From the IMG/VR virus record IMGVR_UViG_3300047319_000662, positions 1 through 39,880 of that record: 39,880 bases of DNA; one strand, given 5' to 3'. This DNA is from a virus. Shown here in pieces: positions 1 through 39,880 of this stretch (positions are counted from its first letter, which is position 1; the number at the start of each line of letters is the position of its first letter). Position numbers and translations under genes: made by a program. Below the pieces are notes generated by a model. It worked only from the letters and a program-made list of their open reading frames with translations. It ran no database searches and was not told where the DNA came from.

Positions 1-178
1 CCGCTCTGCGTATCGATCACTCGCGCGATGCGCTGACGGGCGTCGAACACAAGCACGGCGTTTTCATTGAATACCTGAAGCCCATAACCGGGCCCAGCCG
101 GAGCAGCCGCAGCGGATTCGTCGAACAGGTAGACGGTGACGGTCGCGGCTGTGTTCGCCCAGATTTTCGCGGTCCATG
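1..178. repeat. terminal redundancy, left copy
   Basis: Bases 1-178 recur at 39703-39880 with one difference (A at 51, T at 39753), synonymous in the tail gene (CTT versus CTA, Leu). The reading frame of the tail gene runs through the junction. This indicates an overlapping end of a circular assembly, or a repeated sequence read from a circular genome, rather than two separate loci. Confidence 0.9.
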
Positions 179-440
179 TGCCATTATTGTTATTAATGCA
201 CTGCAGGATCGTCACATATGCACTCGGGCTATATAGCGCAAGAAGCGGTTTGACTGCGCTGAATGTAAAACTCGCGACATTGGCACTGAACGTATACATA
301 CCGCCGGCGTTCGACCTTCCGGCATTGATGCTGCCCGATGCCGTAGTCACATCAAACTTTTGTCGCAGCGCGTAGTTTGGGGTGGTTCCGTCGATCTGGA
401 CTAACCCGGTGTCCGTGAACGCTTGATAGCCGACGCCCAT
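1..440 (-). CDS. tail protein, N-terminal part (runs off window start)
   Basis: An ATG at 440 overlaps the stop of the upstream gene (TAATG). The frame stays open to base 1 and continues, in the same frame, at 39702-39396 if the ends are joined. The joined gene is 747 bp, 248 residues. The protein starts MGVGYQAFTDTG and is rich in Gly, Asn, Thr and aromatic residues, with no signal peptide or membrane segment, as expected for a beta-rich virion surface protein. It lies at the end of the tail module, after the J-like gene, so a minor tail or fibre-associated role is likely. No catalytic motif is visible. The gene is cut by linearisation of a circle, not broken by mutation. Confidence 0.85.
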   Translation of the reverse strand, partial: MGVGYQAFTDTGLVQIDGTTPNYALRQKFDVTTASGSINAGRSNAGGMYTFSANVASFTFSAVKPLLALYSPSAYVTILQCINNNNGTWTAKIWANTAATVTVYLFDESAAAAPAGPGYGLQVFNENAVLVFDARQRIARVIDTQS

Positions 441-757
441 TAGCTCGCCCCGTAAAAAAGAGTGCCGAGCTGATAAATGTCGTACTGCGCGCTGTGCTGG
501 GGCGCGTATGACCAGCTGAGAATGCCGGTTGCGGCATCAATGGAAAAACGCGGCGTGATTACACCGCCAGACAGATAGCCATCGCCGCAGGTTACATTGG
601 GCTGAAATGACACGAAGCCCCCCTGCTTCAGGCGGTCGTCCTGCCGACTGCCGCTCGTGCCATCCATGATCACCGAGTCGATGATCCGCAGAACGCGATA
701 CGTCGCATCGAAGGTGATGTTTCCGTTCTCGTCGAAACACTGAAGTCCGCAAGGCAT
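440..757 (-). CDS. small tail-module protein
   Basis: This gene encodes 105 residues and starts at an ATG two bases after the stop of the J-like gene. It overlaps the next tail gene as TAATG, so it is translationally linked on both sides. The protein starts MPCGLQCFDENGNITFD and looks beta-rich (YRVLRIID, GGFVSFQP, PRFSIDAATGILSWSY), resembling small proteins that often follow gpJ in lambda-like phages of Burkholderia and Pseudomonas. No signal peptide or membrane segment is present. It probably sits at the tail tip or is co-assembled with J. The exact role is not known from sequence. Confidence 0.75.
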   Translation of the reverse strand: MPCGLQCFDENGNITFDATYRVLRIIDSVIMDGTSGSRQDDRLKQGGFVSFQPNVTCGDGYLSGGVITPRFSIDAATGILSWSYAPQHSAQYDIYQLGTLFYGAS

Positions 758-759
758 GA

Positions 760-3700
760 TTACCAGATCCCTTCGCGCACCCGAAGCACGCCGTTACCGT
801 CATAAGTCAAAGTCGCCGCATCGTTTAGCACTCGATAACCGCTTCCCGAGTTCGCACCGTTGAACGTCATCGTTCCGTTTTTGTCGAGCTTCCAGCGCGG
901 CTGCCCGTTAGCGCCGAGCGCGGTCGACTGGATGACATCGCCGATCATCGCGTTCTGAATCCAGCCAGTACCGATCAACGCCTGGCTGATGAATACCTGG
1001 CCGCCCTGTATCACGAACGGCGACGTCACCGCACTGCCGTTCGGGTCCAGGACCGCGAAGCGGCTCGCCGAGACGAGCACCTGCGACTCCACCGTATCGC
1101 TGCTGTTGTCGACGCCAACACCGATGCCCGCTATGTACGTGCGCCCATTGGCCGTGATCTGCGTCTTGATCTGGTAGGACGCCGACACACGACCGTTCAG
1201 ATCTGCATACGATGTCGCGACCGTTTGAACGGCCGCTGCGTTCGCATTAGCCTGCGCCTGAACTGTCGTGATCTGCTGCGCCTGCGCGCTGTCCACGTCG
1301 ATACGGGCCTGCGTCTCGGTCTGCACCGCAGCAAGTAACTTTGTGCTTGTCGACGAAATCTGCGCCGTGACCGTATCGATGTTTTTGGCCAATGCGAGAT
1401 CCGCCTCGGCACGGGCAGACTGCTCCGACCACACGCCGGCATAGACCTGCGTCGAGCCCGCGTAGTCGCCTGTGCTGCCCGCCATCGGGGGAATGACGAC
1501 CTGAGCAACAACCTGATCGAGACGATTGGACAGCGCAGTGTCACCATCGGTCCGTGCCTGCTGCTCATTGGTGATCGCTGCGGCGTTCTCCTCCACCGAT
1601 TGCTCGATACCGGGAATTGCGTCGATCGGTGCCAGCACGTCCTGTGCGAGCTGCTCTTTCGTGATCTGGTTCGTCAGATACGAGAGAATCTCGTCGGCAT
1701 CGCTACTGCTTTGGCCATTCACGCCCGCGCCTGTCGGATACCACGGTCCGATGTTGCCCGACGTGTCAACCAGACGCCCCCAGAAGAAAAACGAGCGACC
1801 TGCAGCAAGCCCCATCAAGTTCGCCCTGGCTTGCGGATACGCATAGTCAGCCAGCTTGACTGCCGTGCTGAGATCGGACGTCTGGCTATACCAGATCTCC
1901 GTGCGCTGCGTGTCACCTGCCGATCCGTCTGCAGGAAACGCCCAATCAAGCTGAATAGCAAAGACCTGTGTCGTCGTCGTCAACGACACCAGCGAAGGCG
2001 GGGGACTCGTCTTGCCGGTGAGGTCCGTATCGGTCCCGTAGGTAGGGATCGACGTGACGCCCATGGCGTTCTGCGCCCGCACACGCGCCAGATACGTGCC
2101 CTGGTATATCCCGACCACCTCTACCTGCAGGCCACCGGTCTGATTGGCTGTCACCCATTCGCCGTTATCCTTGCGCCACTCCGGCAAGTAGTTCACTGCA
2201 TTCGTTGCCGCATCCCACGCGATGACCATCACCGTTTTGGAAATGCCCTGATCGATGACGGAATACGTCGACAGCCTGACATTGGTCGGCGCCGCCTGCG
2301 CAGACGGCGGCGTGACCGTTACCGGCCGCACCTGAATCGCCGCGCCGTTGTCGACCGCCGCATACTTGCCCGGCTCATGCTGCACGGCCGATACCGAGTA
2401 AGTGATCTGGTCGTCGTCCGAGCCTTCCTGAATGCTCACAACGCGGAACAACTGCCCCATCAGATCGGACGTCTCTACCATCCAGACGGCGCCCGAAACC
2501 GGTGCCGTGTCGAATGCGGGAGACACCCGCACCGCATCACCAGCCACAGACTGCACAGTGCGCTTTTGCGCAATCCCGGTCGGCATGATCACGGTGAGTT
2601 GATCGCCGGCCGACACCAATGGTGCCTTGTCGAGCGTGATGTTTTGGACATCCGCGGCTCGCACGCGCCCGCCAATGCGACGGCCGGCCTTTGCTGGATC
2701 CGCAACCGCGATCACATCGCCTGGCGAAGCCAGCGTGCCGTCAAGCCCTACCGTGAAATTGACCGTGCCGGGCTGCAGGCAGCTGGTCAGAAGCGCCCAA
2801 AGACCAACGCGGTGCGCCAGACCTTGGGACGTCACACCGAACGCGGTCAGCTGCAGCTTGTTCACACCATAGCGAGCCAACCCATCGTCATACTGTACCG
2901 GCTCAACTGCCGGTTTGAATTGGTTCGCTGGGTCATTCCAGGCCACCTGCCCGACTGTGTAGCGCGTCTTACGCTCTGAGCCAACGTACGAGAATCCGCC
3001 GATCACGTTGGCGTTCGTGTAGACGTACACCGGATCCGACGGCATGTCGCAACTGGCCACCAGCTGCCCGGCGCCCCAGTATGAAATGCCCCGAAACGCC
3101 GTTGCAATGTCCTGCATCAGCTTGTAGGCATCGGCCTGCGTCTGGACAACGGCGTTGATCGTAAAGCGCGGCTCCTGGCCGCCTCTGCCGTCGGACACCA
3201 TGACATCGCAGTACTGCGCGATCTCATAGAGCGACCACTTGTCGACCATCGACGCGTCGATCAGTTTGCCGAGGCCGAACACCGGATTGGTCGCAAACGC
3301 GTAATAGATCCACGCAGGGTTATTCGTCCAGTCCTGCTTGAACGTCCCATCCCACACGCCCGAGTAAGTGCGCGTGTCCGGGTTGTAGTTCGACGGAATG
3401 CTTACCTCGATCCCGTACACGTCATATGAGATCGTCGGGATCGAGCTGAACGCACGCGCATCGAACTGCAAGCCGACGAGCGCGCTCATCGGGTAACGCA
3501 ACTTGCGGTCGATGATCTCGGTGATCGCCTCGATGTCGACCGTATCAGCGATCAGCGAGCTGTTAGCGTTCGGCGTGAGGCGTCGTACGCGCACCACCCA
3601 GCCAGTCGCGGAGGCTGGCAGATCGACGCGGACGCTGCGCTCATAGAGCGAGGTGGTTTTCCCATCGAACGCGCCGGTCAGCACCTGTGAGAACGAGCCG

Positions 3701-4152
3701 CCCACCGAGGCGAGATCGATTGCGTACTCGATCCGGTATCCAGTGACGTCCCCGGACGACTGGTTCGAGCGCTGCAGCGTCGGCACGCCGAATCGCACGC
3801 GCACCGCCGTCAACTGGGTGTTTTCGACCTGGTGCACCCATGGCGCGTCGCCTGTCAGTGCAACCCCTACGGCGACCTCGTTTTCTACTGCCGGAAATCC
3901 GGACATGTAGGCCTGATCCACCGTTCCCAGGCGAGTGTCGACCGTGACATTCTGGAAATTCAGCGATCCGTCGGAATTCTGAAGCGGCGTGCCATCGAAG
4001 TAGATCGACTGCATGCCGTTCGCCAAGCCGCGAATTGTCCACCCCGAAATCAAATCCAGCACGCGGGCATAGGCGATCGAATGTAGGCTATCGGGCGACT
4101 CTGTTGGCGTCGAGCTGTCGCCGCCGCCCTTCGATCCGGCGAGATTAATCAT
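760..4152 (-). CDS. J: tail tip / host specificity protein, gpJ-like
   Basis: This 1130-residue protein is the central tail tip protein that recognises the host receptor. The chosen ATG at 4152 overlaps the upstream stop (TGATG) and follows GGAGG at a workable distance; an upstream in-frame ATG at 4203 lacks this. The N-terminal part (MINLAGSKGGG, then SIAYARVLDLISGWTIRGLANGMQSIYFDGTPL) matches lambda J / COG4733 tail proteins. Fibronectin-III-like segments lie in the middle (about residues 625-820), followed by an Ala/Gln-rich coiled coil (about 850-980). The C-terminal segment (ASYQIKTQITANGRTYIAG to WKLDKNGTMTFNG) resembles the conserved J C-terminal domain. The C-terminal end is usually where receptor specificity lies. 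Genes I, K and L follow in the usual lambda order upstream. Confidence 0.93.
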   Translation of the reverse strand: MINLAGSKGGGDSSTPTESPDSLHSIAYARVLDLISGWTIRGLANGMQSIYFDGTPLQNSDGSLNFQNVTVDTRLGTVDQAYMSGFPAVENEVAVGVALTGDAPWVHQVENTQLTAVRVRFGVPTLQRSNQSSGDVTGYRIEYAIDLASVGGSFSQVLTGAFDGKTTSLYERSVRVDLPASATGWVVRVRRLTPNANSSLIADTVDIEAITEIIDRKLRYPMSALVGLQFDARAFSSIPTISYDVYGIEVSIPSNYNPDTRTYSGVWDGTFKQDWTNNPAWIYYAFATNPVFGLGKLIDASMVDKWSLYEIAQYCDVMVSDGRGGQEPRFTINAVVQTQADAYKLMQDIATAFRGISYWGAGQLVASCDMPSDPVYVYTNANVIGGFSYVGSERKTRYTVGQVAWNDPANQFKPAVEPVQYDDGLARYGVNKLQLTAFGVTSQGLAHRVGLWALLTSCLQPGTVNFTVGLDGTLASPGDVIAVADPAKAGRRIGGRVRAADVQNITLDKAPLVSAGDQLTVIMPTGIAQKRTVQSVAGDAVRVSPAFDTAPVSGAVWMVETSDLMGQLFRVVSIQEGSDDDQITYSVSAVQHEPGKYAAVDNGAAIQVRPVTVTPPSAQAAPTNVRLSTYSVIDQGISKTVMVIAWDAATNAVNYLPEWRKDNGEWVTANQTGGLQVEVVGIYQGTYLARVRAQNAMGVTSIPTYGTDTDLTGKTSPPPSLVSLTTTTQVFAIQLDWAFPADGSAGDTQRTEIWYSQTSDLSTAVKLADYAYPQARANLMGLAAGRSFFFWGRLVDTSGNIGPWYPTGAGVNGQSSSDADEILSYLTNQITKEQLAQDVLAPIDAIPGIEQSVEENAAAITNEQQARTDGDTALSNRLDQVVAQVVIPPMAGSTGDYAGSTQVYAGVWSEQSARAEADLALAKNIDTVTAQISSTSTKLLAAVQTETQARIDVDSAQAQQITTVQAQANANAAAVQTVATSYADLNGRVSASYQIKTQITANGRTYIAGIGVGVDNSSDTVESQVLVSASRFAVLDPNGSAVTSPFVIQGGQVFISQALIGTGWIQNAMIGDVIQSTALGANGQPRWKLDKNGTMTFNGANSGSGYRVLNDAATLTYDGNGVLRVREGIW

Positions 4153-4736
4153 CAGGCTTGATCCTCCGCATAGATGCCGGAACTGATTCGTTTCGAGCCG
4201 CACGTATAACGGCCGATGACGATTTGCGCGACATCGCCTTGCGCCGAACTGTTCACCGGCCCGTTGAAGTAATACGACGTCCCGTTATCCGGACCCGTAC
4301 CGTTCAGGCCGGCGACATGCGGACTGAGCAGCTGGGCGACACCGCCGAGCGCCATCGCCGCGCCCATGGCCATCATGTTGCCGCCATAGGGATTGCCGAA
4401 GTATGTCGATACAGCGCCGACCGCGAACAGCACCGCACCAAAGATCGTCTGGAAAACCCCGCCGCTCTTGCTGCCGATCAGGACCGGCGCGATGCGGATG
4501 TCATCGCCACCCACCGGGAATTCGAGTTCCTTTTCAGACAGGTTCTGTTTTCCCCGAAAGACAGCGAACGTCAAACCGTTATCCTTTGCGTTGATAACGA
4601 ATTTTTTGAAGCCCGGCAGCACGACACCGAGTGCCCGCATTGCCTCTGCGGTCGACGAGACCGCCATTCGATGCACGCGACCGAACTTCGCACCCAGCAC
4701 CCCGTACAGCCGGATCGTTCGCAATTTTTCTGTCAT
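4152..4736 (-). CDS. I: tail assembly protein, gpI-like
   Basis: The gene encodes 194 residues from the ATG at 4736, which overlaps the stop of K (ATGA) behind a GAGG ribosome binding site. A longer frame to 4796 would run deep into K and is not preferred. The N-terminus (MTEKLRTIRLYGVLGAKFGRVHRM) and the central hydrophobic, Gly-rich segment (VFQTIFGAVLFAVGAVSTYFG... MMAMGAAMALGGVAQLLSP) are typical of lambda gpI, which helps assemble the tail tip complex and is not thought to stay as a major virion component. It sits between K and J as in lambda. Confidence 0.9.
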   Translation of the reverse strand: MTEKLRTIRLYGVLGAKFGRVHRMAVSSTAEAMRALGVVLPGFKKFVINAKDNGLTFAVFRGKQNLSEKELEFPVGGDDIRIAPVLIGSKSGGVFQTIFGAVLFAVGAVSTYFGNPYGGNMMAMGAAMALGGVAQLLSPHVAGLNGTGPDNGTSYYFNGPVNSSAQGDVAQIVIGRYTCGSKRISSGIYAEDQA

Positions 4737-5485
4737 GTTTTTACCTCGCAATATCGCAGAACTGAGCGAAGGCATTGCGCCCACACACCACCCCATACAA
4801 CGCGCCGTGAGAGCTGGCCGTGCATGTGGTGCAGCATCAGGCCGTCACCGATATAGATGCCGGCGTGATTCGGCACATCGTTTTTGCTGCGGATCTGCAT
4901 GAGCAACACATCACCGACCTCAAACTCGACACCCATCCCAACGTCGACAAAACCAGCCTCGCGGTAATGCTCACCGTAGAGATCTGACTTGCCATCCTTC
5001 CACCATTCATCGGCCCGCTCGAAGTCCGGCAGATCGATGCCGCGCTCGATGCGATACCAGTCGCGGATGATGCCGTAGCAGTCATGTACACCGTGCACAA
5101 ATTCGCGATGAAGCAGAGGCGCCACATAGCCGCTCGGACCGAACTCGCACCAGTCGTCGACGCCGATCGAGCCGTCCGCCTGGACGCCGAGTGCCACGAT
5201 GACCCAGCGATCAATGCCGCTCACTTCACACATGGCCATGTCAGCAACGCTCGGCGCGGACGATGCGCCCGGATGCGAGTGCACGACGGCAACGATCGCA
5301 CCGCGATCCTCGGCGGCTGCAAAGTCACTTGCGGCCAGCACGAAATGCTCGAAGGGTGTCGCTGCCGTGTTCGGGCACGGCACATAGACCTCGCCCTCGA
5401 ACTCCTCTATAACGAGTCCGCAGCACTCGCGCGGATATTCGGCGATCGCGTGCTCGGCGATCGCGGCCTTGATCGTGTCGTTCAT
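4733..5485 (-). CDS. K: tail tip peptidase, gpK-like (JAMM + NlpC/P60)
   Basis: The 250-residue protein has two domains. Residues about 1-110 carry a JAMM/MPN metalloprotease motif (HSHP at 69-72, Ser80, Asp82). Residues about 120-250 are NlpC/P60-like, with the probable nucleophile Cys136 in HDCYGIIRDWY and the His in PNHAGIYIGDG. Lambda gpK has the same two-domain build; the P60 domain probably cleaves peptidoglycan peptides during DNA entry and the JAMM domain may act in tip assembly. The start codon overlaps the stop of L (TGATG). Catalytic residues appear intact. Confidence 0.93.
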   Translation of the reverse strand: MNDTIKAAIAEHAIAEYPRECCGLVIEEFEGEVYVPCPNTAATPFEHFVLAASDFAAAEDRGAIVAVVHSHPGASSAPSVADMAMCEVSGIDRWVIVALGVQADGSIGVDDWCEFGPSGYVAPLLHREFVHGVHDCYGIIRDWYRIERGIDLPDFERADEWWKDGKSDLYGEHYREAGFVDVGMGVEFEVGDVLLMQIRSKNDVPNHAGIYIGDGLMLHHMHGQLSRRVVWGGVWAQCLRSVLRYCEVKT

Positions 5486-6168
5486 CAGGAGAGGTTGTCG
5501 CTGAGGAAGCCGCCGAACGGCAGCGGGTTATTGACGCCGAACCGGCACTCGCAGCCGCTGGTTTTCATGCTGCAGCGGTCGAGCGCCGGGTCGGTGACCG
5601 GGTTGTCGTTCGCATCAAAATAGTTGGCACCCGCATAACCGCAGATCGCGTCGCGGTATTGCCACTGACAGATACTCACGATCTGCCTCGACGGCGCCTG
5701 CTGGCCGCCGAAATCGAGCGGCGACGAAAGCGTGAATTCGACGGTGAGGCCGGGTTTCTCGTCGCTTTTTTGCTCGACCCGCCACAGCTCGATCGACATC
5801 TCCGCAGTCGGATCCGCGCCGGGGTTCCCATTCGGGAAATTCACGGCATCCAGATACTTCGAAAGCGTCCGGTGTCGCGTCACCTTAGCGCCGACCAGAT
5901 CATCGAGGTAGACGCAGAGCGCAGATATCGTGCCGTTGATGTCGGCGACGGTCAGCGTGGGCGACGGCTGTTGGGCATCAGACGTGTGCTCGAAGCCCGA
6001 TGCCTGAATCGGCCACGGTTTGTACTCGTTGTCCTGCCAGAAGATCGACGTCGATTGCAGGTGCGCGTGAAAGCGAAGCATGTCGCCGCCAATTGTCGTG
6101 CAGTCCACCTCGAATAGTTCGATAAGCGCGCCGGGTTCTAATTGCTGTACGTCTTCTGTTATTGACAC
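5485..6168 (-). CDS. L: minor tail protein, gpL-like (Fe-S candidate)
   Basis: The 227-residue protein starts with GTG at 6168, four bases after GGAGG, and overlaps the end of the S74 tail gene by 10 bp. It matches the lambda minor tail protein L family, part of the tail tip. Cysteines at residues 167, 176, 199, 206 and 208 lie in the C-terminal part (ICQWQYRDAICGYAG and DRCSMKTSGCECRFG), the layout that binds a [4Fe-4S] cluster in lambda gpL. Cluster binding here is inferred from family knowledge. Confidence 0.92.
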   Translation of the reverse strand: MSITEDVQQLEPGALIELFEVDCTTIGGDMLRFHAHLQSTSIFWQDNEYKPWPIQASGFEHTSDAQQPSPTLTVADINGTISALCVYLDDLVGAKVTRHRTLSKYLDAVNFPNGNPGADPTAEMSIELWRVEQKSDEKPGLTVEFTLSSPLDFGGQQAPSRQIVSICQWQYRDAICGYAGANYFDANDNPVTDPALDRCSMKTSGCECRFGVNNPLPFGGFLSDNLS

Positions 6169-7556
6169 TTAGCCTCCAACGCTTCGATACGTTCCAGCAA
6201 TTGACGCAACACGGACGAATGAATGGGCACTACTTGGTCGTAGCTGACCGTAAAGCGATGATTAGCGGGACTTACAAAACCGTCGGCGTCTACCGTTTCC
6301 TCTAGCCCCGCGTCCTCCGCCTGTCCTAGTAGTTCATGGAATCCGAGCTTCCCCAAGTCTTGAGCCATGTAACCAAACCTACGCTTACCGTCCGGGTCGG
6401 ACTTCCAGACAAACGAGTACGAGCCAACGCTACGAACGAAATCAAGCGCGCGGGAGCCGTCTATCGGTGCTACATCGGTCTTAAGGCGTCGGTCTGAGAT
6501 AGCGTCCACTTCAATCGCGACAACGCGCCCGTTCGGCGCGTAGAGTGACACCGGAGCGTTTGATACTGAGGGACTAGTACCGGCACCGCCTTGAGATATG
6601 TAGCCGTATGCGCCAAATGACATCGCGGTAGTGCCAGTAACCGTTAGCGCGCCGGTTGCGCTAATGGCAAGCCGACCAAGCTCAGCAGACCCCGTTGAGT
6701 TGACGGTACGCAGAATTAAGCCGCCCCCGCCAACGCCAGGGTTACAGGTAATGAAGGTTTGTCCACCGCCCGAGGCATCATTCCACGATACGTAAGTACC
6801 TTGGCTAGCCGGGGCCGCCGGGCCGGTCGTTATGATCCAAGGCGTGGAAATTTGTACGCCAAACGTCGGTGAGGAAATAGGCGCGTAGTTACCCGGCGTA
6901 AAGTTGCCGCTATCCCACGGCGTTTTGCCCGCGAACGAGGGGCGGGCTGTGAACGTCGCTGCCCCCGTCACCCCCAACGTTCCACCGACCGTTACATTTC
7001 CTGAATACGCCGCGCCGACGCCGGAATACGCTCCTGCGGAGGATATGCTCGCCTGCCCAGATGCGCCAAAGGAAGCACCGCCTGCAAGCGTGGCGAGCCC
7101 GGAAACTCCAAGCGTGCCGCCCACCGTCTCATTGTCTGAGTTCGTGCGCCCGCGCGTCAGGACAGTCCACGCGTGTACGCCGTCCGTATCCATCAGCGCG
7201 GACTCGCCGGGGTTCAACTTGGACAACGCAACGGAATCTCCAGAGCCGGAGGTAATCGCAAGCGTAACAACGGTAGTTCCCGTGTTTCGCAGCAAAGTAA
7301 CTTGGTCTGCCTGGCACGTGGATGCGGCCGGCATGTTGATGACGCCGGCAGCGGTCAAAGCGATGTTCACCCGCTTGCCGATGTGCGCTGCAGTCAACGC
7401 CTGAGCTGCAGTAATAGGCGCCCCAGCATTCGTCAGCGCCACCTGCGAACTCAACACGTCGACGTTCGCATTCATCTTGATGTTCGCGGCTCTCGACGTG
7501 TCCCCATCTACCGCAGTCGGCGGAGTGCCGAGGCTGATTTTTTGAAGTGCGCTCAT
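6159..7556 (-). CDS. tail fibre/spike-type protein with C-terminal S74 chaperone domain
   Basis: This 465-residue protein has a low-complexity beta-type body with repeated segments (NETVGGTLGVSGLATLAGG and NVTVGGTLGVTGAATFTARP). Its C-terminal intramolecular chaperone domain begins at about residue 350 (SDRRLKTDVAPIDG, with the probable autocleavage Ser354) and ends in a short coiled coil (SSVLRQLLERIEALEAK). In S74 (endosialidase-type) proteins the chaperone folds the trimer and is then cut off. The N-terminus (MSALQKISLGTPPTAVDGDTS) is of the kind seen in virion attachment regions. It lies between M and L, where lambda has no gene, suggesting an inserted receptor-binding accessory gene. The receptor cannot be read from sequence. 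Confidence 0.85.
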   Translation of the reverse strand: MSALQKISLGTPPTAVDGDTSRAANIKMNANVDVLSSQVALTNAGAPITAAQALTAAHIGKRVNIALTAAGVINMPAASTCQADQVTLLRNTGTTVVTLAITSGSGDSVALSKLNPGESALMDTDGVHAWTVLTRGRTNSDNETVGGTLGVSGLATLAGGASFGASGQASISSAGAYSGVGAAYSGNVTVGGTLGVTGAATFTARPSFAGKTPWDSGNFTPGNYAPISSPTFGVQISTPWIITTGPAAPASQGTYVSWNDASGGGQTFITCNPGVGGGGLILRTVNSTGSAELGRLAISATGALTVTGTTAMSFGAYGYISQGGAGTSPSVSNAPVSLYAPNGRVVAIEVDAISDRRLKTDVAPIDGSRALDFVRSVGSYSFVWKSDPDGKRRFGYMAQDLGKLGFHELLGQAEDAGLEETVDADGFVSPANHRFTVSYDQVVPIHSSVLRQLLERIEALEAKCQ

Positions 7557-7561
7557 AGTTG

Positions 7562-7903
7562 TCAGGGTGCGAAGGTTTGATCGAACTGGGCAGTCAGCGT
7601 GTACGCGTTGCCGTCTTTCGTTGGCTCCGTGTACTTCTCACAGGTGAAAAGCGACTGCGCTCTAAGTAGTGGCGTCCAGTAGAACGCCGTGGCGCCGGCG
7701 TGTGCATCGAGGAAGGCGAAGATTGCGGCGATCGTCGCAGCGTCTCGCACGAACTGCAGTTGATACGACGACGACCGGTTATTCAGACCGTCGGCGACAC
7801 GCTGCGCGTATCCGTCTCCAAACTGCGCTTTCCGAACGCGAAGCGTCGTATCACCCGACAGGCCCGCCACAGTGGGAACCCAAATGAATGTATCGGTCAT
7901 CAT
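7562..7903 (-). CDS. M: minor tail protein, gpM-like
   Basis: The 113-residue protein belongs to the lambda minor tail protein M family (DTFIWVPTVAGLSGDTTLRVRKAQFGDGYAQRV at the start, ATAFYWTPLLRAQSLFTCEKY near the end). It is a tail tip component that acts between tape measure and L. Its tandem ATGATG start overlaps the stop of the tape measure gene, and it lies five bases before the S74 protein gene. Confidence 0.9.
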   Translation of the reverse strand: MMTDTFIWVPTVAGLSGDTTLRVRKAQFGDGYAQRVADGLNNRSSSYQLQFVRDAATIAAIFAFLDAHAGATAFYWTPLLRAQSLFTCEKYTEPTKDGNAYTLTAQFDQTFAP

Positions 7904-10782
7904 GCAATCCCGTTTTGCATCTTCCAGAGCGCACCGCCCTGCTTACGCTCATTTGCGACGACGGCGCGAAGTGCTGCCGTGATCTTCCGGTCGAGATCAC
8001 CTGCATTCTTCTGGTTTGCATTGCTATCCGGACCGCCGGCGAGGGTGATCTGCGGGGCAATCGTCAGATCGCCTCCGCGCCCCACCGTCGCTGTCGACGC
8101 TGCATTGCTGATATACCCGCCCCTGGCAAAATGTCGCCACCCGTTGACACGTCCTTCGTTCATCGCGTCGAGATTTGCCACACCAATGCGCTGCACAGCC
8201 GACGCTTTCATCATGTATTCGCCGTCTGATGCCATCACCGGAATGCTGTCGCTAGTGGATGTGCCCGGACCAGAAATCGCACCACCGCCAGCCAGGTGAA
8301 ACGCATAGGAACTCGGGCCAGCCGCCGCCGTTGACGAGTCGCCAAAATACGAGCCGAGCGCGGTTGCCGCGTAGCTGAAAAGCCCCGAGATCGCCGCCCG
8401 CGCCTGCATGCGGGCAATATCGGAAATAACGCTTGTAGCCAGACTGCTGAAACTGATCTTGCCGGTCGTCACGAACGTCGCGAACGCATCCTCCATCCCC
8501 TTGAATGCATCCTGAAACGTCGACGCCGTCGACGCGGCTACATTGGCCGCCTGATCAGCGTAATCGGCGATCCCCCGCTTCGCGCCCGTCGTCCAGTCCG
8601 CGTTGGCCGCGCGAATATCTGCTGACGACTTCTGCGCGATCGCAACCGACTGGGCATAGTAACTTTGGGTCGCGGCCAGCTCGCCGGCGTACTGATCCGG
8701 CCCGATCCGATGCTCGGTCTGCTGCTTGGCGAGGTCTGCGACCTTTCTGTCATAGTCCTGCCGGATCGAGATCTGCTTGTCGTAATCAGCCCGATCGTTG
8801 GTCCCCATGCTCAGGCCGGCCAAAGTCGTATCCGCAGCGGCCTGTTGGGTGTCGAGCTGCTGCTTCAGCGCATCCGTGTACACCTTGATGTCGGACGCCC
8901 GCTTGGCCGCGAGCTTCGCCGTGTCGTCGGTGTACTGCTGGTCGTCGTCGGAGATCTTCTTACGCGTGGCCGCGATCTCAGCAGCGTATTTCTCCATCGC
9001 CGACTTCTGCTTTTTCCCTTGCGCGATGGCCTCTTCCTGCTGCTGGATCGACAGTTGATCCGCAAGAGCTTTCTGCCGGGCTTCGTGCGACTGCCGCAGC
9101 GCATCGTCCTGCGTGATCAAACCCTGATCGAGCAGGCTCTTGATGTGATCGAGCGACGTCTTGAGGCCAGTTTCCACGGCCTTGTCCTGCGCATCGAGTG
9201 CGGTGAGCTGCGCGTTAATGGCATTCTGTGCCGCTGCGGCCGCAGCAGATGCAGCCGCCTTGGATCCGTTGCGACTAGCGAATTCCTTATCGATCTGCTG
9301 CAGATTCGCGGCGTGGCGTTTTTGCGCCGCCTCGTACTGAGTCGACGTCTTGTCGAGATCATTGATCGCCGCCGCGTAGTCGGCGTTTTCCTTTTTAACA
9401 GCAAGCGTGCGCTGATCCGCCGGCGTCGCATACTGCGTGCTGTTCAGATACTTGTTGACCGCGACGGCTGCGTCGCCGCCCTTCGCACGCGCTTCGGCGT
9501 CGCGCGTCGTTTTGAACTGCACCGCCTGCTGATCACGCAGCGTATTGAGCGTGGCAGTCTCGACCGCGAGCTGCTGCTTCGCCTGATCGAGGCTAAACGA
9601 CGATGCCCCCTGCAACTGGTCGACGTTGTGCTGCGCGGCCTGAACGCGTGCCAGCTGATCGCCGATCTGCTTCGTCATGCTATCGGGCACGCCGATGTCC
9701 ATGATCGACGCCTTGACGCGACCGATGATCACGCCCCAGTCGTTCCACCACCGCATTACGGTGCCGATATTTTTCTCGGCAGCCGCCGCGACCGATTCGT
9801 GCGCGCTGATCAGATCCAGCATCGCGGCCTTCTGAGCAGCTGCTGCGTCGCCTGCCCGCACGAACCCTTCGATCTCCTCGACCTGCGCCGCTGAGAACGT
9901 GTGGTGCTGTTCCTGATACGTTTCAAGCCACTGCAGGACGTTGTCGTGCATGCGGGTGAGCGACTCGACCGCCTTGTCTGCGCTCTCGCCCGTATCCTCG
10001 CCCATCGCGATTGCGGCTCGCCCGGCGAGCGCGAGATCGTCGCCTGTGAAGCGCCCGGTGTTGGCGACCTGCGCGAGCACGTCACGCGCGGCCGACAACG
10101 ACGTGTGCGCGTCGACCATGCTATTTGACACGTCGATCAGATCCGATGCCGTCACGCCGAGCGCACCATGCGTGCTTACGATCGCTTTCTGGAATGCATC
10201 GTATTGCGCCGAACCATCGTAGATCGTTTTAAAGAACAGTGCCGCAGCTGCCGCCGTCACACCCAGCCCGATGCCCAGTGGGCTCATGACAAGCGAGAGC
10301 GCATCAGTCCGCTCTGCGAGCACCAGCATCGATCCGCCGAGCTTCTGCCAGCTGCCCTGTGATGCTTCGTGAGCGAGCACGGCGAGCTCGCGACGCGCAG
10401 CCGTCGAATTGAGGCTAAAACTGTGCGCCGATTCGCCCGCATGGTCGGACGCTGCAGCCGCTGCCTCGATCTTCGCGATCGACGCCGCTGCAGCATCCGA
10501 CACGCCGAGCTGCGCCGCCTTCATCCGGAGCAGTTCAGCGGTCGTCTTGCCGGCAGTGTCTGCCTGACGGGTCAGCGACGACACGAACTTGTTGATAGAC
10601 CGCGCAGAGGCATCGCTACCATTCGCAGCCGCCTCGGCGATAGCCTGCTGCGCGACAGCGGTGCGGCGTGCCGCTTCGTCCTGCGACTGCAGGAAAGCGT
10701 TCGCTGACTTCGTCGCGCGCTCCAGCTCCGCCGTGTAGCCGCTCGCGTCTGCGGTGACGCGTGTTACGGTTTCATTTGCCAT
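7900..10782 (-). CDS. H: tape measure protein, gpH-like
   Basis: This 960-residue protein sets tail length and is ejected with DNA. The N-terminus (MANETVTRVTADASGYTAELERATKSANAFLQSQ) and the long Ala/Gln/Asp-rich coiled-coil body fit the lambda-type tape measure family. A hydrophobic segment lies at about residues 168-195 (LSLVMSPLGIGLGVTAAAAALFF). The C-terminal part (FQDAFKGMEDAFATFVTTGKISFSSLATSVISDIARMQARAAISGLFSYAATALGSYFG) is the conserved tape-measure C-terminal domain, followed by GGAISGPGTSTSDSIPVMASDGEYMM, commonly seen near the processed end. It starts inside the last codons of the gp10-like gene and its stop overlaps the M start. Confidence 0.94.
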   Translation of the reverse strand: MANETVTRVTADASGYTAELERATKSANAFLQSQDEAARRTAVAQQAIAEAAANGSDASARSINKFVSSLTRQADTAGKTTAELLRMKAAQLGVSDAAAASIAKIEAAAAASDHAGESAHSFSLNSTAARRELAVLAHEASQGSWQKLGGSMLVLAERTDALSLVMSPLGIGLGVTAAAAALFFKTIYDGSAQYDAFQKAIVSTHGALGVTASDLIDVSNSMVDAHTSLSAARDVLAQVANTGRFTGDDLALAGRAAIAMGEDTGESADKAVESLTRMHDNVLQWLETYQEQHHTFSAAQVEEIEGFVRAGDAAAAQKAAMLDLISAHESVAAAAEKNIGTVMRWWNDWGVIIGRVKASIMDIGVPDSMTKQIGDQLARVQAAQHNVDQLQGASSFSLDQAKQQLAVETATLNTLRDQQAVQFKTTRDAEARAKGGDAAVAVNKYLNSTQYATPADQRTLAVKKENADYAAAINDLDKTSTQYEAAQKRHAANLQQIDKEFASRNGSKAAASAAAAAAQNAINAQLTALDAQDKAVETGLKTSLDHIKSLLDQGLITQDDALRQSHEARQKALADQLSIQQQEEAIAQGKKQKSAMEKYAAEIAATRKKISDDDQQYTDDTAKLAAKRASDIKVYTDALKQQLDTQQAAADTTLAGLSMGTNDRADYDKQISIRQDYDRKVADLAKQQTEHRIGPDQYAGELAATQSYYAQSVAIAQKSSADIRAANADWTTGAKRGIADYADQAANVAASTASTFQDAFKGMEDAFATFVTTGKISFSSLATSVISDIARMQARAAISGLFSYAATALGSYFGDSSTAAAGPSSYAFHLAGGGAISGPGTSTSDSIPVMASDGEYMMKASAVQRIGVANLDAMNEGRVNGWRHFARGGYISNAASTATVGRGGDLTIAPQITLAGGPDSNANQKNAGDLDRKITAALRAVVANERKQGGALWKMQNGIA

Positions 10783-11173
10783 TTGCCGCCTTCAATTTTT
10801 CGTCAATGACCTGACGTACGGCCTCGGCCGCTGCAGTTTTCTTGGCTTCGAAAGCCGGCCGCATAAACGGATCAGCGGCAGATCTCGACGTCCCGTATTC
10901 AACGAAACGCAGATAAAACGCGTCTTTGCTCCACGTGACGATGTAAGACGCGATCTTCCCTGTGACGGAAACCTCTTTGTCGTACGCGATGAGCAGCGAT
11001 TTTTTGCCCTTGCCGGTCGCGACTGGGACGCGCAGCTCCATCTCGTCGAGGATCACGCGAGCGCCCGCCACCGCGGCCTGCCGCAGCGTCGATTCGCCCA
11101 TCGCTTCGTCGAGTGCACGGAGCTGCGCGGTGAGCGCTTCCGGGTTTGCCACTTCAAACGGTTTTCTTGCCAT
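10772..11173 (-). CDS. HK97 gp10-like head-tail joining / tail terminator family protein
   Basis: The 133-residue protein carries the typical HK97-gp10 features: a conserved segment RVPVATGKGKKSL near the middle and a C-terminal FVEYGTSRSAADPFMRPAFE. Family members act in joining head and tail or completing the tail. It starts within the last 20 bases of the T frame. Its place between the G/T pair and the tape measure is unusual, because this family normally lies before the tail tube gene. Confidence 0.85.
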   Translation of the reverse strand: MARKPFEVANPEALTAQLRALDEAMGESTLRQAAVAGARVILDEMELRVPVATGKGKKSLLIAYDKEVSVTGKIASYIVTWSKDAFYLRFVEYGTSRSAADPFMRPAFEAKKTAAAEAVRQVIDEKLKAANGK

Positions 11174-11863
11174 CTGGAACGACTCCGAAGAGCGCCGCCG
11201 AGATCAGGTTTGACTGCGCTTCCTTATCGGCCAGCAGGACAGGCTGTGCGTCATCGTTCGCCGCAGTGCGCTCGTCAGCCCAAGGGATGAAATGCAGCGC
11301 ACCGAACGCATTCGGATGCGCCTTGATGTTGCGGTTGACGTTGTAGATGGCCGAGGTGATCAGGCCCGTCCGAAGGTCGGAGAAACGCTCACCGAATGGC
11401 TCAACGTTGTAGTACGCGAGCCACTCGGTGAATTCAGCGCTGTCGACCTCGCGCATTGCACGCGAGACCGACATGCCAAGTTCCTTTGCTAGGCGGAACC
11501 AGAAGAGCCGCTCGGGGCGGCTTCGGAGTTTTTTTCCGCCTCCTCCACTGCCGCCGGGCCGAATCCATTCAGAGGCTCAGCGACGCGGCTGACGCGCGTG
11601 AGAGCCGCAGAGCTCTTGTTGCGCAACCAGTCGATATCGTCGGCCGTGAAAAGTGGCTTTGCATCGTCGCCCACCACCGTCGCCACCAGCAGCGTCGCCT
11701 GGAAGTAACTGACCGATTTATCACCAGCCTGCAAGGCGGTCTGGAAAACGTCACGAGCGCGGCCGTCCATCACGATCACGGTCACTTCGCCGCCCCATTC
11801 CGGCACCGACACAACTTGAGATTTCAGATCGGCAGCAGCCTGAATCAGTTCGCGAGTCAGCAT
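11154..11863 (-). CDS. tail assembly chaperone GT fusion via -1 frameshift
   Basis: The T domain has no good start of its own. Reading upstream, its frame continues as RLFWFRLAKELGMSVSRAM, the usual start of the T domain of phage tail chaperones, and is open through the end of the G gene. The two frames join at A AAA AAC (positions 34 to 28 of the 11,500s on the minus strand), a canonical -1 slip heptamer. Slippage after the 112th G codon would yield about 236 residues. In lambda, G and GT are made in a fixed ratio and bind the tape measure and tail tube protein. An ATG at 11474 gives a 106-residue T-only product but lies inside the conserved domain, so it is probably not the true start. Confidence 0.85.
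11489..11863 (-). CDS. G: tail assembly chaperone, gpG-like
   Basis: This 124-residue protein (MLTRELIQAAADLKSQVVSVPEW... ITVIVMDGRARDVFQTALQAGDKSVSYFQATLLVATVVGDD) matches the short form of the tail assembly chaperone that lies between the tail tube and tape measure genes. Its C-terminus after the slip site is low in complexity (SEAAPSGSSGSA), as is common where most ribosomes end after failing to shift. It starts three bases after the tail tube gene. Confidence 0.88.
   Translation of the reverse strand: MLTRELIQAAADLKSQVVSVPEWGGEVTVIVMDGRARDVFQTALQAGDKSVSYFQATLLVATVVGDDAKPLFTADDIDWLRNKSSAALTRVSRVAEPLNGFGPAAVEEAEKNSEAAPSGSSGSA
11528..11534 (-). other. -1 ribosomal frameshift heptamer A AAA AAC
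   Basis: Seven A's followed by C occur on the minus strand at 11535-11528. In the G frame the codons are GAA AAA AAC, so the last seven bases form X XXY YYZ. The -1 frame then continues CTC CGA AGC into the T domain. The position, shortly before the G stop, matches the arrangement in lambda-like tail chaperone genes. Confidence 0.85.
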
Positions 11864-11866
11864 TGA

Positions 11867-12301
11867 TTAACCCCCCTCTGCCGGTGCTTCCGTGACGACG
11901 TCGCCGCTGATCGTCAGTGCGATGGTGTTGGTAAGCAGTGCGTCCGTGCCGCCCGCGATCGGGAACGACTTCACCGACGCTGTGAACGTGTGCGTGTAGC
12001 CGTTCGGAAGCGTCAGCTGATACTTCTTCTGCGTCGACGCGCGCTTCGACGCGAGCATCGCGGCCTGCCCCGGATCGGCATAGTCGATATTTGCGTCGAT
12101 CGAAAACGACCCCCAATCTTGCAGGCCGAGCAGTCGCTCTTTCGCAGTCGAATCCAGATCGGTCGTGTCGAGCTCGGTCGCAGAGCCGTCGAAGCCGCTA
12201 TAGCTCTTGACGTTCTTGACCTTGGTCCAGACGGGAGCAAGGTCGGTCCCGGAGTTGATCGCGAAGGTTGTCCCCTGCGCGGAAATTGCGGAGCTGGTCA
12301 T
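11867..12301 (-). CDS. major tail (tube) protein
   Basis: The 144-residue protein lies directly before the G/GT pair, the usual place of the tube protein. The sequence (MTSSAISAQGTTFAINSG, then VKNVKSYSGFDGSATELDTTDLDSTAKERLLGLQDWGSFSIDANIDY) is typical of the siphovirus tail tube family, including the TELDTTDLDS segment. The C-terminus (TNTIALTISGDVVTEAPAEGG) is a strand plus flexible end. It should form the stacked hexameric rings of the tail. Confidence 0.92.
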   Translation of the reverse strand: MTSSAISAQGTTFAINSGTDLAPVWTKVKNVKSYSGFDGSATELDTTDLDSTAKERLLGLQDWGSFSIDANIDYADPGQAAMLASKRASTQKKYQLTLPNGYTHTFTASVKSFPIAGGTDALLTNTIALTISGDVVTEAPAEGG

Positions 12302-12313
12302 ATACAGATCCCT

Positions 12314-12670
12314 TTAGGTTGAATACCAGATTGAAATATCGAGGCGCGAGCCGTAGAGCTTCGTGTCCTCTTCGTACACATCGACGGGCTCGCCGATCGG
12401 CGTCCCCTTGATGACGCCCTCACACAGCGCCGCCATCGCCTGATCCATCAAGATGGTCGACGCCTCGCACGCGGCAGACCAGACCGCGATCTGCATGCGT
12501 GCGTTGCGAGTGGTTGATATGCCGTCGAGAGTCGCTGAGTCAGCGCCGCCCACACGCTGATATGCGATGTATGGCGTTGGCGTGCCACGCGGTGCAGCGC
12601 CCGGAAACACGCGCTCATCGACGAGCGGATCGAGGGCAGCGCGCACGATCGCGTTGATCGAATCAGCCAC
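12314..12670 (-). CDS. DUF3168-type tail completion protein
   Basis: The 118-residue protein probably starts with GTG at 12670, overlapping the end of the preceding gene by eight bases. The pattern IVRAALDPLVDERVFPGAAP... PYIAYQRVGG... and the C-terminal GSRLDISIWYST fits the DUF3168 / HK97 gp10-neighbour family that caps the tail at the head-proximal end. A longer in-frame extension to 12820 would overlap the whole preceding gene and is less likely. Confidence 0.82.
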   Translation of the reverse strand: MADSINAIVRAALDPLVDERVFPGAAPRGTPTPYIAYQRVGGADSATLDGISTTRNARMQIAVWSAACEASTILMDQAMAALCEGVIKGTPIGEPVDVYEEDTKLYGSRLDISIWYST

Positions 12671-12848
12671 GCGGCCCACCCCGCTGCGGCTCTTCCGGCA
12701 GGTATTCGCAACGCACCGTGACCGGCTCGTCCACCGCGAACCGGACTTCGAACGACAGCACGTTTTTCGGAATGCCGAGCTCGTCGCGCAGGAGATCGGA
12801 TAGCTCCTTCCCGGTCCCATGCGCAGCGGTTAATGTCTTGCTACCCAT
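12663..12848 (-). CDS. small protein of the head-tail joining block
   Basis: The gene encodes 61 residues from the ATG at 12848, behind GGGAG. The protein (MGSKTLTAAHGTGKELSDL... FEVRFAVDEPVTVRCEYLP) has no signal or membrane segment. It overlaps both neighbours (8 bp with each) and is therefore probably translated. Its place is where many relatives carry the gp10-like gene, which is elsewhere here. No family is recognised and the function is unknown. Confidence 0.65.
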   Translation of the reverse strand: MGSKTLTAAHGTGKELSDLLRDELGIPKNVLSFEVRFAVDEPVTVRCEYLPEEPQRGGPRG

Positions 12849-13167
12849 TGTTGACTCCCGTTGTGCACGCAAGGTCGACATGATCCTGATCCTCTTCGTC
12901 TGGCAACACTGCGACGATGTCAAACACCGTCGCACCATAAACAACCCGCATCGCCGCGTTCAGGTCAGTCCGCCATCGCACCCGAATGCTTACCGTGGCA
13001 GCGTTCTTTTCCGCGCTGGACGCGAGGAACTGGCGGCCATTCAGATAGCGGACATCCGCCCAGACAGTGTCAAAGTCAATCCAGCCGGTGGACGGTTGCC
13101 CGGCCGGATCGCGTATCTGACCGGGCGTCTGTATCGTCATGCGATGTTTCAGCTTGCCTGCTCTCAT
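12841..13167 (-). CDS. head closure / head-tail adaptor protein
   Basis: This 108-residue protein from the ATG at 13167 matches the phage head-tail joining family (SPP1 gp16 type): MRAGKLKHRMTIQTPGQ at the start, GWIDFDTVWADVRYLNGRQFLAS, then VSIRVRWRTDLNAAMRVVYGATVFDIVAVLPDEEDQDHVDLAC. These proteins close the portal after DNA packaging and form the interface for the tail. It starts two bases after the connector gene stop. Confidence 0.88.
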   Translation of the reverse strand: MRAGKLKHRMTIQTPGQIRDPAGQPSTGWIDFDTVWADVRYLNGRQFLASSAEKNAATVSIRVRWRTDLNAAMRVVYGATVFDIVAVLPDEEDQDHVDLACTTGVNNG

Positions 13168-13168
13168 G

Positions 13169-13831
13169 TCACACCACCGGAATGCTGTAGGGGTCGAGCA
13201 GGCCATCGGCGAATCCCAGTTCCGGCACCGGCTGGCCAGCGGCAAACTCCTCGCGGTTTTCGTACAGCGCTCCGAGCCGCAGCTTGATCCAGCTGATGAT
13301 CGGCGCCGGGATCTGCGAGGCATCAGGCCATCCCGCGTCATAAACGATCGTGACGGCATCCGGCTCGCGTGCGGTATGGGGCCACGGTGCACCGACCGGC
13401 CGAAGCAATGCGAGCTTCTCGCCGACGACCGCGAGCCGATATGCAGACGGGTCCATCGTCACGCGCTGCAGCGTCGCATCGAGATAGGTGACCGATGTAA
13501 TCGCCCTGATCGGCGGATGCGGCAACACGATGGAATCGGGCGAACCGTGGCATCGGGCGCGATACCAGGCAGGATTGAAGGTCAGCCCATGATGCAGATG
13601 GCCGCTCTCCTCGAACCACGGTTGACGAAAGCTACTTTGGGTGAGCATCCATGATTGCGGCAGGATGCTGCGTTGCATGCGCCCTTCGCATGACGTACGC
13701 GCGGAAGTGATCATCAAGCCGATCAGCACATCGTCCGTATTCCCGTCGACGCGCAGATGCAGCTTCGCGTCGTCGAGGCTGATCGGCTCGTCGACCGCCT
13801 CCCCCGCGATGCGGGAGAGGCCGACCGTCAT
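13169..13831 (-). CDS. gp6-like head-tail connector
   Basis: The 220-residue protein begins MTVGLSRIAGEAVDEPISLDDAKLHLRVDG, followed by a helical segment (DDVLIGLMITSARTSCEGRMQRSILPQSW), the hallmark of HK97 gp6-type connectors that bind under the portal. The C-terminal half (VTIVYDAGWPDASQIPAPIISWIKLRLGALYENREEF) is also typical. The start overlaps the stop of the gene before it (ATGA type). Confidence 0.9.
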   Translation of the reverse strand: MTVGLSRIAGEAVDEPISLDDAKLHLRVDGNTDDVLIGLMITSARTSCEGRMQRSILPQSWMLTQSSFRQPWFEESGHLHHGLTFNPAWYRARCHGSPDSIVLPHPPIRAITSVTYLDATLQRVTMDPSAYRLAVVGEKLALLRPVGAPWPHTAREPDAVTIVYDAGWPDASQIPAPIISWIKLRLGALYENREEFAAGQPVPELGFADGLLDPYSIPVV

Positions 13832-14184
13832 TGCTGCGCCACCGGATCGGTTGCCGCGTCTACACCCGGGATCTGGGCTTGAGCATCAGCTTGTCCGTCC
13901 GTCGCGCCTTGCGTTGATACCGGCGCAGCAGCACCGCCGGCCGAAGCTGGTTGCAGCTCCGCAGGAACGAGCGCAGCACCCTCGGGTACGACATGCTCGA
14001 TCGGCTCTTTGCCGAGCTCGTCGCGCGCATAGGCGACGGCGTCCGGATCCGAGTCTGCGACGCCGGACTTCTCATGAGCAGCGGCAAGCCTCGCCGGCAT
14101 TGAGACGACGTCATTGCAAAAATAATCAGTCGAGTGAATCCGAATCGCCTGCAGAATGCGAACGAGTACATTTTTGGTAGCCAT
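13828..14184 (-). CDS. hypothetical protein between capsid and connector genes
   Basis: The 118-residue protein from the ATG at 14184 (GAGGG upstream) starts MATKNVLVRILQAIRIHSTDYFCNDVVSMP and ends in an Ala/Gln/Pro-rich, probably disordered tail (about residues 78-118). A stretch DPDAVAYARDELGK lies in between. It shares an ATGA overlap with the connector gene, so it belongs to the head operon. It could be a head decoration, capsid-linked or assembly factor; no family is recognised. Confidence 0.7.
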   Translation of the reverse strand: MATKNVLVRILQAIRIHSTDYFCNDVVSMPARLAAAHEKSGVADSDPDAVAYARDELGKEPIEHVVPEGAALVPAELQPASAGGAAAPVSTQGATDGQADAQAQIPGVDAATDPVAQQ

Positions 14185-14255
14185 ACGGCCCTCATAGATA
14201 TACGGGAAATGAAGTGACGCGCGGAGCACCGCGCATCACCGGCACATCACGGCGA

Positions 14256-15479
14256 TCAGGTCGCCGAATTCTGGAACGTCTTGGCAGCACCGCCGACGTC
14301 GGTCCACGCACCGCCGGAACGCATCCAGGCGAGGAAACCGACCTGCCCCTTGGATGCGTAGGCCGAATCCGCGAAACGGAACAGCGTGATGCCCATCACG
14401 TCCCGAACCTTGTAGTACGAGAAATCGCCGTATGCGATCGGCGTATTGCTCGCGCCCAGCACTGGCGAGTCGTTGTTGATCTGGATGTCCGCACCGAGCA
14501 GCTGGTCCGGCGACGCGCGCCCGATGCCAGCGTCGTAACTGGGCGTCCAGATCGGACGGCCGTTACCATCCTTCAGTTTCCGAATGACCTTGCGCGTGTT
14601 TTGATGGAACATCCATTTGCAGTTCGGGCCCGCGTATGCGTCGTCGATCGACTCCTGCAGGTCGACGAGGTTGTCATACGAGACAACCGTTGCGCCGCCC
14701 GTTGCTGCCGTCACACCAACGCCCAGCGAAGGGAACAGGCCCTTCGGCTTGTTCGTGCCGTCGCCGGCAGTGAAGTGATTGTTCGTCACGCGGCCGAGGC
14801 GTGTTGCGAGACGCGCGCGCACGAACGCCTCGATGTCGACTTCGGAGTCCTGCAGCAGTTCGAGCGGCACGGCGACGATCTTCGAGCTGTACTTGAACGG
14901 ATTTAAGCCAACCGATCCGAAAGATGGATCCTGCGCGGTTGCCGCCTGGTTCTGCGCGACGATTTCGCCCATTTCAGCGGTGCCATCGCTGGTCGGGAAG
15001 GCCATCGGATTGCCTTGCGCTGTCGTGAATACCTCCGCAACCTGACGCATGCCGCCGAATGCCTTGAGCGCTTCGATCACCGCTTTGGCGACGTCGGTTT
15101 GCACCGTATAGCCGCCTTGCCCCGGCGTATCCGTGCTCATCGTGTTGCGGATCGCCGTCCATTCCGCCGCGCTCAACGCATCGTTGCCGCCACGCAACCA
15201 GCGTGCGTATTGCTGACGAGTTGCCGACACACCTTCGTCACGGCCGCCGCGAGCCGGATCGCCGGCCAGTGCGTTGAAGCGCTGCTCAGCATTAGCATCG
15301 AGCATGCGCTGCTCGCGCTCGATCTGGGCGTCGACGTCGCGCAGCTTGTTATCCAGCTCCGTCCATTTCGCGTCACAGCCGTTTTCTTTCCACTTGCCGT
15401 CCGGGTTGCCGTCGAGCAGGTTGCGCATTTCCTTCGCAATTTCATTGCGCTGCTCTCGCAGAGCTTGAATCGAGATCAT
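14256..15479 (-). CDS. major capsid protein, HK97 fold
   Basis: The 407-residue protein has an N-terminal charged coiled coil (about residues 1-80, MISIQALREQRNEIAKEMRNLLDG... DAQIEREQRML) that acts as the built-in scaffold (delta domain), normally removed by the neighbouring protease. The mature shell part begins around residue 100 and includes GGYTVQTDVAKAVIEALKAFGGMRQVAEVFTT, ELLQDSEVDIEAFVRARLATRLGRVTNNHFTAGDG and the C-terminal DVMGITLFRFADSAYASKGQVGFLAWMRSGG, as in HK97-like capsids. It follows the protease gene directly. Confidence 0.95.
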   Translation of the reverse strand: MISIQALREQRNEIAKEMRNLLDGNPDGKWKENGCDAKWTELDNKLRDVDAQIEREQRMLDANAEQRFNALAGDPARGGRDEGVSATRQQYARWLRGGNDALSAAEWTAIRNTMSTDTPGQGGYTVQTDVAKAVIEALKAFGGMRQVAEVFTTAQGNPMAFPTSDGTAEMGEIVAQNQAATAQDPSFGSVGLNPFKYSSKIVAVPLELLQDSEVDIEAFVRARLATRLGRVTNNHFTAGDGTNKPKGLFPSLGVGVTAATGGATVVSYDNLVDLQESIDDAYAGPNCKWMFHQNTRKVIRKLKDGNGRPIWTPSYDAGIGRASPDQLLGADIQINNDSPVLGASNTPIAYGDFSYYKVRDVMGITLFRFADSAYASKGQVGFLAWMRSGGAWTDVGGAAKTFQNSAT

Positions 15480-15558
15480 ATGGTTCCTTTCAGAATGGTT
15501 GATACAAATGAAAAGGGCCGCACATGTGTGCGGCCCTCATTCGCCCCAGCGAGAGCGC

Positions 15559-16278
15559 TTACGGTGCGATTCTTTCGAGCATCGCCATGCGACGCTCCAA
15601 TGTGCTGCGATCGCGAACAGGTTCGCGAGGTGCCGGCGGCTCGATGAGCGCCTTCGGCGCGTTCGCATACGCCGATAGGTCCCAGCGCCCCGAGTTTTCC
15701 GTGCCGGCCGTCGCCGCGATGCGATCGGCGAACCCCATCTCCTTCGCCTCTGCAGCAGTCAGCCACGTCTCAGCCGTCATCATCGCGAGCAGCTCGTCTT
15801 TGGACTTGCCGGTGCGTGCGGCATAGTCGTTGACGATCGACTGGTCGATCTGGTCGAGCAGCCCGGCCGTCTTGCGCAGATCGTCTGCGTTGCCCATCTC
15901 GATCGTCCACGCCTTGTGGATCATGAAAAACGCGCCGTCCGAGATCTCAACCTCTTTCGCCGCCATCGCAACATAGCTGGCCGCCGACGCTGCGATGCCG
16001 TCGACGTGCGCAATGATGTTCGACGGATGCTGCCGGATCGCAGTCACCATCGCGCGCGCTTCGAACACGTCGCCGCCGGGACTGTTGATGCGCAGGTTGA
16101 TGGTCGGCGCATTGATCTCGCTGAGCTGCTGAACGAACGACTCGGCGGAAATGCCCCACCACGCGTCGATCGCGTCATACAGGTAGATCGTGACCTGATC
16201 GTCCGACGCCTTAACGTCGAATGACCGTGGCCGGTTCATGTTGTCGCGGATCAGGTTAAGTAGCGGGTTGCGTTTCAC
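15559..16278 (-). CDS. ClpP-type head maturation protease
   Basis: The 239-residue protein belongs to the ClpP/S14 prohead protease type. The nucleophile Ser lies in DGIAASAASYVAMAA and the His in GAFFMIHKAWT; LRINSPGGDVFEA is the conserved oxyanion-region motif. It should cut scaffold domains from the capsid precursor. GTG at 16278 is chosen because AAGGAG stands seven bases upstream; it overlaps the portal 3' end by 23 bp. An ATG 23 codons further in is possible but lacks a ribosome binding site. Confidence 0.9.
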   Translation of the reverse strand: MKRNPLLNLIRDNMNRPRSFDVKASDDQVTIYLYDAIDAWWGISAESFVQQLSEINAPTINLRINSPGGDVFEARAMVTAIRQHPSNIIAHVDGIAASAASYVAMAAKEVEISDGAFFMIHKAWTIEMGNADDLRKTAGLLDQIDQSIVNDYAARTGKSKDELLAMMTAETWLTAAEAKEMGFADRIAATAGTENSGRWDLSAYANAPKALIEPPAPREPVRDRSTLERRMAMLERIAP

Positions 16279-17542
16279 TCGGCGCTCCTTGCAGCGGTGT
16301 AGGTGAATAAAGTTGGTCCCCGCCCGGCTTGGGACCCATGTTTTCGTAACCGCGGATCTCGTCGATCGACAGCCAGCCCGGCCCCTGCGAACCGCCGATC
16401 GCCTGGCGGTAGTACGCGCCGAGCTTCTCCATGTCCGCAGCGAGATATGCGCGGCGATCAAACCTGACCGTATAGCGACCGATACGAAACAGCTTGCGAC
16501 GCAGCTCCTGCTCGTCGCGCACCAGATGCGGCTGCATCGTGAAGGTGATAAACGCCTGCGTCATGGTTGCCATGCCCGATCCCCAGGCGGACTGCTTTTC
16601 GCTCTCGCCGATCAGGAACGGCGGCACGCCGAACGCGCGCGCGATATCGATCACCTGGAAATTGCGAGTTTCCAGCAACTGGGCGTCAGCCGCGTTCATC
16701 GCGAGACCCTGCGCTTTCGTGCCGCCGGTGAGGATCATGGGTTTGTGGACGTTCGGGCCGCCGGCATATCGGAGCTCGAACTCCGCGCGCAGCTGGTCGA
16801 CCGTCGCCTGATCCATCTTGCCGGCGTATTCGAGGATCACGCTCGGCATGACACCGTTCTGAAAGAACTTGCCGGCATGGTTCTCTGCCGCGATCGATGT
16901 GCCGATGCTCTGACGTGCACCCCACCGGATCGTGCTCATGCTGCGCAAACCGTCCCAGCCGAAATTGCAGAACTGCAGCATGTCGTCCTGATCGACACCG
17001 CGATATGTGCCGTCGTCGAACAGCACGTAATACACGATGCGACCGTTCGTCTGCTTTTCGCTCTCGACCCGCAGCGGATGCAGCGGAATCAGTTCCTGCG
17101 GCACGCCGTTGCGGTTCCGGTTGATGTACGCGAAGCCGTCGCCGTAGAGGTGACGGCTCGCTTCGGTGAACTCCCAGAAGACTGCGGCCGAGCAGCACGG
17201 TGACGGCTCATCATTGAGCAGCGACAGATAGGAGTGGTCGTCGACGCGGCTGTTCGCGCCTTCTGCCTTCTGGAACATCTGCACCGGCATCGAAGCCTTC
17301 GCGCCGGCGATCAGTCTGACGCACGCATACACCGCTGAGACGCGCATCGCGCTCTGCGGAGTCACGACCGTCCCCGCAAACGTCGGCTCGACGTTGAACA
17401 TTTGCGCCATGGTCGCGCTGTCGTACGACACGACCGTCGACGCCTGCTCATTGTGGACGGCCGGCACACCGGATGGCTCGACGCGCTCAGGCGGGGCGCC
17501 CGCATCGCGCGCACCCCAAAGTTGCTTTATGGATTCGAACAT
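16256..17542 (-). CDS. portal protein, HK97 family
   Basis: The 428-residue protein has the portal-family order: SAMRVSAVYACVRLIAGAKASMPVQMFQ (about residues 64-92), EFTEASRHLYGDGFAYINRNRNGVPQELIPLHPLRVE, and ARAFGVPPFLIGESEKQSAWGSG (about residues 300-325). It forms the dodecameric ring through which DNA enters and leaves the head. The ATG overlaps the stop of the large terminase gene at 17542. Confidence 0.94.
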   Translation of the reverse strand: MFESIKQLWGARDAGAPPERVEPSGVPAVHNEQASTVVSYDSATMAQMFNVEPTFAGTVVTPQSAMRVSAVYACVRLIAGAKASMPVQMFQKAEGANSRVDDHSYLSLLNDEPSPCCSAAVFWEFTEASRHLYGDGFAYINRNRNGVPQELIPLHPLRVESEKQTNGRIVYYVLFDDGTYRGVDQDDMLQFCNFGWDGLRSMSTIRWGARQSIGTSIAAENHAGKFFQNGVMPSVILEYAGKMDQATVDQLRAEFELRYAGGPNVHKPMILTGGTKAQGLAMNAADAQLLETRNFQVIDIARAFGVPPFLIGESEKQSAWGSGMATMTQAFITFTMQPHLVRDEQELRRKLFRIGRYTVRFDRRAYLAADMEKLGAYYRQAIGGSQGPGWLSIDEIRGYENMGPKPGGDQLYSPTPLQGAPSETQPAT

Positions 17543-19230
17543 TAGAGTCCCACGAATGCGGTTTTGATGATCGGCTCGATCGTCGCCAGTGCCGCACGAC
17601 CGGCGGCCATGATCTGCGCGACGGCCGGATCGATCTTGTTTGCGCTTTTCTGCTTGTCCGGCTTGATGTTGCCCGCCGGATCTTTCGATGCGACCACGTT
17701 GCTCATTGCCCAGGTCATGACGGGGTCATTCGGATGGACCAGCTGACGCCCTTTAATGAGCCGCTCGAACTCCTTCATGGCCGGGCTCATGCTCGCGTAA
17801 CCCTGCCCGAACTGGACCATGTTCGCGCCGTCGTTCATCAGATCGGTGACGAGCTGTGAGCTGTTCCATCGATCGAACGCAGTCTCCGCGAACGGAAACC
17901 GCTCGGCGAGCTTTGAAAAGTCACTTTTGATGAACTCGTAGTCCGTCACATTGCCCGGCGTGAGCGTCAACCAGCCCTGCTCCTTCCAGACCATGTATAG
18001 CCGGTGATTCGGGTTCTCCGAATCAAGCGCTACGTCTTCAGGCAGGTAGTGCTTACCCCACAACGCGCGCATGCCGTCTTCGAGAATGAACTGCAGGCCG
18101 AGCGAACAGAGGTCCGACGTGCTCGCGAGATCGAGACCGCCATACACCGCGACAACGTCTTCGAGATCCTCCAGCGTGTAGGTCTTTCCACACGCCTTCC
18201 ACTTGTCCATCGCCATCCACAGATGCGACGCTTTCACCCAGATATTGAAGCGCTTTGTGAGCACATTTGCCTGCGCCGAGGGCTCGTTTTGCGCAACACG
18301 GACGGACTCCGCCAGATTGTCCGGAAAGACCGAAATGCCGAGATTCGGATTGGCCTTGATCCAGTGCCTGGGATCGGTCCAGTCGTCCTTTTCGTCGTCT
18401 TCGCCGCCGTCGTATCCGTCGAGCGTGTAGATCACGCCGAAGTAGGCGTCATCGTCGATCGCCTCTTCGAGGATCCGGCGCACATAGTTACGCTGCTCGA
18501 TGCAGATTGAGTTGACGACATTGAAGCCGGCCGTCGTGATCGCGAACATCAACGGCTGCGATCGCGAGCCGGTTGCCGATTCGATCACGTCCCACAAGGC
18601 ACGCGACGGATGCGCATGGAGCTCGTCGAGAATCGCGCCGTGCGGATTCAGACCGTCCTGCGTCAGCGCGTCCGCGCCGAGCGGCTTATACGTGTTCGCA
18701 GTGCCCGGCAGCAGGATGTCGTTTTTTACGATCTGCAGATGCTTGCGCAGCTCGACCGACTGCATGACCATGCGCTTCGCTTCTTCGTGCACGATCTTGG
18801 CCTGATCCAGCTTGGTCGCCGCCGTGTAGACCTCCGCGCCAGCTATCCCGTCGCCGATCAGCAGATACAACCCCACGCCGGAGAGCAGCGTCGACTTGCC
18901 ATTCTTGCGGGCGATCTCCCAGTACGCCTTGCGAAAGCGCCGCGTGCCGTCCGCCCGCAACCAGCCGAACAGCACGGCGAGCCAGAATGCCTGCCACAGC
19001 GACAGCTCAAAACGCGCGCCTGCCCACTTGTCCTTACTGTGTTTGAGGAAGTCAAAGAACGCCAGTACATGCCGGGCGTGCGCTTCGCTGAAGATCAGGC
19101 CGCGCGCAGCTCCCGTTTCGAGATCACGATAGTGACGCTCGACGGCCTTGCGCACCCACTTGCCGACCACGATCTTTCCTGCGAGCACGTCACGTCCGTA
19201 CGCGTCCCAGTCAAGATCGGCATTTTTCAT
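17542..19230 (-). CDS. terL: terminase large subunit
   Basis: The 562-residue packaging motor has an N-terminal ATPase with a Walker A-like motif at residues 108-114 (RKNGKST), Walker B near residue 200 (HGAILDELHAH), and a C-terminal RNase H-like nuclease starting with GGLDLASTSDL near residue 365. This fits the Terminase_1 type found with HK97 portals and P27-type small subunits. The start overlaps the terS stop by four bases. Confidence 0.95.
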   Translation of the reverse strand: MKNADLDWDAYGRDVLAGKIVVGKWVRKAVERHYRDLETGAARGLIFSEAHARHVLAFFDFLKHSKDKWAGARFELSLWQAFWLAVLFGWLRADGTRRFRKAYWEIARKNGKSTLLSGVGLYLLIGDGIAGAEVYTAATKLDQAKIVHEEAKRMVMQSVELRKHLQIVKNDILLPGTANTYKPLGADALTQDGLNPHGAILDELHAHPSRALWDVIESATGSRSQPLMFAITTAGFNVVNSICIEQRNYVRRILEEAIDDDAYFGVIYTLDGYDGGEDDEKDDWTDPRHWIKANPNLGISVFPDNLAESVRVAQNEPSAQANVLTKRFNIWVKASHLWMAMDKWKACGKTYTLEDLEDVVAVYGGLDLASTSDLCSLGLQFILEDGMRALWGKHYLPEDVALDSENPNHRLYMVWKEQGWLTLTPGNVTDYEFIKSDFSKLAERFPFAETAFDRWNSSQLVTDLMNDGANMVQFGQGYASMSPAMKEFERLIKGRQLVHPNDPVMTWAMSNVVASKDPAGNIKPDKQKSANKIDPAVAQIMAAGRAALATIEPIIKTAFVGL

Positions 19231-19730
19231 CGCGAGTGCACGAGTTTGGGAGGCTGCGGTTTGCCGGACACGAACGCGACCAGCGGATCGAACATATCCG
19301 TCTGCTGCGGCTCACGCATCGCCTGCTTGACCTTGGCGAACGACGGTATGGTCAGACACGCTTCCGGCAGCATGCGCAGCAGCTCGGTTTTCAGATTGCG
19401 CGCCATGTAGTAGCACTGATGCGGCTGCTCGTAACCGTTCGGCGTCTTCACCATGAACGATCCTTTGTTTTCCGCAGCGTGCTTCTCGACTGCCGCCTCG
19501 GCGTCGACCCACTGCACGAACGTCGACACGATCAGGTGCATCAGCATCGCGTCCGTGCGATGGATCAGGCCGTAGTCTTTCAACGCGCCAGCCACGTAGT
19601 CCCACACGCGCTGCTCGGCGAGCGACAGCGATTTCAGCGGCGCAGGCACCTCCGACTCCACGCCATCGACGCGTTGCTCGGCGGCAGCTTGCCCGTCCAG
19701 CACGCCGATAGAAGGCGTAGAAGGCTCCAT
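19227..19730 (-). CDS. terS: terminase small subunit, P27 family
   Basis: The 167-residue protein resembles P27-type small terminases: PLKSLSLAEQRVWDYVAGALKDYGLIHRTDAMLMHLIVSTFVQWVDAEAAVEKH, ending with MLPEACLTIPSFAKVKQAM. It binds the packaging start site and hands DNA to the large subunit. It lies between the HNH gene and terL, the usual order in cos-type HK97-like phages. The N-terminal 30 residues look disordered. Confidence 0.88.
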   Translation of the reverse strand: MEPSTPSIGVLDGQAAAEQRVDGVESEVPAPLKSLSLAEQRVWDYVAGALKDYGLIHRTDAMLMHLIVSTFVQWVDAEAAVEKHAAENKGSFMVKTPNGYEQPHQCYYMARNLKTELLRMLPEACLTIPSFAKVKQAMREPQQTDMFDPLVAFVSGKPQPPKLVHSR

Positions 19731-19974
19731 GGCGGCTCCTGGTTAAAAACGAGAAAGGTGACTGTGAGCGGCTCGGAGGGGCGATTTTTTACCCCCCCCT
19801 CCTCCAAAAAACTGCCGCGCGTAAAAACAAGCCTGAACGAGCGGTCCCAGCCGTAATAGACCTAGCCGTTTGACACCCCCGGGGGTATAGACTGCGCCTA
19901 ATGTTGCATAAAAACAACGTTTCGCGCGGGCAAATGCACAGACTTGGTGCAAGCGGCGAGGTCGAGCGAGGATG
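19731..19974. other. non-coding gap, candidate cos region
   Basis: No convincing gene lies in this 244-bp gap between the HNH and small terminase genes, a common place for the cos site. It contains a 12-bp perfect palindrome ACCCCCGGGGGT at 19875-19886 and a run of C's at 19792-19801 in a CT-rich tract. No promoter stands out. That this is cos is inference from position and gene types. Confidence 0.4.
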
Positions 19975-20355
19975 CTAGCGGGCTGCGTCGCCGCGACTGC
20001 GCGCCCGTGCGCTCTCCTGCGCGGTCTTGGCCGCGTGACATACGGTGCAGATCGACTGCAGGTTGTCGTCGTCGTCCGTGCCGCCTTCGGCCTTCGGCAC
20101 AACGTGGTCGACGCTATCGGCTTTGGTCACATCGCCGGCACGCAGACAGACCTGACACAGTCCGCAGTCACGCTTGAGGATGCGAATGCGCGTGCGCGTC
20201 CACTCGGATCCATAACCACGCGCATGCCGGTTGCCGCGATGTGCGTCGGAATGCCAGCCGACAGCGTCGCGCTTGTGCTCATCGCAAAAGCCTGCCTTGT
20301 CGACCAGCGCCGCGCATCCGGCATGCCGGCACGCGGTAGGTGCTTTACGTGGCAT
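19975..20355 (-). CDS. HNH endonuclease
   Basis: The 126-residue protein has two pairs of zinc-binding cysteines (CGLCQVC and CTVCHAAK) framing the HNH core DSVDHVVPKAEGGTDDDDNLQSIC. An N-terminal Cys/His segment (CRHAGCAALVDKAGFCDEH) may bind another metal. HNH proteins next to terminase genes in HK97-type phages are needed for cos cleavage during packaging. The ATG follows the stop of the 84-residue gene directly. Confidence 0.92.
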   Translation of the reverse strand: MPRKAPTACRHAGCAALVDKAGFCDEHKRDAVGWHSDAHRGNRHARGYGSEWTRTRIRILKRDCGLCQVCLRAGDVTKADSVDHVVPKAEGGTDDDDNLQSICTVCHAAKTAQESARARSRGDAAR

Positions 20356-20610
20356 TCAGCGCTCCAATGCAAAAAGCCCTGAGGCTTTCGCGATCAGGGC
20401 TTTGGTATGTACGGTTCGTCGGGACGCACGCATCCCGAACGATTCCCGGCTGGCTGTTGTTGTCGTTGATTGCGCCGCTCGCGCAATGCTGTACGTCAGC
20501 CGGAAGAATTGTTGCGCCACCTTTGCGCGGGCGCTGCGTTTATCCAGTGACTCGGTAAAGGATGCGGCGGAGTATATGTCGTACAAATCTTGGAATGCAA
20601 GCGATTTCAT
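20356..20610 (-). CDS. hypothetical protein containing an intragenic terminator
   Basis: The 84-residue basic, mostly helical protein (MKSLAFQDLYDIYSAASFTESLDK... ending SGLFALER) overlaps the stop of the zinc-finger gene (ATGA) and ends directly before the HNH start, so it is translationally linked. No family is recognised. Its last codons contain a strong intrinsic-terminator hairpin, so both its translation and late transcription might be coupled there. Confidence 0.65.
   Translation of the reverse strand: MKSLAFQDLYDIYSAASFTESLDKRSARAKVAQQFFRLTYSIARAAQSTTTTASRESFGMRASRRTVHTKALIAKASGLFALER
20371..20403 (-). terminator. intrinsic terminator inside the 84-residue gene
   Basis: On the minus strand a 10-bp perfect stem (AAAGCCCTGA with TCAGGGCTTT, 11-nt loop) is followed by a run of T's. 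It lies within coding sequence between the zinc-finger gene and the packaging genes, where lambda-like phages carry the terminator that the Q antiterminator overrides. Confidence 0.7.
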
Positions 20611-21398
20611 CGGCGCACCTTTGCTCGAACTATGTCAGCCGCACTGCCGTCGACGCTGTCCAGCAGCGCGAGCAGGCCGCGAAAATGCGCGGCCCAGTGC
20701 GCGCGGTAGATGCCGAGCGACACGCCGAGCGCTGCCGCGCGAGCTGCATCGTCGACCGCATACCGGCCAGTGCCATCGCATGCGGTGCAGATCTGTCTGC
20801 CAACACTGCGCGCCTTCTGTTCGGTGCGCTGCTTGCCTTCGCCGTTGCAGGTTCCGCACCGCTCATATTCGCGGTAGACAGTCGGGTGCCTGCCGTTGTG
20901 CGCAAACGGGATCCGCTCTTCGCTCACAACGACCGTGCGCCTACCATGGCAAGTCTCACACTCGACCTCGACCAACAGCGGCGCTGATTGACGCTCGGCA
21001 CGTCCCATGACACCGCGACCATCGCAATGCGGGCACAGGTCAGCTACCCATTCGACAATCACGCGACGCGCGAAGCGCTCAACGATATCCGACAGCGCAC
21101 GCTCGACCTTCTCGCCCTTCACACCCATCCGGCGCGCACGGTTTGCCTCGTGATCCAGTCCGGTGAATTTCTTTCGGGCGAACTTTCCGGACCAACGGAT
21201 TCGACTCGCCAGCAACAGCGTCGCTCGCTGCACGCCCGAGCGCTTCACGTCCTGACCGTACTTCATGCGCCAGAGCAGGCGACCAAGATCGTCGGCGAAT
21301 GCCAGTGCGGCCAAAGTTACTTGCGGATCGCCAACGGACTCACCAAGCTGGCTACGGACATTCATCGCGATCCCGGCTTGCTCTTTGAGGTCGATCAT
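20607..21398 (-). CDS. multi-zinc-finger protein, candidate late regulator (Q-like)
   Basis: The 263-residue protein carries a DnaJ-type cysteine-rich region: CPHCDGRG (about residue 121), CETCHGRR (about 146), CGTCNGEG (about 178) and CTACDGTG (about 202), likely to bind two zinc ions. A helical N-terminus and a C-terminal helix region with a possible helix-turn-helix (DDAARAAALGVSLGIYRAHWAAHF) flank it. Position after the replication gene and before late genes is that of Q in lambdoid phages, and a terminator lies just downstream. Q-like function is inference; no J domain is present, so a co-chaperone role is unlikely. Confidence 0.6.
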   Translation of the reverse strand: MIDLKEQAGIAMNVRSQLGESVGDPQVTLAALAFADDLGRLLWRMKYGQDVKRSGVQRATLLLASRIRWSGKFARKKFTGLDHEANRARRMGVKGEKVERALSDIVERFARRVIVEWVADLCPHCDGRGVMGRAERQSAPLLVEVECETCHGRRTVVVSEERIPFAHNGRHPTVYREYERCGTCNGEGKQRTEQKARSVGRQICTACDGTGRYAVDDAARAAALGVSLGIYRAHWAAHFRGLLALLDSVDGSAADIVRAKVRR

Positions 21399-21682
21399 CG
21401 CTTACCCCCATTCCGTCCCATTGTCCCAATGTCCCAAGGAAAAAAAGTTGCGGATGCGCGCAGGCGCCCGCGACATGCGCACCCTTGCACGCACGTCGCG
21501 CACGTCGCACGCATTACGCGCACATACGCGAGGGGTTGCGCTTGGGACGTCGGGACATGGGACGTTGCGCAGCGCGCCGAAACACCACAAGCAGCGCGCC
21601 GACATACGCTGACGCGCGCGCCAAAGCCTGCGGCGAGCGAGCAAAACGGCGCGACGAAATTGGCATTAAAGCGGTGCGTCAT
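21395..21682 (-). CDS. possible small Cys/Arg-rich protein
   Basis: A frame of 95 residues runs from an ATG at 21682 (overlapping the primase stop by 17 bp) to a stop overlapping the zinc-finger gene start (ATGA). Eight cysteines occur, including CATCVQGCAC. The overlaps at both ends favour translation, but the middle is made of GC-rich repetitive DNA with inverted GGGAC arrays, and the composition (Ala, Arg, Cys) may simply reflect the DNA. It could be a real linker gene or a chance frame over an origin. Confidence 0.35.
   Translation of the reverse strand: MTHRFNANFVAPFCSLAAGFGARVSVCRRAACGVSARCATSHVPTSQAQPLAYVRVMRATCATCVQGCACRGRLRASATFFPWDIGTMGRNGGKR
21415..21437 (+). repeat. array of three GTCCCA repeats (8-bp period)
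   Basis: GTCCCA occurs at 21415, 21423 and 21431, exactly eight bases apart, separated by TT and AT. It is the inverted counterpart of an array at 21543-21564. Such arrays beside a replication gene resemble iterons bound by an initiator. Confidence 0.6.
21543..21564 (+). repeat. inverted array of three GGGAC repeats
   Basis: GGGAC occurs at 21544, 21552 and 21559, in the opposite orientation to the GTCCCA array about 105 bp away. A segment of alternating purine/pyrimidine, GC-rich sequence lies between. A role as replication origin is inference from the repeat layout and the adjacent primase gene. Confidence 0.5.
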
Positions 21683-24407
21683 CGTCGTGCTCCGCTTGCG
21701 CAACAGTCGCCGGAATGACAGGTGCCGGTGCGTCGACCGGATCAGGAGGCGTGTAATACCACTCACGGTTGCCGCTCGATTCGCGCTTGCGGATCCAGCC
21801 AAGCGACTTCATTGCCTTGCCGACACGGCGCTGCTCAGCTGGTGACCACTTCGCGATTTCCAGCTTGAGACAGTCGCCGAGGATGTCTTCCATCGTCACC
21901 TTGCTCAGCATGGCGATGTGACGGGCGATCATCGTCTCGTAGATGTCGCCCTCATAGCGCGCTTCCTGCTCGGTCGAGAACAACGGCTTTTCGTGAGGCA
22001 GCACTTGCCACGGCGCCGGCAGAATACCGCCCGCCTCGTCGTTCGCTTTCTGCCATTCGAGATATGCCTGGTACGCCTCTGCCCAGATCTGGTCGCGGTC
22101 CTGAGCCAGACCACGCAGGTCGAGCGGCGTGCCTGCCTTCACAGGCCAGTAGCGACGGTTACCGGACTCGTCTTTCAGGTACGTATCGAAGTTGACCGTG
22201 CCGCCAAAGACGCTCTGACGCGGCACGTCGATCGCACGCCGAGCGTACGGCGGCCGGTACGTGTCCACTGCCGTCGTAAAGAAGCGTTTCGCGTTTGATG
22301 AATCGCTCTTGCTCAACGCGTCGAGCTCGGCCAGCTCGATCAGCCACTTGCCGGCCATGACTGAGAACGTGTCCTTATCGCCAATCACGATGTTGGCGTC
22401 CGTGAACCACTTCTCGCCCCACAGCGTGCGAAACAGCGCGGACTTGCCGGCGTCCTGCACGCCTTCGAGAATCAGCACGTTGTCCATCTTGCAGCCGGGC
22501 TTCATGACTCGACCGACAGCACCAAGCAGGAACTTGAACGCGACGAGGCGGACGTATTCCGTGTCCGGCGCGAGCGCATAGTTGACCAGCCAGCTGCGCA
22601 GCCTTTCCTTCCCGTCCCATTGCAGGCCATCGAGGTAGTCGCGAACTTCGTGATATCGGTTGCGATCGGCGACAAGAAACACCGCATCGGCGACTACGTC
22701 GCTGCGCGGGCTGAACGAATAGCGTTGACCGAGCCACAGCACGCATCGCGCATCGTCACGGTCAGACCACTCGCCCACTTCACCGCCTTCGAACGGCGGC
22801 GGTTTCAGCTTCATGATGCGAAGCGAAAACTGCTCGAAGCCGAACACGCCCTGCCACTTCTCATCGTTCGACAGGATCGTGAAAATGTTGTCGAGCGACG
22901 GAAGTATTGCCGCCGATTTCTCTGCACGCCGCAGCTGCTGACGCCACGTGTAGGCACCGTTTTCGACCTCGACGACTTCGCCGCCTGCGTCAGCAGACGT
23001 TGCGCGCGCGCCCGAATGCAGATCAATCACAGTGCGCACGTCGTTCGCGGCCGGGGCGGATATCACACCGGCCTTCTGCATCTCCTCGATCAATGCTGCC
23101 GCACGGTTATAGCCAATACGCAGGCCACGCTGCACACCTGAGACAGTCGCACGGCGGCCCTGACGGACAAGCGCAACCGCGTCGCCGTACAGCGGATCCG
23201 CGATCGGCGCAACCGCATGAAGGTGCGGGAAAGGAGCGATCTCGTCGGCAGACGGTGCAAGGGCCGCCAGCAGCGCCGCCTCGATCTGCGCCTTGACGAC
23301 GTGCAGCCCCTCTTCGCAATGCAGGTCATTGAAATCAGTCAGCTTGCGATCGCCCCGATCGGCGAACCGCGGATACACCACGCTCGCATTGCCAACGTCC
23401 GTAACAGCCTCTTCCGCACGCTTGCGGCCGGTGTTCTCGAAGCGCAGCACGCGCTCCGGCATGACGTCATTCCAGACCGCGAGTTCGATGTACTCAACGC
23501 CGCCGTTGATCTGCTTGTACTGCGCATGCAGCATGTACGACGTGTTCTTTGCCTCGATCTGGATCGCGTCCGCGCCGATCACAAACTCGCCGGCGTAGCC
23601 GTAGTCGTCCGCGAGGTGATCACGCAGGCGCTGCTCGATCTTCCAGTCGTCATCTGCACAGATCAGCAGATGCAAGTCGGGATACGCCGCGCGAAGCGCC
23701 CGAGCTGCCGGCAGAATTCCACCAGCATCGAAGCACACAGACAGTGGGATCTGGGCATCCGTCGCCATACGGATCGAGCGGCCGGTCGCATAGCCTTCCG
23801 CGATCATGGCGATCCGGTCGTCGACGGTCAGCTCGCCAATGCGAAACTCCGCGCCCTTCTTTTCCATGCCCTTGTTAAAGCGCTTGGCACCGTCCGGCGT
23901 CACCTTCTGCAAGCCGACCATGCGAGGCTCATCAGTGCCGTACCGGTACATCGGCACCAGCAGCGTGCCTTCGGCGTCAAAGCGAACGCCCTCCGGCGTG
24001 ATCTGCTTGCGCTCCAGATACGTTGACTCGCCTTCGACGAATGCGTGCTGCCATTGCGTGCGCGCACGATTAGCGGCCATCTTGGCCGCCTGCACCCGCT
24101 TGCGCTCGTCTTCTCGATCGAGCTCGGCCTGACGGGCGCGTGTCGCGGCGAGGTCCTCCGGCGCCGCCGCCTCGCCCTGCCACTCAAACGCCTGCGAGCC
24201 GTTGTCGTCGCCGACCCAGCGCCCGTATGCACCGATGTAGCCAAGCACCTGCCCGCGACGGACAACCTGATGGATCGAATACCAGAATTTCTTGCCCGGA
24301 CCATAACGGTGCGGTTTCCCGTTATCAGAAACGCGCGGATGGCCTTCCGGAAGTTTCGGATGTCCAGCCGCCGCGAGCTGGGCCGCAATCTGTTCGAGTG
24401 ACGCCAT
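21666..24407 (-). CDS. primase-helicase with Toprim and VirE/VapE-type ATPase domains
   Basis: This 913-residue replication protein has three parts. The N-terminal part carries a Toprim-like fold (IAEGYATGRSIRMATD near residue 200 and LHLLICADDDW near 250). The middle (about 370-470) contains a possible winged helix (GDAVALVRQGRRATVSGVQRGLRIGYNRAAALIEEMQKAGVIS). The C-terminal domain (about 560-860) is VirE/VapE-type: LILEGVQDAGKSALFRTLWG (Walker A near 650), WLIELAELDALSKSD (Walker B region) and FGGTVNFDTYLKDESGNRRYWPV. Such proteins prime and unwind DNA at phage origins. A four-Cys zinc ribbon, common in related primases, is not visible at the N-terminus. The ATG lies one base after the preceding small gene's stop. 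Confidence 0.92.
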   Translation of the reverse strand: MASLEQIAAQLAAAGHPKLPEGHPRVSDNGKPHRYGPGKKFWYSIHQVVRRGQVLGYIGAYGRWVGDDNGSQAFEWQGEAAAPEDLAATRARQAELDREDERKRVQAAKMAANRARTQWQHAFVEGESTYLERKQITPEGVRFDAEGTLLVPMYRYGTDEPRMVGLQKVTPDGAKRFNKGMEKKGAEFRIGELTVDDRIAMIAEGYATGRSIRMATDAQIPLSVCFDAGGILPAARALRAAYPDLHLLICADDDWKIEQRLRDHLADDYGYAGEFVIGADAIQIEAKNTSYMLHAQYKQINGGVEYIELAVWNDVMPERVLRFENTGRKRAEEAVTDVGNASVVYPRFADRGDRKLTDFNDLHCEEGLHVVKAQIEAALLAALAPSADEIAPFPHLHAVAPIADPLYGDAVALVRQGRRATVSGVQRGLRIGYNRAAALIEEMQKAGVISAPAANDVRTVIDLHSGARATSADAGGEVVEVENGAYTWRQQLRRAEKSAAILPSLDNIFTILSNDEKWQGVFGFEQFSLRIMKLKPPPFEGGEVGEWSDRDDARCVLWLGQRYSFSPRSDVVADAVFLVADRNRYHEVRDYLDGLQWDGKERLRSWLVNYALAPDTEYVRLVAFKFLLGAVGRVMKPGCKMDNVLILEGVQDAGKSALFRTLWGEKWFTDANIVIGDKDTFSVMAGKWLIELAELDALSKSDSSNAKRFFTTAVDTYRPPYARRAIDVPRQSVFGGTVNFDTYLKDESGNRRYWPVKAGTPLDLRGLAQDRDQIWAEAYQAYLEWQKANDEAGGILPAPWQVLPHEKPLFSTEQEARYEGDIYETMIARHIAMLSKVTMEDILGDCLKLEIAKWSPAEQRRVGKAMKSLGWIRKRESSGNREWYYTPPDPVDAPAPVIPATVAQAEHDDDAPL

Positions 24408-24410
24408 GCG

Positions 24411-24554
24411 TCAACCCGCGATCAGGGCACGTTCACGATCGAACAGCCGCCGCCATTTTGCGCGGCCCGCAGCGAATCTCCCTGCGCTGGCAACAAGTTT
24501 GCGCGCGAGCGGATGCCGCGCTCGAAGTGCGGAAGCGGTATTGGACAAAGTCAC
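24411..24554 (-). CDS. possible small basic protein upstream of primase
   Basis: From a GTG at 24554 a frame of 47 residues (TLSNTASALRARHPLARKL... RLFDRERALIAG) ends just before the primase ATG. It is strongly basic and helical. It fills the gap between the 126-residue gene and primase, which favours a real gene, but its ribosome binding site is weak; a longer start at 24593 would overlap the upstream gene. No family recognised. Confidence 0.4.
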   Translation of the reverse strand: MTLSNTASALRARHPLARKLVASAGRFAAGRAKWRRLFDRERALIAG

Positions 24555-24568
24555 TTTGAATCCCCGGT

Positions 24569-24949
24569 TTATTTGGAACGAAGACGAGACCATTCCGCCG
24601 ACATCAGCTGGTCGAACTGAGCCAGCTTTTCCGCGTTCAGATAGCCGCCGATCTGGCTTCTGAATGCGTTGCGTTCGGTCTTGGTTTGAAGAGCTGCGCA
24701 GTAGAGTGCTGCGCGTACAACGAAACTGTCGGTCTGGCCGACGCGCACCGCATGGTTAGCGATGAAGTCAGCGGACAGCGGAAAAGTCTGGAGAAGCACG
24801 GTAATGAACTGCGGCACGCTTGCGGGCGCATGCTCCGCGAGACGCGCGAGTTCGTTGGTGCCGCACAGAAGCTGCCAGCCGTAGTCGCAGGAAAGTCCAA
24901 CCTGCTCCCGATACGGGTTGCAGCACATCATCCCCGGTGTGAATCGCAT
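24569..24949 (-). CDS. hypothetical early protein
   Basis: The 126-residue protein (MRFTPGMMCCNPYREQVGLSCDYGWQLLCG... ending QFDQLMSAEWSRLRSK) lies three bases after the CII-type gene in the early operon. It has four Cys in the first 30 residues, which may bind metal, and is helical in its C-terminal half. No signal or membrane segment. A role in replication or early control is suggested only by position. Confidence 0.65.
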   Translation of the reverse strand: MRFTPGMMCCNPYREQVGLSCDYGWQLLCGTNELARLAEHAPASVPQFITVLLQTFPLSADFIANHAVRVGQTDSFVVRAALYCAALQTKTERNAFRSQIGGYLNAEKLAQFDQLMSAEWSRLRSK

Positions 24950-24952
24950 CGG

Positions 24953-25462
24953 TTATTGCCGACCCGATTTGCTGATGCGCAGAACCGCGCCGACTAGGCG
25001 GTCGGCGACGCCCTGCTGCGAGCGAGCAGCCACGACGATCGCATCCGCCTCAGGGCCGGTAATCTTGCCGTCTGAGATTGCATCGCGCACCTCACCGGCT
25101 ACAAGTCCCGTCTGCCGCGTGAGCTCAAGCGCGTCGAGCGCGACACGCTCGACGTCCGCATGCGCCTGGTCAGCATCGGTATACGCGGCACGCAGACCGA
25201 AACGCTCGTTAAGCGCATGGATCGCATCAACGAAATGCGGTTGACGCTTCTCCTCCATCCACTCGATCAGTAATTCAAACATTTCCATCGAGAGGCGGTT
25301 TTCGCCCTCGCCGCGCAGACGCAGGCGCAGCGACTCTGTACCAATGCTCTTACCGCGCCGATTGGTCAGGAAAGCCGCTGCGTCTGCGACGCCACCGGGC
25401 GTGTTGCGCACCGACATGTAAAGCACGTCAAGCCAGTCCGTGCCGCTGTATCTGCAGGTCAT
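24953..25462 (-). CDS. CII-type phage regulatory protein (Phage_CP76 family)
   Basis: The 169-residue protein matches the phage regulatory protein CII / CP76 type: LDVLYMSVRNTPGGVADAAAFL, then the helix-turn-helix-like RGKSIGTESLRLRLRGEGENRLSMEMFELLIEWMEEK, and a helical C-terminus. These proteins are transcription activators or early regulators made from the cro operon. It is the second gene after cro, the same place as lambda cII. Confidence 0.82.
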   Translation of the reverse strand: MTCRYSGTDWLDVLYMSVRNTPGGVADAAAFLTNRRGKSIGTESLRLRLRGEGENRLSMEMFELLIEWMEEKRQPHFVDAIHALNERFGLRAAYTDADQAHADVERVALDALELTRQTGLVAGEVRDAISDGKITGPEADAIVVAARSQQGVADRLVGAVLRISKSGRQ

Positions 25463-25574
25463 TTGAACCCCATTTTGTCTTTGTGTGCGCCGTGTTTCAT
25501 TCTGTTTACCGCGTGCGCCGGTCCGTACTATGCAAACTCACCACATCACCACTACAGCCATGCTCAAAAGAAAC
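25463..25574. other. short non-coding gap between cro-like and cII-like genes
   Basis: Nothing with clear function is seen in this 112-bp gap. It may form the leader of the cII-like gene, whose ATG at 25462 follows GGGGT. Confidence 0.5.
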
Positions 25575-25802
25575 TCAGTGCGCAGATCCAGCGCGATCGC
25601 TCGCCGTCGCTTGCTCCGCGCGACTCGCGAAGTAATCAAGCAGGGCCTGCACCGTGGAGATGCGCGGATCGCGGACGATGCCGCATGCGATCTTGGTGAG
25701 GGTTTGATACGGCACGCCGCTGCTAACGGAAATTTCCGGCCAGGTGCCACGTGTTTCGTCAAGCTTGCGCATGACGGTGTCCAGCATCTTTTCCTGTGGC
25801 AT
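25575..25802 (-). CDS. cro: Cro-like repressor
   Basis: The 75-residue protein has one helix-turn-helix (about residues 18-50, TRGTWPEISVSSGVPYQTLTKIACGIVRDPRISTVQALLDYF), the size and fold expected for Cro. ATG 25802 follows GGAGG by seven bases. It is transcribed away from cI from a promoter carrying a CI-type operator, the classical immunity arrangement. It should turn down early and repressor transcription during lytic growth. Confidence 0.82.
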   Translation of the reverse strand: MPQEKMLDTVMRKLDETRGTWPEISVSSGVPYQTLTKIACGIVRDPRISTVQALLDYFASRAEQATASDRAGSAH

Positions 25803-25833
25803 TTTTCAGCCTCCAAACAATGCAAGTGACTGA

Positions 25834-25862
25834 ATCATATCCTTTTGGGGATATTTCCTCAA
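25834..25862 (-). promoter_or_regulatory. cro/early promoter with operator in the spacer
   Basis: On the minus strand TTGAGG (25862-25857) and TATGAT (25839-25834) are separated by 17 nt. The spacer and first -10 bases carry the operator ATATCCCCAAAAGGATAT (25854-25837), with 6-bp inverted arms. Repressor bound here would cover the polymerase site and shut off the cro-led operon. Confidence 0.8.
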
Positions 25863-25880
25863 GTGGACATGTACGCGGAA

Positions 25881-25899
25881 GTATCCCGCAAGGGGTATC
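25881..25899. promoter_or_regulatory. second operator upstream of repressor gene
   Basis: GTATCCCGCAAGGGGTATC is an imperfect dyad of the same TATCC...GGATA type as the operator in the cro promoter. It lies 23-41 bp before the repressor ATG, suggesting autoregulation. Another weaker dyad (ATATT CGGC AATAT) lies at 25901-25914. Confidence 0.65.
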
Positions 25900-25921
25900 C
25901 ATATTCGGCAATATTCCGCGT

Positions 25922-26422
25922 ATGACTAGGAAACCACTCAGGGAAGTATTGGCGGACAACGTTCGGGCTCACATGAGCCGGAATGCTGCTGTCGATACGC
26001 AGACAAAGCTGGCCAATCGAGCCGGCATTTCACAAAGCTCTGTCGCACGTGTGCTGGCGGGGAATGTGGACACGCAGATAAGCATTGTCGCAGCGTTGGC
26101 GGCCGCGATCGGCATCACCCCTGGACGTCTGCTCGACGATCAGGATGCGTCGCCCGAGCTGCAGCTCGACAGAGAGCGGTTCGCAAAGCTGCCTGCAGCC
26201 GAGCGGGCAAAGATACAAAGCTACATTGATTTCGTTATGGCACAGCCCGAATCGGCGAGCGTTGATTCCCTTTCGATTTCGCAGAAGCTGACACAGACCA
26301 AAGACCAAGAAGATCGCACCCGGCGAGCCGCTCAACGTCCAATCTCTAAAGAATCGTTGAGCATCAATGAAAACCAAAACCAAAGCATTCCGGGGCAAAG
26401 AGGCCACAGCCGCAGGAAGTAA
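25922..26422 (+). CDS. cI: phage repressor (CI-type, no cleavage domain)
   Basis: The 166-residue protein starts at ATG 25922, just after the operators; an in-frame ATG at 25796 would make the operators coding and is rejected. Residues about 22-62 form a helix-turn-helix (TQTKLANRAGISQSSVARVLAGNVDTQISIVAALAAAIG). The C-terminal half is polar and charged and shows none of the S24/LexA peptidase motifs (no Ala-Gly site, Ser or Lys motif visible). Release by RecA-stimulated self-cleavage is therefore not expected. No clear ribosome binding site precedes the ATG, so a leaderless message is possible. Confidence 0.85.
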   Translation: MTRKPLREVLADNVRAHMSRNAAVDTQTKLANRAGISQSSVARVLAGNVDTQISIVAALAAAIGITPGRLLDDQDASPELQLDRERFAKLPAAERAKIQSYIDFVMAQPESASVDSLSISQKLTQTKDQEDRTRRAAQRPISKESLSINENQNQSIPGQRGHSRRK

Positions 26423-26873
26423 TATTTTTCACTTCCCCACTTCCGAAACTGCCAAACAGGCACTCAACCTAGTAGCCCGGCAAAACGCTGTGCGCGAGCG
26501 CCTCACGACCGTCGCTTGCACCAATGACAGCGCAGCTCCCGTCGCCATCGCCATGGCAACGGTTCTACCCGATGGAACCGTCGAATTCAGTGCAACCGGC
26601 ATTGAACGAGACTTCGCCGTGCCCACTGCGGACGCTCTCGACCGCCTGTCAACCATCCTTCGATTTCACGCCGTGAAGCCTCGCCGCAGAGACCGACTGC
26701 AGCAAGGGTTTGCAATGCTGGCACCAGTCGTATCCATAGCCTTCATGGCAGCGACCTATCTGAACGACATCGCATGGATTGATTCGGCCCTGATGCTAGC
26801 AAGCCAGCTATCCGTGAACTGGCTGCTCAATCGAATGCGCGACACCGTCTCGAACCAATCCTCTAGCGGGTAA
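26367..26873 (+). CDS. membrane protein coupled to repressor gene
   Basis: The 168-residue protein starts inside the last 56 bases of the repressor gene in another frame, so both should be made from the lysogenic transcript. Residues about 1-110 are soluble (VATVLPDGTVEFSATGIERDFAVPT in the middle). A C-terminal hydrophobic region (FAMLAPVVSIAFMAATYL and IDSALMLASQLSVNWLL) can span the membrane once or twice. Genes in this position often affect superinfection or the host cell (compare rex in lambda), but no homology to Rex is seen. Confidence 0.65.
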   Translation: MKTKTKAFRGKEATAAGSNIFHFPTSETAKQALNLVARQNAVRERLTTVACTNDSAAPVAIAMATVLPDGTVEFSATGIERDFAVPTADALDRLSTILRFHAVKPRRRDRLQQGFAMLAPVVSIAFMAATYLNDIAWIDSALMLASQLSVNWLLNRMRDTVSNQSSSG

Positions 26874-26889
26874 TCACCTCATCTCAGAA

Positions 26890-26910
26890 CGCCCGAATTT
26901 CAATCGGGCG
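26890..26910 (+). terminator. hairpin after the repressor operon
   Basis: CGCCCGA and TCGGGCG form a 7-bp stem with a 7-nt loop, 16 bp after the stop of the membrane-protein gene. There is no clear T run, so termination may be weak or need Rho. Confidence 0.4.
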
Positions 26911-26926
26911 CTCAATTCCGTCCTCG

Positions 26927-26971
26927 GATATCCCCAAACGGATTGACAGAGATTATCCCTTTAGGGATACT
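26927..26971 (+). promoter_or_regulatory. CI-controlled rightward promoter with two operators
   Basis: TTGACA (26943-26948) and GATACT (26966-26971) are 17 nt apart. The spacer holds the perfect dyad TATCCCTTTAGGGATA (26954-26969, 7-bp arms). A second site, ATATCCCCAAACGGATTG (26927-26944), abuts the -35 and closely matches the operator in the cro promoter. It should drive the plus-strand operon starting at 27020 and be closed in lysogens. Confidence 0.8.
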
Positions 26972-27019
26972 CCGGTCGAAGCGCGCCGATCCCGACGCGC
27001 CCCCGATACGGAGATTCTC

Positions 27020-27229
27020 GTGAAAGAAATAATAGATTCTGCCGCAGACGCCCGCCGGGCGTGGCTTAGAGAGATTCAGGAAGATCTCGTGCCCTTGCAA
27101 AGCGACTTTGAAAAGACGCCGATTTTCCGCGTCTCGCTGGTCATCGCAGCGGTTGTCGTTGGTCTCAGCATCTTTGGCCCACAGCCGTCGACGGTCACGT
27201 CGCACGCTGCAGCCCGCCCTTCGGTCTGA
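27020..27229 (+). CDS. small membrane protein, first gene of rightward operon
   Basis: The gene encodes 69 residues from a GTG at 27020, six bases after GGAG. One membrane segment (RVSLVIAAVVVGLSIFG, about residues 37-53) follows a charged N-terminal half (LREIQEDLVPLQSDFEK). It is the first gene behind the CI-controlled promoter, so it is made early on infection. Function unknown. Confidence 0.65.
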   Translation: MKEIIDSAADARRAWLREIQEDLVPLQSDFEKTPIFRVSLVIAAVVVGLSIFGPQPSTVTSHAAARPSV

Positions 27230-27239
27230 GGGGGGCGGC

Positions 27240-27398
27240 ATGCCGAAACGCAAACGCAATGCGCCGCCGACGCCTGAGGTTCCGATGGGTGTCATCGCCG
27301 TGTTTTTCGTGATCGCCCTCGCGGTCGCGTTCGCGAAGGTCGGATCCGGCTCCAGTCGCAGTCTTGCCGACATCCCGCCTCAAGTTCGCGTGGCGTAG
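27240..27398 (+). CDS. small membrane protein
   Basis: The gene encodes 52 residues from the ATG at 27240, which follows a G-rich ribosome binding site (GAGGGGGG). It has a basic N-terminus (MPKRKRN) and a single membrane segment (MGVIAVFFVIALAVAFAKVG). A longer frame upstream would overlap the preceding gene. Function unknown. Confidence 0.6.
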   Translation: MPKRKRNAPPTPEVPMGVIAVFFVIALAVAFAKVGSGSSRSLADIPPQVRVA

Positions 27399-27406
27399 GA
27401 GCCGAC

Positions 27407-27604
27407 ATGGCCAAGCGGATTCCCGTTACCGATATCGACATCGCGCGCGAACATCGCCTCCGCCATCTCCCTGGCTCTCTCGCCAACGCAACCCCCGCTC
27501 TGCGGATCTGCCTCGCGAACTGTGCCGAGCTCCGGAAAAAGCGAGCGCAAGTAGACCAACCCACGCTGGACGGCAAGCGTCTTGCCGCTGGCGATAACGA
27601 CTAA
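27407..27604 (+). CDS. hypothetical small protein
   Basis: The gene encodes 65 residues from the ATG at 27407 behind GGAG. The protein starts MAKRIPVTDIDIAREHRLRH and is charged, with no signal or membrane segment. It belongs to the rightward early operon by spacing. No family recognised. Confidence 0.6.
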   Translation: MAKRIPVTDIDIAREHRLRHLPGSLANATPALRICLANCAELRKKRAQVDQPTLDGKRLAAGDND

Positions 27605-27609
27605 CGCCA

Positions 27610-27951
27610 ATGGAAAAAAGCATCCTTCAAATTCGACAGGAAACCAGGCACGGCACGATCGGCCTGCGCACATACGTCAAGTACGATCCGATGGCGCCGC
27701 GCGCGACGACACCGATGATGGTCGGCAAGCATGTCGTCGCCCGCCGGCCGCTGCACGGAAGCGTCCACACGCTTTACATGATCATGGACGGCTCGACCGT
27801 TGTAAGCACTTCCATATCGGTTCCGGACGAACACGACTGCAACGCCGCACTCATCAGGCACCGCCGCAAGCAGGCGGCCAGTCTGACCGACAAGACGATC
27901 GCCAAGGCTCGAAACAAGCCGCGTGCGCTGCGCGTGAAGGAGGCCGCGTGA
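27610..27951 (+). CDS. hypothetical early protein
   Basis: The 113-residue protein (MEKSILQIRQETRHGTIGLRT... ending RKQAASLTDKTIAKARNKP) has a beta-rich first half and a basic C-terminal helix, as many nucleic-acid binding phage proteins have. It starts five bases after the previous gene and overlaps the next by four. No family recognised. Confidence 0.65.
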   Translation: MEKSILQIRQETRHGTIGLRTYVKYDPMAPRATTPMMVGKHVVARRPLHGSVHTLYMIMDGSTVVSTSISVPDEHDCNAALIRHRRKQAASLTDKTIAKARNKPRALRVKEAA

Positions 27952-28190
27952 TCTTCGCCCTCCTCATCGCCATCAGCACCTGCTGCGCAGCGTGGTTCCT
28001 CACCGGCCCGTCTCAGCAACGTCCAATCGGCTTCCTGTTCGCCCTTGCTGATGCCGTTCTCTGGCTCTTCGCTGGCGTATCCGCCGGCAAGCTCGTCGTC
28101 GTCATCGTCGCCGCGTTCTGCGTGCTGTGCTTCGCACGGCCTTTCCTGCGCGTACGCCTCTACTCCCGCCTCCGGAGGCAACATGGTTAA
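27948..28190 (+). CDS. small membrane protein with two or three segments
   Basis: The gene encodes 80 residues from a GTG at 27948, overlapping the previous stop (GTGA) behind AGGAGG. Three hydrophobic stretches (IFALLIAISTCCAAWFL, FLFALADAVLWLFAG, LVVVIVAAFCVLCFA) suggest two or three membrane passes; the C-terminus is basic. Function unknown; it could act on the host membrane early in infection. Confidence 0.65.
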   Translation: MIFALLIAISTCCAAWFLTGPSQQRPIGFLFALADAVLWLFAGVSAGKLVVVIVAAFCVLCFARPFLRVRLYSRLRRQHG

Positions 28191-28614
28191 TGACCTTACA
28201 CCGATCTGCAAAGCGCTGATCCAACTTTTCGCGGCGCAGAATGAACCACTGACGGTAACGACCGTCGAGCAACAACTCCCGCACGCCGACCAGGCAGTTC
28301 TGCACGACACGCTGCAAATGCTGGTACGTGCTGACGTCGTACGGCAGGCGTTTCGCCGGGTTCGATACAGCAACGAGCGACAACTGGTGTACTGGCTCGC
28401 CGGTAACGACGTCGGTTCGTTTTCAGGCACGCGGCTGCACTATCCCGAGTCCGTCACGCTGGCCGATGTGGGCGGCGTCACGACGGCCCACGTTGCTCCC
28501 GCATTGAGCAGCGTCGAGAGGAAAGAGCTCAGCGTCCTGCGTCTCGCGCAGAAGGCTATCGAGAACGAAATCGAGTACGTGCTGCGCGGCGGCCGGGAGG
28601 CAAATCATGGCTAA
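28183..28614 (+). CDS. winged-helix-type protein
   Basis: The gene encodes 143 residues from the ATG at 28183 behind CGGAGG. Residues about 5-70 (ICKALIQLFAAQNEPLTVTTVEQQLPHADQAVLHDTLQMLVRADVVRQAFRRVRYSNERQLVYWLAG) look like a winged helix: helices followed by a beta wing. The C-terminal part is helical. It overlaps both neighbours and precedes the ParB-like gene. A DNA-binding role is likely but the target is unknown. Confidence 0.65.
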   Translation: MVNDLTPICKALIQLFAAQNEPLTVTTVEQQLPHADQAVLHDTLQMLVRADVVRQAFRRVRYSNERQLVYWLAGNDVGSFSGTRLHYPESVTLADVGGVTTAHVAPALSSVERKELSVLRLAQKAIENEIEYVLRGGREANHG

Positions 28615-29914
28615 GACCAGCCCGCTCGTTCTCGACGCAATGATCGTCACCGGCAACACGAAGGCTGCAGTCAAGGCTGCTGGCGGCGGGTCGTCCGACC
28701 TATGGACCGTCCCGCCCCGCGAGATCCATTACGACGCGCGCGACAACGTGCGTCCGCTCGATCCGGACCATGTGCGCCACCTTGCCGAGTTGATCAAGGC
28801 CAACGGCTATGACCGCAAGCAGCCGCTCGGCTGTTTTGTGCGCAAGGTCGGTGGCGAAGATCGGATCTTTGTGTACGCCGGCCAGCATCGCTATCACGCG
28901 GCTCTACTTGCGATCGCAGAAGGCGCGCCGATCGACCGACTGCCCGTTGTGATCGACGAGGCGAAGTCGGTCAATCGCACGAATCTGATCTATGCCGGCA
29001 TCACAACGAACGACGGCGAAAAGCTGACGCCCCTGCAGCTCGCCGAGAAGGTGATCGAGCTGCAGGCGTTGGGCGAGCCGAACACGACCATCTGCAAGCG
29101 ACTGCACATCACCGATCAGACGATCCGCGACGTCGTTCTGCTCGCTCGCGCGCCAGCAACGCTTCACAAGCTTGTCCGCGACAAAGTCGTGTCGTCGACA
29201 TTGGCTATCGAAGAGATCCGCGCGCACGGCGGCGAGAAAGCGCTAGAACGCCTGCAGAACGCTGCAGCGAAAGTCGCGGCAGGCGGAAAGGCAAAGGTCA
29301 CCAAGAAAGCGCTCGGCAAACCAGCGGCGCAGAAGATCACCGACGTTCAGGCAAAGCAACTTTTGCAGGCACTGCAGGCCGTATTGCATGACGAGTATTT
29401 CGGGGCGCTGTCACCTGACACCGTGACAGGCGTGCATGCCGCTCTGACGCCACTCGCAGACCTGCTGGATGCGAAGCCGCTCGCAACAAAGGTGCCCGCA
29501 CAGCCTGCTATGGATAACCATCAGGTGCGCGAGTTAAAAGGACGGTCGTGCCCTAAAGGTGTCACCGCTGACATCCGCATCGCCCGCGTCGATCGCACGC
29601 ACTATGTCATGGCCACGACCATTGTTTTGCCTGGCGAAGGTCGCGCACAACCCCTTAGCGCCGCAGATGTGAAGTCTGCTTTTTGTTGGGCCAAGCCCGA
29701 ACAGGCGTTCGCAGCCGGTGTGCGATCCATCCGGAAGTATCTGACGGTCGAAGCCAACAACGCACGCAACGGAAAGGAGCGTACAGCGGTTTCGAATTGG
29801 CTCGACGGGCTGTGTACTGCTGAGCCTGATATCGGGCGAGCCGTCGGCGAGCAATCGGCTTTTGAGCGGTCGGGCACAGCTGCATGGCCGTTTCCGTCTG
29901 GAGTCCGTCCATGA
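28607..29914 (+). CDS. ParB-like protein
   Basis: The 435-residue protein has a ParB/Srx-type N-terminal domain (VPPREIHYDARDNVRPLDPDHVRHLAELIKANGYD... FVYAGQHRYHAALLAI, about residues 36-105), then a KorB-like helix-turn-helix (EPNTTICKRLHITDQTIRDVVLLARAP, about 157-183). The C-terminal third is less conserved. No ParA partner is nearby, so plasmid-like partition is not supported; phage ParB-like proteins can act as nucleases or regulators. The GQHRYHA motif corresponds to the GERR-type CTP-binding box of ParB in altered form. Start behind GGGAGG, overlapping the previous gene. Confidence 0.85.
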   Translation: MAKTSPLVLDAMIVTGNTKAAVKAAGGGSSDLWTVPPREIHYDARDNVRPLDPDHVRHLAELIKANGYDRKQPLGCFVRKVGGEDRIFVYAGQHRYHAALLAIAEGAPIDRLPVVIDEAKSVNRTNLIYAGITTNDGEKLTPLQLAEKVIELQALGEPNTTICKRLHITDQTIRDVVLLARAPATLHKLVRDKVVSSTLAIEEIRAHGGEKALERLQNAAAKVAAGGKAKVTKKALGKPAAQKITDVQAKQLLQALQAVLHDEYFGALSPDTVTGVHAALTPLADLLDAKPLATKVPAQPAMDNHQVRELKGRSCPKGVTADIRIARVDRTHYVMATTIVLPGEGRAQPLSAADVKSAFCWAKPEQAFAAGVRSIRKYLTVEANNARNGKERTAVSNWLDGLCTAEPDIGRAVGEQSAFERSGTAAWPFPSGVRP

Positions 29915-30366
29915 TGCCTTCTCCGGCCATTTCTACCCCACGCCCGCTGCCGCGTAAGCGGGGTACGGCGGACAAACGCCCACGGCTTTCCTTCGCTGGC
30001 GCCGTCCCGGCGCACGCATCGAACGACGACGTCAACAGCAGCGGGCTGGCGCCCGCCAAAGCGATCCAGACAAACGAAGCGCCGCTCGCGCGGCGTAAAG
30101 CTATCCAGAAGAAGGAAAGCGAGTCGGATACCCGACTCGCTAACCTCGCGCGGATCGACGCCGTTCGCGTCGAGATCCGCAAGCTGGTCGACGAGATCGC
30201 TATTGCTGCCGACATCGAGCTGCTCGACCTCATGCGCGACGAGGTAGGCAGCTACAGCCGGCACAAAGCGGCACAGGAGGCGCGGACGTGGGCTAACGCT
30301 GCTGGCGTCCAGCTCGAAACAGGACTAATGATGCTCGACCGCGCCATGCGGCCAACGTCGACGTGA
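29911..30366 (+). CDS. hypothetical protein coupled to ParB-like gene
   Basis: The gene encodes 151 residues from the ATG at 29911, overlapping the ParB-like stop (ATGA) behind GGAG. The first 70 residues are Pro/Ala-rich and probably disordered; the rest is helical (NLARIDAVRVEIRKLVDEIAIAADIELLDLMRDEVGSYSRHK, then a C-terminal helix). It may be a partner of the ParB-like protein, as the coupling suggests. No family recognised. Confidence 0.6.
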   Translation: MMPSPAISTPRPLPRKRGTADKRPRLSFAGAVPAHASNDDVNSSGLAPAKAIQTNEAPLARRKAIQKKESESDTRLANLARIDAVRVEIRKLVDEIAIAADIELLDLMRDEVGSYSRHKAAQEARTWANAAGVQLETGLMMLDRAMRPTST

Positions 30367-30376
30367 GGCAAGACCA

Positions 30377-31039
30377 ATGACCTTCAAACCCACCGAAGCA
30401 AAGATCACGCTGCACGGACTCGGATTCCTGCAGTTGCAGCTGGCCGCTAACATGCGCCTCCACGTATGGCATCCGGAGCTGCCGCGACGCAAGTGCTTTG
30501 AGCATTCAGCCATCCACGATCATCGCTTTGGCTTTGATTCTCGCGTGCTGGTCGGAACGCAGATTAACCACACGTATGCGCAGATGTTCGTCGATACGGC
30601 GCCTGACTTCGTGGTCGACAAGACGCACACCGCCTACCTGCACGAAGGCGAACGCACCCGCTTTGGCAATCGCCCATGGATTCCCGATTACGAGCTCGTG
30701 CTCGCGAGAATGCACGTCGAGGTCGTGCCGGCCAGCAAGCAGTACTCGATGGACCCATACGTGTTTCATCGCACCGAGCCCGCCGGCGACGGCCGCGTTG
30801 CGACGCTGATGACAAAGACGTTCGAAGGCACGCGGGGCGCGCACTCGCTATGCACAATCGGCGTCGAGCCTGATGTCGACTTTGACCGGAACCAGATCAG
30901 CGAACGGCGCATGTGGGAGTTCGTGCGCGACGTTCTGGGTGATATCCCTGTCGTGCCGGATCCGCGGTGCGTCAAACGCCTGCCCTGCGAGTGCACGACA
31001 AACTGCGGTGACGACGGCAAAGGGAGGGTTCATCAATGA
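30377..31039 (+). CDS. cupin-like protein of unknown function
   Basis: The 220-residue protein has a beta-rich core with a cupin-like metal-binding pattern: HSAIHDHRFGFDSRVLVG (about residues 44-61) and DPYVFHRTEPAGDGRVATLM (about 125-144). A Cys-rich end follows (CVKRLPCECTTNC). Cupins of this size include dioxygenases, isomerases and sugar or nucleotide modifiers; which applies here cannot be told. It lies in the rightward operon, 10 bp after the previous gene. Confidence 0.6.
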   Translation: MTFKPTEAKITLHGLGFLQLQLAANMRLHVWHPELPRRKCFEHSAIHDHRFGFDSRVLVGTQINHTYAQMFVDTAPDFVVDKTHTAYLHEGERTRFGNRPWIPDYELVLARMHVEVVPASKQYSMDPYVFHRTEPAGDGRVATLMTKTFEGTRGAHSLCTIGVEPDVDFDRNQISERRMWEFVRDVLGDIPVVPDPRCVKRLPCECTTNCGDDGKGRVHQ

Positions 31040-31410
31040 GCCGCATGCCGATTGATTCGGGGCGATACGTTCCCGTGATCGTCAACGGGCACCGCCAATG
31101 GGCGCGCGACCAAGTTGCTTTGCAAGCCGAGATCGTCGAGCTACTCGACCAGCACACCGGCCTGACGAAGAAGCGGATCATCATGACGCTGTCGACGGCG
31201 CAGGCCGCAGTCGAAACTGCGCTGGCCAGCCTGCGGCAGGCTGGCACGATCGAACGCTATCGGGCAATGAGCGCACGTCGACGACTGGACGAGCACTGGT
31301 GCATCTCGGGGCGGATGCCGGCCGCAAGCCAGGCGAACTTTCGAGCAATGGAAATTTTGGCGGGGTTTCAAGAAGCTGCCGCGCGGAAAGCTGGGAGTAT
31401 GACCGTATGA
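31036..31410 (+). CDS. probable winged-helix protein
   Basis: The 124-residue protein (ATGA overlap with the cupin-like gene) has a likely helix-turn-helix at residues about 28-75 (LQAEIVELLDQHTGLTKKRIIMTLSTAQAAVETALASLRQAGTIERY), of winged-helix type, followed by a short beta end. It overlaps the excisionase-like gene. It may regulate integration or the operon end. Function otherwise unknown. Confidence 0.6.
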   Translation: MSRMPIDSGRYVPVIVNGHRQWARDQVALQAEIVELLDQHTGLTKKRIIMTLSTAQAAVETALASLRQAGTIERYRAMSARRRLDEHWCISGRMPAASQANFRAMEILAGFQEAAARKAGSMTV

Positions 31411-31709
31411 GAACGTTTGATCTGATTGAGTGCGCGGAGTTTTTGAAGGTCGACCGCAACACGGCGATGAAACTCGCCGGTACCGGCGAGCTGCCCGGCG
31501 CTAAAATCGGCCGGGCTTGGGTGTTCCTCGAAGACGACGTCGTCGCGTTTCTGAGAAAGAAAACGCAGGAACAATCACTGGCTCGACTGCAGGGCGCCCA
31601 CGAGCCGGAGACTGACGATCGCGTCGCCCGCACTATTGCGAGACAGATTGGACTTCCGGACCCTCGCAGACCAGGCCGGCGCGCAAGAGCCCTACCGGCG
31701 TTGGCGTAA
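31407..31709 (+). CDS. xis: excisionase-like DNA-binding protein
   Basis: The gene encodes 100 residues from the ATG at 31407, overlapping the previous stop (ATGA). Residues about 1-50 (MRTFDLIECAEFLKVDRNTAMKLAGTGELPGAKIGRAWVFLEDDVVAFL) form the MerR-like helix-turn-helix of the excisionase family (helix_turn_helix DNA-binding 17). It is last in the rightward operon and integrase is encoded 2.8 kb away, so excision control is plausible; the CI-linked promoter would make it when repression is lifted. Confidence 0.75.
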   Translation: MRTFDLIECAEFLKVDRNTAMKLAGTGELPGAKIGRAWVFLEDDVVAFLRKKTQEQSLARLQGAHEPETDDRVARTIARQIGLPDPRRPGRRARALPALA

Positions 31710-31789
31710 AGATGCGGCCCTAAAATTCCACCGACACTTAGCGGGAAAAATTTCCGCTTGACTTTTACAAAGTTAGGGGTGATTTGGGG

Positions 31790-31873
31790 TTGCAAATCTA
31801 CTTTTGCATTGCTACATTGGTTCTGCGGCGCGCCCCAAAGTTGATTTACGTTTGCGGCTAGTCGCGTTATAAT
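31790..31873 (+). promoter_or_regulatory. tandem promoters before putative small RNA
   Basis: Two sigma-70-like promoters are visible: TTGCAA (31790-31795), 17 nt, TACATT (31813-31818), and TTTACG (31845-31850), 17 nt, TATAAT (31868-31873). The second has a consensus -10 and should start RNA near 31880. Confidence 0.65.
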
Positions 31874-31972
31874 CGCGCGTTTTTTCGAACCAACGTGTCA
31901 TGAGCCTGTCGAACAGGGGTAGTGCACTAACCAAGCGCTGTCGTCTCGGCGACAGGCAATGAGGAGCCTCCT

Positions 31973-32005
31973 ATGATCATTCAAGACATTCGTCCGCGTG
32001 GATAA
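31973..32005 (+). CDS. 10-codon ORF MIIQDIRPRG in small RNA
   Basis: ATG at 31973 follows GAGGAG by six bases; those six are CCTCCT, complementary to the ribosome binding site. The peptide MIIQDIRPRG ends at TAA 32005. A perfect binding site makes translation likely, but the peptide could be a leader whose translation controls the RNA rather than a functional product. Confidence 0.4.
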   Translation: MIIQDIRPRG

Positions 32006-32027
32006 CACAACTTTGCAGCACGTTGGT

Positions 32028-32053
32028 AAAAAGCCCGCTTTGCGGGCTTTTTT
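32028..32053 (+). terminator. intrinsic terminator of the small RNA
   Basis: AAAAAGCCCGC and GCGGGCTTTTTT form an 11-bp stem with a 3-nt loop and T run. The mirrored A run means it could also stop minus-strand transcription leaving the gene at 32057. Confidence 0.85.
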
Positions 32054-32056
32054 ACG

Positions 32057-33253
32057 TCACTTCAATAGTTCGCCGTAGCGTGGGTCACATCTCTCCCGAA
32101 ACCAGTTGAAGTCCGGGTCATCCACCACATCTTCGCGCAGGTTAGGATCGGCCTCAATAGCCCGCTTCAGATAGGCTAGCGAACGCTGCCGGTAGTCCCT
32201 GCTCCTCCCGTTGTTAGTGATCGAGGCCTCCTGCTCAGCCAACAGGCAGCAATAACACGCTGCGTTATAAAGTGCAGGCGTCTGTTCGCTGGGGTGGTAC
32301 TTGTCTATGACAATTTCGGCCATCTTCAACGCGCCCAGATAATCCCCTTGTCGTCGCAATATGTTCCCACGAGTGATAAACGCTCGTGCCACGACCTTTG
32401 CGGACAGGCCGTCCGGCCGATCTGTAACCTTGTCAAGATAGTGTCGGCCGATATCTAGATACGACCGGTAACTTGAATCCGTTTCGACCACCGCATCTGG
32501 CTTATGCATTTTGAGCAGCACTTCGTATAAGCTAGCGATCTCCCTCATGATAATGCCGTGAGCAGTATTGATTTCCGCAGAGTTGTCTGCGGCATAGCGC
32601 ACCTTCACGAACTCAGCATGATCTTTAATCGCTTGATCGGCGCGCGCAACTGCTTCCTCGGCCCGAGCGCGCGCTTCGTTCGCTGCATCAACAGCACTGT
32701 TGGCAGTCACCACAATTTCCTCTGAGCGCCGCTTCGCCGCAACGAAAGTATCCAATCCTTTAAAACCTAAGAATGCCAACAGGGCGCCAAAAGCGGCAAA
32801 AAGCGAGAAAAGCTTGTCGTATGTGTCCTTCATCGCATCAGCTCGATCCTTCGACGAGTCGATGGCCATTTTGGCGACGTCAGCAACGCTACGTCCGTCC
32901 ACCGCCGCCGACGTCGACGTCGACGTCGACGTCGATAATGTAGCGGAGGCCGCTGCCGGCGGAAGACTGGAAGTTGCCAAGGACTGTTGTGCGACGCCTC
33001 CGCCTCCGAACCAAGTCCCCGTAATACCTTTGGGTAACGCAATGAGACAAACCGCGAGAACAATGATGTATAGCGGAAGGATCGTGACGAAGGTGGTATT
33101 CAGCCACCCCAGCTTTGGAGCAGGCTCCAATCGCTTTGCAACAACACCGGGAGCTGACGCAGCAGTGGTCGCGAGCCCGGGCGCCCCCGTAGCCGGCGGT
33201 CCATTTACCTGCGCAACCTGTGGCTGTGCTGGTTGTGTGTTTTGGTCACTCAC
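32057..33253 (-). CDS. membrane protein with coiled coil and helical repeats
   Basis: The gene encodes 398 residues from a GTG at 33253, five bases after GGAG. A longer frame to an ATG at 33376 runs into the integrase end and lacks such a site. A Pro/Ala/Gln-rich N-terminus is followed by a membrane segment (FVTILPLYIIVLAVCLIALP), a Ser/Thr repeat coded by GTCGAC units, a second membrane segment (LFSLFAAFGALLAFLGF), a coiled coil (VDAANEARARAEEAVARADQAIKDHAEFVK) and a TPR-like helical C-terminus. It lies between integrase and the small RNA, a place typical of lysogenic conversion genes. Function unknown. Confidence 0.75.
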   Translation of the reverse strand: MSDQNTQPAQPQVAQVNGPPATGAPGLATTAASAPGVVAKRLEPAPKLGWLNTTFVTILPLYIIVLAVCLIALPKGITGTWFGGGGVAQQSLATSSLPPAAASATLSTSTSTSTSAAVDGRSVADVAKMAIDSSKDRADAMKDTYDKLFSLFAAFGALLAFLGFKGLDTFVAAKRRSEEIVVTANSAVDAANEARARAEEAVARADQAIKDHAEFVKVRYAADNSAEINTAHGIIMREIASLYEVLLKMHKPDAVVETDSSYRSYLDIGRHYLDKVTDRPDGLSAKVVARAFITRGNILRRQGDYLGALKMAEIVIDKYHPSEQTPALYNAACYCCLLAEQEASITNNGRSRDYRQRSLAYLKRAIEADPNLREDVVDDPDFNWFRERCDPRYGELLK

Positions 33254-33283
33254 GATTTCTCCGTTTTTCGTTTTAAGATGTCG

Positions 33284-33289
33284 ATCATA
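33284..33289 (-). promoter_or_regulatory. candidate -10 for the membrane-protein gene
   Basis: TATGAT lies 31 bp before the GTG start on the minus strand. The matching -35 region is poor (GGAACG at 17 nt), so this promoter is tentative. An own promoter would let the gene be expressed in a lysogen. Confidence 0.35.
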
Positions 33290-33344
33290 ACTAGAGAAGC
33301 GCAGATCGTTCCAGCCCAGATTTCGCCGCGACTCTCTGTCCCGG

Positions 33345-34505
33345 TTACCAAAGGCGCGATGCCAAATCACTACCACGAAGATTGGAGTACCGCATTAGTA
33401 TCTTCGTGTCCGAATGCCCGGTAATCTTGGCGATTTGGATATCGGATAACGACGTCTTTTCATAAAGCCTTGATGTCGCCTCATGGCGCAGATCGTGAAA
33501 CTTGAAGTCGCTACACCCCGCCACATCAAAGATGCGTCCGAACTGGCCAGATAGACGCACTGATATTCCTGCCAGCACCTTCTTGTCTTTCGAGCCGTCC
33601 CACCACGGAAATAGCCGGCCACCATCAAAAGCAAATCCCTGCATTTCCGCATCACGTGCCATCACCAGTTTGCGATACCGCTCGAAGGCGGCGATTGCCA
33701 CTGTCGTCAGCGGCACCTGACGCTTGCTTCCGTTCTTCGTCTTGTCCAGAAACACCGTCGCTCGTGCGACGTCAAACTGGCTAAGATCGATCGTGTACAT
33801 CTCGCGCATGCGCATGGCCGACTCAAGGCCGAGCTCGAACAGAAAGACCATCGCCGGCCGGAAGTTCAGATCAGGCCCGCGCTGACGGTTTCCCGGCTTC
33901 TCGCCGTCGAGGATTCGCCGCACCGACGCCTCTTCGCTTGTGAGCAGTCGGCGATCACGCGACTCATCTTCTTTCGGCGCTTTGTCCTGCGCCCGCACAG
34001 CCACAGCGTCTTCGTCGGTGTATGTTGCATAGCGCTTCGGCAGGAGGCGCAGTGGATTTGTCGCCAGTGATGGTGTGCCCGAACGCACGACCCAATCAAA
34101 GCATCGCGCCAGTGCGCCGACGTAATGACGAATGGTCGACGGCGCCATCACATCTTTCCGCTTCATGCTCTTGACCCAGCTTTCGGCCCACTGATAGTCG
34201 ACGCCTGTCAGCGCCTGCCCCGTCCACCGACCAATAAGCGCGTTGAGTAACGAGACATCCGACGCGGGCAGCGACACCTTGGTCATGTAGGAGCGAATCG
34301 CGTCCTCGACGGTCACCAGTTCGCCGCGGCGAGCGACAAGGTCTTCAGGGAATATGCCGGCGTCGAGCATCTGCTCCAGGCGCCTGACGTATGCGTCGCC
34401 CTCCTCCTCTGTATCGAAGGTCAGGGAAAGTGGCTTTGGCAGAATGCCTTTGCGCCGAATGATGTATTCCCACGTCCCGGAAGGACGCATTCTTTTAGTC
34501 GCCAT
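33345..34505 (-). CDS. int: tyrosine recombinase integrase
   Basis: The 386-residue protein has an N-terminal arm-binding/SAM-like region and a C-terminal catalytic domain. Catalytic residues are visible: Arg in LESAMRMREMYTIDL (about residue 230), Lys in the hairpin FLDKTKNGSKRQVPL, His337 and Arg340 (HDLR), His364 (TGHSDTK) and the nucleophile Tyr373 (MRYSNL). It should recombine attP with a chromosomal tRNA gene; a tRNA-Cys-like fragment lies 190 bp upstream. The sequence is intact. Confidence 0.95.
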   Translation of the reverse strand: MATKRMRPSGTWEYIIRRKGILPKPLSLTFDTEEEGDAYVRRLEQMLDAGIFPEDLVARRGELVTVEDAIRSYMTKVSLPASDVSLLNALIGRWTGQALTGVDYQWAESWVKSMKRKDVMAPSTIRHYVGALARCFDWVVRSGTPSLATNPLRLLPKRYATYTDEDAVAVRAQDKAPKEDESRDRRLLTSEEASVRRILDGEKPGNRQRGPDLNFRPAMVFLFELGLESAMRMREMYTIDLSQFDVARATVFLDKTKNGSKRQVPLTTVAIAAFERYRKLVMARDAEMQGFAFDGGRLFPWWDGSKDKKVLAGISVRLSGQFGRIFDVAGCSDFKFHDLRHEATSRLYEKTSLSDIQIAKITGHSDTKILMRYSNLRGSDLASRLW

Positions 34506-34653
34506 AGCCCCGCCGCAAAACTCACGCGAACGGCCAATTAGCCGATATGCGAGTGGTTTGGCGTTTTTATCGAGTGGTTAGAGAGGGCTTTGTACCACTT
34601 TAGACGGCACATTTCCATAGATGGAAAGATGCAAAAACATGAGCCGAAAAAGC

Positions 34654-34680
34654 GAAAAGCCCCGACTGGCGGGGCTTTTC
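34654..34680 (-). terminator. terminator next to attP
   Basis: GAAAAGCCCC and GGGGCTTTTC form a perfect 10-bp stem with a 7-nt loop. On the minus strand it follows the 3' end of the tRNA-like fragment by 14 bases and is succeeded by T-rich sequence, so it may be the tRNA gene's own terminator carried with the attachment site. Confidence 0.75.
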
Positions 34681-34694
34681 GGTACATCAACTAC

Positions 34695-34757
34695 TGGAGG
34701 CGCGAGCCGGAGTCGAACCGGCCTAAACGGCTTTGCAGGCCGCCGTAACCCGTTCTA
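34695..34757 (-). tRNA. 3' part of a tRNA-Cys (attP core)
   Basis: On the minus strand the sequence contains an anticodon stem-loop with CTGCAAA (anticodon GCA, Cys), a T arm with GGTTCGACTCC, the acceptor strand TCGCGCC, U at the discriminator position and CCA. The matching 5' acceptor strand GGCGCGA is absent upstream, so this is a fragment. It would restore the host tRNA gene after integration, which marks it as attP. It is not a working tRNA in the free phage. Confidence 0.75.
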
Positions 34758-34829
34758 TTTCAATCGCTTGCGTGATTCAGCCACTCTCATTAACCACTCT
34801 TCGGATATCACAGACCGATTTGATTCAGA

Positions 34830-35237
34830 CTAAACGCGGTACGGCAGGTGACGCCGAATAAGATCTGCATAGTGATGCAAGCCGCGTTTTTCCAACTCTT
34901 TGACGAACACTGGCCAAGGCGGGATGTTGCTCATGTAGGGTACAGAACCCGTAGACATACCACCACCTGACCCGGTTGAAAGCCCTCCGCCAGCCCCCGT
35001 CGAAAGACCACCGCCGGCGCCGGTTGATAGTCCGCCGCCCGCGCCAGTCGAGAGTCCACCGCCCGCTCCAGTCGACAGACCTCCGCCGGCACCGGTCGAC
35101 ATCCCTCCGCCTGCGCCGGTTGACATCCCTCCACCAGCACCAGTCGATGCCCCACCGCCTGCACCCGTACTCATCCCTCCGCCCGCACCCGTCGATAGTC
35201 CGCCGCCGGATCCGGTGCTTTGATTTCTATTCCACAT
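34830..35237 (-). CDS. glycine-rich octapeptide repeat protein
   Basis: The 135-residue protein begins MWNRNQ, then has 11 repeats of eight residues of the form STGAGGG followed by Leu, Met or Ala (residues 7-94), and ends with a unique helical segment ([30 protein letters not shown]). There is no signal peptide or membrane segment. GGGGG precedes the ATG at 35237. The unique C-terminus suggests a specific binding domain on a flexible linker. It lies next to attP, where accessory genes accumulate. Function unknown. Confidence 0.7.
34956..35219 (-). repeat. eleven 24-bp coding repeats
   Basis: Eleven in-frame 24-bp units code for STG(A/S)GGG(L/M/A). Many synonymous differences exist between units (for example cca/ccg/cct at Gly codons), so the protein repeat has been kept while the DNA has drifted, rather than arising from one recent expansion. 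Confidence 0.9.
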
Positions 35238-35402
35238 CTTGACCCCCTGCGTTGAATTTATAGCGAAGATTCATCACCAAGCCTCCATCGTCGCGCACTC
35301 TGTCCCGTTTTACCATCATCCTTTAGTTCAGGGGGTGGAATGATAAGCAAAGAGCCCGCCAGATAAGGCTCTGCTACGGTGCTGTAGCAAAACAGTAGCA
35401 AC
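35238..35402. other. non-coding stretch upstream of the repeat protein gene
   Basis: It holds a weaker terminator-like hairpin (AGAGCC/GGCTCT, 35351-35373) that repeats part of the strong one at 35403-35431, and a TATAAA on the minus strand near 35260 that may be the -10 of the repeat protein gene. Nothing else is seen. Confidence 0.4.
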
Positions 35403-35431
35403 AAAAAAGAGCCCGCCGAAGCGGGCTCTTT
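35403..35431 (-). terminator. strong terminator at the end of the late operon
   Basis: AAAGAGCCCGC and GCGGGCTCTTT form an 11-bp stem with a 4-nt loop; on the minus strand a T run follows. It lies downstream of the last spanin-like gene and so should end the long late transcript that passes through the circular junction. It also insulates the 35510 gene from upstream. Confidence 0.85.
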
Positions 35432-35460
35432 GCATTTGAGGCGTGGTGCAGATACGCCGC

Positions 35461-35504
35461 ACCTCAGTAAAATACTGTATGTTTATACAGGATTTTACTG
35501 AGGT
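35461..35504 (+). promoter_or_regulatory. LexA box within a 44-bp palindrome, overlapping the RBS
   Basis: TACTGTATGTTTATACAGGA (35473-35492) fits the LexA consensus CTGT-N8-ACAG. The flanking arms ACCTCAGTAAAAT (35461-35473) and ATTTTACTGAGGT (35492-35504) are exact inverted copies with the same centre. The right arm contains GAGG (35500-35503), the binding site for ATG 35510. RNA starting upstream of the left arm would hide that site in a hairpin; RNA starting inside the LexA box would not. Confidence 0.8.
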
Positions 35505-35509
35505 GCAGT

Positions 35510-35881
35510 ATGAAGCTTCCTGAATTCCAGCCCCCGACTCTCGCCGAGCTGCGCAACCTGTGGCGCGTCCACTGTGGGGAACGCGAAATTGAGCGCCTGA
35601 TCCTTGAGGTTCAGTATCTGCGCCTGGTTCTGCTACAGCTTCGCGACGAAGCAGACGCCGCCGTTCGACTCGCAAAGGAGTTTGACCGAAGCCTTATCGC
35701 GCGCGAGTCGCCGATCATGGAACTCCGGATCCGGCTCGCCAAAGAAGTCCTGCGAGTGGGTGACGTCGACGACACCCCGAGGCACGACGCGGTGCCAAAA
35801 AAAGTCAGGGAATACGCCCGCGATCCGGACGCAATCAAATTCGAGGCTGACGCCCGCCGTCGACGTGAGCAGACAAAATAG
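35510..35881 (+). CDS. LexA-box controlled protein, candidate antirepressor
   Basis: The 123-residue protein (MKLPEFQPPTLAELRNLWRVHCG... ending DAIKFEADARRRREQTK) is rich in charged residues and helical (about residues 12-85, with heptad-like LILEVQYLRLVLLQLRDEADAAVRLAKEFD). No membrane segment or signal peptide. It is the only plus-strand gene in the late/lysis arm and has its own SOS-type control, so it should be made upon DNA damage. Because the repressor lacks a cleavage domain, it is a candidate for a LexA-controlled antirepressor such as Tum of phage 186; this is inference, and a toxin or other SOS effector remains possible. Confidence 0.65.
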   Translation: MKLPEFQPPTLAELRNLWRVHCGEREIERLILEVQYLRLVLLQLRDEADAAVRLAKEFDRSLIARESPIMELRIRLAKEVLRVGDVDDTPRHDAVPKKVREYARDPDAIKFEADARRRREQTK

Positions 35882-35902
35882 CCCGCCCGCGTCGATGCAA
35901 AG

Positions 35903-36157
35903 CTACTTGCCCCAGTCGCAGTGCTGCACGCCGGCTTTGTTGTGATCGTCGATCTCGCGCGCGAGAAGTGGACTGATGACATCAATGTCGGACACAGCCA
36001 GATAGATCGCCTTGACCCAGTCGCACGACGTATCAACGATTCGCGTCTGCGCCTGTACTGCCGGCAGCGCCGGTGTCTGCGGCGGCTGGGCGGACCCAAG
36101 CGCGCAGCTCGTCACGAACGGCACCGTCAGACTTAGCAGCAGTGTCAGCTTCCACAT
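35903..36157 (-). CDS. outer-membrane spanin (Rz1-like lipoprotein)
   Basis: The 84-residue protein has a signal peptide ending in a lipobox (MWKLTLLLSLTVPFVTSC, Cys18), a Pro/Ala/Gln segment and the motif DTSCDWVKAIYLAVSDIDVISPLLAREIDDHN common in Rz1-type phage lipoproteins. It overlaps the upstream inner-membrane partner by 125 bp in another frame, the classical Rz/Rz1 arrangement. It should link with the inner spanin to fuse the membranes at lysis. Confidence 0.82.
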   Translation of the reverse strand: MWKLTLLLSLTVPFVTSCALGSAQPPQTPALPAVQAQTRIVDTSCDWVKAIYLAVSDIDVISPLLAREIDDHNKAGVQHCDWGK

Positions 36158-36416
36158 TAGTTCTCTCCTTTATGGCTTGCGCACCAGCTTGCGCAGCGCT
36201 TGCATTGGCTTGTGCCGCGACGTCGCGCGTCTCGGCGGTTTGGGTTTGTGCCTGCGCGGCAACGGTCTGCGCTTCGGCGACTTTCTGATTAGCCTGCGCC
36301 ACCTTAGCGTCGGACGATTTCTTTGTGAGAAGCGCCAAGGCAAGCGAGCCGAGTGTCAGGATCGCGGCACCAATTGCGAGCCAGTCGCCGCCCAAAATCG
36401 AGGTAATAAGATTCAT
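36033..36416 (-). CDS. inner-membrane spanin (Rz-like), second pair
   Basis: The gene encodes 127 residues from the ATG at 36416, overlapping the preceding lipoprotein stop. An N-terminal membrane segment (WLAIGAAILTLGSLALALL, about residues 12-30) is followed by an Ala/Gln-rich coiled coil (KVAQANQKVAEAQTVAAQAQTQTAETRDVAAQANASAAQAG). The 3' part overlaps the Rz1-like gene. The build fits an inner spanin. Confidence 0.72.
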   Translation of the reverse strand: MNLITSILGGDWLAIGAAILTLGSLALALLTKKSSDAKVAQANQKVAEAQTVAAQAQTQTAETRDVAAQANASAAQAGAQAIKERTNVEADTAAKSDGAVRDELRAWVRPAAADTGAAGSTGADANR

Positions 36417-36583
36417 CGAGTGCCTCCAGCACATTCGCCGTAGAGCGTTGCAACGGTCGTTGCGTAATCGCTCAGGCTGTTGAAATCGGCTTTCGCCGGT
36501 GGATTGGGTAATGCAGGACATGGCCGGTGAGCAGCGCACCCCCCGAACAAAAGCAACAGCACTATCGACAGGATGCGTGTCAT
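36413..36583 (-). CDS. small lipoprotein, probable outer spanin of the first pair
   Basis: A 56-residue gene starts at an ATG (36583) overlapping the stop of the preceding membrane coiled-coil gene (ATGA) and ends overlapping the next ATG. The protein has a signal peptide with lipobox (MTRILSIVLLLLFGGC, Cys16), then a Pro-rich stretch (HRPCPALPNPPAK), both typical of Rz1-type outer spanins. It is too short for many gene finders. Confidence 0.75.
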   Translation of the reverse strand: MTRILSIVLLLLFGGCAAHRPCPALPNPPAKADFNSLSDYATTVATLYGECAGGTR

Positions 36584-37074
36584 CGGCCCGCCTCCCTCAC
36601 CTTCCTGTTGGCTTGATCAACGGCCTGCCCGAGCTGCCTCGGCGTGCTCTGCGCAATAGAAGACGCCACTACCGCCACAGCGGGTCGACGAGCTGCAGTA
36701 ACTGCCGCCGAGCGCGCGGCCTTTGCAGCGCCGGCGGACGTATCTGCCGCGTCGGCCGCCGTCTCGGCAGCATTGTTCGCGGTGACTGCCGCGCCCGACG
36801 CCACCGCTGCCGCAGCACTCGCTACCTCTGCCGCCCGTTCGACCTTTGGTGCCAATGCGCCAAGGTTCCGAACATAGACTTCTGTCAGTCGTGCAATCTC
36901 CTCCCGTTGCGCCTCCCGCAATTCGACGACCACCAGATGCAACCGGTACTCGCTATATGCGAAGCCAACACTGGCGCCGCCGGCCGCTAATGCGAGCGCC
37001 AATGCCCACCCCTCGATACGCCGGCCCATTCGGCTGATCCAGCGACCGCCCGTCGTCCCATCAACTGGCTTCAT
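36580..37074 (-). CDS. membrane-anchored Ala-rich coiled-coil protein, probable inner spanin of first pair
   Basis: The gene encodes 164 residues from the ATG at 37074, behind GGGAG and inside the end of the previous gene; a longer frame to 37275 overlaps that gene heavily and is rejected. One membrane segment (GWALALALAAGGASVGFAY, about residues 22-40) precedes a long Ala-rich helix (VEVASAAAAVASGAAVTANNAAETAADAADTSAG-type, residues about 75-130). It is followed at once by a small lipoprotein gene. Inner spanin is the best guess; a holin-like role is less likely. Confidence 0.65.
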   Translation of the reverse strand: MKPVDGTTGGRWISRMGRRIEGWALALALAAGGASVGFAYSEYRLHLVVVELREAQREEIARLTEVYVRNLGALAPKVERAAEVASAAAAVASGAAVTANNAAETAADAADTSAGAAKAARSAAVTAARRPAVAVVASSIAQSTPRQLGQAVDQANRKVREAGR

Positions 37075-37468
37075 TGAGTTTCTCCCGTAGCTGTCGCACC
37101 TCTTTTCGCAGTTGTTCGAGCTCAAGGTTTTGAGCCGCGATTGTTTCGCTCTGGAGTCGCACACGCTCCGCCAGAGCTGCCATTTCCCGCTGCACGGCCG
37201 AGATTTCGCGGATCGAGTCGTTGCGCTCCTTGTATGCCTCGTCAGTACGCTTGTCCGCTCGATCCGCACGCTCATTGGCTTTTTCGAGTTGCTCCGACAA
37301 GTTGTCGATCAGATCCTTCTCGGCGGAATCTTTTCGACGCTCCACACCGTCGCGAGAAAGGTAGTTGCGCAGCCTCAGCGCGGTCACGAAGACGGCCGCA
37401 AGGCCGCCTCCTCCGATCCACCCCCAGACGCCGGTCGAACGCGCAGCCAGTTCATTAAAGTCCGCCAT
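37061..37468 (-). CDS. membrane-anchored coiled-coil protein of the lysis cassette
   Basis: The 135-residue protein has a membrane segment at about residues 15-33 (WGWIGGGGLAAVFVTALRL) and a long charged coiled coil (EKDLIDNLSEQLEKANERADRADKR... VRLQSETIAAQNLELEQLRKEVRQLREKL). It lies between endolysin and the spanin-like pairs. It could be an antiholin-like or holin-associated protein, or a third spanin-like factor; sequence alone does not decide. Confidence 0.65.
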   Translation of the reverse strand: MADFNELAARSTGVWGWIGGGGLAAVFVTALRLRNYLSRDGVERRKDSAEKDLIDNLSEQLEKANERADRADKRTDEAYKERNDSIREISAVQREMAALAERVRLQSETIAAQNLELEQLRKEVRQLREKLNEAS

Positions 37469-37486
37469 ATCGCTGCCCCCGCAGTG

Positions 37487-38053
37487 TTAGGCACCAAACA
37501 TCGCACGCTGCGCCTGCCATCCATATTCGAATGTCTCCTGCGACTGGCTTCTTTCGGCCAGCTCGATGAAGAACGTAGCGCGAAGCGAGCGCACCATGAA
37601 GCGGAGCACCGAGAGCCCCGGCGCACCACGTGCCGCGATGTACGAGTGCAGGGCAGCGAACGACATTGCCCCGAGCCCGCCGTCTACGTTCAGGTCTGGA
37701 AATGCACGCCCCTGATTGTTCAGAACGTTCAGCACGCGCTGTAGGAATTTGACGCCCGTCGCCGGTCCGCTCGTCACGCCGGTATCAAGCAGGTAGACAG
37801 CAAGATCCGGATCAATCGCATAGAGCTGGTCGAAATGCGGCGCGACCCAGAAACGCTGCTGATAGAGTGCAATCGCCTCGTCGTGCGTCATCGTGTCGAC
37901 CGTGCGCGTGAACCCGTATGCCGCTGCGGTTTTGGCGGTCCACCCCCAGCGTGTCAGACCGCCCGCATCGTTCGGATCGTTCGTCACCTTGCCGCCACCC
38001 TCGCGAGTGAGCAGATCCTCGAAAATCTGTATAACCGCTGCGGAGACAGTCAT
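37487..38053 (-). CDS. endolysin, glycoside hydrolase 108 type
   Basis: The 188-residue protein carries the GH108 motif REGGGKVTNDPNDAGGLTRWGW with probable catalytic Glu18, and a C-terminal PG_binding_3-like part (ATGVKFLQRVLNVLNNQGRAFPDLNVDGGLGAMSF). It hydrolyses the glycan of peptidoglycan. No signal peptide is visible, so it needs the holin to leave the cytoplasm. Its ATG overlaps the holin stop (ATGA). Confidence 0.92.
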   Translation of the reverse strand: MTVSAAVIQIFEDLLTREGGGKVTNDPNDAGGLTRWGWTAKTAAAYGFTRTVDTMTHDEAIALYQQRFWVAPHFDQLYAIDPDLAVYLLDTGVTSGPATGVKFLQRVLNVLNNQGRAFPDLNVDGGLGAMSFAALHSYIAARGAPGLSVLRFMVRSLRATFFIELAERSQSQETFEYGWQAQRAMFGA

Positions 38054-38310
38054 TGGTCACCACCGCGATGGATATTGGTCACTCGCGCGGCCATCATCAA
38101 AACCACGCCGATGACAGGGACGATGCTCGCCGGCGCAGTCGGGAAGAAATGCATCACCCAGGGCGCGATTTCCGGCCAATGGTCTGCGAGGAGCGGCACG
38201 ATGTGCGGCAGCGCGAGATACAGTGCTGCGAGGATTGCCGACAGGCGCATCGACGACCATCGATGCCACTCGCGCCAGTTCTCAACAAGCTCGACTTTCA
38301 GTTTTTTCAT
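38050..38310 (-). CDS. holin
   Basis: The gene encodes 86 residues from the ATG at 38310 (GGGGG upstream). The basic/charged N-terminus (MKKLKVELVENWREWHRWSS) is followed by two membrane segments (about residues 21-41 and 61-78) and a charged C-terminus (RVTNIHRGGDQ). This resembles holins found before GH108 endolysins in betaproteobacterial phages (DUF7940-like). It sets lysis time by forming inner-membrane holes. Confidence 0.82.
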   Translation of the reverse strand: MKKLKVELVENWREWHRWSSMRLSAILAALYLALPHIVPLLADHWPEIAPWVMHFFPTAPASIVPVIGVVLMMAARVTNIHRGGDQ

Positions 38311-38347
38311 ACACCCCCTTTGGACAAAGTCACTTTTCTGCTGGCAA

Positions 38348-38401
38348 TAAAAAAGCCGCCAAGTGGCGGCCAATAAAAAAGCCAGCTCGAAAGCTGGCTT
38401 T
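38348..38401 (-). terminator. two tandem intrinsic terminators
   Basis: On the minus strand a 10-bp stem (AAAGCCAGCT/AGCTGGCTTT, 38378-38401) followed by T's is directly succeeded by a second hairpin (GCCGCC/GGCGGC, 38355-38370) with its own T run. They lie between the lipoprotein and holin genes, so either transcription stops here or late antitermination must pass them. Confidence 0.85.
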
Positions 38402-38421
38402 GCTTGATGCTCGATTGGGCT

Positions 38422-39255
38422 CTACGTCCCGGTCGCTGATGCCCCGCTCGCCGGGGTCGCCGGCGCGGCTGCTTCTTTGTATCCGGCGGCGATCGAATCG
38501 GCTACGGACTGCAATTGGAGGTTTTGCACATATGCGTCCGGCGTCCGGCAGTCAGCCCCAAAGTGATCGACGCCTGGCGAGCTATCTGCCGCTTGCACCT
38601 GCGCCCCGCCGAACAAGAAGGCGACGCCAGTCTGACCGATAAACCGCAGCGGCGCGCCATTGATGAACGCCTGATTCATGGCGTAATTCAGTCCCGAGGC
38701 GGCTGAATACTGCGTGTCGCACGTCGGTATTGGAAGCACCGCAAAGACAGCCTTCCCGGCGACGGCCGCGCGCTGGGAGAACACGATCAGATCCTGAGCG
38801 AATTGCTGCATAGCGGCCTGTTGTGCCGGGTCGCTTGATGGCGTCACCATGTCGTCGAGTTGGAAATTCACAACCATCCATTCGCTCGGGTCAGTCTTGA
38901 ACTGGTCAGGCGTCGGCGGCAAGCCGTTGTTCTCCCCCATCACGATCTGATGCAGTGTCGTGCCGTCCATCACTTGCGCGGTGACATTGGCGGTCACGCC
39001 GCGAGCGGCGAGCGCATCCTGAAGGGTCTGCACGGTCGTCTGCGCAGCGGTCGTCGTCGTTGCTGCTTCGGCGTTCGAGATCACGCTGAACTGTGCATGC
39101 GCAACAGTCGTCGACCCAAACACGAGCGGCTTTCCGTACATCGAAATTGTCAGCGTCTTGGCCGCTGGCTGCGGATTGCTACCGCCGCCCGATCCGCCGC
39201 CGCACGCAACGAGAAACGCCGACGCAAGCGCGGCCGCTATCATCATTTTTTTCAT
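38422..39255 (-). CDS. predicted lipoprotein, degenerate SGNH-like
   Basis: The 277-residue protein has a signal peptide with lipobox (MKKMMIAAALASAFLVACGGG) and a Gly/Ser linker. The rest is an alpha/beta domain (TLTISMYGKPLVFGST, then WMVVNFQLDDM, AVFAVLPIPTC and a C-terminal DHFGADCRTPDAYVQNLQ). The last segment recalls the Asp-His block of SGNH/GDSL-like esterases, but the GDS nucleophile motif is absent at the start. It may be an outer-membrane surface protein altering host surface or a degenerate esterase. A strong terminator follows directly. Confidence 0.7.
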   Translation of the reverse strand: MKKMMIAAALASAFLVACGGGSGGGSNPQPAAKTLTISMYGKPLVFGSTTVAHAQFSVISNAEAATTTTAAQTTVQTLQDALAARGVTANVTAQVMDGTTLHQIVMGENNGLPPTPDQFKTDPSEWMVVNFQLDDMVTPSSDPAQQAAMQQFAQDLIVFSQRAAVAGKAVFAVLPIPTCDTQYSAASGLNYAMNQAFINGAPLRFIGQTGVAFLFGGAQVQAADSSPGVDHFGADCRTPDAYVQNLQLQSVADSIAAGYKEAAAPATPASGASATGT

Positions 39256-39395
39256 CGTATTCCCCGATTTGGTTGTTATTCATACCCCATTTACAAAAGT
39301 TTACATGGAATTTTCAACATCAGGTCACGATTTCCCCCCCCCGGATAACACATCTATTCGTATTGGATAAAGAGTTGCTACCAGCCGGGTTATTA
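39256..39395. other. gap between tail and lipoprotein genes
   Basis: No gene is visible in these 140 bp. A run of nine C's (39334-39342) stands out and may be a slippage-prone or poorly read spot. No clear terminator or promoter is seen. Confidence 0.5.
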
Positions 39396-39880
39396 CTACA
39401 TGTTGCTCAGATCGATTGCCATAAACCGCCAGTCGAATTGAGAGCCAAAGTTCACATCGTTGGACGGGTGCGAGGTATTACCGACCTGGTAATACGCGTA
39501 GTTGAAATTCACCACGTTGCCGGCGGTCTGCAGTCCACTGATGTTGTACCAGCCGTTGTTATTGCCGCCCGTTGGACTCGACACGAAGGCAGTTCCGATT
39601 GCCGCCACGCCGATCTTGCTCACAGTCGGATAGGAGAATTGATGCGTCTGCTGATCGACGTGAGTCCACTGCCCCCATCCGGGACTTGTGTTGTTGATGT
39701 TTCCGCTCTGCGTATCGATCACTCGCGCGATGCGCTGACGGGCGTCGAACACTAGCACGGCGTTTTCATTGAATACCTGAAGCCCATAACCGGGCCCAGC
39801 CGGAGCAGCCGCAGCGGATTCGTCGAACAGGTAGACGGTGACGGTCGCGGCTGTGTTCGCCCAGATTTTCGCGGTCCATG
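39396..39880 (-). CDS. tail protein, C-terminal part (continues from 1-440)
   Basis: The frame is open from the window end and finishes at 39396 with WRFMAIDLSNM. Joined with 1-440 it gives one 248-residue protein. The C-terminal half (VSKIGVAAIGTAFVSSPTGGNNNGWYNISGLQTAGNVVNFNYAYYQVGN) is beta-rich and Gly/Asn-rich. A GTG at 39758 exists but is internal and not the true start. Confidence 0.85.
   Translation of the reverse strand, partial: WTAKIWANTAATVTVYLFDESAAAAPAGPGYGLQVFNENAVLVFDARQRIARVIDTQSGNINNTSPGWGQWTHVDQQTHQFSYPTVSKIGVAAIGTAFVSSPTGGNNNGWYNISGLQTAGNVVNFNYAYYQVGNTSHPSNDVNFGSQFDWRFMAIDLSNM
39703..39880. repeat. terminal redundancy, right copy
   Basis: Same 178-bp sequence as at 1-178, with a single base difference at 39753. 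Removing one copy gives a circle of 39,702 bp. Confidence 0.9.

Follow-up and report, generated by a model that had tools for sequence, protein, structure and literature searches.

Layout of the locus

The window analyzed here is a stretch of 39,880 nucleotides covering positions 1 to 39,880 of the viral record IMGVR_UViG_3300047319_000662. Between a gene of the HTH_17 type (31407–31709) and an integrase gene it carries an insert (31710–33344) comprising two convergent parts: a compact transcription unit on the + strand (31790–32053) and a gene on the − strand (32057–33253) for a membrane protein with a C-terminal TPR domain. The unit opens with two promoter-like sites, P1 (TTGCAA-17-TACATT, 31790–31818, + strand, 8/12 consensus positions) and the main promoter P2 (TTTACG-17-TATAAT, 31845–31873, + strand, 10/12), which has a perfect −10 hexamer and a GC-rich discriminator and from which transcription is expected to start near 31880. 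In the fold of the predicted transcript (31880–32053, about 174 nt) a 10-bp stem joins the 5' and 3' ends and a long hairpin spans approximately 31899–31961. The transcript includes a ribosome binding site (GAGGAG, 31961–31966) covered by a GAGG/CUCC hairpin, directly 3' of it the complementary CCTCCT (31967–31972), and a 10-codon ORF (31973–32005, ATG at 31973) for the peptide MIIQDIRPRG, which contains the motif D-I-R-P and is the sole short ORF led by a Shine-Dalgarno (SD) sequence in the 290 nt scanned on both strands. The last element is a terminator (32028–32052) with a perfect 11-bp stem and A and T tracts, which could serve either of the convergent genes. All of these features (the two promoters with 17-nt spacers, the consensus TATAAT, the stretch of some 174 nt with hairpins, the ribosome site with CCTCCT behind it, the peptide and the strong terminator) had been pointed out in an initial annotation and were found in place.

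Within the window, the combination of a 10/12 promoter with a perfect terminator stem of 8 or more bp no further than 260 nt downstream occurs once on the + strand and not at all on the − strand, and it was present in none of 40 shuffled windows. The RNA folds better than its shuffled versions (z of −4.7 with the terminator and −2.7 to −3.5 without it); since 10 of the 266 stretches of 147 nt sampled across the window also attain a z of −2.7, the fold carries little weight by itself. Across this unit and the related ones described below, leader folds partly hide the ribosome site (probability of being unpaired 0.10–0.53), which suggests, weakly given that the folds differ, that translation may be limited or conditional. 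An upstream ORF of 20 codons (MSLSNRGSALTKRCRLGDRQ), whose stop overlaps the ribosome site, has counterparts in two related units (L076 and L078) and was set aside as unsupported because overlapping ORFs are absent from L075 and L077.

The convergent membrane TPR gene

The − strand gene encodes a protein of 398 amino acids when read from the GTG at 33253, the frame being open to 33376. Two hydrophobic membrane segments are followed by a coiled coil and then by a C-terminal TPR/TPR-end domain, which is predicted to be cytosolic. No Pfam family was matched above cut-off; TPR models do match the C-terminal part, where the NCBIfam model 'TPR end-of-group' was found in five of five family members (all at E ≤ 0.1, with 1e-13 the best); the window protein scores just under the curated cut-off of that model. 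No HTH profile was matched in the protein. A single-sequence AlphaFold model was poor (mean pLDDT 52, about 65–75 at the TPR end) and was not used for fold searches. A tandem GTCGAC repeat at 32911–32936 encodes TSTSTSTS ahead of the second membrane segment and is absent from the relatives.

Searches in phages, plasmids and 148 Paraburkholderia genomes returned no relatives of this protein, and viral scans with the protein and with a DxRP-His pattern gave no match. Among 399 genomes of the family, clear relatives occur in four, from one other genus (E 4e-50 to 3e-67). These four well-aligned relatives (L075–L078) are 37–42% identical to the window protein, and two more distant ones (L088 and L089) were reached through a profile (E 4e-5 and 7e-5, about 50 residues matched). 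Matches of an order-wide profile at L090 and L092 were judged from their sequence to be LapB-like TPR proteins and were dropped. PADLOC gave no meaningful match to a catalogued defence protein, an outcome still compatible with a system not yet described, and a retron reading finds only HTH_17, TPR/membrane and integrase genes as neighbours, with no reverse transcriptase gene beside the unit.

A variable cargo slot in the phage

The distance from the stop of the HTH_17 gene to the end of the integrase gene was compared in relatives of the HTH_17 gene from viral contigs and genomes (the slot was seen across L002–L034). It is empty, with the two genes overlapping, in L003, L029 and L019–L022, measures 29–36 nt in L005, L010, L013, L015–L017 and L032, and holds different cargo of 0.46–3.6 kb in other relatives. 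The G+C content of the cargo (0.48 in the leader, 0.51 in the RNA and 0.55 in the gene) is lower than that of the phage (0.60). As judged by this comparison, the unit and the convergent gene are one insert in a variable cargo slot of a temperate phage. The initial description of a compact independent unit, not explained by its neighbours, thus holds as to compactness, with the promoters, ORF and terminator all its own, and fails as to independence, since the unit shares its insert with the TPR gene and relatives of that gene carry like units.

Some other features of the window may be recorded. An exceptionally stable inverted structure on both strands (35401–35547, z about −8) includes a perfect terminator-like stem near 35430; a − strand ORF of 135 residues (34830–35237) consists of about ten STGAGGG repeats; and a single protein of 913 residues (21666–24407) has both a VapE-like and an FtsK gamma domain.

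Peptide units beside relatives of the TPR gene

In each of the four loci L075–L078 the TPR gene is accompanied, at the same place, by a convergent unit with a short ORF and a terminator, the stop of the short ORF lying 44–77 nt from the end of the TPR gene. These units are built alike and read toward the gene from its 3' side in the order promoter, leader, ribosome site, short ORF, terminator. The encoded peptides are MKDVRPMDVRPMAAH in L075, MTQYFERLPKAERLPKA in L076 and MNMIDVRPMP in both L077 and L078, where the ribosome site is merely GTGAGG. At the two distant relatives the peptide is encoded in sense: in L088 (TPR membrane gene 964–1806) MDDMRPIH is found at the end of the TPR gene, its ATG overlapping the TPR stop codon, and in L089 (1318–2172) MRDVRPIH is in frame with the TPR protein at its C-terminus and is preceded by a ribosome site of its own. 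The latter is either a natural fusion or an internal start, and either one links the peptide to the TPR protein. The motif D-[VIM]-R-P is found in the window, L075 (twice), L077, L078, L088 and L089, in peptides of 8–17 residues; L076 deviates, with an ERLPKA repeat and no good match to the P1 or P2 pattern. Genes of the comM and lysE types were noted beside the TPR membrane genes of L088 and L089, that of L089 lying between them, and each of these loci also has a convergent proline-rich short ORF ahead of a terminator.

The promoter pattern recurs as well. TTGCA[AT]-N17-TACATT (P1) is exact in four of five units (window, L075, L077 and L078, not L076) and has no match in 1.03 million strand-bases of other loci, and P2 takes the form TTGACG-17-TA[TG][AG]AT in L075, L077 and L078. 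Since both patterns reappear in these three units, the candidate promoter pair with its 17-nt spacers is conserved. Directly after P1, between it and P2, the L075 unit has a 10-bp inverted repeat (TGCAAGTACC...GGTACTTGCA), and a shorter one, GAGC[AG]C...GTGCTC, occupies that position in L077 and L078; these repeats are possibly operators.

Conservation of the peptide rather than the RNA

The initial annotation had likened the unit, by its layout, to the Betaproteobacteria toxic small RNA of Rfam (RF02278), a likeness that did not survive the search: the model gave no match at its gathering score (50 bits), none at E ≤ 10 in a 464-base stretch and none in the whole record, while in the positive control, three genomes of Burkholderiaceae, it found four strong copies per genome that exceeded the cut-off. 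In B. cenocepacia four RNAs of this kind, of 57–92 nt, have been described (PMC4603805). The RF02278 RNA is 64 nt long with CUCC-rich stretches and no ORF, the present unit about 174 nt with an SD-led peptide of conserved motif, and the identity is ruled out by the failed match with its positive control, by size and by the ORF. A covariance search against Rfam as a whole returned only terminator look-alikes, at gathering and at relaxed thresholds.

Searched for as DNA, the unit yielded only terminator or hairpin fragments in phages, in plasmids and in genomes of Paraburkholderia (148), Caballeronia (58) and the family (399); a 17-base stretch of it had a single match among viral contigs (L074), which is unrelated. 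The exact 10-residue peptide is absent from viral contigs and from 84,980 species genomes. A covariance model built from the window alone (R1) found no relative and missed even the four paired loci, from which it follows that RNA structure is not the conserved feature.

The peptide motif fared differently. When each 290-nt region was shuffled, 1–3 of 3000 versions held an ATG ORF of 6–20 codons with D[VIML]RP, and the motif was absent from all 107 SD-led short ORFs counted over 514 kb of other loci; these chance figures overstate the case, because the motif was defined after the peptides had been viewed. The window peptide, for its part, had been set in advance by the initial annotation, and it was the partner protein, not the peptide, that led to the other lineages. 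The independent lineages are at most six (window, L075, L076, L077/L078, L088 and L089), all of them Burkholderiaceae. Across the members the arginine of the motif is encoded by five codons (CGT, CGA, CGG, AGA and CGC). When L077 and L078 are compared, no part is as well conserved as the ORF (32 of 33 positions identical, the sole change being synonymous); P2 is 93% identical, and the leader, the 3' part and the terminator are 75–84% identical. At the level of sequence, then, the comparison of relatives shows the promoters and the amino-acid motif to be kept, and the RNA sequence and fold not to be. For this reason a very short mRNA is the better description of the unit: the transcription unit and translated-looking ORF of the initial annotation stand, and its emphasis on a small RNA does not. 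A text search of the literature returned no paper on such peptides.

Mobility of the pair

L077 and L078 share exactly one block of 1.75 kb, which consists of the unit and the TPR gene, and their flanks are unrelated. In L081 the pair is flanked by direct repeats, 32 bp long, of a tRNA-Arg end, and in L083 it is found about 3.5 kb from an MmeI-type restriction gene, the only locus near a restriction gene. By this comparison the pair is mobile, an accessory module that the phage carries as cargo beside its integrase and that other bacteria have at unrelated chromosomal sites. Together, the phage slot, the shared block, L081 and L083 would fit the pattern of defence or addiction cargo. Because the same kind of membrane protein gene adjoins the peptide gene in distantly related bacteria too, the two genes probably form one mobile module.

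Alternative explanations

An RNA-centred explanation, in which the ORF is incidental, would make the unit a regulatory or toxic small RNA whose CCUCCU sequesters ribosome sites, or a CreT-like mini-ORF that sequesters a tRNA, as CreT toxins do (PMC8501985). The CCTCCT element, the strong terminator and the good fold agree with it, but RF02278 is unmatched, CCTCCT ahead of the start codon is not common to the other units, and RNA sequence and structure differ between units that keep the peptide motif; the arginine codons, moreover, vary between lineages, so that particular codons are not kept. This explanation is considered unlikely. Less probable still is a leader or attenuation element with no product of its own and a coincidental motif: SD-led short ORFs do arise by chance, as the 107 in 514 kb illustrate, yet no + strand gene follows the ORF ahead of the terminator, the motif appears in just 1–3 of 3000 shuffles per region, and the single change between the L077 and L078 ORFs is synonymous.

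Other alternatives accept the peptide and assign it a different role. It could be a cell-to-cell signal that leaves the cell, is taken up again and is sensed by the TPR protein, in the manner of the RRNPP systems, whose receptors are TPR proteins (PMC7430634). The peptide has the size of mature pheromones, the repeated motif in L075 and L076 could represent a multi-copy precursor, and a TPR protein is encoded beside a short-peptide gene as in RRNPP; nevertheless, no export signal is visible in peptides of 8–17 residues, the partner is membrane-bound through two segments and lacks a DNA-binding domain, and the RRNPP systems described are those of Gram-positive bacteria, all of which leaves signalling about as improbable as the small RNA. 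A little less probable again is a system resembling type I toxin-antitoxin pairs, where the short ORF would be a toxin silenced by folding of its mRNA and the TPR protein would confer immunity or be unrelated. The structured leader, the partly hidden ribosome site, the long 5'–3' pairing in the window, the short ORF and the strong terminator are what such a system would display. Its toxins, however, are hydrophobic and membrane-spanning and these peptides of 8–17 residues are charged and hydrophilic; a scan by consensus only of 30000–34000 found no − strand promoter of at least 9/12; and conservation of a motif together with a TPR partner is unexpected for type I toxins.

A proposed peptide and membrane TPR module

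The explanation that we favour, with moderate confidence, is a mobile two-part module in which a tiny peptide binds and controls its own membrane TPR partner, perhaps in phage defence. The pairing of the peptide gene with the TPR gene is well supported by the comparison of loci; beyond it, we infer the translation of the ORF, the cytosolic location of the product, its binding to the TPR domain, the direction of control and a purpose in defence or growth control. The unit would encode a very short cytosolic peptide of 8–17 residues with D-[VIM]-R-P, sometimes in tandem, and the tandem promoters together with a folded leader partly hiding the ribosome site would keep the peptide at a low, buffered level. 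TPR domains are known binders of short peptides, and the peptide would bind that of its own partner, so that the membrane protein would stay in a single state. Were the peptide lost or its level raised, as might happen when an infection upsets transcription or translation in the host, the membrane protein would change state and bring growth or infection to a halt.

More tentatively, the pair may represent a new class of Gram-negative module in which an unprocessed cytosolic ligand of 8–17 residues with D-[VIM]-R-P gates a membrane-anchored TPR effector, each peptide being matched to its receptor, for immunity or growth control. Standard annotation skips genes of 8–17 codons, and a class of peptide/receptor modules could therefore hide beside genes annotated as 'TPR proteins'; members of the family can be sought simply, as a D-x-R-P mini-ORF that lies no more than about 100 nt from where a membrane-TPR gene stops. 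Should the peptide indeed gate the membrane protein, it would rank with the smallest ligands encoded by bacterial genes and would represent a novel type of phage cargo or of defence switch.

Comparison with known systems

Tiny regulators of larger proteins and pairs of TPR proteins with peptides are known kinds of systems, and no known family matches the peptide/TPR module. The RRNPP systems (Rap-Phr, PlcR-PapR and AimR-AimP, some of them phage-borne) resemble it in that a gene for a tiny peptide adjoins one for a TPR protein; they differ in that their receptor is a soluble regulator or phosphatase and their peptide is exported, whereas in the present pair the partner sits in the membrane and the peptide shows no signal for export. 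AcrZ, MgtS and KdpF are membrane-spanning small-protein regulators of about 30–50 residues, and the likeness lies in a tiny protein that acts, as it presumably does here, on a larger membrane partner; in contrast, the present peptides have 8–17 residues, are charged and are mobile with their partner. RF02278 RNAs share with the unit a short length, a terminator of their own, a CCUCC element and an occurrence in Burkholderiales; at 64 nt, CUCC-rich and devoid of an ORF, they belong to a model that does not match it. Finally, CreT (PMC8501985) is likewise a small RNA with a strong ribosome site and few codons, but it sequesters tRNA, while in the units described here it is the amino acids that are conserved and not the codons.
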